Below the pieces are notes generated by a model, which worked only from the letters and a program-made list of their open reading frames with translations, was not told where the DNA came from and did not search any database. From the NCBI GenBank assembly GCA_020055645.1, contig CM034546.1, positions 83,514,001 to 83,578,000 of the forward strand: a stretch of DNA of 64,000 bases, written 5' to 3'. Below, piece after piece: positions 1 to 64,000 of this stretch. The position numbers and the translations under genes are program-made. This stretch comes from Tomocerus qinae (taxonomy: Eukaryota > Arthropoda > Collembola > Entomobryomorpha > Tomoceridae). The number at the start of each line of letters is the position of its first letter. The first letter of the stretch is position 1.

Positions 1-3000
1 ACCGGAAGTTCGTCTTCTTCATAGAAGTCGTATTCGGAATCAGAGTCCGACGTGAACTCGGTATAATATGGTTTCAAATGCCGTACATTTTCAATTCTAA
101 GCTGCCCTTTAGACTTTTCGCGTTCATCCTTAATCTGATAAGTTATAGGTCCCGTTCTTTGAACAACAATAAAAGGTCCCTTCCAGTGAACTAACCACTT
201 GGCTACTCTCCCCGGAATTCTTTCAAAGTTAGCTAACCAAACTTTGTCACCTTGTAAATAATGTTGGACCTTATGCTTTTCATCCCATCGGCGTTTTTGC
301 ATTGCTTGGAATTTATCCGTGCGATTTTTTGCAATCTGCTGAGCACGCCGTGCTCTCGTCATGATTATATTAGGCTCTCCGTCACCTGCCTTTTCTAATA
401 TGGTCGGAGTTATTGCGTCACAAGGCAATCTTGGATCCCTACCATTTAAAAGAAAATACGGCGAATATTGATTCACCACATGAGTCGTATTATTCAAAGC
501 ATAAGCTACTCTATTGAGGTACTTGTCCCAATCATTCATTTGCTCGTTGACATGCTTAGCTAGAATATTTTTTATAACCTTATTTGACCGTTCTACAATA
601 CCGTTAGTCTGCGGATTATATGGTGATGTATGTATTAGTTTTATATGGAATTTATCACAAAAAGCCCTGAAATCCCTAGACATAAAATTAGAACCCCTAT
701 CAGTCAAAATCTCTCTAGGACACGAATGATGGCTAGAATATATCACTCCTTCCGTCAAAACCTTAATAACATGTTTTGTATCTGTCCCCTTAAGTGGAAA
801 TAAGTCTACAAACCTCGTCAAATGATCTATTACGACTAAAGCATAAGTATTCTGTCTAGGAAAAGGAGTAGCTGGAAATGGCCCAATTAAATCTATGCCT
901 ACCCGATCGTATGGATAATCTGGAGTTGGTATTGGTTGTGCTGGACCAGGTGCTGCACCCACACGTCTATTATACTGCTGACAGATTTGACAACTAAGTA
1001 CAAACTGTCGAGTATGCTTATACATTTTAGCCCAATAATACCTAGATCTTATGAGACACCAAGTTTTAAAGAAACCCAAATGCATCGCATTATTCTCGTG
1101 TACTTCTTTCAGTACTTCCTTCCTCAGACCCTGTGGTACAACTAACCTCCAAAGATTTTCATCTTCAGTCAGACCTGCCTTATACAATAGCCCATCAATT
1201 AATGTATAATTATCGTGTTTAGGATCAATTTCATGCAAATCATTCCATTTCGCTTGAATTAAATCAGAGATAATATCCTTTAACGCTGGATCTGCTTTCT
1301 GTCGACTCTCCCATTCATCCGATTTATCAAGACCACACAAATGATCACCAAAATTTAATGGATCAGAAACAGATGTTACTTGACTCAATGCTAATGGATA
1401 TCGTGAAAGTGCATCTACATGACCATGACTTTTGCCCGAGACATACTGAATGTCAAAATAATACGGTTGCAGCCTCAATGCCCATCTTGCAAGTCTACCC
1501 TGTGGATCTTTAAGTTTAAGTAGATAACACAATGAACAATGGTCCGTTATTATAATGAACTTTCTGCCATGTATATATGGTCTAAATGCCTCCACTGCAT
1601 ATAAAATCCCCAAACATTCTATTTCCGTCACGCTATACTTTTTCTCATGCGGTTTTAGTGCTCGAGATATGTATGCGACTACTTTCCATTGGCCGTCCTT
1701 TCCCTGCTGTTCAACTGTGCGTTCTACATGTTCCTGTTCTAACGTAGCTCCTAAACCTGTGTAACTAGCGTCCGTGCAAATTCTCGTTGGTGCATCGTCC
1801 TGTGGATGTGCCATTATTGGTGGTGAAACCAATGCCGCCTTTAATTCTAAGAATGCTTTCTCTTGCTCTTCTCCCCAAACAAAAGGAACATTCTTACACG
1901 TAAGTGCTGTTAATGGTTTTGCGATCTTAGAAAATCCCTTAATAAAACGACGGTAATACCCACAAAAATTGACGAATGATAAAATGTCTTTAACACAAGT
2001 CGGTCTAGGAAAGTCGTTTACAGCACGACACTTGGCTGGGTCCGGTGAAATCCCTTCAGCTGATATAATATGCCCTAGAAATTTTATTTTATTGTCCCCA
2101 AACGTACATTTAGCTGGCTTCAGCTTCAGACCTGCCTTTTTTAAGCATTCGAAGACTAACTCAAGATGTTCTAAGTGAGATTCGAAGTCACGACTAAAAA
2201 CTATGATATCGTCCAAGTACGCTAACGCTATAGTCCATTTTAAACCCCCTAATACTGCGTCAATTAGCCGTTGAAAACTACTTGGTGCATTACAAAGTCC
2301 AAAAGGCATGACATTCCATTCGAATAGTCCGTCCGGACATACAAAAGCAGTTTTATCCTTCGATTCAGGATGCATTGGTACCTGATAGTATGCTGATTCA
2401 CAATCCATAGTACTTAAATATTTACTATATGCAAAACGATCTAATGCATCATCTAACCTCGGTAATGGATAGCTGTTCTTTTTAGTAAGTGCATTTACTG
2501 CTCTGAAATCAACACAAAATCTCATTGAACCATCTGACTTCTTAACTAAAACTACTGGAGATGACCAAGGTGAATCAGAAGGTGTAATGATTCCTTTAGC
2601 TAATAAGTCTGCCACTTGTTTAGAGATTTCCTTTCGTTCTGCAAAAGAGCACCGGTATGGTTTCTGTGCTACTGGCTGTGCGCCTTGTACATCGATGTGA
2701 TGCTGAACGAAATTGCATAGACCTAAGTCCAAAGCATTTTTTGTGAACACGTCCCTGTATTTATAGAGTAAGTTGTAAACCTCATTTCGCTGCTCATTAG
2801 TCAAGTCATTCCCCAATGTGATCTTTTCTAGAAATTCTCTAGCCTCAGGTTCCACTGACTCTAACTTTTCTATGCGAATTTTCTGTCCTTTTGTATGAGT
2901 CTTACCCTCTTTAACAGATGCCGCTTTCTCAGATTTTATGGTTTGTTCTACTTCGTCAGCATTACACACAATCATTTCCGGTTCAAGAATGTCATAAGTT

Positions 3001-4970
3001 CCAATTAATGTACTCCTTTTAAGTAGTATAGGCTTGATAGTAGGATTGATAATAAAAGTACATCCCTTTCCCTCTTTAACATCAACAATTGTATTCCCAA
3101 TAGAAACACGCTTTGTATTTTGTAATTGATGCCTAGGTGTTATGACTATGCTATTGTTAATCTCAGCCTTCATTGCAAAATGTACCCTCTTAGCATAGTT
3201 AGGAGGAATTATCACATTCTTAGTCAATCTGATGTCATTGTTAGGTGTGTCGTTAGATTTTAATTCATGACTGCTCTCAGTATTAGTACTAGTTGGAGAA
3301 TCTAATATGTTAGTATGGCCACGGGAACATGGTAAATCAATACCCAGTTGTGTTCTGACCTTTTGCTTACTAGCACGTGCTTTGCCCTTGGAATTCCTTC
3401 CCGCAACTTTGCACAAAGTAACCGTAGGGTGTGGCGAATCAACACCGATTTTTACCCCAGGGATCTCTATCTCTGCTGGTACTAGATTTTTGTAAGCTTT
3501 AACATTAGGTAGTAAGGTCGTTGCCCAGTCAGTGAATTGAGAAAAGTTTGGTATACCCTTAAGATATCTGATTGACTCTTCAGCGATATTCACACCATAC
3601 GTGAAAAGATTAGGTCCTTTACCGTAGTTGAGATTAACACCATAAGCCACCATCCAATCTTTACCCAATACAACGTTATTAGACAAGCCTGGTACTATAA
3701 AGAAACGCCATAGGATCTTATAACCGTCTATCTCCAAAAACATCTCTACTTCTTTGCTGACGTAGTAGTCACCCGCATCCTCAATAGAAAGTCCAACCGT
3801 GAAAGGTTCAACATCGTTACATTTATGCACATACTGCTTATGACAAGAATTTTCAATAGTATTCTTAAAATACCATTCACTGATTCCCGAAATGTTAGCT
3901 CCTGTATCTACCATAACCTCAGTGAATTTCCCATTTATGCGTAAGTTTAAATTCCGTTTAAACCGAAAATTCATCATGCGATATCTAGTAGGAAAGATGC
4001 CAAACGGAGTTTTAGTATAGATAGTGTCCTCAGACGTCTCCTCAGAACTACCTACCATTGCACTCGTCTGATAATCATGAGCTACCTTCCGACAATTTCT
4101 TTTCCTCCTTAAACTCCTGTCAATGTCGCTTAATGTTACTTCATAACTTTCCTGTAACCTTCCTTCCAATGAACTCTCATTTTCACTGCTAGCATCCCAG
4201 CTAGTATCATCATCCAACATACAATACCTATTCTTTAAATCAACTTCACTTTTACTTTTTATGGCCTTTTTATCATCTTTACTTTTTAAACTCTTTTTTA
4301 TGCATTTTTCATTCTTCCCCAATTCCTTACTTTTCTTTCCGATCGCAATACCCTTAACATTACTTCCACATGCAAGAACATCATGACTTCCTAACTCAGA
4401 ATTCACAACATTCATAAAAATAGAATCCCCATCATCAACATTACTATAATTTTTAGGCTCCTTACTTTCAATTCCAATTATCCTATTCAATGCCTTCCCG
4501 CTTTTACTTTCCGAATAGTATTCATTCCCCTTATTTCGAATTTGCCAATTTTTAAATAAATTTCGACGAAGCCTGTTATGCATATCTGTACTAGGCAGAT
4601 ATGGATTCCCCTCAATGCCACTTTTAACAACCGAAGAATACAACTTCCTTTCCTCCTGCACATTGTCCTTTCCCATATTAGAATTAGTGAACACTAAAGT
4701 TCTTTTCCTTAGATCATGACTCTCATTCATTGTCCCATTATTAACACACATACTATTATCCTCAACACACACATCATTTCCCATATTATTATCAACTAAA
4801 CCATTTCCATGTTTAAATTGAGTATTTCCCGTATTATTATTATAACCCCTGCTATTATTAACTTCTAACCCATACATATATTTCCCATCATTATTATATC
4901 CCAAATGTTTATTAATAATATTACCAGAACCAGATCGAACATTCATTTCACACGTTGGCCCTACTGGCGC
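1..4970 (-). CDS. gypsy pol: protease, reverse transcriptase, RNase H, integrase (partial)
   Basis: Retroelement polyprotein that would process, copy and integrate the element's RNA. Reading from the right: an Asn/Lys/Ser-rich N-terminal stretch (about 4000-4950); the aspartic protease motif M-V-D-T-G-A-N (DTGA at 3897-3908); the RT core with Y-L-D-D (2208-2219) followed by I-I-V-F-S; the RNase H region (about 1300-1900); the integrase zinc-binding region near 1000; integrase core residues around 840 and in D-R-G-S-N-F-M near 682-702; and an acidic C-terminal tail at 1-70. The frame leaves the window still open. This is a fossil-type mobile element, not a host gene. Confidence 0.85.
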
Positions 4971-6346
4971 TGTACAGAGTTGTGGTTTAAATTCTGTGGA
5001 GGAAGAATCGGATTTGCATTCGATTGCCCCCCTTGATTGGCATTTTGTGGCGCGTTTGCCGCTAATTGTGCATTATTACTAGCCGTTGCATTATTAGGTA
5101 GTTCATTACAGAATCTAATAATATGCCCAGATTTTCCACAACCATAGCAAGTAACAGTATTATTTCCCCCGCTATTTTCGGTATTTCGAGGTTGATAATA
5201 GTTCCCTCTATTATTGCCCCGATTGGAATTGCTTGGCCCCGGATTCCTCGAATTTTGAAAAGAACGATTCTTAAAATAACAATCCCTCTCTTCGTGATTA
5301 GTTCTGCCGCATACTCCACAAGGTGGAAATGCATTTCGAGAATCCCTCAAGCTGTTAAATCTTTGGGAGCGACCACCAGAATAACGTGAATTTGAATTCA
5401 CTGGCCCAGGTACAAACGTACTACTTGAATTCGCATCCCTATTCTTTTCAGAATTACTAGTAGGCTGTTTCATTGCATAAATCTCAGCCATTTTCCTCAG
5501 CTTGTCAAGAAATTCCCCAGTGGAACTAAAATCTTGCCCAACTAGCGCTTTCATAAAATCGAATGGTAAGGCCTTAGTTAATTGCTCAATTTTACGTTTA
5601 TCAGACATTTTAGGATCAATGTTTCTCAAAAGTTCCAGTTTACTAGCAACAAATTTTTGTGGATCTTCGCCAATTTTATAAACAAGAGCCTTATTTTGCA
5701 TGCGATAGATTGTCTTTTGAGAAGAATGATCAAAAAATTTCAAAAATCTATCAATGATCCCTTTCCAAATTTCCGCATAATCAGGATTGTCCTCTTTCAA
5801 CTCTCGACTGACTATTGGATACTCTGCAGTCCACCAATTCTTTGCATCGCCATCCAATACTCTGTCGAAGTTGTGAATTGCCCACGCAGGCGACAAACCA
5901 ATAAAATTTAAATCATTCTGGAATTTAAGCAAAAACTCCTCGGCGTCGGCCTTACCATCGTAATGCCTTAACTGCTGAATTGCCTGATGATGTGCAAACA
6001 AATTAGGGTTTACCACTACATTAGCATCGCCCGGTCTGGTTACGTTAATATTTGGAATGTCATTACCCGCTTGTCCAGCATTATTACGCAAACGAGTCCT
6101 GAGTTCTACCAATTCCTCCTCAAGTAAAGCCACGTATTCGAGATTAGGACGCAAGGGATTAGCTCGAGCTGCTTCGTTATTCCCTTCAGCGTGTGCATCA
6201 TCATCGTGTCGCCTTTCATTGCCGTCGCGACGTTCGTCTCCCCCGACATTAGCATTCCCAATTATTTCTTGCTGTCGCCTTTCATTTCTGTCTCGACCCT
6301 CGTCTCCCCCGACATTAGCATTCCCAAACATTTCTTCGTCACTCAT
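4961..6346 (-). CDS. gypsy gag with two CCHC zinc knuckles
   Basis: A 461-residue Gag-like protein. The N-terminal 50 residues are a near-perfect internal duplication (two G-N-A-N-V-G-G-D-E modules). A retrotransposon-Gag-type helical middle (about residues 120-290) is followed by an Asn/Ser/Arg-rich stretch and two C-x2-C-x4-H-x4-C zinc knuckles at about residues 343-356 and 398-411, the nucleic-acid-binding part of the family. It ends just where the pol frame opens, in the -1 frame. Part of the element described above. Confidence 0.85.
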   Translation of the reverse strand: MSDEEMFGNANVGGDEGRDRNERRQQEIIGNANVGGDERRDGNERRHDDDAHAEGNNEAARANPLRPNLEYVALLEEELVELRTRLRNNAGQAGNDIPNINVTRPGDANVVVNPNLFAHHQAIQQLRHYDGKADAEEFLLKFQNDLNFIGLSPAWAIHNFDRVLDGDAKNWWTAEYPIVSRELKEDNPDYAEIWKGIIDRFLKFFDHSSQKTIYRMQNKALVYKIGEDPQKFVASKLELLRNIDPKMSDKRKIEQLTKALPFDFMKALVGQDFSSTGEFLDKLRKMAEIYAMKQPTSNSEKNRDANSSSTFVPGPVNSNSRYSGGRSQRFNSLRDSRNAFPPCGVCGRTNHEERDCYFKNRSFQNSRNPGPSNSNRGNNRGNYYQPRNTENSGGNNTVTCYGCGKSGHIIRFCNELPNNATASNNAQLAANAPQNANQGGQSNANPILPPQNLNHNSVQRQ

Positions 6347-6650
6347 CTTGTCTCAGAACAAAGATTAACTCAAAGAAACAAGATTGAATTAACATCCAAC
6401 AGAAATGTATTTGCTGAATTTCTAGAAAAACTCCCCCTTAAATTATAATATCCTAATTAGTTTCTATGCTTAATGTAAAGATTACAACCAAAAAATTAAA
6501 CATTCAACTCAATCGACTGATAATTTTCAAAAGAATTAACATGTGGCCAGACATTCACCTCAAATAGCGTCCTTTTACTTAATTAAGTATTCATCCTCCT
6601 TGTTATCTGACTTTCAACAAAGTTAAAGGAAAGATAAAGTTGGAGTTGGA

Positions 6651-6668
6651 CGTGCTAGACTGTCGCCA
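6651..6668 (-). other. putative primer-binding site (tRNA-Arg type)
   Basis: The minus strand reads TGGCGACAGTCTAGCACG here, about 300 bp upstream of gag. The first seven bases match the start of the primer site of 412/mdg1-type elements, which pairs with the 3' end of tRNA-Arg. The adjoining LTR edge does not show a clear terminal CA, so this is tentative. Confidence 0.35.
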
Positions 6669-8290
6669 CTTATCAACATAAAGTACTTAAATTATCGCTT
6701 AGCAATGAGAGATTTTAGCATCGCTCCGCAGCTACCACCCAAAAAGAAAGATTTATTAGAAATTTTTACACGTAGGAATAATTAAATTAAATCTTCATTG
6801 ACATGTTGCATATTCACTAAGAAAAATCTGTAGTTACGTTGCATTGCGACTTGCATAAAGACTGCCATTAAAGAAGGATGCTCAATGAAATTACGATTAT
6901 TATAGAAAGACGCAATAACTATGCACATATTATTATCCCATTCAGTCATTGGCAATTGTTCAGCATAAACTTGAATTAATGCGTAAGTCACCATAGGCGC
7001 TTGAAATAACTGCTGAATCGTGACTGGTATTAATAATAACGACATTTTAAAGTTTACAGAAAATCTTAAAATTCAATTTTAAACATTCTAGGCTTTATCC
7101 AAAAATAACTGACATAATTTTATAGTAGTCTCACTATGAAGTCAAATACCAGGGTTCATACGATGGAAAAATGCTGACCGACTAATTAGAAAAAATAATT
7201 TCCACAAAATTTACCCTAATTTTAATTTTAGATTGTTAGTAATACTCATTCCCATTAAATGTTGGCTTAAAATAATTTTTCCCTATTTATTAATTGAATT
7301 TCACCCCAATAATCCGACCCATCAAAAAAAAATGTCAGCCCAGGAAACCCTGGAACTGTATACGTACCCAAGAATACCAAAATTTTGAAAAAATCAATTT
7401 AAACCTGAATTTTTCATGCCCAGTAATTTAGAAGGGTCATTTCAAAGAAGAATTATAAAGATATAATGTAAAAATAATTCCCTAACGCCCAAAAAAGTCC
7501 ACCGAACCGTACCTACTTGAATGGCGACACAGAAAAACCCGTTTTTTCGAAGAATTCAGGCCCAAAATAAATATAGATATATTTTTAAACATTCCCCAAA
7601 CATTATATTGACCGAAAAAAAATTTATTGCGACACTGTGTCACTACTCAGTTCCCCAAAAAGTCAATACTGAGTCATCACTTTCCCTTTCTACAGAAATT
7701 TTATATACGCCCCACAAATAATCCCAAAAAAAAAAGTTTGCCCCATTTTATAAAATATGATAACTGACTTACGTGAATTCGTTGTCCTTCTTCAAAAAAA
7801 AAGTCCCTGAATCCTGTCCTTCCTCCGACAAGAGTTTACCCCGAATCTTCTGTGCTGGTTCTACGGTGGATGCGCCTCAGACGGTAAGCCTGTACGTTGT
7901 CAGAGTCGACCGAACCAGGGATGCCGATTAGTCCTGAAATGCCCGATAGTCCTGCAATGCCCGTATGCTTGAATGTCCATATGCTTGAATGCCCGTAATG
8001 CTGGATGCCACAAAGGAAACCAATCCGAAGTCCAGATCCAATCCCACTTTATTAGCCCATCAACCAACCCGCACGACTCAAGCCCAGAAACAGAATGCCA
8101 CTCTTTCCGCTCCGTTCTCCCGTCTAACTATCCCCACATTAGAATGTGCGATGTGCGTCCCTCTCTACTCTCGCGGATTGGCTCACACACATTTAAATAT
8201 CCCCATAACCCGCTACAGCATACTTACTCTATGACTCTCTACAATAGAGTCTCTACAACTACTACAATACTTAAGACATCTTGATAACAA
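6669..8290 (-). mobile_element. putative LTR/leader region of the gypsy element
   Basis: AT-rich sequence upstream of gag on the minus strand. It includes a TATTTAAA box near 8188-8196 and several CCC-rich tracts. A small open frame of 87 residues (6782-7045, minus) is present and not recognised. Without the second LTR, which is outside the window, the LTR boundaries cannot be fixed; 8290 is a guess based on where a different TIR element begins. Confidence 0.35.
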
Positions 8291-8319
8291 TCAAATCATA
8301 ACTCTCATTCATACTAATC

Positions 8320-8627
8320 AAGGAGCTTGGACGGTTAATAAGGAGAGCCAAGTAGAGAATTGCCCGTAAGGGATTTTGAAGATCTATAAGGGACATTTTG
8401 TCCCTAATTTTGTGTAAATATCTGGTTGCTATGCTGTTGGAAACGTATTAAATTATTAGAGGATAGCAAGTGAGACATCAATGTTTATAGCAGCTTGATA
8501 AAGACAGGGGTAGGGGACGTTTTCCAAAAAACGTCCCTTATAAATCTTCAAATTCGCTTATGGTAAAATTCCCTACTCGGCTCTCCTGATAAAGCGCTAC
8601 TATACTATGGCAACGTCCATGCTCCTT
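8320..8627. mobile_element. Short TIR element (MULE-like MITE)
   Basis: The ends aaggagcttggacg and cgtccatgctcctt are inverted copies, followed inward by a second inverted block (aggagagcc / ggctctcct, then the cccgtaaggg-type region). A direct repeat atactaatc lies at 8311-8319 and 8629-8637, giving a 9-bp duplication, the size known for Mutator-like elements. It has no coding capacity. A larger relative is at 36692-38015. Confidence 0.65.
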
Positions 8628-8637
8628 GATACTAATC

Positions 8638-9116
8638 AAGATTTCCTGTATTCTATTTTTATTAAGAGTCTGAGTCAATTTGTTTGAAAATCACCTTAGC
8701 TACGATGTATTTTAATTCAAAATCCCTCCTCTTCTCTTCAGAATAAATTGTCACAAAACTGTATAAACTACGGTGGTTCATTCATAGTGACAATCACTGT
8801 AGAAGAATGCTTTAGTGTGCCAATTTATTCCGAAAATAAGGGGAGGGGAAAATGAGGGAAAAGACCCCAGACTACATTCATACTACTATTTCTTCCCACC
8901 GAAAAAAAAATTTTCCTCCGATCTGGCAATGAAGAAAAACGATTCAAAAGCAATTTCAACCGAGAGACTGGGGTGTACATGTTTATTAAATTACGCCCTA
9001 TTTTAATTATCCAGAAACTACTTTTCCTTGTTTTCAGGTTTTCCTTGCGTCTCCCTATGAGTTTTTTAAGGTTTTTACCTGTAATATTTTAGACAGTTCA
9101 ACTGTGCCAGAATGAC
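8638..9116. other. Intergenic stretch
   Basis: AT-rich sequence between the MITE and the YqaJ-type gene remnant. No gene or clear repeat seen. Confidence 0.4.
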
Positions 9117-10345
9117 TTGCAACGTCGCACTAAAAGAAATCATTCGTTACCCGTGCAAGTATCCTCTCCTGATTTGAAAATAAAAAAATTCTTGTCTTTT
9201 AAAGCCTCTTGCAGTGATGCGTGTTTTTTGGACCAAGGACACTTTTCCTCCACAATTTTATGTTCCCCAACTAATCCGTCTGGTGAAGCTCCAATGAAGC
9301 CATTTTCTTGTAGATATAAACCAGCTGGACATACAATTTGATTTGTTTTCTGTTCATATTCCTCAATTGCGTCTTTTTCATGAGAAAGTCCCCAGTTGGT
9401 TGCCTGCAATTATTAGCATTTTTAGTGTTGCTCAATTAACGTGGTACATTTTTTAATCAAAAAGTAGCTTACCTGAACTTGAGACAAATCGTACATTCCA
9501 AGCAAACGCTTAAAAAAGGAAGGTGGAAATCTGTAAACTTTGCTCACAAGTTGTATGTTCATATGATTAAGTATTATTCCAAAATTACTGGCAGTAATTC
9601 TACAGTCCCGTAATTGAGCCCAAAGTGAGATGTTGTTTTTTCTTGTCACAGAGATTTTTCATGAATGCTATATCTGATTTATCAACTGGTGCATCAAATG
9701 CTTTGCGGAATTTCTGGTTCCATAATTCTTGAATTGGTTTCGATTGATCCAAGCTTTTACCAGGGCCATTCCAAATCGATGTAAAATCTGTTCTTGACAG
9801 CATTTTTTGACTAAATAGCATCAAGGCTATCATATGTGAGCAAATGGACTTCCCTCTGGGGCAGCTACATTGTGCATCTAAAGGTCCAGTTTTTCCATCA
9901 TAACTGATCTATTTAAATAAATAAAAACAGCTATATTTTTAAGTATGCATCTCTAACGGTTTCACACACAAGATTACATACTAAGTGAAAAAAAATGATC
10001 AGTTTAAAGGTTTAATTTTGCTACCTGAATGGAATATGAAACTTCAATTTTCATCGAATGTTTTGTTTTAACTTTTCCAAAACTAGGATCCACATACCCG
10101 GAAATACTGGTCTTATCATGGACAAACTTTCTTACATGATCTGAATTGATATGGTCCTCTCCTTTTTTCATCAACTTTTGCGTCTGAGATGTTTGATCAC
10201 CACTATTTTTACCATATAACTGCTCTAGTTTATATGAAATAAAAGATAAAATATTGGAAAAGGCAAAAGGGTCCATTGCATTCAAAATGACAATGACTAA
10301 ATTTTGAAAATACAAAAAAATTGTTATTAAGATGCTACATTTCAT
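9117..10345 (-). pseudogene. SWIM zinc finger + YqaJ-like nuclease gene, decayed
   Basis: Spliced minus-strand gene. The first exon reads into V-D-P-S-F-G-K and ends at 10025 with CAG|GT. A 116-bp intron (9909-10024) follows. The next exon has the SWIM finger pattern C-S-C-P-R-G-K-S-I-C-S-H (C-x-C...C-x-H, about 9830-9870), then R-I-T-A-S-N-F-G, the N-terminal motif of YqaJ-type nucleases. A 69-bp intron (9404-9472) precedes S-P-D-G-L-V and V-E-E-K-C-P, the metal-binding D and E-x-K part of the fold. SWIM plus YqaJ proteins are common in invertebrate genomes, often as multicopy transposon-associated genes. The frame changes once near 9650 and the C-terminus is short, so this copy is probably dead. 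It follows the DDE-like gene on the same strand. Confidence 0.7.
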
Positions 10346-10498
10346 GAATTTATTATATCAAGTACATGAATGCAACTAAACTCTACGCCCCGGCGTGGTT
10401 TTTCCATTCACATTCGCGCCGCGCATGCGTACAAACTTGGAGGGTCCCTATAAAACTCAAAGGATACTACATAAAATACACTTTAGCACTCAGCTAGG
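10346..10498. other. GC-richer spacer between two minus-strand genes
   Basis: About 150 bp separating the stop of the DDE-like gene (10499) from the SWIM-YqaJ gene. It contains a CpG-rich block around 10385-10430, unlike its AT-rich surroundings, which could be a promoter of the downstream gene. This is inference from composition only. Confidence 0.3.
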
Positions 10499-13400
10499 TT
10501 ATAAATTTAGGAAAGAAAGATCAAAATTTTCTCCAATTAATTCATCTTCTTCCTCCTCGAATGGCATCGTCGTAATGGCATCATAAAATATATTATGTCC
10601 AGGTCTATAAAATGTAGTTAATAGAACTTCAAGGTTTGCCATTTTCTCAGGTGAAATAGGCATAAACCCGTCGTAGGCTAAAGGAGTATTACGGATAACA
10701 TCTTGTAAAGCAGCAACTGAGACTCCACGTTTGAGCAGCTGAAAAGGATTAGTTGTAGGCCCCGACAAAGTATTTCTTGAGTAAACTCCATTGGCCGTGT
10801 ACAGCAGACCCCTTATATCACCGATTTGACCTTGAGAACGTCTAAGCAGTGGGTTCAGAGTATTTTTAAAAGAGAATATGTTGCATATAAGAGTTCCATC
10901 GTTGACTAAATCATCTGTTACTGGGTAATTGCAGTAAATTACTGTGAAGGGTCTTGAAGGCCTTGAATTGCGAATTAAATTGATCCACTGGGAGGGGTAG
11001 AAGATTTGGTCTTCTTTTCTTTTTTTCGATAAGTGAGAATTCAGCGTCAATCATCATTCTACTATGATCAAAGAATTATTTTGTCATATCTAACGGACCG
11101 CAGTATGAAGGTAAAGCTTGAAAATACTTATTCTGACAGCAAAACCATGACCCGTGGGACTCCACAGGGAAGTTGTCTATCGGGACTATTATTTAGTATA
11201 TACATTAATGACTTACCCAATGTGCCAATATTTTGCAAATGTACACTTTATGCTGATGACTGTGCCCTTTATTTTTCTTCAAAAAATGTAAAAGAAGCAG
11301 AAGCATTTGTTCAAATAGATCTAAATGCAATTATTGCATGGGGTAATAATAATGGACTAGAACTTAATATTGATAAAACGAAATACATGATTTTTTATCC
11401 TACAAATATGACAAAACAAGGACAAATTAATATAAGTATTAATGGTAATATTATAGAACAGGTCAGCACATTTGTGTATTTAGGTGTGACCCTAGATGAT
11501 CAGATGAATTGGCATGCACATGTAGATGTTGTAATAGCAAAAATGAAGTCTAGAACTAAACTTGTATTTAAATATAAAAAATTTTTTGCTGCAGATCAGA
11601 CAAAAATGTTTATCAACTCGTTAATTATATCTGTACTAGACTATTGTTTACCAATATGGGGAAAAGTGTGTGCCACTAAGCTAAGTAAAATTGATGGAAT
11701 TATAACAAAATTAGCTAAATGCATCTCAGGTAAATATGTTTTACGAAATTCAGAACAACTGAATGATGCACTAGAAATGTCAAATTTAATGACAGTTAAG
11801 GAAAAGTGTAATTTAAACACTTTGCTATTTATATATAAGCATGTAATTTCTGAACAATCTGCTCTAAAGAATGAAATAAATATAGACTATGTAAAGCAGG
11901 ATACTAGTAATATTTCAAGAGCACTACGTAGTTCGTATAATCTGGTGATTCCTAAATTAAAAACTGAATATGGTCGAAAAGGTTTCCATTACAGAAGTGC
12001 CTATATGTGGAACCTATTACCTAATAATATACAGAAAAGTGAAACGTACACTATATTTGATAAACAAATAAGACAACATATTGTAAGCAATCGACATGCA
12101 GCAAAATCAAACTATTACAATTTATAATGCTAAAACTTGCATAACTAAGCACTAATGAGTATTTAATATTTATCTACACCTATTGTTAAATTCACTGACT
12201 AAATGAACCACTATGTTAAGCTATATTTCTAAGTAATATTATATGAGTAAGTAATTAAGTATTTTTTTTAATAATCAGTAGTATAGTGACAACGATGGGA
12301 GAAAACTTTTATAATCCTTGTATTGTAACGGTTATTCAAATTTGTCAATAAAACCATACCATACCATACCATCAGGAAGTGGAAATTCAAAAGTTATGCT
12401 TTCAAATCTTCCCGGACACATCGATAACAAATAAACCATTAAGAATCGGTTTTTGTTCTGTCCAAACGAATTGTCACAATTAAGGTGCAAATGGCGAACT
12501 GCTCCAGGTACAAAATTTTCTATGTAAAATTTTAAGAAGCTTACAACTTCAGATGACCCTTTTTGTCCAAAATGCTCACAATATGTGAACATATGTGTTT
12601 CGCCACTTCGAAGATTCCTTACGCCAAAGTTAAAAAGCCATAATTGCCTCAAAAAGAACTCTTTGGAAACATTTGTAACTGGAAACGCAAATTTTTTTGG
12701 AAATCGAAGCACAAGAACAAATGAGTATCATCCGTTGCTGCGATGTAGTTTCTGGACATTTTCTGAAAAAATATTTCAGCCTCCATCCAATGTTCCATCT
12801 GCTCTACTCGTAAAGCGAATTCTGTTTCTTCCTCATTTTCGGCTACAGCACCAGTAATTTTTGCGTGAAATATCTCACATCGATAACAAATATCGCTTCT
12901 TGGTTTTCCAAAGCCAATGTTATATTCGTAGTTGAATATATGAGCAAACTTAGAAATCTTTACTCCATCTGCATAATCTTCAGGATTTAGTCTCGGATTT
13001 TCAACCAGCAAGTCATTATACAAAGATTTGATTGTTGAATTTGATTCAAGAAACGTTTTATTTCTGTTATCATTGCGCGAGTAATGGCTGGACCGGGATT
13101 CTAAATTTTCGATAAATGTTCTCACTGTTTGAAGCATCCCACCATCAACTGTCTTATGATTTCCATGTTTACCTCTTCCGTCGGCGATTGGATAATGTCT
13201 TTGCAACACCTTGAAAATTTTAATTATTTGAAATTAAAATTAAGGACAGTTAACACCAAATTACACAAAATTTAAACAATCTAAAAGGTTAATAGACTAA
13301 TGATTGTTTTAACCTCTCTTTGTAGGCGAGATCTTTTTATCCCGTGGAAATTTAAGAACGTCTTCTGGCATACTATTTCTATTTTATCAGGTAGCTGAAT

Positions 13401-13640
13401 GATGTAGTCAAACCGTCCATTATCCAGTGGTATTGTGCATCCCTGAAGATAAATGTTTTGTGAAACATGGCATGGAAAACCATTAAACTTGTTAATTATC
13501 CACTGCTTCTCTTCGTGACTTAGTTTGTCATTGCAGTTGTGACGGCAGGCCTGTTGGACAATCTGCCTAGCTAGTTTCAAAATGTGTCTGTAGTGAGCTC
13601 GATGCTCTAATTCTTCAAATTAAGGTATAGTAATAGTTAT
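10499..13640 (-). pseudogene. DDE-like (DUF7869-type) gene, interrupted by a LINE
   Basis: Minus-strand gene. N-terminal exon (about 13640-13312) with C-R-H-N-C-N-D-K and V-C-Q-K-T-F-L-N, both typical of a large family of multicopy invertebrate genes. A 100-bp intron follows. The next exon (13210 downward) has S-S-H-Y-S-R, a Cys pair (C-Y-R-C), then F-D-F-Q, F-G-V-R-N-L and N-C-D-N-S-F-G-Q-N-K-N-R (plus 12441-12491). The D-N-x-x-x-Q-N-K-N motif with the upstream F-D-F-Q fits an RNase-H-fold, DDE-like domain (I believe the Pfam label is DUF7869). The frame shifts once near 12700. The gene is cut at F-P-L-P-D-G by a LINE (11040-12375) and resumes at 11040 in K-K-R-K-E-D-Q-I-F-Y-P-S-Q-W to an acidic C-terminus. 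Probably a dead transposase-like gene. Confidence 0.65.
11040..12375 (+). mobile_element. 5'-truncated LINE (CR1/Jockey group) inside the DDE-like gene
   Basis: Only the RT C-terminal half and beyond survive: L-S-Y-L-T-D-R, R-G-T-P-Q-G-S, L-Y-A-D-D (catalytic), L-D-Y-C-L-P-I-W-G and the C-terminal S-A-Y-M-W-N-L-L-P. The open frame runs to 12127. The 3' UTR shares the TGTAACGGTT block with the larger LINE at 19132-22424 and ends in AATAAA followed by a short (ATACC)n tail near 12350-12372. The endonuclease half is missing, as expected for 5' truncation during target-primed insertion. A clear target duplication is not visible. Confidence 0.8.
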
Positions 13641-15279
13641 ATATTATGTTATCATTGTTTTCCAAAAAATATTTGCGAGTAATTTTTCTATTTTTCAAAT
13701 GTTAATGTATCTGATATTTTCCTTACCTCTGACCTTCTGCATCTTAATTATATTGTGTTTCCACCTTTCCGGATTCCTCGAACGTTTCTTGGGTCTCAGC
13801 CTCAGCCGGCTCTAATATCGGGTCCATTTTTACTTAATACTGCACTTTTCTTCCTAACCACAACTATACTTTCTTTACTTACGTTTCCTTTTCCAGGAAA
13901 CGTTATTGCAATTGGGAGAAAATTTCATTGCAATTTGCAATAAATTATTCTTTATTTCAATATTTTTATAAAGTCCCTCCCAATTCTATAAAAATCATTA
14001 TCTCTATGGCAATTTTAGCAATCCGGCGAAACTGTCACTGATGAAACAATAAAACAATACCTTAAAAACAGAAGTAAATAATTTTTAAAATGCCAATTTG
14101 AAAAATCCAATATTTTATAATTTACAGGTGTAAATATAATAACCACATGTTGACAGCCAATTAAAAATTAAATGAGTGGTGATAAATTATGAAGCCCCCT
14201 ATACATTATGTCTTTTTAAAAGATATACAAAAGTCTAGTCGGATATAACCAGTTTATACTTTTCTTCTTTACATTTTAGCATTTCTTCAAGTAAAACAGT
14301 ATTGACAATGTTACTTTAATTTCTAATACAGTCATAAAAATGTATGTTTTATTATTACTTTTATCCACGGAATTTTTTAATTGCGTTATACATATCTAAT
14401 ATGTAGGGTCATTTAGAGTACGTAAAAGTAAACTCCTTTTATGTATTTTTATCAATTTGTCTATTGTATCAATAATTAAATTTTTAGGGTAACATCTGTT
14501 TGAATTTTTCGAAAAGTGTACTTAATTCAACAATCAATTAATTTCAAGTTATTGTCTTCTACATATGTGGATATATTTGTTTTAAGCACCACCTCAAACC
14601 ATTTAATTAGCAGTTGCGAATTGCTAATAGGACGATAGATGAGTGGTCTGATTCGCTATTCTTACGGATTTTATGTATACTCTAATATATAACTTCTTGC
14701 GTTATTTTTAGTAATGAAGTCTCATGGAATATGATGAGTTGAGTTGATGTGCATATGATAGTGCGTTTTATCATGGGCTCCGAGATGTGGGTTGGATGTA
14801 ATGGGGTGAATGGCTATATTATTATTCGATTAACAGTCTGTGCACTAAAGAGAATGTCTGGAACTGAAGAAATGCACAATACAGAGATTGGTATTTTTGA
14901 TTTGCAATGATATATTTAAGTTTTTATTGAAAGATTTGATTTATGTGAATAATAATGACCACACTTGGGAAACCTTTAGATTTTCGTGAGGATAAAAACC
15001 CAAGTGGAAAGACAATGAGTTTAGTTCACTTAGTTAATTCACAAAGTAGTGGGGAAAGGAGTATTCTATATTCAAATTATATTATACTAACCGGTCACAG
15101 GGCCCAGGCCCTGTTATAAATAAAGCTAGTGTGTATTCCAGGGCAATATTGCAAGATGGATAGAATGTATTTCAGAAATTTATTTCCGTCACCCACCTGG
15201 TGCGTGAGGGGAAGCAGTTTATTTGCTTGGTCGGATAAAACAGATTAACACTTGGCAGCATAGACGTAAGTTGTAGGTA

Positions 15280-15530
15280 AGCATCCCATCCAATGCAAAA
15301 GATGGAACATCCAACCCCATCCATCCCATCATCACCAGACACCCAAGAAAAGATCAACATCTTATCCAGCCCACCACCAATATTCAAATAAAGTAATCCA
15401 CCTAATATAGCCCATCCCCAGTTTCCAAATAAAGTATCATTACAGCCATCACCAACACATCCCTTTCAGCCAATTCATACACCTGGATGGGGATGTTGGG
15501 TATAATGGATGGGATGCTTACATCTAAGCT
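15280..15530. repeat. Imperfect inverted repeat (TIR-like)
   Basis: gtaagcatcccatcca near 15280 is mirrored by tggatgggatgcttac near 15505, with cttggcag outside each arm. The interior is rich in CCCATCC-type words. It looks like a small nonautonomous TIR element; no target duplication is clear. Confidence 0.4.
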
Positions 15531-15539
15531 TGGCAGTAT

Positions 15540-15690
15540 GCATAATGATGAGTCAGAGTAACGTAGACGTAACATTATACCCCAAGTCAAAAATGTGACC
15601 ACAATGGGTGACCAGAGTAAGTACCGATAGTCACAATAAAATTCCAACACAAAAATATTGGCCCTTGGTCGTAATAAGCTGAAGTTTTAG
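15540..15690. repeat. Dispersed repeat, related to 57370-57505
   Basis: The block aaaaatgtg...gggt.acc.gagtaa...ggccgta/ggtcgta..aa....gaagttt appears here and again at 57395-57495. Two diverged copies of the same unit. Confidence 0.4.
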
Positions 15691-17226
15691 AACATTTTGT
15701 TTTTTTGATTTGGAATAACTAATTACATATACTACCGTTGTATAGTGTCAATACAAGGAAAATGTCAACTTCCAAGACATTCATGACTATGGCCAACGAA
15801 ATTGGAATCACATTAAAGAAATATTCTACATTCATAAATATTCACCCACCTAAACTTTTTAAGGGCTACTTATACTCTTCCTAATCCTATCTTCATCACG
15901 ATTTGTGACGTCATATTAGAAGTCATAATTTTATGATAATAAATCTCTTTAACACATAATTGGCAGATTCAAAACGTACACATTTGAAATAAAAAATAGT
16001 TTACCACTTCATCCCGCTGTGAATATTTTCTATTTAAGAATGGACTTAGTTTTTCTATTTAAGACGTAAAACATTTTTAACCTCCTATTAGCTTAAAACC
16101 ATTTGCGAATTGGAAAAATATAATTTTATTATGAATAGCCAATTTTTAAACTTTCCTGCGTATAAAATAAGGTCACGGCACGGTGTATTAAATTGAAAGA
16201 AAGAGTATCAACTACCACGTCTCACAACAGTGACTTTCATAATTTTATCACCGCGCAAGCGTGTATGCATAAAACCAAGTTCTATCTGGATGGAATTTAG
16301 CATCTTCAGCAAATAAACCACATTGTGTTGTTAATACATTTTGAAATAACGTTACGGTGGCCGAGAAATAACATTCATAATTTCATAACATCCGTACACA
16401 CAAACATACAACATATATACATTTCGATGACGTTTATATTATAGAATGATCGAAATCACTATGGAAAATGTAGTTAGGGGCACAAATTAGTGTTGAAAGT
16501 GGAATTCAAGGGTGGGTAATGAATACTGTTCAACTTAATTCGAGATAGGTGTCTGCTACTTGTGTGGAAGAGATTGGGGTTTTGAAAAACCTGTTTGTGT
16601 GTTGAAAATACAATTTTTTGAAAAAGAAAAATGTCGGACGATAATTGCTACACGACCGAGTCCAGTTCAACTCAAAACCAATCTTTTTAATATAGGACGT
16701 CGGAGCGAATTCTCCAGCTCCCGACTCCAACAAAGTTCAAGCTTCACTCTCTATACTAACTATTTTCTTATCGCTTATCTACAATTATTGCCAGCGTAAG
16801 CTTCATTTACATTGAATTGACCATATTATTGCTATTGGGTCGCTTTTATGCCTACTGTCGTTCTAAGAATACAACATTTCTGGAGACAAAGAGAATTATA
16901 GTTGGAATAGTATAATGGAATGTAAATAACTTAGCATAAAGTAGCATGGCGCATCATAGTCTGCTATAGGAATAGGTCTATAAAAGCGAAGCTTTTTCTA
17001 TGTTTACATAAATCTGCCTGACACTATCTTGTTAAGCAAATTTCCAGAATTCAAAACATTATTGAATATATAATAGTTAAATTATCACTGATACATGTCA
17101 TACAACCCTTGATAACCTGAGCCATAGTTTCGGATATTCCCATTTCTCACTAATTTTTCTTGGACACCTGGGAAGTGGGAAAGAGTGGGAAATGATAATG
17201 ATTGGCCAACGAGCTCTAAGCGGCAA

Positions 17227-17241
17227 TCATCCTTTCAATAT
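17227..17241. repeat. Target-site duplication of the host LINE, left copy
   Basis: tcatcctttcaatat, identical to 24712-24726. A perfect 15-bp duplication brackets the LINE and shows that both its ends are present. Confidence 0.85.
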
Positions 17242-19131
17242 TGGTATATTGGTATTGGTATATAGTTTTATTAAATATTCTTTTCGGGCAATGAGCCCAT
17301 AGAACATGGCAATTTTTGTTACATTAATTATTATTTATAATGTTAATTTTAAGTATCATTTTCTAACTCATTAATAAACCTTAATCTATTTAGAGCAGTC
17401 TTAACATAACTAATTACATCTATAATTTTAGGAATGTTTGGTGAGTCCAGCAGCATTACCAAACTTTCGTTGTCCGTAGTGCTAAGAAATTTAGCGTTCT
17501 TTCTATTGTGGATTTTACATTCACATATTATGTGGAATAATGTATTTGGTTTGATCATGCTACAGTAGGAACAAGTTTCCGACTCATTAAACACAAATGT
17601 TTGCTTCTTATAGTACATAACATTACAATTTAATCTTAGTTGAGACCATATGGTTAAGTAACTTCTAGGTAACTTACAACAAATAGCCAAGGATTTATAA
17701 CCGTTCTTTACATTAGAAAATGACTTATAATATTCATACTGATTATAATTAGAAATACTTTCTATATCTTCATTACGGCTCGCGTCCTTGGCTAGATCTT
17801 GCAATTTACTAAGATTGTCCGAAATTATATCTACATTTAAATCTGACCAAATGTGGGTAACTTTCAAATCATCAAATATTTTCTTAACTTGTAATGCCCA
17901 ATTATACCTTATATCCTTATCAACCTTTGCATACTGTAATAATGCTTTGAAGCATATTATAGGATACCGATCCTCTTCCATGCTTAGCAATTTATACAGA
18001 TATAGAAATACCCTTTTGTAAATACTAACTTTAGTTTTTGCTCGCGAGGTTTCTAGCCTCACAATGCAACTAGGTACTGTTGGTTTTACCCCCAGAACCT
18101 TTCTAATAAATCTTGATTGGCATGTTTCTAAATTATCTATATATAGTAGACTCCATATTTGACTACCATATAACAGCGAGGAGAGAGCAATAGAATCAAA
18201 CAGCTGCAGTTTAGTCAAAATTCGTAACTTTACCTCTGAAAATGAGATCATTGATAGCATTTTGTGCTTGCGTCGTTTTTTGTTTAAAGTACCTTACAGC
18301 TTTTGTAAATATTCCGGATGAGGAGAAAGGTACTCCTAGATAAACATATTCGTTGACAACTTCAATTTTTTTGTTACAGTAGGTGAATTTGAGATGCTTC
18401 TCTAGGGGTCCTCCTCTTCTAAATACCATCACTTTTGTTTTGTTGAGATTAACTTCTAATTTCAACGCCAGAAAATATCGTTCAAGTTCCCTTATTTTTC
18501 TCTGGAGACTGTACTTGTTATCAGCAAGAATAATTGTGTCATCAGCAAATAAGAGTATGTGAAGTATTAAATTCTTGTTGATATATACCCCCTTCCATCC
18601 CTTTTCTATTAGTAATTTTTCACAGTCATGGATGTATAGGCTGAATAACAACGGCGAGATTACGTCACCTTGCCTTAGGCCCTCCGTCATTTCTATGCCT
18701 TGCGAGAGTCCTTCTGACAGTTTAATTTTTGTTTCTGCGTTGGCGTAGATGTTTCTTAGTAAGCGAATCAATTTTCCTGGTATTCCCATGCTGTAGAGTC
18801 TCTTCCATAGTAGATTATGACTGATTGAGGGGAAGGCACGGGCAAAATCAACAAACAATGCATAAACTTTTTGCGAATTTCGAGTTCCGATTTAAATGGC
18901 ACTATTTAGTGTAAACACTTGATCCTCGCAGCCTCTGCCCCTTCGGAATCCAGCTTGAGCTTCAGGCAATATTTTTTCATTTTCGGCCCAGTCTACCAAC
19001 CTATTGTTTATTATTTGAGTGAATAATTTTAATGAAGTATTTAACAGAGCTATTGGGTGATAGTTCTCCGGTAGATCTACTGGGCCTTTCTTGTGTAGCA
19101 TGACCGTTATGGATTCGAACCAATCCTGTGG

Positions 19132-22100
19132 TGGTAGCCTAAAACATTGTTCACTCTGCGTCCGGAAAAGAAAGAACCTAATAGTTTACACTTGTCTTAT
19201 TTGCAAAATATCCGTACACAGAGCATGTCTAAAAACACAAAAACTCCCCATTAAATGTACACCATCTGGATGGACATGCCAACAATGTACGCCTAAACAA
19301 AACTCCCCAACTCCAGCAAAAATTTCCTTATCAAAAATTGGGAAAGCCCAAGGAATTAAAATAGCTCATGTAAACGTAAGGGATATTATGTCACTAAGCA
19401 AAAAAGATGATGTGCAAACAATACTTTATGAACATAATCTTGACATCTTAATCATCGCGGAAACTTGGCTAGACCAAAGTATCAAAGACACCGAACTCAC
19501 AGCCCCTGAATACCAAATAATTAGAAAAGATAGAATAAATCCAAAGAAATCAACAGGAGGAGGAATACTTATATATATCAAAAATGACTGGTCAATAAAC
19601 TGTTATGATTCCTCTTTTAAAAACCCAAATGAATCAATTATATTTACCATTAAAAAACCCTTCCTTAAACCAATCACCATCCTAGCAGTTTACACTCCTA
19701 AAAGTCCTGATAGTTTATTCTTTCTACAATTAGAAGAAGAATTAAACAAACACAAAAATGAATTCTACCTAATAGGAGATTTAAACATTGATCAATTAAA
19801 ATGTGAAAGTAACACTAGGAAATTAAAATCGATATGCACTCAACTCAATTTAGAACAGCTAATTAACAAGCCTACTAGAATCACAGCCAACTCAGAATCC
19901 TTACTTGATATTATTATCACAAATAAGCCCGAAAATTCTACTCTTAGTGGTGTACTGGAAACAGGGATAGCAGATCACTCCGTTATATATGTAATAAGGA
20001 AACTGAAACGTGAAACACCTGAAAGAAAAATTATAAAACTAAGGAACTATAAAAAAGTTGATAAAGGAAAGTTATGTGATTTAGTAAAAACAGCCCCTTG
20101 GTGGAACTTAAATAACTGCCCCACAATTGAAAGTGCATTTGCATATTACAATTACCTACTTACATTTATACTAGATATTGTTTTGCCAGAGAAAACAGTT
20201 CAAGTGAAAGCAAATAGACCTAAATGGATGACTCAGGAATATATACACTGTTGCAAAAAGAGAGACAAAGCAAAAAAAATGGCAACTAAATCTGATGACC
20301 CTGTTCACTGGAAAATGTATAGGAAAATGCGAAACATGCTTAATAGAGAAAAAGACCAACTAAAAGCAAAAGAAATCGAATTAAACATAGTAGGAAGTCA
20401 TAATCCAATTAAAACGGCATGGACACTCTTCAACTCTGAAACTGGAAGGATACGTCAAAAAATAAAAATAGAAAAAATTAAAAATGGCGATCAATTAGTC
20501 ACAGACCCAGAGATGATTTCTAATACTTTATGTAAATCCTTTGTACTACCAAAAATTGCAAATGTCATTACCTATAATACTAAAAATCATTATCTCACAT
20601 CTGCGATTACAACTACACTGAATTCTATCCAACTGACAGAAGAAGAAGTTCAAAATGCAATATTGGAAAATCCTACCAACAAACCGACGGGAATAGATGG
20701 GATCTCAGCCACTTACCTCAAGATCATTGTCAATGAAATAACACCAATTCTGACAAAACTCTTCAACATGTCGTTAGAGCAAGGCATATTTCCCACAATC
20801 TACAAACAAGCAATAATAATCCCTGTGTATAAAAATAAAGGGGAAAAATTTGAACCAACAAACTATCGCCCAATTTCAATTCTCTGCGCAACTTCAAAAA
20901 TCTTCGAATATCTTGTATATAAGAAGTTGAAAACTTATATAGAAAAGGAAATGAAACTATCACCTTTCCAACATGGTTTTAGATTCGGATTCTCAACATT
21001 CTCTGCAATTGCTTCGCTCACCAACGACATTTATAACGCAGGTGAAAATAGGAAATACACAGTCGCTGCGTTCATTGATTATAAAAGGGCTTTTGAATCA
21101 CCTCTCTGGGAAAAATTTCATGAAAAATTCGAAAACATTGGAATCACAGATAATGTGCAATCCTGGCTAATGTCATTTCTAACAGAAAGGACAATCCGAG
21201 TCAAAGTGGGAGATACTCTCGGAAGTTTATCAGAACCACATTCTCTAATCAATGGTGAACCCCTCTTCAGGGGTAGCCCCCAGGGGTCTACCCTAAGTGC
21301 TCTACTCTTCTCCATCTACATCAACGAAGCGCCGGACATTCCAATTTTCTGCAAAAGTGTGCTGTATGCCGACGATTACTGTTTGCATTACTCCTCCAAC
21401 GATTTAAAGAAAGCAGAAGCATTTCTACAACTTGACCTTCACGCCCTCAACGAATGGGGAAAAACCAACGGACTGGAACTTAATGTGTCTAAAACTAAAG
21501 TGATGGTGTTTTGTGCTGGGAATATGAAAAAAGTAAATATAACTGTCAGCGTAAATGGAGAACTAATACAACAGGTATCACAATTTGTATATTTAGGGGT
21601 AATCCTAGATGAAACTCTTAAATGGAATTCACATTCTGACAAAGTGATAAATGAAATGAATTCTAGAATTAAATTAATTACTCGATATAAAAAATTTTTC
21701 TCAAAAGATAAATTATGGATAATATGTAATTCTTTAGTATTATCTAAATTAGACTATTGTTTACCTATATGGGGTAACATTTCACAGACTAGAATTACAA
21801 AAATCGATAAGATGATACATAAGATGTGTGAAAAAGTATTTTGGAGCAGAAAGATTAATAGACAGAAAAAATACGTATATTTAGAAAAGGCTAATGTTCT
21901 GACCATGACCGAACGTAGAGATGTATATTCGCTACTATTTGTATTCATGCATGTCTTTAACACACGTTCTCCCCAAAATACATACTTATTAGATAAATAC
22001 TATGTTATAAAGCCTCAATCTGACAGGTCGATGAGAAGGGACAAAGATCTGATTATACCAAATGTATTTACATCCTTCGCTCGATCTTCCTTCTCATACC

Positions 22101-22424
22101 GAAGCGCAAAAGCCTGGAACTCTATACCAACATCCATACAAAAAGCAAGCTCATATGCTGAATTTTGTTAAAAAAATTCGCGAACACTTCTTAAGCTTAA
22201 GAACAGACTAGGACAAAAGTGTAGCATACTCTCTACCTCAATAATAATATATAATTTTTGACGAAATGATCTAATTTTAATATCCAAATTTATATTACTA
22301 TTTTTAAATTATCACTTTAGTTAGAGTGACTATGTATGTGAGATAACTTGTTTCTTGTAACTATTACAATGTAACGGTTGATTACCAGTCACTGAAATAA
22401 ATACTGTCATTCATCATTCATTCA
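19132..22424 (+). mobile_element. Second LINE (CR1/Jockey group) inserted into the first, opposite strand
   Basis: It interrupts ORF2 of the minus-strand LINE exactly between the codons for L and P of R-E-L/P-Q-D-W. The 3' UTR has AATAAA and a (CATT)n-like tail at 22400-22424. The flanks join cleanly when it is removed and no obvious duplication is seen. The 5' end is truncated within the coding region. It is closely related to the LINE at 11040-12375. Confidence 0.8.
19133..22171 (+). CDS. LINE ORF2: PHD-like finger, endonuclease, RT (5' truncated)
   Basis: About 1,012 residues of LINE protein read openly to the stop at 22171. The N-terminus is a Cys-rich PHD-like finger (C-S-L-C...C-L-I-C...H-R-A-C...C-Q-Q-C). 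The endonuclease follows (I-A-H-V-N-V-R, I-A-E-T-W-L-D, I-G-D-L-N-I-D, A-D-H-S), then RT (Y-R-P-I-S-I-L, H-G-F-R, A-A-F-I-D-Y-K-R-A-F, G-S-P-Q-G-S-T, L-Y-A-D-D-Y) and the C-terminal L-D-Y-C-L-P-I-W-G region. An ATG at 19091 is in frame, but it and the next dozen codons are antisense sequence of the other LINE, so it is not the true start. Long and intact, so the insertion is recent. Confidence 0.8.
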   Translation, partial: GSLKHCSLCVRKRKNLIVYTCLICKISVHRACLKTQKLPIKCTPSGWTCQQCTPKQNSPTPAKISLSKIGKAQGIKIAHVNVRDIMSLSKKDDVQTILYEHNLDILIIAETWLDQSIKDTELTAPEYQIIRKDRINPKKSTGGGILIYIKNDWSINCYDSSFKNPNESIIFTIKKPFLKPITILAVYTPKSPDSLFFLQLEEELNKHKNEFYLIGDLNIDQLKCESNTRKLKSICTQLNLEQLINKPTRITANSESLLDIIITNKPENSTLSGVLETGIADHSVIYVIRKLKRETPERKIIKLRNYKKVDKGKLCDLVKTAPWWNLNNCPTIESAFAYYNYLLTFILDIVLPEKTVQVKANRPKWMTQEYIHCCKKRDKAKKMATKSDDPVHWKMYRKMRNMLNREKDQLKAKEIELNIVGSHNPIKTAWTLFNSETGRIRQKIKIEKIKNGDQLVTDPEMISNTLCKSFVLPKIANVITYNTKNHYLTSAITTTLNSIQLTEEEVQNAILENPTNKPTGIDGISATYLKIIVNEITPILTKLFNMSLEQGIFPTIYKQAIIIPVYKNKGEKFEPTNYRPISILCATSKIFEYLVYKKLKTYIEKEMKLSPFQHGFRFGFSTFSAIASLTNDIYNAGENRKYTVAAFIDYKRAFESPLWEKFHEKFENIGITDNVQSWLMSFLTERTIRVKVGDTLGSLSEPHSLINGEPLFRGSPQGSTLSALLFSIYINEAPDIPIFCKSVLYADDYCLHYSSNDLKKAEAFLQLDLHALNEWGKTNGLELNVSKTKVMVFCAGNMKKVNITVSVNGELIQQVSQFVYLGVILDETLKWNSHSDKVINEMNSRIKLITRYKKFFSKDKLWIICNSLVLSKLDYCLPIWGNISQTRITKIDKMIHKMCEKVFWSRKINRQKKYVYLEKANVLTMTERRDVYSLLFVFMHVFNTRSPQNTYLLDKYYVIKPQSDRSMRRDKDLIIPNVFTSFARSSFSYRSAKAWNSIPTSIQKASSYAEFC

Positions 22425-23935
22425 AGCTCTCTGTCCATAATATCATTTAATATTTCAACCAATAACATTAGGCACTCCTCCGGAAGGTTTTTGAAGAACT
22501 CGTTGGGTATTAGATCTGGGCCCGGCGCCTTATTGGTACTTAATTTTTTTATCGCTAACATCACTTCCTCTAGTGTTATATTATCTGCCAGAATTGAGTC
22601 TTCTCCATCAGGAAATTCGTCAGTCGATTCTTCACGCTTAGGCAGAATTTTATCGTAGTATTCTTTCCATTTTTCCTTACTTATCACATTCGGCTTAACT
22701 GGCTTTCGTCGCAAACTCCTGGCTGCTTTCCAGAAAGGAACTGGGTCTTTCACGTTGTTTATCTTTTCAGTCTGGTCAGACCAATAATTTTTTGCTTTTC
22801 TTTTACAAGTGTTGACGTACCTCTTTTTTGTTTCTGAATACAGTTCTCTAGTTTCAGCACTCCAATGAGTACGTTTTCCGAGTTTGTTCAGAGATTTACA
22901 TTCATTCAAAAGTTTTCGGCAGTCCCCGTCGAACCAAGGTTTATCCGGTATGACCTTCCGTTGCTTGAAAAATTTCAGTTTCCTTGCAGCTATATAAAAT
23001 GTCTCTTTCAATTCCTCAAGAGTAGTAACGTCGTTTGCAAGTGATCTCATTTCAGACTTAAAGACATCTGACAGTCCAGCATTCCATTTGATTATTGTCT
23101 CTCCTCGTATGTTATTTACAAAACTATTCCCTAAACTTAATAAAATAGGAAAATGACACGAATTAGTAATATTCAACACTTTGAAATCTATAACATTTTG
23201 CATTGCTAAATTATTTAGTATTATATAATCTATTACACTCTTACCATTGTTATTGATGAATGTAAAGTTCCCACATTTGTCGCCATGAGTTCTACCATTC
23301 ATTACATATAAATTTTGCTCCTCCAATACTTGGATTAAGTTATTGCCATATTGATTAATTACACGATCACAAGACACCCTTTCTGCAAATTCCACATCAA
23401 TATTAAGCATATTACTATCATAGTTATTATAATCTCCAATTCTGGCATTGAAATCGCCAGCAAACACACATGGGATTGCTTAACATATATTTAATTGATC
23501 CAGCAAATTACTAAAGTCATTCAATTTACATTGATGGTTTTCATCACTTTGGACATAGAAAGTGCCAATTATAATCGTTTGATTGTTTTTTAGAATTTTT
23601 ATCTCACATAATATCCATGATCGATTTTTATTAATTATTCTGATGAGTTCTACCTTAGATTTATTTAACAATAATACTAATCCCCCTATCGCCCTACCCT
23701 TTGTATATACTTTTACTGCATCCTCACGGATACATTCAAAATTATGTAGATAATTCGGATATTTAAATTCTGATTTTAACCATGTTTCATTTAACCCTAT
23801 AATGTCAGCATTCATCAGTACACCTTTATCCTCCGCACTTAGATAAAATAATTTTTGAATACCTTCTACATTCCAGTTTATAAAGTTACAAAAAATTTTT
23901 CCATCTCCAGCTGTTAGTTCTATGGGCGTGTCACG

Positions 23936-24619
23936 TCACTTCTTCCTTGTGGGCATCTTACAAGTATTGCCTTTCTGGTCGACTCCAATTACAGCATCGA
24001 ATACACCATTTTTGAACACAGTAAATGTTGATCCTTTGATTTTCGTAGAGATAGTTGAATCATTTTCCCGCATTTCCTTCGCCTTTTTTCTTAACACTGC
24101 CTTGGCGCGCCTCTCGTCCGCATTTAAGTCATCATTGATGAATACATCTCCTCCAGTTAGCTTCTTTTTATTGGTGAAGATCCTTTTTTTGTCAATCCTC
24201 CTCAGTAACTTCACTAGTAAGGGCCGGTCGGTTCCAGATTTTTTGTATCCTAATCGAAAGATGTTATCGATTTCCACGTCCTCTAGATCCATTCGTTTCA
24301 TTAGCAACTCAAAACTCTGGATTAGGCAGTCATCAGTTTCTCCATCCTTTTCCTTCACCCCTTGAATAACAATATTCTTCTCCCTTAGCGATTTGTCAAT
24401 TTTTTGGATTTTTGTTTCCACAGCTTCGACTTTTTCGCAGATTTTTGTTGTTGCTAGGATATTTTCGTCTATCTTATTCGTAAGCCTCAATTCCATAGCC
24501 AGAAGGAGTGAGGGGACGTCCGATTTTGAGCCACTTGGCGGGGTGGAACTCATGCTGGAGTCTATTTCAGCTACCTCCGTGTTCCCACTATCTCTCTTCC
24601 TCTTTTTCTTTGCTTTCAT
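23936..24619 (-). CDS. LINE ORF1 protein, coiled-coil RNA-binding type
   Basis: A 227-residue protein. Lys/Arg-rich N-terminus, then a heptad-like coiled coil (about residues 40-85), then N-I-V-I-Q-G-V-K-E and I-D-N-I-F-R-L-G, the pattern of the RRM-like domain of L1-type ORF1 proteins found also in arthropod LINEs. By family knowledge it would trimerise and coat the LINE RNA. The frame is intact. It lies just upstream of ORF2 on the same strand. Confidence 0.7.
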   Translation of the reverse strand: MKAKKKRKRDSGNTEVAEIDSSMSSTPPSGSKSDVPSLLLAMELRLTNKIDENILATTKICEKVEAVETKIQKIDKSLREKNIVIQGVKEKDGETDDCLIQSFELLMKRMDLEDVEIDNIFRLGYKKSGTDRPLLVKLLRRIDKKRIFTNKKKLTGGDVFINDDLNADERRAKAVLRKKAKEMRENDSTISTKIKGSTFTVFKNGVFDAVIGVDQKGNTCKMPTRKK

Positions 24620-24711
24620 GTAAACTACTGGTATTTAATTCGTATTTTTAATTCAAAAATTCAGGAGTGAAAATTGAGCCATGTGGACTTTCAAACCTCC
24701 CGCGCGCTCTT

Positions 24712-24726
24712 TCATCCTTTCAATAT
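24712..24726. repeat. Target-site duplication of the host LINE, right copy
   Basis: tcatcctttcaatat, identical to 17227-17241. Confidence 0.85.
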
Positions 24727-24799
24727 AAATTACACCTCATCGATTGTCGATCTACTACATTACTATAATACTATTACTAAATCTGGATTTTGGATAATC

Positions 24800-24862
24800 A
24801 AGTTCAAGTTTAGCTTTATTAAAGTGACAAAATAGGCCCCTCAATTACACGAATTGAAATCA
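24800..24862 (-). mobile_element. Possible LINE 3' end fragment
   Basis: The minus strand reads ...GGGGCCTATTTTGTCACTTTAATAAAGC followed by a short CTTGAACTTG tail, a layout seen at LINE 3' ends (AATAAA then a simple-repeat tail). Too short to classify. Confidence 0.3.
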
Positions 24863-25635
24863 GTGTGTAACAGTAAGTTATGTACAGTAAGTAACAGTAA
24901 GTTATGTACAGTAAGTAACAGTAAGTTATGTACAAGGACGTATTTAGGGGGGTGCTAGGGTGCTTAAGCACCCCCTTAAAATTGTGAAAACATACTAGAT
25001 AAATAAATGTTCTCACCATTTATTTACTATTTAACTATTTAACTCCAAATTGTGAGGAACATATTTTTAATTTCGTAAGCCACAATTGCATATTATATGT
25101 ATCTTATTTTCGAGCATTTTCGAATCCGTTTGAGCATTTACGAATATGTTCGAGCGCTTTAGAAAATATTCAAGCGCTTTCTAATTGTTCGAGCGCTTTC
25201 GAAGATGTTCGACCATTTTCGAATCCTTTTTTCCTATATATTGAACCTTATTAGGATCTGAGATTATCTTGAATACAAAAGGAAATGTATCGAGCAATTT
25301 AATTGGCCACTTATGAAATGAGGTTTTCTGTTTAAAACACTTAAAATTAAATCTGCCGAACTGAGTGGATAATGACAATTAAATCACGTATTTAGAAGGG
25401 GCACTACACCCACTCCCCCTAAATCTCGAAAGTGGATTTTTTATAAAAGAAGATTGTTGAAACTCATAAATTTTTTCGCGCTTCGCGCGATAATGTCGTA
25501 TTTTTGGCAATATATTGTGGCGTTCTAATTTATTTGACTTAAGCAGGACCTATTTTAAAAATTAGCACCCCCTTGATTCAATTTCTAGATACGCCCTTGG
25601 TTATGTACAGTAAGCAACAGTAAGTAATGTGTGTT
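24863..25635. repeat. 24-bp tandem repeat split by a hAT MITE
   Basis: Copies of gtaagttatgtacagtaagt run from about 24866 to 24932 and continue at 25600-25632. The array was one block before the MITE at 24933-25599 inserted. Confidence 0.7.
24933..25599. mobile_element. Nonautonomous hAT element with 8-bp duplication
   Basis: The ends caaggacgtatttag and ctagatacgcccttg are inverted copies. The 8-bp duplication gttatgta lies at 24925-24932 and 25600-25607, the size expected for hAT. The interior has G-rich/C-rich subterminal blocks, degenerate units of about 21 bp built on ttcgagc.ctttcgaa (25100-25215) and a CGCGCTTCGCGCG hairpin near 25480. No transposase. A relative lies at 56950-57756. 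Confidence 0.8.
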
Positions 25636-25814
25636 CTGATGTTCCACAAATCAAAAAGCTAATTAAAGGCTAAAGTTAAAGAGAGGAAACTAAGAGTTTT
25701 TAAAATCTTACAGCATAAAAATTTGATTTTTAAGCATTTATTATTACATTTAAACATGTATTACTCTCTAATAATTGTGTCACTCCTCACTACTCAGTCA
25801 AATAAAACGTCTTA

Positions 25815-26235
25815 GGGGCCCAGTACCTTTAAATTTGGAAATCTCTGATGACTATCGAAATACATGTAAAAATCGCTTTACAACTCTTTGAATTCTGTCT
25901 AAAGTTCTTACCCGATTTTCTTGTGTGGCACATTTTTGGAATCCTGAATCCTGAATATATTGTCAACCACCCCATTGTACAAAATATACGATATTTAAGT
26001 TTTATAGCAGATTTTGTCGTTTACAAAATTATAATCGCAATAGGATATATTAATGAGTAAACATATTGTATATTTTGTACAATGGGGTGGTTGACAATAT
26101 ATTCAGGATTCCAAAAATGTGCCACACAAGAAAATCGGGTAAGAACTTTAGACAGAATTCCAAGAGTTGTAAAACAATTTTTACATGTATTTTGGTAGTC
26201 ATCAGAGGTTTCCAAATTTAAAGGTACTGGGCTCT
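25815..26235. mobile_element. Foldback element with about 180-bp arms
   Basis: gcccagtacctttaaatttgg... at the left is mirrored by ...ccaaatttaaaggtactgggc at the right. The arms run about 25815-25995 and 26060-26235 and differ at few positions. The flanks both contain CTTA, so a TTA-type duplication is possible. A diverged half-copy is at 56175-56365. No coding capacity. Confidence 0.7.
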
Positions 26236-26791
26236 TAATTAACGAAAGTATGATTATAAGTCTTCTAGTGAAATTTGGGCTTACTAAAGCAACTCTTAAT
26301 ACAACTCTTAGTACTTCTTAGCATTTCTACGCTCCCTAGATGCTGCACCAATGTACTGAAAACTGATTTTTTACACTCATATATGTTATAATCCTACTTT
26401 CGTCAATTATTACATGCAATATGAGGATAAAAGATGATATTCTTCCAGTAAAGGTGCAAATTTTATGCTCTCTCTGTGTTAAAGTTTTAATTACCACTTG
26501 ATTTTTCTAATTCCCATTTTCCCACCCATTTGGCCTTTTTTGTTTCCCACATTTCCCACTGGGAAATGGGGAATGTCCCAGTTCTTTCATTTCCCACTCG
26601 AAACTATGACCTGAGCAAGTAACTCGGTATTCTTATCAGCTACTTTAAACTTCTTTTTATTTGTAACCTTGCATGACTAGATCTTCATTTGTGATGGCTA
26701 TAGGTAACTTAGTGGACAGCAATTTAATTGAAATGTTCATTTCCTTGAAAATTTGAATTGGTTTGAAATTCAATTAGCGGGCCAATTTTAA

Positions 26792-29700
26792 ATGACCATC
26801 GGGCAGAGTTTGGCTGTAGCAGTAATTGTACTTTTTGCATCCATTGATAAACAGGACACCAGGAGTTGCTATTATCAAGTCAGTATAGTAAATGTTCAAC
26901 ATCATGATTTTAAATTATTATGCCCATATAACATTGATTTGTACTTCTGCCTTCCATTCACAATGATACAAGTTCGTTTTTGTACATATAGTGCATTAAA
27001 AGTTTTAATCATTATGTACATTCTGTATATTGTAATATTCATGGATTTTATTTTGTAGTAATTGCAAAATGTTATTCCCATCTGGGGAATCTATATACAT
27101 TATAGCAATAACCAATCAGATCGTTGGATTCAAAAAATTTCGACCAATAAGAATGGTCACTAGTTGCAACTCCCAACTATCCGGTACCACGCGCAATTTC
27201 AGTAGAAATTGTCATTAAATAAATCCGAACACAAAAGCCTACTTCAAGCAGCTACCCATATATTATTATAGTTTGTATTATGCTGTATGATCAGCGTTTT
27301 GTGAGTATATGGTGTGTTTTGTTCAGGTGAATTGGCCAGATGCATTTGAAGCGTGTAAGCAGTTTGGAGCCAGTCTCGTTCATTTCGACAACAAAGGAGG
27401 GTTGTCCAACATTCGGCTGCTTACTAGAGACCCAGGCAACAGTGCTTTAATTTGTCTAGGACCTATCCCTTGTGCTGGCTGGGTCTAGATTCGTTAGCTT
27501 TAAAGTTTCCATCGCATTTTGCTAAGGATTCCGTGGCAAACAGAGGTGTTGGCCGACAATGAGGCGAGGCGAAAATGAGGGGAGACGGCCAGAAACGAAA
27601 TTGATTCAGAAATTGGATGCAAATTTTAAAGCTAACGAGACTAGAATCGTGTGAGAAACCAGCTATAGCACACATGCTATAGGCTATAGGTCCAAGAGTC
27701 CTAGACAATGCTTTAATTACTACTTATTTATACATTTCTCTCACGAATGATCACCCAAACCAATTTTAGACGTCACACGATTTTCGATTTTCGGCGATTT
27801 TCCTATATTATGGATCCAAGCAAACTATTTTTCCATTCAATTGGAAGAACAATGAATCATACAAAAGGCTTCCTTGAACCAGAACTCGAAGCCGAGAACT
27901 GCACTATGAGACTACTCTAAATTTTCGAATTTACTCTAAATTTTCGAATTTACACTAAATTTTATTCGAAAATTTAGAGTAAATTCGAAAATTTAGAGTA
28001 AATTCGAAAATTTAGAGTAAATTCGAAAATTTAGAGTAAATTCGAAAATTTAGAGTAAATTCGAAAATTTAGAGTAAATTCGAAAATTTAGAGTAAATTC
28101 GAAAATTTAGAGTAAATTCGAAAATTTAGAGTAAATTCGAAAATTTAGAGTAAATTCGAAAATTTAGAGTAAATTCGAAAATTTAGAGCAAATTCGAAAA
28201 TTTAGAGTAAATTCGAAAATTTAGAGCAAATTCGAAAATTTAGAGCAAATTCGAAAATTTAGAGTAAATTCGAAAATTTAGAGTAAATTCGAAAATTTAG
28301 AGTAAATTCGAAAATTTAGAGTAAATTCGAAAATTTAGAGTAAATTCGAAAATTTAGAGTAAATTCGAAAATTTAGAGTAAATTCGAAAATTTAGAGTAA
28401 ATTCGAAAATTTAGAGTAAATTCGAAAATTTAGAGTAAATTCGAAAATTTAGAGTAAATTCGAAAATTTAGAGTAAATTCGAAAATTTAGAGTAAATTCG
28501 AAAATTTAGAGTAAATTCGAAAATTTAGAGTAAATTCGAAAATTTAGAGTAAATTCGAAAATTTAGAGTAAATTCGAAAATTTAGAGTAAATTCGAAAAT
28601 TTAGAGTAAATTCGAAAATTTAGAGTAAATTCGAAAATTTAGAGTAAATTCGAAAATTTAGAGTAAATTCGAAAATTTAGAGTAAATTCGAAAATTTAGA
28701 GTAAATTCGAAAATTTAGAGTAAATTCGAAAATTTAGAGTAAATTCGAAAATTTAGAGTAAATTCGAAAATTTAGAGTAAATTCGAAAATTTAGAGTAAA
28801 TTCGAAAATTTAGAGTAAATTCGAAAATTTAGAGTAAATTCGAAAATTTAGAGTAAATTCGAAAATTTAGAGTAAATTCGAAAATTTAGAGTAAATTCGA
28901 AAATTTAGAGTAAATTCGAAAATTTACGAGTAAATTTTCAATATTTACAAGTACGGTATACAGTCATCACCTTCGGCTATTCGGTCATTATATCATTTGC
29001 ATTGAGCTCAATATGTTAAGTATATGCTATTCATCCGTCGGCAAATAGTAGTGGACTTAGGGTATGAAATCATACCCGCAGTGTGATAGTCTCATAGTGC
29101 AGTTCTCGGCTTCGAGTTCTGGTCCAAGGAAGCCTTTTGTATGATTCATTGTTCTTCCAAATGAATGGAAAAATAGTTTGCTTGGACCCATAATAATAAC
29201 ATTGTCAATGACGCGGAGGTTAAATTAGATTCAATTACATGTATTCTTTTTGATGGTAAAATTCAATCCATCCCAATTTTACCATTGTGCATTATTACAT
29301 CCCAATTTTACCATTATGCATTATTACATACTAATTTTACCATCGTGCACTTTAATTATCCCACTTTTAACCTTGTGTTTTTTAAAATATTATAATTTTA
29401 CCATTGTGCAATTCTGCCATCCCAATTTTACCATTGTGCACTTTTACACCCTAATTTTAGCATTGTATATTTTTACCACCCCAATTTTACCAATGTGCAT
29501 GTTTACATCGTAATTTTACCATTATGCATTACTACATACCAATTTTACCATTGTGCACTTTAGGTACCCTAATTTTACCATTAGTCGTTTTTACCATCCT
29601 AATTTTACAATTGTGCACTTTTACATCCTAATTTTACCATTGTACATTTTTACCATCCTAATTTTACCATTTCGCACTTTTACCATCCCAATTTCACCAT

Positions 29701-31132
29701 TGTGTGCTTTAATATCCCAATTTTAGCATTGTGAACTTTGTTCATGTCAAGGTTACCCATGATAAGTTTTGTCATTGTGTCCTCTGTTTTACGCATTTGC
29801 CACACTGTGCTACATTTGGTTTTAGAGAGCTTAGCGAGCAGCTCTGTAGTTGCTCTGCTCGTTATGGCTCTGCTCGTTTTGAGCTCTGCTCGTTAATGCT
29901 CGGCTCCTTCTCTGCTCGCTCCTTATCCTCTGGCGAGATGCTTCTTAAGCAGCTGTAGTTGCGACGACAGATAGAAATGCTACTGCAAGTCAGTATAGAA
30001 AGCTTTATCATTTGCCAGTTTCCTAAAAACTAATTGGTGATACGAACGAAACTAATGGTCTTGTCTGAAACTCTGAATATGACTTTCTTTTTGGCTTTAG
30101 AATTGGTAGATGTGGATGAGTTCTGGTCTGCTGCTGTTTTTGACAAGAATAGTGGGAAGCCGAGTTTTGTCAACATTGATCAGAACCAGGAATTAAACTT
30201 TTTCACATTTTTACGAGGGGACAGTCGGTGTGTTTCAATCGCCACAAAGAAAGGGGAAGACAACTCCACCCTCATTGATCTCAATTATTCTTTTTGTATG
30301 CACCGGAAACCATTCATGTGCCAAGGGAATACAATTCACATTGCTAATCACAATGAATCCTTTATATCGACATCTACAGAATACTTTGAGAGAGAAATCA
30401 ACGGGTGGACTTACTCTATGAACATAACTAAGCAGGTGGGTAGTATCAGCACTCATAATATAACCCTACCCATTATTCCTAAGATAATGGCATCGCATTA
30501 CAGTTAATCAACAAAACTTAGAGCGTCCCAGGACCCAAAAATCGATTGACCCTTTAAGGACACATCCGTATCTAATAGTACTAATTTGACACTGCTAATA
30601 TACAGATGACATGGATGGAGGCTTTTGAAAATTGCAAGAGTCGTGGGGCTAACCTAGTTACTGCTGCAAAATTTGATATGAAAAGCGCCTGGGCACTGAT
30701 CAATGATCCTCGTAAGATTCTTTGTTTATTTACAAATAAATGCTAAATCTCATGGCTCATGACCATGACGTAACATTTAGTTCAGGTAATTGGAGGAAGT
30801 CTTTGAATTGAAATTGAATGTGGGGTTGCAATGGACTAGATTTGAAAAAGATGCGATTTTGGAGTGCGGGTATGTTGGACCCGAAGGGGGAGACAGTTTG
30901 GTTCGGCAAAGCGACTAATTTGATTGATGACCCGTCCCTACTGCATGCCTTGCAGGAAAATAAATTAAATTGCATGTACCACCTGACGGATGCTTCCCTT
31001 GCGGTGCGGATAGGTCAGACGGTTCCTCCGCTCAACTTTACCCTCTGCTCTGTCAAAATGCCTTTTATGTGTGAAGAACCAACGTACCAAATCCTACGCA
31101 CAGATTCCTCGGAAGAAAAAATGACACTTTAA
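26792..31132 (+). CDS. Secreted two-domain C-type-lectin-like protein, five exons
   Basis: Exons 26792-26878, 27327-27435, 30101-30435, 30606-30711 and 30840-31132 join without a stop into 309 residues (930 nt). Exon 1 encodes a hydrophobic signal peptide (L-A-V-A-V-I-V-L-F-A) and C-Y-Y-Q. Exons 2-3 form one lectin-like domain (V-N-W-P-D-A-F-E-A-C...G-A-S-L-V, then F-W-S-A, C-V-S-I, F-C-M-H-R-K-P-F-M-C). Exons 4-5 repeat the plan (M-T-W-M-E-A-F-E-N-C...G-A-N-L-V, F-W-S-A-G, C-M-Y-H, L-C-S-V-K-M-P-F-M-C). The intron inside each domain has phase 1 at the same place, supporting a domain duplication. The sugar-binding QPD/EPN and WND motifs are absent, so calcium-dependent sugar binding is doubtful. 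Exon 2 appears to use a GC donor (CAG|GCAACA). Intron 2 is 2.7 kb and full of repeats. Likely an expressed host gene. Confidence 0.75.
27453..27707. mobile_element. MITE with long imperfect TIRs in lectin intron 2
   Basis: tgtctaggacc at the left and tcctagaca at the right are inverted, and homology extends inward through a shared cgttagctttaaa block for about 70 bp per arm. tgctttaatt is duplicated at 27443-27452 and 27709-27718 (10 bp), pointing to a MULE-like origin. No coding capacity. It lies just downstream of the exon 2 donor. Confidence 0.65.
27812..29189. mobile_element. Foldback element carrying a 19-bp satellite
   Basis: Arms of about 100 bp (27812-27913 and 29088-29189) are inverted copies running from g-g-a/g-tccaagcaaac inward to gcactatgagac. 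Between them lies the satellite array and a short unique part (28930-29085). It sits inside intron 2 of the lectin gene. No target duplication was evident and no gene is seen inside. Confidence 0.75.
27965..28926. repeat. 19-bp satellite array, about 50 copies
   Basis: The unit gagtaaattcgaaaattta is repeated head to tail about 50 times with very few variants (gagcaaatt units near 28188-28252). At the left edge (27915-27960) two or three units lie in the opposite direction, so the array starts with a small palindrome. Confidence 0.9.
29260..29745. repeat. Degenerate minisatellite of about 25 bp
   Basis: Repeated words ccaattttaccattgtgca with spacers such as cttttacat. About 18 diverged units. 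Part of lectin intron 2. Immediately after it (29815-29930) a short run of gctctgctcgtt repeats is seen. Confidence 0.75.
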
Positions 31133-31800
31133 GTAAGTTAAAGAGAGGCCCCCTCTCCTACTTACACCACTTACTCTGTACCTGCCCCTGCCTTACAAAT
31201 AGAAACCGAAGCTACTAATGTAATGCCTATAAGTTATAGGTATTAATATATTTAGACATTGAGAGTATTGTAACCAGATGTAAGTATTGTAAATGTGGAA
31301 CTCTATTTACCATGCGTAAATAAGGTATCGAAAAACCCGGGTTTTTTTAGTAAATAACCTTCGACCCCGGGTTCTTTATAAAACTATAGACATAAATGCA
31401 AGCCTATCATTACTCTCCTCTGACGAAGAAAATTAATAACATTCTCATAAAACTTTTTTTTTAAATGCATTCATTATTATTATACTACTAACAGAATTTT
31501 ACGCGATGCCTGTTTGTCGCATACATGCGCAATGCGTGCTGCAGAACGAAGGAAGTGAAAAGTTTGTTTATGTGTGTTTATTGTATAGGCATAAGCATAA
31601 TCCTCGCTTCACGTCAACACCACTCGCACTCTTTAGGCCAAGTAGTAAGAGCGGCCGCCCACACACACGTGAAATTTTTACAAATATTTAAATAACTCAG
31701 AGATAACTAAACCGATTTGAATGAAATCACTTTTAAAGAACAGATCGCCTATCTATAGTTTAGTAGAATCTTCTAATAAATCTAAATACGGTAATCAAAA
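31133..31800. other. Lectin 3' flank
   Basis: Probable 3' UTR of the lectin gene followed by AT-rich spacer. No further gene recognised. Confidence 0.4.
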
Positions 31801-31806
31801 ATCTGC

Positions 31807-32112
31807 CCGTGAGAGAAGCGAGAAATTTAAAAAATCTAAGATCGCATTTGCCATTTAAATTTGCATTGCAACATTGCAAGCCTAGCCGCCTTGAAGACCT
31901 GTTACAGAAGAAAAATTGTTGTTGCTGTTTTCAATTGCTTCACTGATGGTATCCAGGTTTTCTTTTGTAACAACTAATCTTTTGTTCCCCACTAAGTCAG
32001 CAATTTTTATAAAATTTAAAAATGCAAATTTAAATGGCAAAAGGCGGTCTTAGATTTTGTAATTTCTAGCTTCTCTCATTTGCATGTTTCGTGGACACCC
32101 TGTACATTAAGT
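31807..32112. mobile_element. Mariner-like nonautonomous copy, left end incomplete
   Basis: gagagaagcgagaaattt...atttaaatttgcatt (31810-31868) is mirrored at 32022-32085. The right end finishes in ttcgtggacaccctg followed by ta, the CAGGGTGTCC type of end seen in mariner-like elements. The left terminal bases are missing or diverged. Confidence 0.5.
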
Positions 32113-32149
32113 ATGGATTCCACACCTAACAAACACTTACAAACATAAA

Positions 32150-33080
32150 TGGTGTAGCATGAGTGGGAGACTTTCAACTCAAATTCCTAAATGGTATAGC
32201 ATGAGTGGGAGACTTTCAACTCAAATTCCTAAATGGTATAGCATGAGTGGGAGACTTCCAACTCAAATTCCTAAATGGTATAGCATGAGTGGGAATGTAT
32301 GTATGTTATATGGGGTGTACTGCCTCACTACAAAGTGATAGTACTGGGCGCAGGCCTCAATACGGGCCTATTGCCAACTCCCTCAACACTGGTATTGTTG
32401 TTAATTAATACCCGAGAAGCCTAAGGCTGTCATTTACGAGTCACTGTCGTGGGACTGTTATCGGAAGTCTACTAGCCCAACAAAGACAGGTTATCCAAAG
32501 CTACTCTACGTACACAGGACATACGAGGTATCAATAGGACGGCCCTTGTAATTGCGGGTTCGTGCTTAACCTTTGTCTTAATTCCACATTGACAACTCAA
32601 ACACTCGCCTTTAAACAGCCCTCGGCCATTTCACCCAGCCAAAGAATCGTACTGGCAGTGGAAGCACACATTGAGCATGAGTGGGAAACTTCCAACTCAA
32701 ATTCCTAAATGGTATAGCATGAATGGGAGACTTCCAACTCAAATTCCTAAATGGTATAGCATGAGTGGGAGACTTCCAACTCAAATTCCTACATGGTGTA
32801 GCATGAGTGGGAGACTTCCAACTCAAATTCCTACATGGTGTAGCATGAGTGGGAGACTTCCAACTCAAATTCCTAAATGGTATAGCATGAGTGGGAGACT
32901 TCCAACACAAATTCCTAAATGGTATAGCATGAGTGGGAGACTTCCAACTCAAATTCCTAAATGGTATAGCATGAGTGGGAGACTTCCAACTCAAATTCCT
33001 AAATGGTATAGCATGAGTGGGAGACTTCCAACTCAAATTCCTAAATGGTATAGCATGAGTAGGAGACTTCAAACTCAAAT
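32150..33080. repeat. 42-bp minisatellite in two blocks
   Basis: Units starting atggtatagcatgagtggga run 32150-32295 (about 3.4 copies) and 32674-33080 (about 9.5 copies). Because 42 is divisible by 3 and the unit has no stop, long frames are open on both strands; these are not genes. The two blocks are separated by a SINE-like insertion. Confidence 0.85.
32296..32673 (-). mobile_element. tRNA-derived SINE inserted in the minisatellite
   Basis: On the minus strand the head reads GCTGGGTGAAATGGCCGAGG and then TTTAAAGGCG, close to the A box of a tRNA-Ser/Leu. GGTT...CGAACCCGC about 40 bases on resembles the B box. The 3' end has a short (ATAC)n tail. agcatgagtgggaa is present on both sides (32282-32295 and 32674-32687), either a 14-bp target duplication or neighbouring array units. 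No coding capacity. Confidence 0.5.
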
Positions 33081-33239
33081 GCAAAAACTTAGTGAACTAC
33101 GGGTGTAGAGTTAAATTCATAACTTTAAGCGTTTGTTATTTATCAATAAACAGGTATGTATAGAGACAAGTCCAAGACTTGACTGCTCAAGTCAAGGCAG
33201 TTAATTCCTGATGTACCATATATATTTAATAATTACTTC

Positions 33240-33325
33240 TAAAAATTGTATCAATTTTCCTAGGCTTCATGGGCAAAAAGCCCGACAGGAGCGACAACCC
33301 CCCTTAAATAAATAAATACTTATCA
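33240..33325 (+). mobile_element. LINE 3'-end fragment
   Basis: gggcaaaaagcccg hairpin followed by gacaaccccccttaaataaataaata: a short stem, then an (AAAT)n tail, as at the 3' ends of many invertebrate LINEs. Fragment only. Confidence 0.45.
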
Positions 33326-34254
33326 GTAAACAGAAAGACATTTTTCTAAATAATAAACTTTCGAACTTTTATTTTAATTCTAAATTTTATTTTGACATGT
33401 TATTTCTAGAAATTTCAAGCACATTGTTACTAGCCCGGTCTGTATGACGGGTAAACGTACTAGTAATCTTATAAATATTGACTTTGAAACAATAATTTAC
33501 TACTAAAGAACGAAACACGAACGAACGAAAATTGAATGAATAATTAAAAGTAATCTAGTAGCAGACCTTAAACGGGTTAATGATTAAGTATAAGTGCAAA
33601 TGGTATCTGAACTGAATCTTAGTAAAATCAAAATGCTATTAGTCGGTACCGCATATAATGTAAGGGAGATTGGCAATGTAGAAATACAGGTAGACGGGGT
33701 AGACATTATTACCGGCGATCATTTAGAGACATTAGGAAAGGTATTCGATCAAACTTGGATTAAACATAAATAATAAAGTAGCGAAATGTTGTAATTATGT
33801 GCTTAATTCAATTAGCCAACTTCGTACCATTTTACCACGAAATACATTAATTACTCTTTATAATGCATATGTAGTAGACTGGGAGGGAAAGGAGACTGGG
33901 AGGGATATAATGTCCCTCTCCGACTAGACTGGGAGGGATAGCTCTGTACCGCTAGCGGTACCGAACCATGAGGTTTCAAACTGGTAGGGATAGGTTGTAA
34001 AGGATTGATATGAATGATTCTATGTGTATAAGTGCCACAAATATCGCAGATTTTAGGTTACTCTTACATTTTTTATTCATTGTAATAATTATTTTCTATA
34101 ATGGTTCATAAATATTAAGTAAATTGCCCTTTTTGTATCAGTCATGATTAAATAAATCATAAATTAATGTTTTCAATAATGTACGCCAACACATATTGCC
34201 AATGGTAAGTGAAGTAAATGTCGGTGGATGGACCGCTGAAATCGACACAACTGG

Positions 34255-34440
34255 ATGGCTGGAGTTACCTATAAAGTACATAATGCATTGCGATCTGTAA
34301 CATCGTACACCTCTCAATCCATTTGCAAGTGCAAGGGTAACTGTCAAAGTAAAAAATTCCCAGGTAAAAAGAATGATATACACTGTGGTACTAAATGCCA
34401 CAACGGCAGCAGCAGTTCCAGCAAAAATTTAGACAATTGA
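34255..34440 (+). CDS. Small Cys-rich frame resembling a CXC motif
   Basis: A 61-residue frame with C-K-C-K-G-N-C...H-C-G-T-K-C-H-N-G. The spacing recalls the CXC/tesmin-like Cys-rich motif that ends some transposon-borne proteins, but several expected Cys are absent. It lies in the middle of the foldback element, between the two arms, so it may be the remnant of the element's own gene. The start and reading are uncertain. Confidence 0.3.
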   Translation: MAGVTYKVHNALRSVTSYTSQSICKCKGNCQSKKFPGKKNDIHCGTKCHNGSSSSSKNLDN

Positions 34441-34741
34441 ACTCCTGGCTTTTGAAAAAATATCAATTAATAATATTATAGCAGTGTAACATACTTAACC
34501 ATTTGACTGTCAATCTTGACTTAATAATTAATGATTTCAATAATTTACCCCAACGCATACCTTCATGTGCTAAATTTAGTACATGGAGTTATGCGTTGGG
34601 GTACATTATTGAAAACATTAATTTATGATTTAATTATGACTGATACAAAAAGGGCAATTTACTTAATATTTATGAACCATTATAGAAAATAATTATCACA
34701 ATGAATAAAAATGTAAGAGTAACCTAAAATCTGCGATATTT

Positions 34742-34875
34742 GTGTAAATCCATTTATAAATGGGCCAATTTTCCAGTAAGCCTTCAGAATTTAGTCTCCG
34801 TACTCATGCACGACTAGGGCGACTAAATTCTGAAGGCTTACTGGAAAATTGGCCCATTTATAAATGGATTTACAC
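34742..34875. repeat. Near-perfect palindrome with about 55-bp arms
   Basis: gtgtaaatccatttataaat... is mirrored by ...atttataaatggatttacac with a 20-bp loop near 34805. attt on both sides may be a 4-bp duplication. A hairpin-type foldback insertion. Confidence 0.75.
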
Positions 34876-34891
34876 ATTTGTGAAACTTATA

Positions 34892-35995
34892 CAGGGTGGG
34901 CCTGAATGAACCGGAATTTTAACTTTAAATCTCAATAATTCTGGAATACGTAACGTTATTGAGACTAAAATAGTAGCATCTGAAAGAGCATGCGTTTTTT
35001 AGTCAGAATTAAAATTTTGAACACAATAGTAACACAAGAACCGACTAAAGACGGGCGCGAAAAAATTAAAAACAACAAATTCTTGTAAAATTTACATTTT
35101 GTAAAATTAAATTGCCACATTTCATGTTTGAAATGAATATGGCGAAATTGACGAAAGAGCCAAAAATGTAAGCAATAAAGAGGTAAAAAAAGTTCAAATT
35201 GAGTTTCAGCAAAAGTTTAACTTTTTTCCCAAGTTTGACAAGTTTCCAAGTATTTCCCTTTGGATTTGGGCTGGCATTTGGTCAGGAGGCACCTTAGGGT
35301 CATCTTCAAGTTGAATCATAGTCTTCGACTTTCTAGCATATGTTCTATCCTTCATCAAACCCCATACTGAAAACTCCATAGGGCTCAAATCAGGGGAACG
35401 CGGGGGCCATGAAATTGGACCAACTCTACCTACCTATCCACTTACCCAGGAAATGTTCATCCGCATCCATGCCCGGACATTCAGTCTGAAGTGGGAAGGA
35501 TAGAAGGTCTTGCATTACCATAAAGTTTTCATAGTTTGGTAACGTTTAAAATGGTGGCCAGATTTTGTTGTTTAACAAGAGAAAGTTTAACAAAAGAAAA
35601 ACGGTCCTAAGATGCCTCCTGACCAATGCCAGCCCACACACAAAAGGAACGACTTGGGAACGTGTCAAACTTGGGAACTAAGTTAAACTTTTGCTGAAAC
35701 TCAATTTGAACTTTTTTTACCTCTTTATTCCTTACACTTTCCGCTCTTCAATTTCGCCGTATTCGTTTCAAACATGAAATGTGATAATTTAATTTTACAA
35801 AACTTTTACAAGATTTTTTTGTTTTTAATTTTTTCGCTTTAGTCGGTTCTTGTGTTACAATTGTGTTCAAAATTTTAATTCTGACTAAAAAACGCATGCT
35901 CTTTCAGATGCTACTATTTTAGTCTCAATAAAGTTACCTGTTTCAGAATTATTGAGAGTTAAAGTTAAAATTCCGGTTCATGCAGGCCCACCCTG
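34892..35995 (-). mobile_element. Tc1/mariner-like element with about 300-bp TIRs
   Basis: cagggtgggcctg...and ...caggcccaccctg are the ends, flanked by TA on each side (34890-34891 and 35996-35997), the hallmark of this superfamily. The inverted arms extend about 300 bp. The empty site is confirmed by the matching left arm of the surrounding foldback. A transposase C-terminal remnant is on the minus strand. Confidence 0.8.
35206..35415 (-). pseudogene. Tc1/mariner-type transposase C-terminal remnant
   Basis: The minus strand reads W-P-P-R-S-P-D-L-S-P-M-E-F-S-V-W-G-L-M-K, the conserved block around the third catalytic residue of Tc1/mariner transposases (W-P-P-x-S-P-D-L-x-P), then a basic C-terminus to the stop at 35206. 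The N-terminal two thirds, including the DNA-binding domain, are missing. Confidence 0.75.
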
Positions 35996-36691
35996 TACAC
36001 ATAGAATCATTCATATCAATCCTTTACAACCTATCCCTCCCAGTCTGAAACCTCATGGTTCGGTACCGCTAGCGGTACAAAGCTATCCCTCCCAGTCTAG
36101 TCGGAGAGGGACATTATATCCCTCCCAGACTACTACACATATATACAATCTAGGTTATAGTATATGGTAAAGGTATGGGGCACAGTGACCAAAACAAATC
36201 TATCTCCAATCCAACTGACAATTGTATTAGAAGAGCAGGATGAATGTTATAATAAACAAGAGTAGATATGAAAGCGTAAAGTTAAATTTAACTTAGAATG
36301 GTTATTCCCCGAAAAACTCTTATAGTATCTCTTTTATAAACCAAATTTTGAATCGAGAATGTCCTGATTACTTTCTACAACAGTTAAAGAATCAATCAAG
36401 TATACAGTATACATCATAACAAAGCAACGAGCAAAGACATGGCAAGTACAGTAATTGTTGACTCCTTGACTCTCTGACTTATTTGTATTGTTATGCATGA
36501 GATGAATTAATTTGTCTGACGTGGTCAGTTTTCCGGCCGTAACCGGATATGCAGATAGAAAAGGGAAACGTTTTCTCTGAAGTGACAACCCAAACTTAGC
36601 CTTCGTTGTCGTTAGCCAACCGATCCCTTTATGGTTGACACAACTTTATTGAGTTTCACTTGTAACAACTCACCCACTAACATAGACTAAC

Positions 36692-38015
36692 CCAAGAAGC
36701 ATAAATTGTAGTCATAGTGCTGTATAAGGAGAGTCCAGTAGCGAATTTTGCTATATAGATTTCTGAAGATTTATCAGGGATTTTTTCTGAGAAAAGTCCT
36801 GTAGAGACCCCAGCGGTCTCCTCGGCTCTTCACTTAACTAATCTACGGTGTGCTCTGCCACGGACGGAATGGATTTGGGCAAGAGCAACGAGAACTGCGA
36901 TCGAGCAGTTCAGTGTTGTTGGAGTAGCGGAGCGGAACAGGAGCAAGTTGGGAAGAAGCGACGAGGACACTTAAACCTCTACTAATTACTTGTATCACTT
37001 CAATTGGTTCACTATCTAATTTAATTGGTTGTCAATAAAATCTGCACATCTTCAATTACCTACATCTACTTGTGGTTCTAGGTCATTTTGGCAAAAAATT
37101 TTTTTTGAAAAGTCGGATAATTTGGCAAAACGTTGTGGATAATTTGGCAAAAAAGCGGATAATTTGGCAAAATGTGTTATTTCTGTCCAAGTTACATTTA
37201 TTATAGCTTTACAGGTCAATAAAAACAAACATTATCATTATCAAGTCATAAATAATCATAATCACGTAGTCAATTAGGCAGAAGTAATGAGTATCTTTTG
37301 AATATCATTAATAAGTCATATAAATTAATTACACAATGTGTAAATTAAGTAAAAACTCCTTCGTATTCAATTAACGATGCAGTACAAATATATCTTTGGG
37401 TACAGTACCAATATTTCTTATGTCCACATGCAAGTGTTTCGCAAACAGAATATCCATTACGAGCCACCTTAAACGTTACTTTAGTCAGGGTTTGGGGAAC
37501 GTACTTTAATGTTGACTCAGCCATTCCTCAGAAGAAACTGAGAGGTGAGTGATAAAGGAGTGATACAAATTAGAATGTATTAACATGGACAACCATCTCA
37601 TTAAGTACTGAACCCAGAATAAAACATCTTATATGTCCTGCAGCGTCTTAAACATTACTTAAACCGACTTTTGCCAAATTATCCGACTCGTTTTGCCAAA
37701 TTATCCACAGTGGTCAATTTGAAAAAAATATTTTTTTGCCAAAATGGCTTTTGCCAAATTGACCTACCACCCTAAAGGCATAACCCATAACACGTCGGTC
37801 TCTTACCTCTACCTTTGCTATAATGCTTCAACACTGATTATCCCACTCCAGTATCAAAGTAATCGTTCTGCATTTATTCCATTTTCAACAACATAGCAAC
37901 CACTCAAAGTTGATATTTGGGGATAAAATTAGTGAAAAATGTCCCTTATAAATTATCAAAATCCCTTACGGGAAATTCTGTATTGGACCCTCCTTATACA
38001 GTTTATGCTTCTTGG
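36692..38015. mobile_element. Larger relative of the 8.3-kb TIR element
   Basis: ccaagaagcataaa at the left and tttatgcttcttgg at the right are inverted. Further in, tataaggagagtcc/ggaccctccttata and the cccgtaaggg-type region match the MITE at 8320-8627, as does the gttgctatg.tgttg block. Another TIR element is nested at 37078-37767. No coding capacity and no clear duplication. Confidence 0.6.
37078..37767. mobile_element. TIR element built of ataatttggcaaaa repeats
   Basis: taggtcattttggcaaaa at the left is mirrored by ttttgccaaattgaccta at the right. Each end carries several ggataatttggcaaaa subrepeats. The interior (37170-37640) is AT-rich with no gene. Confidence 0.6.
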
Positions 38016-38447
38016 CAAGGAACAAGACGAAGACCAGCGTAGGCTTCTATACGTCTCCCAAGTATATCTCTCATCAAGAGTTCCTTGCTGTTGCTACAAG
38101 GTACGCAGCCGTTTTGCTATTGGTCGGACCCAGCCGCTCTCTCTCTTTGGCTCTCGTATGTACCCACGTGTATTCAAGTACGTTAAGTGTGGACCATTTC
38201 TCTTATGGAAGCTGGTCTTCTATAGTGAAGCTCCAGCTTCACAGCCACCATCGGTATTCTATGCTTCTTGGACTAACCAATGGAAAAATTTGCTGGTGAA
38301 AGTTTAATCTATGATCCACTAATCCACCTCAACTCCTTCCTCTCTTTCGCCTGAAACTTTAACTTCTACGCACGGACTACCAGCTGCATCATAATAAGAA
38401 TCAAGGTATTTTATATGCCATAGTTACCTTAAATGCCATAGTCATCA
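38016..38447. other. Spacer before the Helitron
   Basis: Overlapping short frames are open here, but no recognisable domain, signal peptide or splice pattern is seen. Confidence 0.3.
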
Positions 38448-38495
38448 TCTATACTGTATTATAATTTCCAGGAGTGTGTATGTATGTGTGTGTGT

Positions 38496-38925
38496 TTCCC
38501 TATGTTGACACTTCTAAAAGCAGTAAAACCCTATGTTGATACTTCTAGAAGCAGTAAAACCCAATGTTGACACTTCCAGATTCAGTAAAACCCTATGTTG
38601 ATACTTCTAAAAGCAGTAAAACCCTATGTTGACACTTCCAGATGCAGTAAAAGCCTATGTTGACACTGCCAGATGCAGTAAAACCCTATGTTGACACTTC
38701 CAGATGCAGTAAAACCCTATGTTGACACTTCCAGATGCAGTAAAACCCTATGTTGACACTTCCAGATGCAGTAAAACCCTATGTTGACACTTCCAGATGC
38801 AGTAAAACCCTATGTTGACACTTCCAGATGCAGTAAAACCCTATGTTGACACTTCCAGATGCAGTAAAACCCTATGTTGACACTTCCAGATGCAGTAAAA
38901 CCCTATGTTGACACTTCTAGAAGGT
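38496..38925. repeat. 31-bp minisatellite, about 14 copies
   Basis: Units of ccctatgttgacacttccag plus atgcagtaaaa, nearly identical. Lies at the same place in Helitron 1 as the 21-bp array does in Helitron 2. Confidence 0.9.
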
Positions 38926-39097
38926 ATTTCTATAAGAAGAGGACGGGGAGCTAGAGACTTCATGTCGATGAAACAATTATGTTTTTTGGAAAGGGGCATG
39001 GAGGTGAAAGCTACATGTCGATGAAAAATTTGTTATTTGGGAAGGAGCGGTTAGATGGAGGTTACATGTCGGTGAAAAAGTTGTTATTTGGGAGCAG

Positions 39098-39105
39098 GGC
39101 CGCCC
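39098..39105. repeat. 8-bp target duplication, left copy
   Basis: tttgggag, identical to 57999-58006, directly outside the inverted end of the 18.9-kb insertion. Confidence 0.85.
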
Positions 39106-39479
39106 CAAGGGTCTTTGTCACCCCGGGCAAAATAAAAAAAGCCGCCCTTTGAGATACATTTTAAAGTCGATCTTATTAATGCCATTATCAATATAAAAAT
39201 GTATCAAATAATGATTTGAAAATTAATTATAACCGGTAAAATCAATAAGTATATTCAAGCCCTTGGATTATCAGTGTAATGCCACTGACAAGCTAGAACG
39301 TATACAGAACTGTGATTCGGAGGGGGCTAAGATTTCCAATAGATATTTTAATCCTTATAAATAAACGGCTAAAGTCTAATTCCGTAGGTTTGTATGAGGG
39401 AAAGAAAATCCTTTAAAAACAATGTATTTCATAAACTGTTCCGTTACATTCCTGTCAGGAATTCCAAATAGCTTTAAGA

Positions 39480-39895
39480 GCTGCCAGCATTAGGAAGCTG
39501 CCAGCATTAGGAAAGCTGCCAGCAGTAGAAAGCGGCCAGCATTAGCAAGCTGCCAGCATTAGAAAGCTGCCATCATTAGGAAGCTGCCAGCATTAGGAAA
39601 GCTGCCAGCATTAGAAAGCTGCCAGCATTAGCAAGCTGCCAGCATTAGCAAGCTGCCAGCATTAGAAAGCTGCCAGCATTAGAAAGCTGCCAGCATTAGA
39701 AAGCTGCCAGCATTAGAAAGCTGCCAGCATTAGTAAGCTGCCAGCATTAGAAAGCTGCCAGCATTAGGAAGCTGCCAGCATTAGAAAGCTGCCAGCATTA
39801 GAAAGCTACCAGCATTAGGAAGCTGCCAGCATTAGGAAGCTGCCAGCATTAGGAAGCTGCCAGCATTAGCATTCATCCAGCATTAGCATTCATCC
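39480..39895. repeat. 17-bp minisatellite in the left arm
   Basis: About 24 units of gctgccagcattagaaa with gg/gc variants. The inverted counterpart is 54540-54900. Both are followed by the palindromic ggggtacat/atgtacccc-type block and tacca-tcctgccagcattg units. Confidence 0.85.
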
Positions 39896-40574
39896 AGCAT
39901 TACCGTGTAGGAAGGAATAGAGGAGTTTAACAGCGTACCCCATTGCATGTGCATTGGGGTACATTGCTAAACTACTCTATTCCTGCCAGCATTGTACCAT
40001 CCTGCCAGCATTGTACCATCCTGCCAGCATTGTTAAATCCTGCAAGCATTGTAACATCCTGCTAGCTTTGTACAAATGCAGGCAGCATTAGCGTGAATGA
40101 ATACTGTATTATGACTGGGTACATATGTTTGTCTGTTTGTCCACCCCTCAAGAAACATTGGAATTTCTATTAATATCTGGGCTAGTGTAATAAAGACCAT
40201 TAGTAGTTACTCAAAATGTTACGTTTGTTTAGTCCACCTGCACATATTCAGCAACGGAACTTGACCACAGTTTTGGATATGAATTCATAGTACTTCTGAA
40301 TAAATGCACTAAATAAAATTCAATTATTTATTGTCTGACGTAAGACAGTAACTCTAACAATAATATTTTTAGATTATATACTATAATATTTAACTTATAT
40401 ACTATACCTATGCTTTATATATACTCATATACCTATATACTTATACTCATATACCTATATATTTAATATATACTAATAAATCTATATACTTAATATATAC
40501 TAATATACCTATATACTTAATATATACTCATATCTATACTATATTATAATTTACAAGTGTAACATTTTATGTAT

Positions 40575-43500
40575 GTCCGTGTTGAATCCCTATTAGAGCA
40601 TGTTGAATCCCTATTAGAGCATGTTGAATCCCTATTAGAGCATGTTGAATCCCTATTAGAGCATGTTGAATCCCTATTAGAGCATGTTGAATCCCTATTA
40701 GAGCATGTTGAATCCCTATTAGAGCATGTTGAATCCCTATTAGAGCATGTTGAATCCCTATTAGAGCATGTTGAATCCCTATTAGAGCATGTTGAATCCC
40801 TATTAGAGCATGTTGAATCCCTATTAGAGCATGTTGAATCCCTATTAGAGCATGTTGAATCCCTATTAGAGCATGTTGAATCCCTATTAGAGCATGTTGA
40901 ATCCCTATTAGAGCATGTTGAATCCCTATTAGAGCATGTTGAATCCCTATTAGAGCATGTTGAATCCCTATTAGAGCATGTTGAATCCCTATTAGAGCAT
41001 GTTGAATCCCTATTAGAGCATGTTGAATCCCTATTAGAGCATGTTGAATCCCTATTAGAGCATGTTGAATCCCTATTAGAGCATGTTGAATCCCTATTAG
41101 AGCATGTTGAATCCCTATTAGAGCATGTTGAATCCCTATTAGAGCATGTTGAATCCCTATTAGAGCATGTTGAATCCCTATTAGAGCATGTTGAATCCCT
41201 ATTAGAGCATGTTGAATCCCTATTAGAGCATGTTGAATCCCTATTAGAGCATGTTGAATCCCTATTAGAGCATGTTGAATCCCTATTAGAGCATGTTGAA
41301 TCCCTATTAGAGCATGTTGAATCCCTATTAGAGCATGTTGAATCCCTATTAGAGCATGTTGAATCCCTATTAGAGCATGTTGAATCCCTATTAGAGCATG
41401 TTGAATCCCTATTAGAGCATGTTGAATCCCTATTAGAGCATGTTGAATCCCTATTAGAGCATGTTGAATCCCTATTAGAGCATGTTGAATCCCTATTAGA
41501 GCATGTTGAATCCCTATTAGAGCATGTTGAATCCCTATTAGAGCATGTTGAATCCCTATTAGAGCATGTTGAATCCCTATTAGAGCATGTTGAATCCCTA
41601 TTAGAGCATGTTGAATCCCTATTAGAGCATGTTGAATCCCTATTAGAGCATGTTGAATCCCTATTAGAGCATGTTGAATCCCTATTAGAGCATGTTGAAT
41701 CCCTATTAGAGCATGTTGAATCCCTATTAGAGCATGTTGAATCCCTATTAGAGCATGTTGAATCCCTATTAGAGCATGTTGAATCCCTATTAGAGCATGT
41801 TGAATCCCTATTAGAGCATGTTGAATCCCTATTAGAGCATGTTGAATCCCTATTAGAGCATGTTGAATCCCTATTAGAGCATGTTGAATCCCTATTAGAG
41901 CATGTTGAATCCCTATTAGAGCATGTTGAATCCCTATTAGAGCATGTTGAATCCCTATTAGAGCATGTTGAATCCCTATTAGAGCATGTTGAATCCCTAT
42001 TAGAGCATGTTGAATCCCTATTAGAGCATGTTGAATCCCTATTAGAGCATGTTGAATCCCTATTAGAGCATGTTGAATCCCTATTAGAGCATGTTGAATC
42101 CCTATTAGAGCATGTTGAATCCCTATTAGAGCATGTTGAATCCCTATTAGAGCATGTTGAATCCCTATTAGAGCATGTTGAATCCCTATTAGAGCATGTT
42201 GAATCCCTATTAGAGCATGTTGAATCCCTATTAGAGCATGTTGAATCCCTATTAGAGCATGTTGAATCCCTATTAGAGCATGTTGAATCCCTATTAGAGC
42301 ATGTTGAATCCCTATTAGAGCATGTTGAATCCCTATTAGAGCATGTTGAATCCCTATTAGAGCATGTTGAATCCCTATTAGAGCATGTTGAATCCCTATT
42401 AGAGCATGTTGAATCCCTATTAGAGCATGTTGAATCCCTATTAGAGCATGTTGAATCCCTATTAGAGCATGTTGAATCCCTATTAGAGCATGTTGAATCC
42501 CTATTAGAGCATGTTGAATCCCTATTAGAGCATGTTGAATCCCTATTAGAGCATGTTGAATCCCTATTAGAGCATGTTGAATCCCTATTAGAGCATGTTG
42601 AATCCCTATTAGAGCATGTTGAATCCCTATTAGAGCATGTTGAATCCCTATTAGAGCATGTTGAATCCCTATTAGAGCATGTTGAATCCCTATTAGAGCA
42701 TGTTGAATCCCTATTAGAGCATGTTGAATCCCTATTAGAGCATGTTGAATCCCTATTAGAGCATGTTGAATCCCTATTAGAGCATGTTGAATCCCTATTA
42801 GAGCATGTTGAATCCCTATTAGAGCATGTTGAATCCCTATTAGAGCATGTTGAATCCCTATTAGAGCATGTTGAATCCCTATTAGAGCATGTTGAATCCC
42901 TATTAGAGCATGTTGAATCCCTATTAGAGCATGTTGAATCCCTATTAGAGCATGTTGAATCCCTATTAGAGCATGTTGAATCCCTATTAGAGCATGTTGA
43001 ATCCCTATTAGAGCATGTTGAATCCCTATTAGAGCATGTTGAATCCCTATTAGAGCATGTTGAATCCCTATTAGAGCATGTTGAATCCCTATTAGAGCAT
43101 GTTGAATCCCTATTAGAGCATGTTGAATCCCTATTAGAGCATGTTGAATCCCTATTAGAGCATGTTGAATCCCTATTAGAGCATGTTGAATCCCTATTAG
43201 AGCATGTTGAATCCCTATTAGAGCATGTTGAATCCCTATTAGAGCATGTTGAATCCCTATTAGAGCATGTTGAATCCCTATTAGAGCATGTTGAATCCCT
43301 ATTAGAGCATGTTGAATCCCTATTAGAGCATGTTGAATCCCTATTAGAGCATGTTGAATCCCTATTAGAGCATGTTGAATCCCTATTAGAGCATGTTGAA
43401 TCCCTATTAGAGCATGTTGAATCCCTATTAGAGCATGTTGAATCCCTATTAGAGCATGTTGAATCCCTATTAGAGCATGTTGAATCCCTATTAGAGCATG

Positions 43501-44312
43501 TTGAATCCCTATTAGAGCATGTTGAATCCCTATTAGAGCATGTTGAATCCCTATTAGAGCATGTTGAATCCCTATTAGAGCATGTTGAATCCCTATTAGA
43601 GCATGTTGAATCCCTATTAGAGCATGTTGAATCCCTATTAGAGCATGTTGAATCCCTATTAGAGCATGTTGAATCCCTATTAGAGCATGTTGAATCCCTA
43701 TTAGAGCATGTTGAATCCCTATTAGAGCATGTTGAATCCCTATTAGAGCATGTTGAATCCCTATTAGAGCATGTTGAATCCCTATTAGAGCATGTTGAAT
43801 CCCTATTAGAGCATGTTGAATCCCTATTAGAGCATGTTGAATCCCTATTAGAGCATGTTGAATCCCTATTAGAGCATGTTGAATCCCTATTAGAGCATGT
43901 TGAATCCCTATTAGAGCATGTTGAATCCCTATTAGAGCATGTTGAATCCCTATTAGAGCATGTTGAATCCCTATTAGAGCATGTTGAATCCCTATTAGAG
44001 CATGTTGAATCCCTATTAGAGCATGTTGAATCCCTATTAGAGCATGTTGAATCCCTATTAGAGCATGTTGAATCCCTATTAGAGCATGTTGAATCCCTAT
44101 TAGAGCATGTTGAATCCCTATTAGAGCATGTTGAATCCCTATTAGAGCATGTTGAATCCCTATTAGAGCATGTTGAATCCCTATTAGAGCATGTTGAATC
44201 TCTATTAGAGCATGTTGAATCCCTATTAGAGCATGTTGAATCCCTATTAGAGCATGTTGAATCCCTATTAGAGCATGTTGAATCCCTATTAGAGCATGTT
44301 GAATCCCTATTG
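40575..44312. repeat. 21-bp satellite, about 178 copies
   Basis: Head-to-tail copies of a 21-bp unit (gttgaatccctattagag plus cat). Only one variant unit was noticed (c to t near 44200). The length is a multiple of three and no frame stop occurs, so frames over 1,270 codons long are open on both strands (V-E-S-L-L-E-H on plus, N-R-D-S-T-C-S on minus). These are consequences of the repeat and not proteins. Confidence 0.95.
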
Positions 44313-44319
44313 GGAGCTG

Positions 44320-45660
44320 TAAGGAAGGAGGAAGAGACTCCGTGTCGAGAAAAAAGATATATTTTTTTGGACAGTGATAGATCGGGGAAGTAGGGACTAC
44401 ATGTCATTTTGTTAGGAAATGGGAGGAGGCGGGGAAGTGGAACCTACATGACGTGGAAAGCATATTTTATTTGGGGAGGAAGTGAGAAGATGGTTACAAC
44501 ATGCCAATGAAAACAATATATAATATTTCCGGAAAGATTACCCAGAAATTTGGTCAAGCGGGGGCGCAACAAAAGTAATCCAAAAGGGTTTTTTTTTCAA
44601 TTTTTAGCCATCTTTGCAAAAAAATTACATTACTTTGGTCGCGTTACCCGCTTTACCAAAATTATCGATACGTGCTTGGAGTTGGAGACTGCATGTTGAT
44701 AAAATAAATACGTGATTTGGGAAGGGGCAGGGAGTTTGAGACTATATGGTGAAATAATTATGATGTTTGTGAAGGGGCGGGGAGTTAGAGAATACAAGTT
44801 GATGAAAATTTGTTATTTGGGGAGGGGCGTGGAAGCTACATGTCGGTAAAAAAGTTGTTATTTGGGGCGGGGTGATGGAGACTACATGCCGTTGAATCAA
44901 TTGCTATTTGGGAAGGGACGGGTAGTTGGAGGTTACATGTCGGTGAAAAAGTTGTTATTTGGGAGGAGACGGGAAGGTGGAAACTACATGTCGATGTAAC
45001 AATGATGTTATTAGGGTAGCGGCGGGGACAAAAAATTTTTTAATTGGGAAGGGGTTACGAGGTAGAGACTACGTGTCGAGGAAAAATTAATTGTCATTTG
45101 GGAAGGGGAGTGGAGGTGGAGGCTACATGTCGATGTAACAATGATGTTATTTAGGTAGTGGCGGGGAGAAATATTTTTTTAATTGGGAAGGGGTTACGAG
45201 TTAGAGACTACATGTCGATAGAAAAATTATCATTTGGGAAGGGATGTGGAGGCTACATGTCGCTGAAAAATTGTAGTTTTAGAAGGGGCGGGGTGGTGGA
45301 GACTACATGTCGATGAAAAATTTGCTATTTGGGAGGGGGTGGAAAGGTGGGGACTAAATGTCGCTGAAACAATTGTTATTTGGGAAGGGGCTTGGAGATG
45401 GAGGTTTCATATCCACGAAACAATTATGTTATTTGGGAAGGGGCGGGGAGGTGGAGATTAAATGTCGTTGAAAAATTTGTTATTTTGGAGGGGGCGGGAA
45501 GGTGTAGACTATAATATGTCGCTGAAACAATTGTTATTTGGAAAGGGGCTGGGTGGTGGAGTTTTCATGTCGGTGAAAAAGTTGTTATTTAGGAAGGGAC
45601 GGGTAGGTGGAGTTTTCATGTCGGTGAAAAAGTAGGTGTATAAGGAGGTGGAGGGTAGGT
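44320..45660. repeat. Degenerate repeat of about 55-65 bp in Helitron 2
   Basis: Diverged units with gactacatgtcgatgaaa, then ttgttatttgggaaggggcgg. About 20 units. The same unit is present at 38940-39105 and 58000-58025 in Helitron 1. Confidence 0.8.
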
Positions 45661-45851
45661 GGAGACTACTAAATGATTATGAATTGGCCGAGGTTGTATT
45701 GGAAACTGTGGTATGAAATATCAGGGCACTTGAGCTTGGGATTAGTTATACTAGAATCTTTAATTTTGCTTTATGTGAAACAGAGTCCTGTCGTAGGATG
45801 GGCTAACCAGCTAGTACCTATATATTTAATATATACTCATATACCTATATA

Positions 45852-46989
45852 CAGGCTGTCTGATAAATACTTGAAAGTGTTCTAAGCCCTGTAACTCCTG
45901 AACAGAGGCTGCTATGAAAATGAGATAACCACCATAGGAAAGACAATCGTATTTTCAACAAAATGGCCTATAATAATAATTTTTTTAAACCTTCGTTACA
46001 CACATTAAAAATGGGAAAGTCAAAGGCCAATTTCCCTTGTTAAAAATCTCAAATAAACACAAAATTACTTATTTAATTCGCTTCCGTCTTCTGTGATTTT
46101 GGTAACGATTTTTCAACCGAATTGCGATTGAATAAAATGCAGATTGAAGCCATTAAAAACCTGTTGAAATGACATTCTTGGGTTTCAAAGACCACCATTT
46201 AGACTAAGTTGTTGAGTAAAAGTTTGTTAAAGTCACTTGACAAAGCAACAATAATAACTGCACAAATTTTAACAAAGCTGTAAAAACTACTAAAAGTGCT
46301 GGGCCGTTCCAGTCGTTCCTCTAGACACTAGTCCATCGTTTAGGATTCTGATTTACAGTTAAAATTATTTGTCTTGAAGGGCAGCTCTCAGACCAAGTGT
46401 TCTTTTTTCAGAAAATTCTGCATCTCTTAAATGTTGCATTAGTTCATTACCTTTAAATAATGATCATTGGAACCCAATCGGGCTAGCTCAGAAAAATCCA
46501 AAAGGAAATTCATTCTGCATCAGCTACAGACTGATGTAAACAATTTATTAAAGACCTGAGACGTTTGGTTTCCTTCGGACGATAAAATGTCTTTAATTTC
46601 GCTCTTTCAATTTGCCAATGTGGTGTTTAAAGTCTTAATTTTTTCTAAACGTCTAATGTCTAAACCAAGAGGGGTAAAATAGTTTTATAACTATTTTCGT
46701 ACTCTTTTGAATGTTATCTATCACTTTTCATTATCATCGGAAGCTTAAGTTACTATTCCTAAAAGTGTCACCGTTCCAATTATGTCAAGTATACACACAA
46801 TTATAGGCTATTTTGATATTTTTTTGTCGAAATGCTGACCCTGTAATAAGAGTCACCAAAATTATTATTATAACCCATTTTGTTGAAAATACGATTGTCT
46901 TTTCAATGGTGGTTATCTCATTTTCATAGCAGCCTCTGTTCAGGAGTTATAGGACTTAGAACACTTTCATGTAATTATCAGACACCCGG
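45852..46989. mobile_element. Mariner-like nonautonomous element with about 140-bp TIRs
   Basis: Begins caggctgtctgataaatac and ends ...ttatcagacacccgg, flanked by TA. The arms share the block with gttcaggagtta/taactcctgaac, gcagcctctg and aaaatacgattgtctt. No transposase frame over 60 codons. It is inserted in the tatactcatatacc array next to Helitron 2. Confidence 0.7.
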
Positions 46990-47508
46990 TACTTAATATA
47001 TACTCATATACCTATATACTTAATACATACTCATATACCTATATACTTAACATACTCAGAAAAGAGAAAAGAATACAGGGGGCTAAAATTTAATTTCCTT
47101 ATTACTAAAATGAATTTCCAATTGCCAAGAAAATTGTAATGCTTTATAATGTCTTTTAACATAGGTAATTAAAATTTTGTTAGCCATGGATCACTATTTA
47201 CCATTATGTTAAGTTATGGTCGCCATTACCACATAACACAACTCAATTCACACACCACTTTCATTTTTGTCAACAGCAATTTCCCTTTTTGTCAACACCA
47301 CTTCTATAGAGGTTTATTTCTGGCATATTAAATAAATAGTCAAATAAATATGAGGTAATAATCAAATAAGCACTTGGAAAATGTTCTGTTCACAATAAAT
47401 AGTTAAATAACCAGATGTTAAATATGTTCAAATCTATAATCTATCTATAAGTTGAAATGTTTGACAGCAGATAATGATGGGTGACCAGTATACCGCGAAG
47501 ATATGTGG

Positions 47509-47761
47509 CAAAGAAGATGTAATTTTTGGTGGGTTGTCGCTTCGCTTACTCTAAGAATGCTATAAACGTATTATCCCCATGGTGCAGTTTATATTATACC
47601 CACGTGTTTTTACTCACTACAAATAGCCAAGGGTAACAACCAGTAGCCAAGGGTAACGCTAATTCTAAACCAACAAGGAAGAAGTTTGGTAAATTGGTAG
47701 TTGCAGCTATATGTCAATAGCAATAGCAGTCTTATTGTACAAAGACATGTTTTAGTCTATG
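47509..47761. mobile_element. 253-bp insertion in the left arm, empty in the right arm
   Basis: gatatgtgg is present at 47500-47508 and 47762-47770, while the inverted arm near 53800 has a single copy with no insert. So this is a 253-bp insertion with a 9-bp duplication made after the arms were formed. No TIR is obvious; type unknown. Confidence 0.65.
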
Positions 47762-47814
47762 GATATGTGGTATCCATAGGGAGATCAAAGGATATCAGTA
47801 TCTAGGTATACAAA

Positions 47815-47847
47815 AATGACCCGTAAATAGTAACGGGATGACAGCTA
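47815..47847 (+). other. Helitron-type 3' end within the arm
   Basis: cccgt...acggg forms a short hairpin 8 bp before CTAG|T, the standard 3' signature of Helitrons. The same block is inverted at 53719-53752 in the right arm, so it was part of the arm before duplication. The matching 5' end was not located. Confidence 0.45.
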
Positions 47848-48180
47848 GTATTTACTTGATAGTGATGGCTATACTATAATATGCCTTTGTACTACAGTAA
47901 TACCAATTCGCGGGAATGCGTAAATCTGTGGTCATCATTTATCTTGGTCATCGTCAGTATTCATAGTAACATCAGAAATCTATTTAATCAGTTAAAGGTG
48001 ATTTATCAATTAGTTTGTTTGAAAAAATATTGGAAATAGCAAATTTTTGAATAATGTGACTTAAGATTGAAGTCAGTAGCTAACGTTTATTAGATTCGTA
48101 ATAACTATATTTATATCTGAGTTTTGAAATTCTCTATTACAGCTCAAAACTATCATTAGTACACAGAATCGAAAAACTAT

Positions 48181-48196
48181 TGAATGACGTCATTCA
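48181..48196. promoter_or_regulatory. CRE-like palindrome, left arm
   Basis: TGAATGACGTCATTCA, a perfect 16-bp palindrome around the TGACGTCA core bound by CREB/ATF bZIP proteins. It lies 45 bp before the ATG of the arm copy of integrase exon 1 (48242). Confidence 0.6.
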
Positions 48197-48241
48197 TTCA
48201 GTATATTAAATGACACTATATTTTCTCAAGTCAGCAGAACG

Positions 48242-48386
48242 ATGGATGCGAGTTTTAAAGACGAAGTTCATCAAACCCTTAATAACTGTCAAATGGTATT
48301 GCAGCAAGAGATAACTTGTGATTCGCTTTGCTATACCATATCCAAACTAGAATTAATTCTGGAGGCGATACACCGACATGCAGATC
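48242..48386 (+). pseudogene. Partial copy of integrase exon 1 in the left arm
   Basis: Reads M-D-A-S-F-K-D-E-V and stays in step with the right-arm gene for about 48 codons with a few substitutions, up to the end of the arm (agatc). The frame then runs into unrelated core sequence and stops at 48472. It shows that the arm contains the promoter and first part of the integrase gene. Probably nonfunctional. Confidence 0.7.
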
Positions 48387-48533
48387 ATCATTACAATGAA
48401 TTTAATACTTCTATTTTCAATTTCCTCTTAATAGTAATTGTTAATTTCCATAACAATATTTACAAAATTTGATTTAATTAAGTAATTTATTTTTTCAAGC
48501 TATCATGGTACACGTTTTTCCCTTTTGATTCGC

Positions 48534-49370
48534 TTACTTACTTTGACGGAGCTCCAAACCTTCTAAAGCATAATTTACAGCCATTCCTACTTGTTGTAAA
48601 AATTTTTCTTTCGTTAGTAGGGACGGAATAGACAACTGACTGAAGCAAGTTTTAACTTTTAAAAAACCTTCTCCATTTACGACTGTAACTAGCAGTTCTG
48701 AGTCCAAACCTGTCCAACAGGACAACAAGTTCTTTATTCCATTTAGTTCTAGGGAAAAAATGTTTTTTGTTATAATATTGCCATGAAACTATGTATATAA
48801 TATTTGTTTTACGTAAAACATATTAATATCCCAACATTCCCAACCTCCTTCATATCGCCGAACGCTCTCAATTACTGCTTCCAAAACATGTTGGTTGACC
48901 CACAAACTTTATTTCCGAGACCACCATATCCGCACTAATATTAAAGTCGCTCTCTCTCTTACAAATACCTCCGTGATTAGATGGGGCCTTTTCTCTAAAA
49001 ATTGGAACACTGTCGTGTCTTTAACTCCCTATCTTAAAGAGTCTAATTGAGGCTTTCTTTTGTCGATGACATTATGATACATTATTGCCTCCTTTGCAAT
49101 TGAAGCATTCACCTTCGTAATGGGAACATAAAACCCTGAGTGACGTGCCAACCGGCGTATTTACTCTTTCATATCGTCTGAAGGTTCAGTGGTTACCCAG
49201 TCACCCATCTAAAAGAAGTATTATTGATAACTGCAGACTGACTGTCTTACGTAAGACAAAATATATAGCAGAATCAGTTTAGATTACTTACAGCCTAAAA
49301 CATATAAAACAACATTGCCCCCTCCAAAATCGACTTCTAAATACGGTACTGTTGGTTTGCATAGTTCTAT
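48534..49370 (-). pseudogene. HECT-E3-like C-terminal remnant
   Basis: Minus strand. Upstream part V-I-D-K-R-K-P-Q-L-D-S-L-R (about 49040) and F-L-E-K-R-P-H-L resemble the linker of G2E3-like HECT proteins. Near the end, L-L-S-C-W-T-G and V-K-T-C-F-S-Q-L-S-I-P (48600-48728) fit the HECT C-lobe, where the Cys in T-C-F accepts ubiquitin. The stop is at 48534. An exon-like piece at 49284-49370 ends at a GTAAGT donor, with an acceptor near 49205. There is at least one in-frame stop and a frame change, so this copy is broken. HECT C-lobes are known in multicopy transposon-linked genes of animals. It lies downstream of the integrase gene on the same strand. Confidence 0.5.
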
Positions 49371-49537
49371 AACCCGTCCGCCGTAAGTTCGAGTTGAATA
49401 GAGGAGGCAAAATAAAGAAAGAACAATAGCGATTTCATGGCTGAGCGAGCCCATGCTCAGTCGACCATGAAGTCGGTTTTGTTCTTTCTTTGTTTTACCT
49501 TCTCTATTCAACTCGAAGTAACGGCGGACGGGTTATA
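49368..49537. repeat. Foldback hairpin in the HECT-like region
   Basis: tataacccgtccgccgt at the left is mirrored by acggcggacgggttata at the right. The arms are about 75 bp, including ttgaatagaggaggcaaaa/ttttaccttctctattcaa. No coding capacity. Confidence 0.7.
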
Positions 49538-49679
49538 CAATCTGTGCTGTACTCTGCCGCTGCCTCCTTCGACCGACGAGTAATGCGCGGATTGCTAGTG
49601 TATAATATAGAGTACATATATGTAGAAACATAGGTTAAAAGATTTTCCAAGCTATTATTATAATAAAAATAATTTCTAC

Positions 49680-49695
49680 TGAATGACGTCATTCA
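49680..49695. promoter_or_regulatory. CRE-like palindrome ahead of the HECT-like gene
   Basis: Exact copy of TGAATGACGTCATTCA. On the minus strand it lies just after the end of the integrase gene (49741) and before the HECT-like remnant, where a promoter would be expected. Confidence 0.6.
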
Positions 49696-49784
49696 TAATT
49701 GTCTAGCATTTATTTAAAATAAATAAAAATTCAATGTTTATTATAACAGCTGTAATGCTTGTAAAAACACGTCTACGCCAAAAT

Positions 49785-49802
49785 TATTTGATACTCTGTT
49801 AT
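49785..49802. repeat. 18-bp target duplication of the retroposon
   Basis: tatttgatactctgttat, identical to 51721-51738. Confidence 0.85.
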
Positions 49803-51720
49803 TATTATTATTATTATTATTTATTGGCTTCTTTCAAGACGATGTGACCTTTGGTCTTTACGTCCTATACAGTGGTTTTTAACAATGCATGATGATGACA
49901 TTTTTGGTATACATTACATTAACAGCAAATAATTGCATAAAAAAGGCTACTAATATAATATATGGTTTGGAGTTGGGTTGAGGCATGTAGATGAATAGCG
50001 TACTGCACAATAAAAACTAACGGTACGTAATAAAATGTTACATAATGATGAATGTTACATATATCATAATCGGACGTTTTGAATCTTTAAAATGATTTAC
50101 ATTTTAACTCTTTAAAATGACATACATTTAGGATTTTTAAAATGACTTACATTTTGGATCTTTAAAATGACATACATTTAGGATTTTTAAAATGACTTAC
50201 ATTTTGGATCTTTAAAATGACTTACATTTTGACTCTTTAAACTGACTTACATTTTGATTCTTTAAAATGACTCTTTAAAATGACTTACATTTTGACTCTT
50301 TAAAATGACTCTTTAAAATGACTTACATTTTGACTCTTTAAAATGACTCTTTAAAATGACTAACATTTTGACTCTTTAAAATGACTCTTTAAAATGACTT
50401 ACATTTTAACTCTTTAGAATGACTTAAATTTTAACTCTTTAAGATGACATACATTTAGGATTTTTAAAATGACTTACATTTTGGATCTTTAAAATGACTT
50501 ACATTTTGACTCCTTTAAATGACATACATTTCGACTCTTTAAAACGACATACATTTTGACTCTTTAAAATGACACATTTTGACTCTTTAAAATGACATAC
50601 ATTTTGACTCTTTAAAATGACACATTTTGACTCTTTAAAATGACACATTTTGACTCTTTAAAATGACACATTTTGACTCTTTAAAATGACACATTTTAAC
50701 TCTTTAAATTGACAAACGTTTTGACTCTCTTAGGTGACATACATTTTGACTCTTTAAAATGACCCTTTAAAATGACTTACATTTTAACTCTTTAAATTGA
50801 CATACATTTTGGATTTTTAAAATGACATACATTTTGGATTTTTAAAATGACTTACATTTTGGATCTTTAAAATGACTTACATTTTAACTCTTTAAAATGA
50901 CTTACATTTTGGCTCTTTAAAATGACAAACATTTTGGCTCTTTAAACTGACTTCCTTTTTAACTCTTTAAAATGACTCTTTAAAATGACTTACATTTTGA
51001 TTCTTTAAAATGACTTACATTTTAACTCTTTAAAATGACTTACATTTTGACTTTTTAAAATGACTTACATTTTGATTCTTTAAAATGACTTACATTTTGA
51101 CTTTTTAAATTGGCATAGGTTGCATTTTACGGTTTATAAACTGGTGTTACATTTGGACATTTAAAATGCAAATTTGCTTTTCACGGTGTATAACTGTGTA
51201 TAATTTTTTGAAGTTAATAGAATTTATCATAGAACTCATGGTTTCTTTGAGAAAATTAAGAAGTTGAATGCATCAAATAAAGTATGTAGGTTACCAACTT
51301 TATTTCGTTCTCACGACTTCCAATGTTCTGGTGTCAGCAATTCCGGTGTCCTTGTACGGAATATAATCTCGTCTTGTGTTATTTATATCTTGTGTGTAAG
51401 GTTTGCATTGCACTTGCACTCGTTGTTCACATGATAGATTTGTCTGGAGTAGGATTTTTGCTTATGTAATGATGAGCTGTCGTTTCCGTTACAATAAATG
51501 TATAAATTTATATTTAATTAAATAGAAATCTAACAAAATTTATCATTATACAAATAAGAGAAAGACTGTTTATACTATATGATGTTATAGAGTATTAAAT
51601 TGCGAATACAATGATATAAATAAATACCAATTAAGTTTAGTTTTAATACTAGAAATAGCCAATAATTGAAGAGAGTAGTAAAATAGATGTTTGCAGTCAC
51701 ACTGCCTCAACCCAACTCCC
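49803..51720 (-). mobile_element. Noncoding retroposon with (AAT)n tail and internal minisatellite
   Basis: Perfect 18-bp duplications flank it, and on the minus strand it ends with AATAAATAATAATAAT, so it was inserted by target-primed reverse transcription. No ORF. The centre is a 25-bp minisatellite. The 5' part (51120-51720) and 3' part (49803-50060) are unique. A long SINE or a decayed LINE derivative; type not resolved. Confidence 0.65.
50060..51115. repeat. 25-bp minisatellite with 17-bp short units
   Basis: Units of ctctttaaaatgacttacat plus tttga, mixed with shorter tttaaaatgact units. About 45 units, diverged. Confidence 0.85.
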
Positions 51721-52889
51721 TATTTGATACTCTGTTATGGTTGAGGTTGGCTAAGTAACTTTGCAAAATAGGATTTGCTGATTGCTCTGGGGAGAGGGGG
51801 TTTGTTAGGTCATCATCATCATCATCATCATCATCAAAGTTTTGTAGATCCGACAAGTTGTTGCACATAAAATAAATGTTGATCCGATCATCCTACAAAA
51901 AACAAGTTGTTACAGTTAAAACATTTAATTTAGATGGTTATGGATACCAGCATTATGAGACAGGAGAATATACATCTGTGATATCGAGAACCATTCCATT
52001 AGGTGGCAGATGTAGTAGCATTAATTGACGGGGCGAAAAATTATTTTCGGTTGAAATAGGATGACTGTTCCATGCATTCATCAAAACTTCTAAATGATTA
52101 TTAATTCTTGGCAAGAAAACTTTGTGAAGTATGTACAAATGCTTCTCATTGTCAATATTCAATTGTCCATTATCTTCCAATGTATTAAATATATTTTTAT
52201 AAAATCGGGTACATCCATATGTCACATCTTTCCAGTGTCTCTCGATTCTGTTCAAATAATAAGCAATAGGTGACTTATTATGCTCGACGTCGAGCAAATA
52301 TAAAATAAATTTTGTAAACTACCTTTGATTGTGCACTGAACGGCCACAAATGTGACTTCATCGCATCTTTCCTCGCCTCTCAATTATAAAATTTGGTATG
52401 AGTATGTTCTCTTTCCCTTTGTCTGATCTCGTTCTATACGGTATTCCATATTTCTCTACGCCTCTCATAAACGATAATAAATTAGTGTCCGCTTTGTTGT
52501 CATTGCTGGCATCTAAGTAGCAGTTCTACTTTTCCCATCAATGCAACATGTAATAACGATTCCCCACCTTTAAAAAATAAAAGTTTTTCTATGCATTCAT
52601 TTTATTCAATTATAACACTTATTCCGACTTTTGATAGATGTTAACAATTCAATTTTATATTTAACATACCTAATCAATTTCATGTTGGTATCTAAATGCC
52701 ACATCTCGTTGCTATACTTAACAAAGTATACTCGTCGAACAATAGCACGGTTTTGACTTCTTCTTAAAATGACACCGTCAGGGTCAGCGGATCCCATTCC
52801 TTCCTCCATTAAGAAGAAATCCTTTCATACGCTTGTAGCCGGTCCTCAGAGGAAATGTCAGAATAAGAATGAGCAACCTGAGAGGAGAA

Positions 52890-52905
52890 TGAATGACGTC
52901 ATTCA
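52890..52905. promoter_or_regulatory. CRE-like palindrome in integrase intron 1
   Basis: Exact TGAATGACGTCATTCA within the 70-bp intron of the integrase-like gene. Confidence 0.55.
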
Positions 52906-53370
52906 CGGCACAATGATTAATAGATATTTGCATTAGCGAGAACATACTGAAATTCCATTTTCACTAAGACGTCGAAATATTGTGTCGCGAGAAACTCCAA
53001 ATAGTTTGGCGATTTGCGGTACGTGAAAGTTTAAACTTAACAAGTACTCAATGTTTTCACAAGGAATTTGTATTTTTGGTCGCCCTCTGTTTTTTCCTTC
53101 TAAGGACGTAACTTCCGTGTTCAATATTTCGACAGCTTTTTCTACAAATATAATAACATTGAGCCAAGAAATCTCAATAAGATCTGTATGTTGGTGTATC
53201 GCCTCCAGAATTAGTTCTAGTTTGGATATGGTATAGCAAAGCGAATCACAAATTATCTCTTGCTGCAATACCATTTGACAGTTATTAAGGGTTTGATGAA
53301 CTTCGTCTTTAAAACTCGCATCCATCGTTCTGCTGACTTGAGAAAATATAGTGTCATTTAATATACTGAA

Positions 53371-53386
53371 TGAATGACGTCATTCA
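53371..53386. promoter_or_regulatory. CRE-like palindrome in the integrase promoter
   Basis: Exact TGAATGACGTCATTCA, 45 bp upstream of the integrase ATG on the minus strand. Arm counterpart of 48181-48196. Confidence 0.65.
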
Positions 53387-54539
53387 ATAGTTTTTCGATT
53401 CTGTGTACTAATGATAGTTTTGAGCTGTAATAGAGAATTTCAAAACTCAGATATAAATATAGTTATTACGAATCTAATAAACGTTAGCTACTGACTTCAA
53501 TCTTAAGTCACATTATTCAAAAAATTGCTATTTCCAAAATTTTTTCAAACAAACTAATTGATAAATCACCTTTAACTGATTAAATAGATTTCTGATGTTA
53601 CTATGAATACTGACGATGACCAAGATAAATGATGACCACAGATTTACGCATTCCCGCGAATTGGTATTACTGTAGTACAAAGGCATATTATAGTATAGCC
53701 ATAACTATCAAGTAAATACTAGCTGTCATCCCGCTACTATTTACGGGTCATTTTTGTATACCTAGATACTGATATCCTTTGATCTCCCTATGGATACCAC
53801 ATATCTTCGCGCCATACTGGTCACCCATCATTATCTGCTGTCAAACATTTCAACTTATAGATAGATTATAGATTTGAACATATTTAACATCTGGTTATTT
53901 AACTATTTATTGTGAACAGAACATTTTCCAAGTGCTTATTTGATGTATTACCTCATAATATTTATTTGACTATTTATTTAATATGCCAGAAATAAACCTA
54001 TATAGAAGTGGTGTTGACAAAAAGGGAAATTGCTGTTGACAAAAAGGGAAATTGCTGTTGACAAAAAAGAAAGTGGTGTGTGAATTGGGTTGTGTTATGT
54101 GGTAATGGCGGCCATATATATATATTGGGTAATGCCATTATACAAAATTAATGATTTTTTGTATCAATGCGTTAACTTTTTGCTAACTAGTGATCCATGG
54201 CTAACAAAATTTTAATTACCTATGTTAAAAGACATTATAAAGCATTATAATTTTCTTGGCAATTGGAAATTCATTTTAGTAATAAGGAAATTAAATTTTA
54301 GCCCCCTGTATTCTTTTCTCTTTTCTGAGTATGTTAAGTATATAGGTATATGAGTATGTATTAAGTATATAGGTATATGAGTCATTTGTACAAAGCTGGC
54401 AGGATGTTACAATGCTTGCAGGATTTAACAATGCTGGCAGGATGGTACAATGCTGGCAGGAATAGAGTAGTTTAGCAATGTACCCCAATGCACATGCAAT
54501 GGGGTACGCTGTTAAACTCCTCTATTCCTTCCTACACGG

Positions 54540-54900
54540 TAATGCTGGATGAACGCTAATGCTGGATGAATGCTAATGCTGGCAGCTTTCTAATGCTGGC
54601 AGCTTCCTAATGCTGGCAGCTTTCTAATGCTGGCAGCTTTCTAATGCTGGCAGCTTTCTAATGCTGGCAGCTTTCTAAGGCTGGCAGCTTCCTAATGCTG
54701 GCAGCTTCCTAATGCTGGCAGCTTCCTAATGCTGGCAGCTTTCTAATGCTGGCAGCTTTCTAATGCTGGCAGCTTTCTAATGCTGGCAGCTTTCTAATGC
54801 TGGCAGCTTCCTAATGCTGGCAGCTTTCTAATGCTGGCAGCTTCCTAATGCTGGCAGCTTTCTAATGCTGGCAGCTTCCTAATTCTGCCTGCATCATAAA
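54540..54900. repeat. 17-bp minisatellite in the right arm
   Basis: About 20 units reading ttctaatgctggcagct, the inverse of 39480-39895. The unit number differs from the left arm. Confidence 0.85.
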
Positions 54901-55454
54901 GCTGCCTGAAATTCCTGCCAGGAATGTAACGGAACAGTTTATGAAATACGTTGTTTTTAAAGGATTTCATAAAGAACCTCCGGATCTATTTTTGCGACTA
55001 ATCTCCCCTCATAGGTTTGTTTGTACTTCCGTGTGTTGATTTGCCGTAATTCTAAAACGCAGCCAAGCACATAATAACGCACATAATGAGACAGTACGCA
55101 GTGGCTGTAGTGGCTGTACGCAATTATGCACTGCGCGGTCTATAGTATCCTACGACTTACAAGCCACAAAAAATTTCATAACAGGAGGAATGCATGCATT
55201 CTGTATGAAAATTCTTCCAGCTTTCAGTGCGCTCAAGATTTCTATTACTTCACGTGCGGGAAAATTTAATTCGGCCATTTACATTGATGTTTTGAATTTT
55301 GAATTGGTTTAATAAAACTTAGATCCCCAAAAAAGTGAGTCAGTTTTCGATTTAGTAAAGCAAGTTTTGCACCGTTTAAGGCAGTCAGCAGGTTTCAAAA
55401 GACTGTTTTTGCCACAAATGGGGACGCTGCTAGGTAACCAGCAAAAATTATCAT

Positions 55455-55835
55455 AGAGGGTGAATCATACATAGGGAGCTCCGTCGTACAGTTAAGAAGA
55501 GATGTGGGGTTTGGAGCGGATCGCGCCATTTTTGTCAGTAGAGGAGTACCATGGTGCTCACCACCAACAACTAGCTTGACTGCCCACTGCCCACCACAAT
55601 ATGTGAGCCGTCCATTATAATGTAATGAATTCGAAAATGTTCGAGGAGGCTTCTTTCTGTGCCCTTGGTAGATCACTGTATGGCATTATAATGGACGGCT
55701 CACATATTGTGGTGGGCAGTCAGGGTATTTGGTGGTGATCACCTTGGTACTCCTCTACTGATAAAAATGGCGCGATCCGCTCCAAACCCTACATCTCTTC
55801 TTAACTGTACGACGGAGCTCCCCATGTATGGGGTG
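55455..55835. mobile_element. Foldback element with about 160-bp arms
   Basis: catacatagggagctccgtcgtacag...cacaatatgtgagccgtcc is mirrored at 55685-55830. The loop is about 55 bp. Few mismatches, so fairly young. No duplication or gene seen. Confidence 0.7.
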
Positions 55836-55860
55836 AATGGGAATCGCGAAAATTCTTACT

Positions 55861-56140
55861 TTTTTTTGGGAAAGTCCTAAAGGATCTGAGATTACTGGTT
55901 CTACATCCATGTAGTAAGTGTAAAAAAGATTCTTCTAAACTTATTCTAGAGGTTATACTTTGAAAACTTCACATTTTTGTCTCTGGCTTGAAGATATCAT
56001 CGTGTATCTTCCAATCAAAGACAAAATTGTGAAATTTTTAAAATATAACCGCTAGAATAAGTTCCGATGAATCTTTATTATATTTACTTTATGGGTGTAG
56101 GATCAGAAATCTCGGATCCTTTAGCACTTCCCAAAAAAAG
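55861..56140. mobile_element. Foldback element with about 130-bp arms
   Basis: ttttttgggaaagtcctaaaggatc at the left is mirrored by gatcctttagcacttcccaaaaaa at the right. Centre near 56000. No gene. Confidence 0.65.
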
Positions 56141-56174
56141 TTAATGAGGAATATTTACGTTTGTATGCACCAGG

Positions 56175-56365
56175 ACTTTAAGCTTCCGGTACCTCAAATT
56201 TGGAAATCTCTGATGATAATCAAAATACATGTAAAAATTGCTTTACAACTCTTGGAATTCTGTCTAAAGTTCTTACCCGATTTTCTTGTGTGGTACATTT
56301 TTGGAATCCTGAATATAATGTCGACCATCACAATGTATAAAATATACGATATACATTAATGGTAT
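56175..56365. mobile_element. Half copy of the 25.8-kb foldback
   Basis: ggtacctcaaatttggaaat through ttggaatcctgaata matches the left arm of 25815-26235 with scattered changes. Only one arm is present. Confidence 0.65.
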
Positions 56366-56949
56366 AATAGTATGCTCAATGAGTTACTCCAATAGTCTAA
56401 AAATATTCTAAAATTTCATCTTACTACTACCTAGGGTCAATAGGCATCGAAAAAATTTTAATTTCCAGTGTAACAGGCCCCGCCCACTGGCTAATTTCCA
56501 CACTTTAGCTCCGCCAATTAGCCACGCCCCCTAATGGATCGTGACATTCTATTGGCTGAGAACACGTAAGCTCCTCCTACTTTGGGGGCGGGGCGAGGGC
56601 CGATTTCCACAGCAACCATGCAGGTTGCAAGAGATTTTCGGTGCCTGAGTCGAGTCATTATGTTTGTATTAAAATAGCATACTGGATCGGTAACATACTC
56701 TGGCCACCCACTAGGGTCACATTTTTAACATGGGGTACAAGGTAACGTTACTTTGAGAGGGGCGCTGCACCCCCTCCCCCACTGGACACGTCCAACCAAG
56801 CAAGCACTCACGTTCAAATTTTACTCTTTTTCGAGTACAAGAATAGAGAAGAAAACCTAAGCAAGCCGTAACAGAAGCTCGCCTGAGTAAAGGCGACCAT
56901 GTGCACATTTTTGGTAGAATGATAGTAGAAATAGGTCTATTTTGATTAC
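56366..56949. other. Spacer with a dispersed repeat
   Basis: No gene. gcaagccgtaacagaagctc...accatgtgcacatttt...ggtag at 56858-56925 is repeated at 62928-62985. A CCCC-rich block near 56760 resembles the end of the hAT family at 56950. Confidence 0.4.
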
Positions 56950-57756
56950 CAAGCACGTATCCAGTAGGGGGTGGAGGGGGGCACAGCGCCCCCCCCTAAA
57001 TCTGAAAAAAGAGGATTTTTTCCAAAAAAGGCCAAAAATTGAAAATTTTCAAAAGTCGTAATTGACTATCAAAATCAAAAAGTTTTAAAATAAGTAAAAT
57101 AATATAAACTATCAAAATAAATCTTAAATTTGATAGAACCGGAGTGAAATATTTTCCACAAACAAATTATAGTAACCGCAATTGAACTTTTTAATACCCA
57201 TTTTCTACTTTGACTATCAAAATGAAACAAAGTGAGTGCGTGGTATCTAATCAACCAATAGACCGATTTGCCCCAAAATCAATAGGGATCGTCAATGGTC
57301 CATATAGGCATCGTTTTTGCAAAGGCTAACTCGGCCTTAAAATGGTCCATTGTCCAGTGATGGCAGTATGTATAATGGTGATTAAAAGTATCCGAATCAA
57401 AAATGTGGTGGGTAACCGGAGTAATTTGCCAATAGCCAAATTCTCTTTCTAAACAAAAGGTTGACCCTAGGCCGTACTAAGGCGAAGTTTAGGAATATAT
57501 TTTGACTATAATATCAATGATGCGTAAAATATAACGTTTGTAGATGCACTAGCCCCATGTACTACAGGACCTGGGTCCTGTGACCGCCTAAGCGCGAAAA
57601 TTTTCGACATTCTTTGTCGGAAATGAGTCAAAAATGGCCTATAGATGGCAAATAATCGCGCGAAGCGCGAAATTTTTTGCTATTTAAAAAAAATTTCCCT
57701 TTTCTCGTATTTCGGGGGGGGGAGGGGGGTAAAGACCATTCCTCAATACGTCCTTG
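56950..57756. mobile_element. hAT-like nonautonomous copy, related to 24933-25599
   Basis: caagcacgtatccag at the left and caatacgtccttg at the right are inverted ends of the same family, with adjoining G-rich/C-rich blocks and the same gcgcgaagcgcg hairpin. The expected 8-bp duplication is not seen, so it may be a chimera or diverged. It contains a copy of the dispersed repeat ending ccccaaaatcaatagg (57177-57330). Confidence 0.5.
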
Positions 57757-57998
57757 CTGAAAAGTCCGTATGGTGTTATGTCGTACTTTTGCTGCCTAAG
57801 ACCATCACTTAATTTGGATTTGCGATAACTATCAAATTGTGGACAAGGAAGACAAGGATGACTGGATTGGTATATGATGTCAATCTTATTATTTGAGATT
57901 TTTCCATCTTCCAAACAGCGTAAATGTAATGGATTCTTAGTATTTTGCCGCCCCCAAACATTTGCCGCCCTGCTTGCCCATGCCTTGGGGCGGCCCTG

Positions 57999-58006
57999 TT
58001 TGGGAG
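57999..58006. repeat. 8-bp target duplication, right copy
   Basis: tttgggag, identical to 39098-39105. Confidence 0.85.
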
Positions 58007-58363
58007 GGGCGGGAAGGTGGAGACTACTGAATGGGTATGAATTGGCCGAGGTTGTATACGAAATTGTGGCATGAAATATCAGGGCAGTTGAACTTAGGAT
58101 TAGTCATATTGAATCTTTAATTTTGCTTTCTGTGAAATCGAGCCGTGTCGTAGGAAGGCTAAACAGCTAGCTTTATATAAACCTAATCTAAAATTGCAAG
58201 ACATGATAATCAAAATATTTACCTTATATATACCTCATATTACATATTATATGTATACAGAGATTTTTGTTTGAATTGAATTTATGGGAGATGAAAAATT
58301 ATGAGTAAATTCAAATAAATTTCTCCAACCAGAAAAGCTGCATTCAATCAACTATATGTTTTC

Positions 58364-59313
58364 ATTGCTCAATCTTATTTATTTTCAGCAAGCGGCTTTC
58401 GTACAGTCATCATCAGGCTATTTATGTTTGGAGTCGAGAGCAGAAATTCCCACAAAAATAATTCTGCCAGATCACATTAAACAGAATACAACCAAAAGTG
58501 AACTCCAATCAGTAATTACATGTAACTGTTTAATGTAATCTAACAAAATTATTTTTAGAAACATTTCTGCTCTCGACTCCAAACAAATAGGTAGGTGATT
58601 ACTGATGGTTAGACCTTTATAAACTTTATATTCCAATTTACATTTTTATTATACACACATTTCAATTAATGTATAAAATATGTTCTCCTTTCTCATAATA
58701 TATCAAATAAGTAACTGATTCTGATTTTGCTCTATATTGTTCTTTGATTTAAGCCTGATGATGACTGTACGAAAGCTGTGAGGAGGCTCCTCACCACCCA
58801 CTACCACCCTCATTAACATAACGTCTCTATATTCTAATTGACCTCCCAACTTCAGCTTCACCCACGGAGACTCCTTATACTCAAGGAGACGGAGACTCTC
58901 TCGCCAGTTGGTCGTGAACCCTCGTCAGTCACAGTTGGTCGTGAACCCTCGTCAGTCACAGTTGGTCGTGAACCCTCGTCAATCACAGTTGGTCGTGAAC
59001 CCTCGTCAGTCACAGATAGTCGGGAACCCTCGTCGTCGTCAGTCAGTCAGTGTCGGGTTTTAGGGAACTTAGAGTAAATCAGATCGTGTCACATTTCAGT
59101 CACAATAAACTTATACTTTTGTCTGTGTCCAAATCTCGTTGTTCTCTCTTTGTGCAGTCATTTCACTCCATCCCGATCATAAATCTTAGTAGTTTTAGGT
59201 AAACTAAGCCGAACCAGAGTCAGGAATACGAGGAAACGGGCTCTTTCAGTCTAACCCGGATATTCCTCCTGATAAAGCCGCTTGCTGAAAATAAATAAGA
59301 TTGAGCAATATAT
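58364..59313. mobile_element. Small IR element split by a solo LTR
   Basis: attgctcaatcttatttatt...gtacagtcatcatcaggc (58364-58419) is mirrored by 58752-58776 plus 59279-59313. A second pair inside (tttggagtcgagagcagaaa / tttctgctctcgactccaaa) makes it nearly palindromic. Confidence 0.7.
58777..59273 (+). mobile_element. Solo LTR, 497 bp, with 5-bp duplication aaagc
   Basis: Starts TGTGAGGAGG and carries AATAAA near 59103. aaagc lies on both sides (58772-58776, 59274-59278), and the uninterrupted mirror arm at 58364-58419 shows the empty site with one aaagc. The 5-bp duplication fits gypsy or BEL elements. A 27-bp minisatellite (gtcagtcacagttggtcgtg plus aaccctc) occupies 58900-59050. No internal coding part is left; fossil. 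Confidence 0.65.
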
Positions 59314-59472
59314 ATATATATTGACTTTATTTGTCTACTGGCTTCATATTTAAAGTTTGCCAATAATGACACAGTAATAAGTTTCAAACTACAAAATGAG
59401 TATGATTAATCAACAAAATAACAAAATCATTAACTATTTCAATCATGGAATATAAAATTATTACCCATAATA

Positions 59473-62252
59473 TTCAATTTGAATTTGGGCTAAATAAGTG
59501 ATTATGAAGTATCATACTTGAACTTCTAATCACAGATAGAACTATACTTTTAACTAATTCTTTAGACAAGAAAAATCGTTTGCGGAATTCATCAAATAAC
59601 GATGGAATTGTACTACGAGATTCAATCATTAAGCCAATGACCTCAATTTTAGTTAAATTTTATTTGTTAATGAAATATTGGATACAGGGCTCATAAATTG
59701 ACTTCTTCTCAACATAACTTCCTCAGGTTGTCCAAAATGATTTTCGATTCTGATTGTGGGATCAATTATATAGCCCATTTTTCCTCTTATAGCTAATATG
59801 TCAACTCGGCGGTTAGACCCATTATCCGAATTGCAATGTACTTCCTCGTACACATTAAATTGTTTCTTTCTAAGAGCATCAGCAATCATTGTTCTTACGG
59901 CATGATGGCGATTGTTGCGGAGTAATTCATTTTTCTGGTAAAAGCCTAACACATGTCCAAGAGTTTCAATCTCGTTGCATGCTGGATAGCGACAACGGGT
60001 AGTGTTTTGGTTTCTACCAGGAATCGAATTAACTGCTGCTACACAACCAGTCATTTTTATGGCGGATGTCCACTCGATGTTAGTCCTTTCCTATTGCTGA
60101 TCCAAAAACTTGAATATGGAGACTGTTTAAATAATATCACACCCTTACCTTTTGATTTTAGTTCGCTCCATTTCTCAAACTCTCTTTCCCTAAGGATGTA
60201 TCGTAAAATCTTTGAGGTCTTAATGGTTGACTTTGATTTCTTAGAAATTCGAACTTTTTCAATTTCCCCAGATTCTATGTGTAAAGATGCTAAACATTTA
60301 ATCATTTCTTTTCCACGCTGGCGGCTGACGACACGTAAGGATCATTTTGATTGAGTAAAGTGTCACAAATATTGAATTTTTGGATAAAAGCCTCCCATTC
60401 ACAATTAGGTATTTCCAATCCTTTCCACTTCTTAGGAGAATACAACATGGCTGATGGTAAGTTATCTGGAACTCCAAGGATATTCTTTATTCAAATTCTG
60501 ATCATACGGTCAACATCATGGAGGAATTATTTTCTAAATTTTGAAATCGGACATGTTTGTAAAGGATAAACCATTACAGGCCATAAATATTGGTTAAGTA
60601 TATTCAATTTCTGATCCGGATGAAGCATTTGAGATGAAATCAATTAAATGCAAACATCTCGGTTGATGACAAGATCATTTGAAGCTAAATCACCATTTTT
60701 AATTATTATTGCATTTGATTTAGATGGGCTGATTTTCAATCCAGTGGTAGCAAATGGATTTTCAGCAATGTAATACAATTGTCTTGCAGCATCTTGAGAC
60801 TTAGTTATTGTGACAGTGTCATCAACAAAGCTCAAAACAGAAAGGTTAGGTAGGGATTTGTCCAGTGTAAAACCATATTCTTGTGACAGTTCGGGTTCAG
60901 ACAGCTCACTAATTACGTAATCGATAGCCAGATTAAACAAAACAGGCGACAGTGGAGACCCTTGCAATAAGCCACGTTTAAAGAATATAGGAGGGGATGA
61001 TACATTGTTGCTCTTAATTCTCGTAAAATTATTTGTCTGCAAAGACAACACGATTTTCCTTAAAGACGACGGCTTTGGCACTTCTTCAAGACAAAGTTTT
61101 GCATGTTTATGACCAATATTATCATATGCTTGCAAAATGTCCAAGAACAACAGAACAAGTGACAATTTTTCTTTACTAGCCTTATTTAGACATCCTTCTA
61201 TTATGGAGGTATTAATGTGGCATCCAGGTTCATGAATGAATCCCTTTTGTCTTGGGTTAAACTTTATCCACTTAAGAAGTTTGCATTCAAAAGCTTTCTC
61301 AATCACTCGGCGTACGACAGAACAGATTGAGATCGGACGCCAATTTTGAGGAAGATTTCTATCTCCTTTTTCTTTATATATCAATATGGTTTTTGCTTCC
61401 TTTAACCCCGACGGAACATAGTTAAATTTGAGCATTATTGTTGCAACATTTGCTAGAACCTCATCACAGTTGGTCAATTTAAGACTTATACTAGATTAGA
61501 AATGCTAGTAAGTATTTCATCTTTGGTAATATCATTTTCAAATTCATCATCAATTTCATTTTGAAGATCAGAAGGAACAGTTTTATAAGAACTTCGAATC
61601 ATATCATTTGATTGGCTCCATTTGATCCATAGATATCTTACAATGATTATCTGAATCACGAAGTAGCCTATTTACACGTTTTCTCCTTTGGTTGTAATAT
61701 AAATGTTGCATTAAGTCAGAATTAAATTTGTCGTGACGTTTTTTCCGGGCTCTATTGGAAGTGCGAATCGGATTGGATGATTTATTATATCCAGTTTCCC
61801 TATTCCTAAATTGTGATCTGTTTTTTCTTGCCTGGTAAAATTTAATAGCAGGATGTTTCGGACCGGGAAGGTGAAATCTAGCTTGTTTAAGAGTACCAAT
61901 AATTTTATCAACAGCTTCATCAAATAAAATTGGATCAAAGTGTTCAAGTAAACTGGCCAAAGATTTATTTTGTGAACTTAACGCATCATTGATTTCATCT
62001 AGTTGTGACTGAGATGATGATGACTGAAATGAGTTCAGGAGTTAATAAATCCGCAATTGAATCATCAGTATCATTTTTAGGTAAAATATCATCTTCATAT
62101 TTCGCTAAAATATCTTCCAGATGAATATTTTTATGAGCCTTAGCACGGTGAATTTTTAGTTCTCTGAACCCTTTACATATTTTTCCGCAATGTGAACATT
62201 CAGTATTAATATTGGAAACATTAACATTAGTTGATTCTTGAGATGTGTCCAT
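59473..62252 (-). pseudogene. R2-like LINE polyprotein: C2H2 finger, RT, CCHC, restriction-like endonuclease
   Basis: N-terminal C2H2 finger (C-S-H-C-G-K-I-C-K-G-F...H-R-A-K-A-H, near 62180). A basic region (61604-61960) follows. RT (61477-60644) has W-R-P-I-S-I-C-S-V, L-L-Q-G-S-P-L-S-P and F-V-D-D, with V where most have A. C-terminal part (60305-59473): N-S-I-P-G-R-N-Q, C-R-Y-P-A-C...E-T-L-G-H-V-L-G...R-N-N-R-H-H (CCHC motif), then R-R-V-D-I-L and D-P-T-I-R, the restriction-like endonuclease pattern of R2-clade LINEs. The total length is near that of a full protein, but the frame is broken at about four or five places. The surroundings are not 28S rDNA. Confidence 0.75.
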
Positions 62253-62540
62253 AGAGATTAGATGTAGGATAGGATAGTTTGCTAATTGAAAGTATTATCC
62301 ACAAGCATGGCATCAATTTAACCAAGTACGCAAAATCTCTTAGCATATCTCATGAAATGAAAGAATCCTCCAAATCCAATGAGGAAAAACAAAAACTTCA
62401 AACTCCACAATGTAGACGAGGTGTTAAAGAAGAGAATGATGTGCATTAGAAGACAAATCTTCAAAAATTACTATGAAAACTCAACATTTTATTGGAGAGA
62501 AAAATTTTGCACGTCCATCTCCAAGGAGTTCCAATTAATT
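62253..62540. other. 5' flank of the R2-like LINE
   Basis: Probably 5' UTR or the neighbouring element. A short Lys-rich frame is open on the plus strand (62280-62445) but has no recognisable motif. Confidence 0.3.
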
Positions 62541-62640
62541 GATTAGTTAAACATATAGTTGATTGAATGCAGCTTTTCTAGTTTCGAGAAATTTATTTGA
62601 ATTTACTCATAATTTTTCATCTTCCATAAATTCAAATCAA

Positions 62641-64000
62641 ATGAGTTCCGACAGTGATTTAAAATTTGACTAAATTTTTGCGACTCTCTAATTGGTCTAA
62701 ATATTTTGACATTAGCCAATGAAATTGCAGATTTTCATGACATAAATATAAAGGATTTCCAAAATGCATTTTAAGGGGTAGAATTTAATGAAGCAAATGA
62801 CGTGAATAGCGAAATATTGTGCACTCATTATAAAGAAATGGATATTGGGATGAATACTAAATCCTAATCACATTGCAACCTCATTCGCATGAACGTAGTT
62901 GATTGACTTCAATCATAAAACCTACAGCAAGCCGTAACAGAAGCTCAGAACAGTAAAGGTTACCATGTGCACATTTTGGTAGACGAATAGTAATCATTAG
63001 TTGTAACACAAAACCGAACGTACAGATTTTGATCAAACTTTCAGAATCTAGTGTTTATATATGTAGCTACGACATATTGAAAATTCAGACATTGATATTA
63101 TAAGGATATATCAAAACTGACGTCATCTTTAACTATTACAATTATAACGCAACCAAGGCGAAGTTGTATTATTTGAAAAATCAACCGAAAATAAAAATTG
63201 ATTAATGTTGACTATTAAAATCAACATAAATTCAAACTAAATTTGGTAGAAGCGGAGTGAAAGATTTTATAGGAAACACAATTGAACTTTTTAATGCCCA
63301 TCTTTCACTTTGACTATCAAAATGAAGACAAAGTGAGCGCACGGCATCTCAGCAACCAATGGACCGATTTGCCCCAAAATCAATAGAGATTCAAAATTGA
63401 ATAATTTTGACAATGAAAATCAACATAAAATCAAAATTGATGAATGATGACTATGAAAATCAACATAAAGTCAAAATTGATAAACTATAAAAATCAACAT
63501 GAAATTCAAAATTGAATAAATTTGACTATGAAAATCAACATAAAATCAAAATTGAACAATGTTGACTTTGAAAATCTAAAGAGAATCAAAATCGGTCAAT
63601 ATTAATAATGAAAATCAATAGAATTTGGAATAATGCAAGTTTGACTATAAAATTGAATATAAATGCGAAATAGATTTATTTCCGTTGACATTTTATAGGA
63701 AACGCAATTGAACTTTTTAATGCCCATTTTTCACTTTGACTATCAAAATGAAGACAATGTGAGCGCGCGGTATCTCTATAACCAATAGACCGATTAGCCC
63801 CAAAATCAATAGGGATCGTCAGTGGTCCCTAGACATTGTTTCTGCCTAGTTTGGTCAATATCCGTCTTTGCGTTCGAAAGTTGTAGTGGGTACGGACGGA
63901 CGTACGGACGGACAGACTGTGCGATTCTATAAGCTGCCTTATTCAGGCGAGCTAAAATTAATATTGAGTCTAAAAATCAAAAGAAAATCAAAATTGATTA
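62641..64000. repeat. Degenerate AT-rich repeats and dispersed family
   Basis: No gene. A unit of about 40 bp containing tgactatgaaaatcaacata and tcaaaattga is repeated with decay at 63390-63620. A dispersed unit (attgaactttttaatgccca ... ccgatttgccccaaaatcaa) is at 63280-63395 and 63700-63835, and also at 57177-57330. It is followed at 63880-63920 by an acggacggacg/acagac run. Confidence 0.6.

Follow-up and report, generated by a model that had tools for sequence, protein, structure and literature searches.

The inverted arms in this stretch of the Tomocerus qinae genome belong to a DNA transposon, and the window (the whole stretch analysed, 64,000 nt; assembly GCA_020055645.1, contig CM034546.1, positions 83,514,001-83,578,000 of the forward strand) holds a rearranged copy of it. 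The family is, with high confidence, of the IS3EU kind, an assignment set by its ends, target-site duplications, and transposase matches rather than by a tree.

Ends, target-site duplications, and empty sites

The sequence-only reading had proposed that the element is a DNA transposon bearing an rve-type integrase, and had advised a search with the right arm for further copies. We carried out that search in the 334-Mb genome containing the window and recovered three more full copies with consistent ends and duplications. Copy A lies at C1:102911735-102927617 and carries ~5 kb of inserted DNA in one of its arms; B, of 10,689 bp, is at C1:124690938-124701626, and C, of 10,614 bp, is at C5:6139464-6150077. 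Agreement among several copies in their ends and in the 6-bp length of their duplications supports the proposal; the limits first drawn for the window element, 39407 and 54968, were 14 and 45 bp short and are corrected in Table 1. Copies A, B, and C start with TATGAGGGGAGATTAGTCGCAAAAAT and finish with its inverse, and the termini TATGAGG...CCTCATA are present at both ends of these three and of the window copy, giving TA..TA ends as in IS3EU. All four copies with both ends aligned are flanked by exact 6-bp repeats (GGTTTG in the window, CAACAT for A, GTTTGA for B, and CAAATG for C). A and B are 99.4% identical over 9.7 kb, B and C are 97.6% identical over 10.75 kb, and their insertion sites are unrelated; judged by such near-identical copies at unrelated sites, the family is recently mobile.

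When up to three mismatches were allowed, the 26-bp terminus occurred at 19 places genome-wide, compared with 0 for a reversed control. These places comprise the six ends of A, B, and C, the right end of the window copy, and 12 others; the left end of the window copy is absent from them, and a stretch has been lost just inside its TATGAGGG. A possible older fifth end pair, copy J, lies at C1:84542599 and 84561363, 18.8 kb apart, and reading of its flanks gave a 7-bp repeat, AGTTATA. Two ends on C3, 36 kb apart, had no matching flanking repeat on reading and were excluded from the copy count.

We then joined the flanks of each copy after removing the element and one duplication, and these 394-base queries revealed paralogous empty sites for three of the four full copies (window, A, and B). 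For copy B, two paralogous loci aligned over 394/394 bases at 93%, with a gapless junction in both, and for copy A, one locus aligned over 363/394 bases at 94%, with a seamless junction. For the window copy, the joined flanks align with dispersed repeats; among the matches listed, at least 31 of the 38 non-self ones cross the junction, seven reach the left part only, and two more are the window's own flanks. Four of these loci were aligned base by base, and all are uninterrupted with a single GGTTTG. The genome search with the joined flanks of copy C found no empty paralogue. The pattern at B, the window, and A is that left by insertion with a 6-bp stagger. The gene interrupted by copy B is DUF6606-like (E=7e-18 when its flanks are joined); two paralogues of it, 27 and 51 kb off, are unbroken over the 394 bases compared.

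These data bear on the view that one local inverted duplication lies beside an ordinary integrase gene and that there is no transposon. The head-to-head doubling of the arm and transposase start in the window is what such a duplication would leave, but it is refuted for the family by full copies that end alike, lie at unrelated sites, and come with 6-bp duplications and empty sites; as a general account it is hardly credible, and it holds for the extra first exon of the window copy only.

Table 1. Features of the transposon copy in the window (positions are those of the window)
Feature	Position	Strand	Remarks
Whole transposon copy	39393..55013		15,621 bp; ends TATGAGGG...CCCCTCATA
Left target-site duplication	39387..39392		GGTTTG, 6 bp; from flank alignment and empty paralogous sites
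Right target-site duplication	55014..55019		GGTTTG, 6 bp; from flank alignment and empty paralogous sites
Left arm, outer part	39393..40539	+	TIR end (stretch missing directly after TATGAGGG) and 17-bp minisatellite
Left-arm 17-bp minisatellite	39479..39869	+	22.9 units
Left-arm DNA without match to copy B	40540..46989	.	includes 21-bp satellite
Left arm, inner part	46990..48386	+	runs into transposase start
Palindrome TGAATGACGTCATTCA, P1 type	48181..48196		left arm
Orphan duplicate of transposase residues 1-48	48242..48385	+	exon block 1
HECT-like gene remnant	48555..49208	-	three C-terminal blocks, two with a stop
Palindrome, P3 type	49680..49695
Insertion within transposase 3′ end	49803..51720		partly 25-bp tandem repeats
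Transposase gene	51722..53325	-	damaged: frame shifts, stops
Transposase blocks	53325-52948, 52877-52669, 52566-52340, 52249-51956, 51892-51722	-
Palindrome, P2 type	52890..52905		first intron, by comparison with copy B
Right arm	53181..55013	-	1,833 bp, first 48 codons outwards to end; includes 17-bp minisatellite
Palindrome, P1 type	53371..53386		upstream of transposase start
Right-arm 17-bp minisatellite	54573-54887		18.5 units

Genes and arms of the family

In copy B, the transposase is encoded in five blocks on the + strand (124693111-124694807), and a HECT-like gene in seven blocks on the - strand (124697559-124695163) is convergent with it; the block borders were set by reading of the sequence, not from transcripts. 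The two genes are likewise convergent in A, C, and F, the last an older copy at C1:19.467 Mb with ~86% identity to B. With the genes lying between the terminal inverted repeats (TIRs), one facing each arm, the arms would act as their promoters.

Blocks 1-4 of the B transposase, when joined, matched Pfam rva_4 (E=6e-62, profile positions 1-180 of 194). The NCBIfam models IS481 (E=1e-7; 31.6 bits, model cut-off 224) and IS3 (E=1.5e-6; 27.7 bits, model cut-off 160) matched far below their cut-offs, and no other transposase-core family was matched. A zinc-finger model was not among the Pfam matches of the joined blocks, in keeping with IS3EU transposases, which are described in the part of PMC10045372 available to us as related to IS3 and IS481 and without the HHCC motif. 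Upstream of the core, a helix-turn-helix model and other Pfam models matched, all below cut-off, and the transposase probably has an N-terminal helix-turn-helix. The integrase-like gene seen earlier in the window was borne out by rva_4, which three of four transposase pieces matched, two of them above cut-off; with a GT-AG intron removed, D..D-34-E can be read there, with one stop inside. Across the genome, rva_4 matches (10, with all 20 candidates scored) fall at five loci, namely A, B, C, the window, and F. A search of solved structures with the transposase gave no relative, its one match (E=2.4) being an unrelated protein, and an AlphaFold model of exon block 1, built on an alignment of two sequences, had a mean pLDDT of 46, too poor for use. 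The rve-type DDE transposase would act at the TATGAGGG ends, and joining of these ends to target DNA staggered by 6 bp would yield the 6-bp duplications.

The transposase blocks of A, B, and C are protein-identical. All three copies apparently have the same frame shift, located after the second catalytic residue and before the third, so that a working transposase is at most predicted for any copy. A frame shift common to young copies suggests mobilisation in trans; A, B, and C may owe their movement to another copy.

Four joined HECT blocks of copy B matched Pfam HECT above cut-off (E=2.2e-8), with the best stretch covering only positions 268-304 of 306. This C-terminal stretch contains a TCF motif, in which we assume the Cys to be catalytic. 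Compared with B, the HECT blocks have frame breaks in A and C, and in A also one stop. The gene is a candidate passenger ubiquitin ligase; neither a HECT gene in IS3EU nor a link between HECT and such a transposon was found in the papers searched, and relatives of this family may be in Repbase already.

The inverted arms that had been noticed proved real and far beyond chance. Self-alignment of the window gave blocks out to the ends: 47762-48386 with 53181-53805 (98.7% over 625 bp), 47002-47508 with 53797-54382 (84.8%), 39537-40078 with 54383-54904 (92.3%), and 39406-39834 with 54540-54967 (91.4%). The 17-bp minisatellite ascribed to the arms is likewise present in both. The TIRs of the family are ~2.1 kb and minisatellite-filled (in copy B, 124690938-124693039 on the transposase side and 124699456-124701626 on the other); such long TIRs of tandem repeats are a foldback architecture, which is an architecture and not a transposase family. 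In the window, nested DNA lengthens the left arm to ~9 kb, and the 21-bp satellite there (40580-44311) has 177.7 units at 99% identity.

Several other repeats lie in or near these arms. A segment of ~1.1 kb (45850-46988) with inverted ends of ~100 bp by eye has the look of a small transposon inserted into the left arm. The right arm holds a 190-bp dispersed repeat (53888-54079; 22 genome matches listed, 87-94%), and the 22 arm-search matches confined to query positions 707-898 represent this repeat and were rejected as element copies. Just outside the element, 55466-55830 is self-complementary (80% over 379 columns) and is a hairpin-like MITE candidate. A second such candidate is at 49365-49540. 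TTAGG arrays are dispersed over contigs. In copy D (C2:45154314-45158805), the 17-bp arm minisatellite is expanded to ~4.5 kb, and neither the transposase nor the HECT blocks are matched; this copy appears to be a foldback derivative becoming satellite.

Head-to-head rearrangement of the window copy

The arms had been described as ending near codon 48 of the integrase-like gene. This is correct for the window copy, in which residues 1-48 are duplicated, but not as a family trait: in A, B, and C, the transposase-side arm comes to an end 72 bp before the start codon, at a point 10 bp outside the P1 palindrome described below. Mapped on copy B from left to right, the window copy begins with an arm and 48 transposase codons and then passes directly to the HECT gene at its 3′ end. 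Two short reversed pieces from upstream of that gene come next, then the reversed transposase, whose start is joined to a second arm. The window copy has thus been rearranged head to head; the exon-start doubling is peculiar to it, and the extra first exon arose as a by-product of the rearrangement and is not part of the family plan.

The inner arms of the window copy, 98.7% identical to each other, are ~87-88% identical to the transposase-side arm of B, and 92% identical to the HECT-side arm of B over 0.4 kb common to both B arms; its outer arms differ by 8-9%. The higher mutual identity of the inner arms indicates that the doubling is young and that the arms have exchanged sequence. The closer match to the HECT-side arm (92% vs 88%) also indicates exchange between arms, and it is not certain which arm each piece came from. 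The window copy is best explained as a defective descendant in which an inverted copy of the transposase-side half took the place of the HECT-side half, so that both arms run into the transposase start, and gap repair or recombination between inverted arms would be a plausible route. An insertion of ~1.9 kb in the 3′ end of its transposase (outer limits 49785-51740) has direct-repeat flanks, TTTGATACTCTGTTAT, by eye.

The layout is known from the assembly and not from reads, and long inverted repeats and satellites assemble poorly, which would allow the head-to-head arrangement to be an assembly error joining two copies. We consider this unlikely, given that GGTTTG stands on both outer ends and that the joined flanks are contiguous elsewhere.

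The 16-bp palindrome and comparison with known transposons

Six TGACGTCA sites, a motif that we take to be the CRE core, are present in the window: four lie within a 16-bp palindrome in the element, and two are bare and outside it (15906 and 63118). The CRE-like palindrome previously noted in each arm does occur once per arm, but as part of the 16-bp palindrome TGAATGACGTCATTCA, of which two more lie between the arms. In copy B, the four sites are upstream of the transposase start (P1), in the first intron (P2), between the gene ends (P3), and beside the other arm (P4). The 334-Mb genome has 19 exact occurrences of TGAATGACGTCATTCA, and every one is in a family copy (the window, A, B, and C have four each, F has one, and G, a rearranged older copy on C7, has two); the reversed control occurs once, and the number expected under a dinucleotide model derived from the window is 0.12. 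Allowing one mismatch added 14 places, none of them inside the family copies fetched, and gave 14 for the reversed control, including its exact one.

The flanks of P1-P4 are unrelated except at P3 and P4, both of which belong to one inverted repeat of 89 bp (93% identity) and are not independent; A, B, and C, being near-identical, count as one. In copy G, all 16 bases of P1 are exact though the surroundings are 76% identical to B. Copy F has lost P1, one of its two comparable sites, which counts against constraint, and copy D has no exact palindrome, its aligned parts not reaching the four places. The background chance that a homologous 16-mer is unchanged relative to B is 0.32 in the window, 0.23 in F, and 0.11 in G; with such background survival of 11 to 32%, survival of the palindrome alone is modest evidence. 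No report of TGAATGACGTCATTCA was found in the literature searched. Judging from its distribution among the sequences, we regard the palindrome as a genuine site, specific to the element and under some constraint; a regulator encoded by the element or by the host probably binds it.

The palindrome may be an ordinary host CRE (an ATF/CREB-type site) recruited for expression, a reading with a substantial chance of being right, if somewhat short of even. It includes TGACGTCA, and one site is ~60 bp upstream of the transposase start; against this, the identity spans 16 bp and not 8, two of the four copy B sites lie elsewhere, one within an intron and one where the 3′ ends of the two genes face each other, and the exact 16-mer is found in this transposon family only. 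We tentatively raise another possibility, with considerable doubt: an IS3EU lineage with its own HECT ubiquitin ligase, in which a private palindrome, placed at the two arm boundaries, within intron 1, and between the genes, would serve the element's own helix-turn-helix protein as operator or synapsis site. If true, this would be a built-in regulatory grammar, one not met in the literature for an integrase-type eukaryotic transposon. The candidate protein-binding site is unique to the family within the 334-Mb genome.

The sequence-only reading knew of no named superfamily with this plan. In the part of PMC10045372 available to us, IS3EU elements always have TA..TA ends and usually 6-bp duplications, and the published tree places them beside IS481-type elements. 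The ends, duplications, and transposase of the present family fit IS3EU, and no new superfamily is needed. A new superfamily sharing 6-bp duplications and TA ends with IS3EU by chance would accommodate the ~2 kb minisatellite arms and the HECT-like gene, which are undescribed for IS3EU in the passages available, and the weak similarity to the IS481 and IS3 models. This is very unlikely, as both published IS3EU hallmarks (TA..TA and 6 bp) are present and the core matches rva_4, IS481, and IS3 only, in line with the place of IS3EU in that tree (PMC10045372).

Other named groups fit less well. From the same source, as far as available, IS481EU has a related transposase core but TNT..AYA ends and duplications of ~4, 15, or 25 bp, compared with TA..TA and 6 bp here, and Ginger1 and Ginger2 have 4- or 5-bp duplications (PMC10045372). 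For Polintons, the 6-bp length fits and the gene content does not. Polintons encode a protein-primed polymerase and virion-type genes, and no polymerase or capsid model was above cut-off in the 17 copy B pieces scanned singly (a set without a few overlapping and minisatellite frames). Mutator-like elements have a transposase of a different family, and their ends differ from those found here. Their long TIRs resemble the present arms in being said to contain promoters and transposase-binding sites (PMC3310237).

Foldback-type Tetris elements share long tandem-repeat TIRs and many rearranged forms, but are apparently nonautonomous with TIR repeats of ~220 bp, as opposed to the rve-type transposase gene and 17-bp repeats here (PMC4079207). 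The foldback-type plan is already known from other elements (PMC4079207); the present family is an integrase-type transposon with that architecture and illustrates how such arms yield head-to-head rearranged copies.

IS3EU is a known, minor, and little-studied superfamily, and the literature passages at hand contain no experimental study of its mechanism. The near-identical copies, clean duplications, empty sites, candidate ligase, and candidate protein-binding site make the regulation of such elements testable. The present family resembles IS3EU and GingerRoot in its TA..TA ends, 6-bp duplications, integrase-like transposase without HHCC, and second gene in the opposite orientation, as in TET-carrying fungal IS3EU, whose second gene, an alpha-kinase, lies opposite to the transposase (PMC10045372 and PMC12730594, in part). 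Compared with IS3EU as described in those passages, it is unusual in its very long, repeat-filled arms of ~2 kb, its ubiquitin-ligase-like passenger gene in place of the alpha-kinase, and its 16-bp palindrome at four sites.
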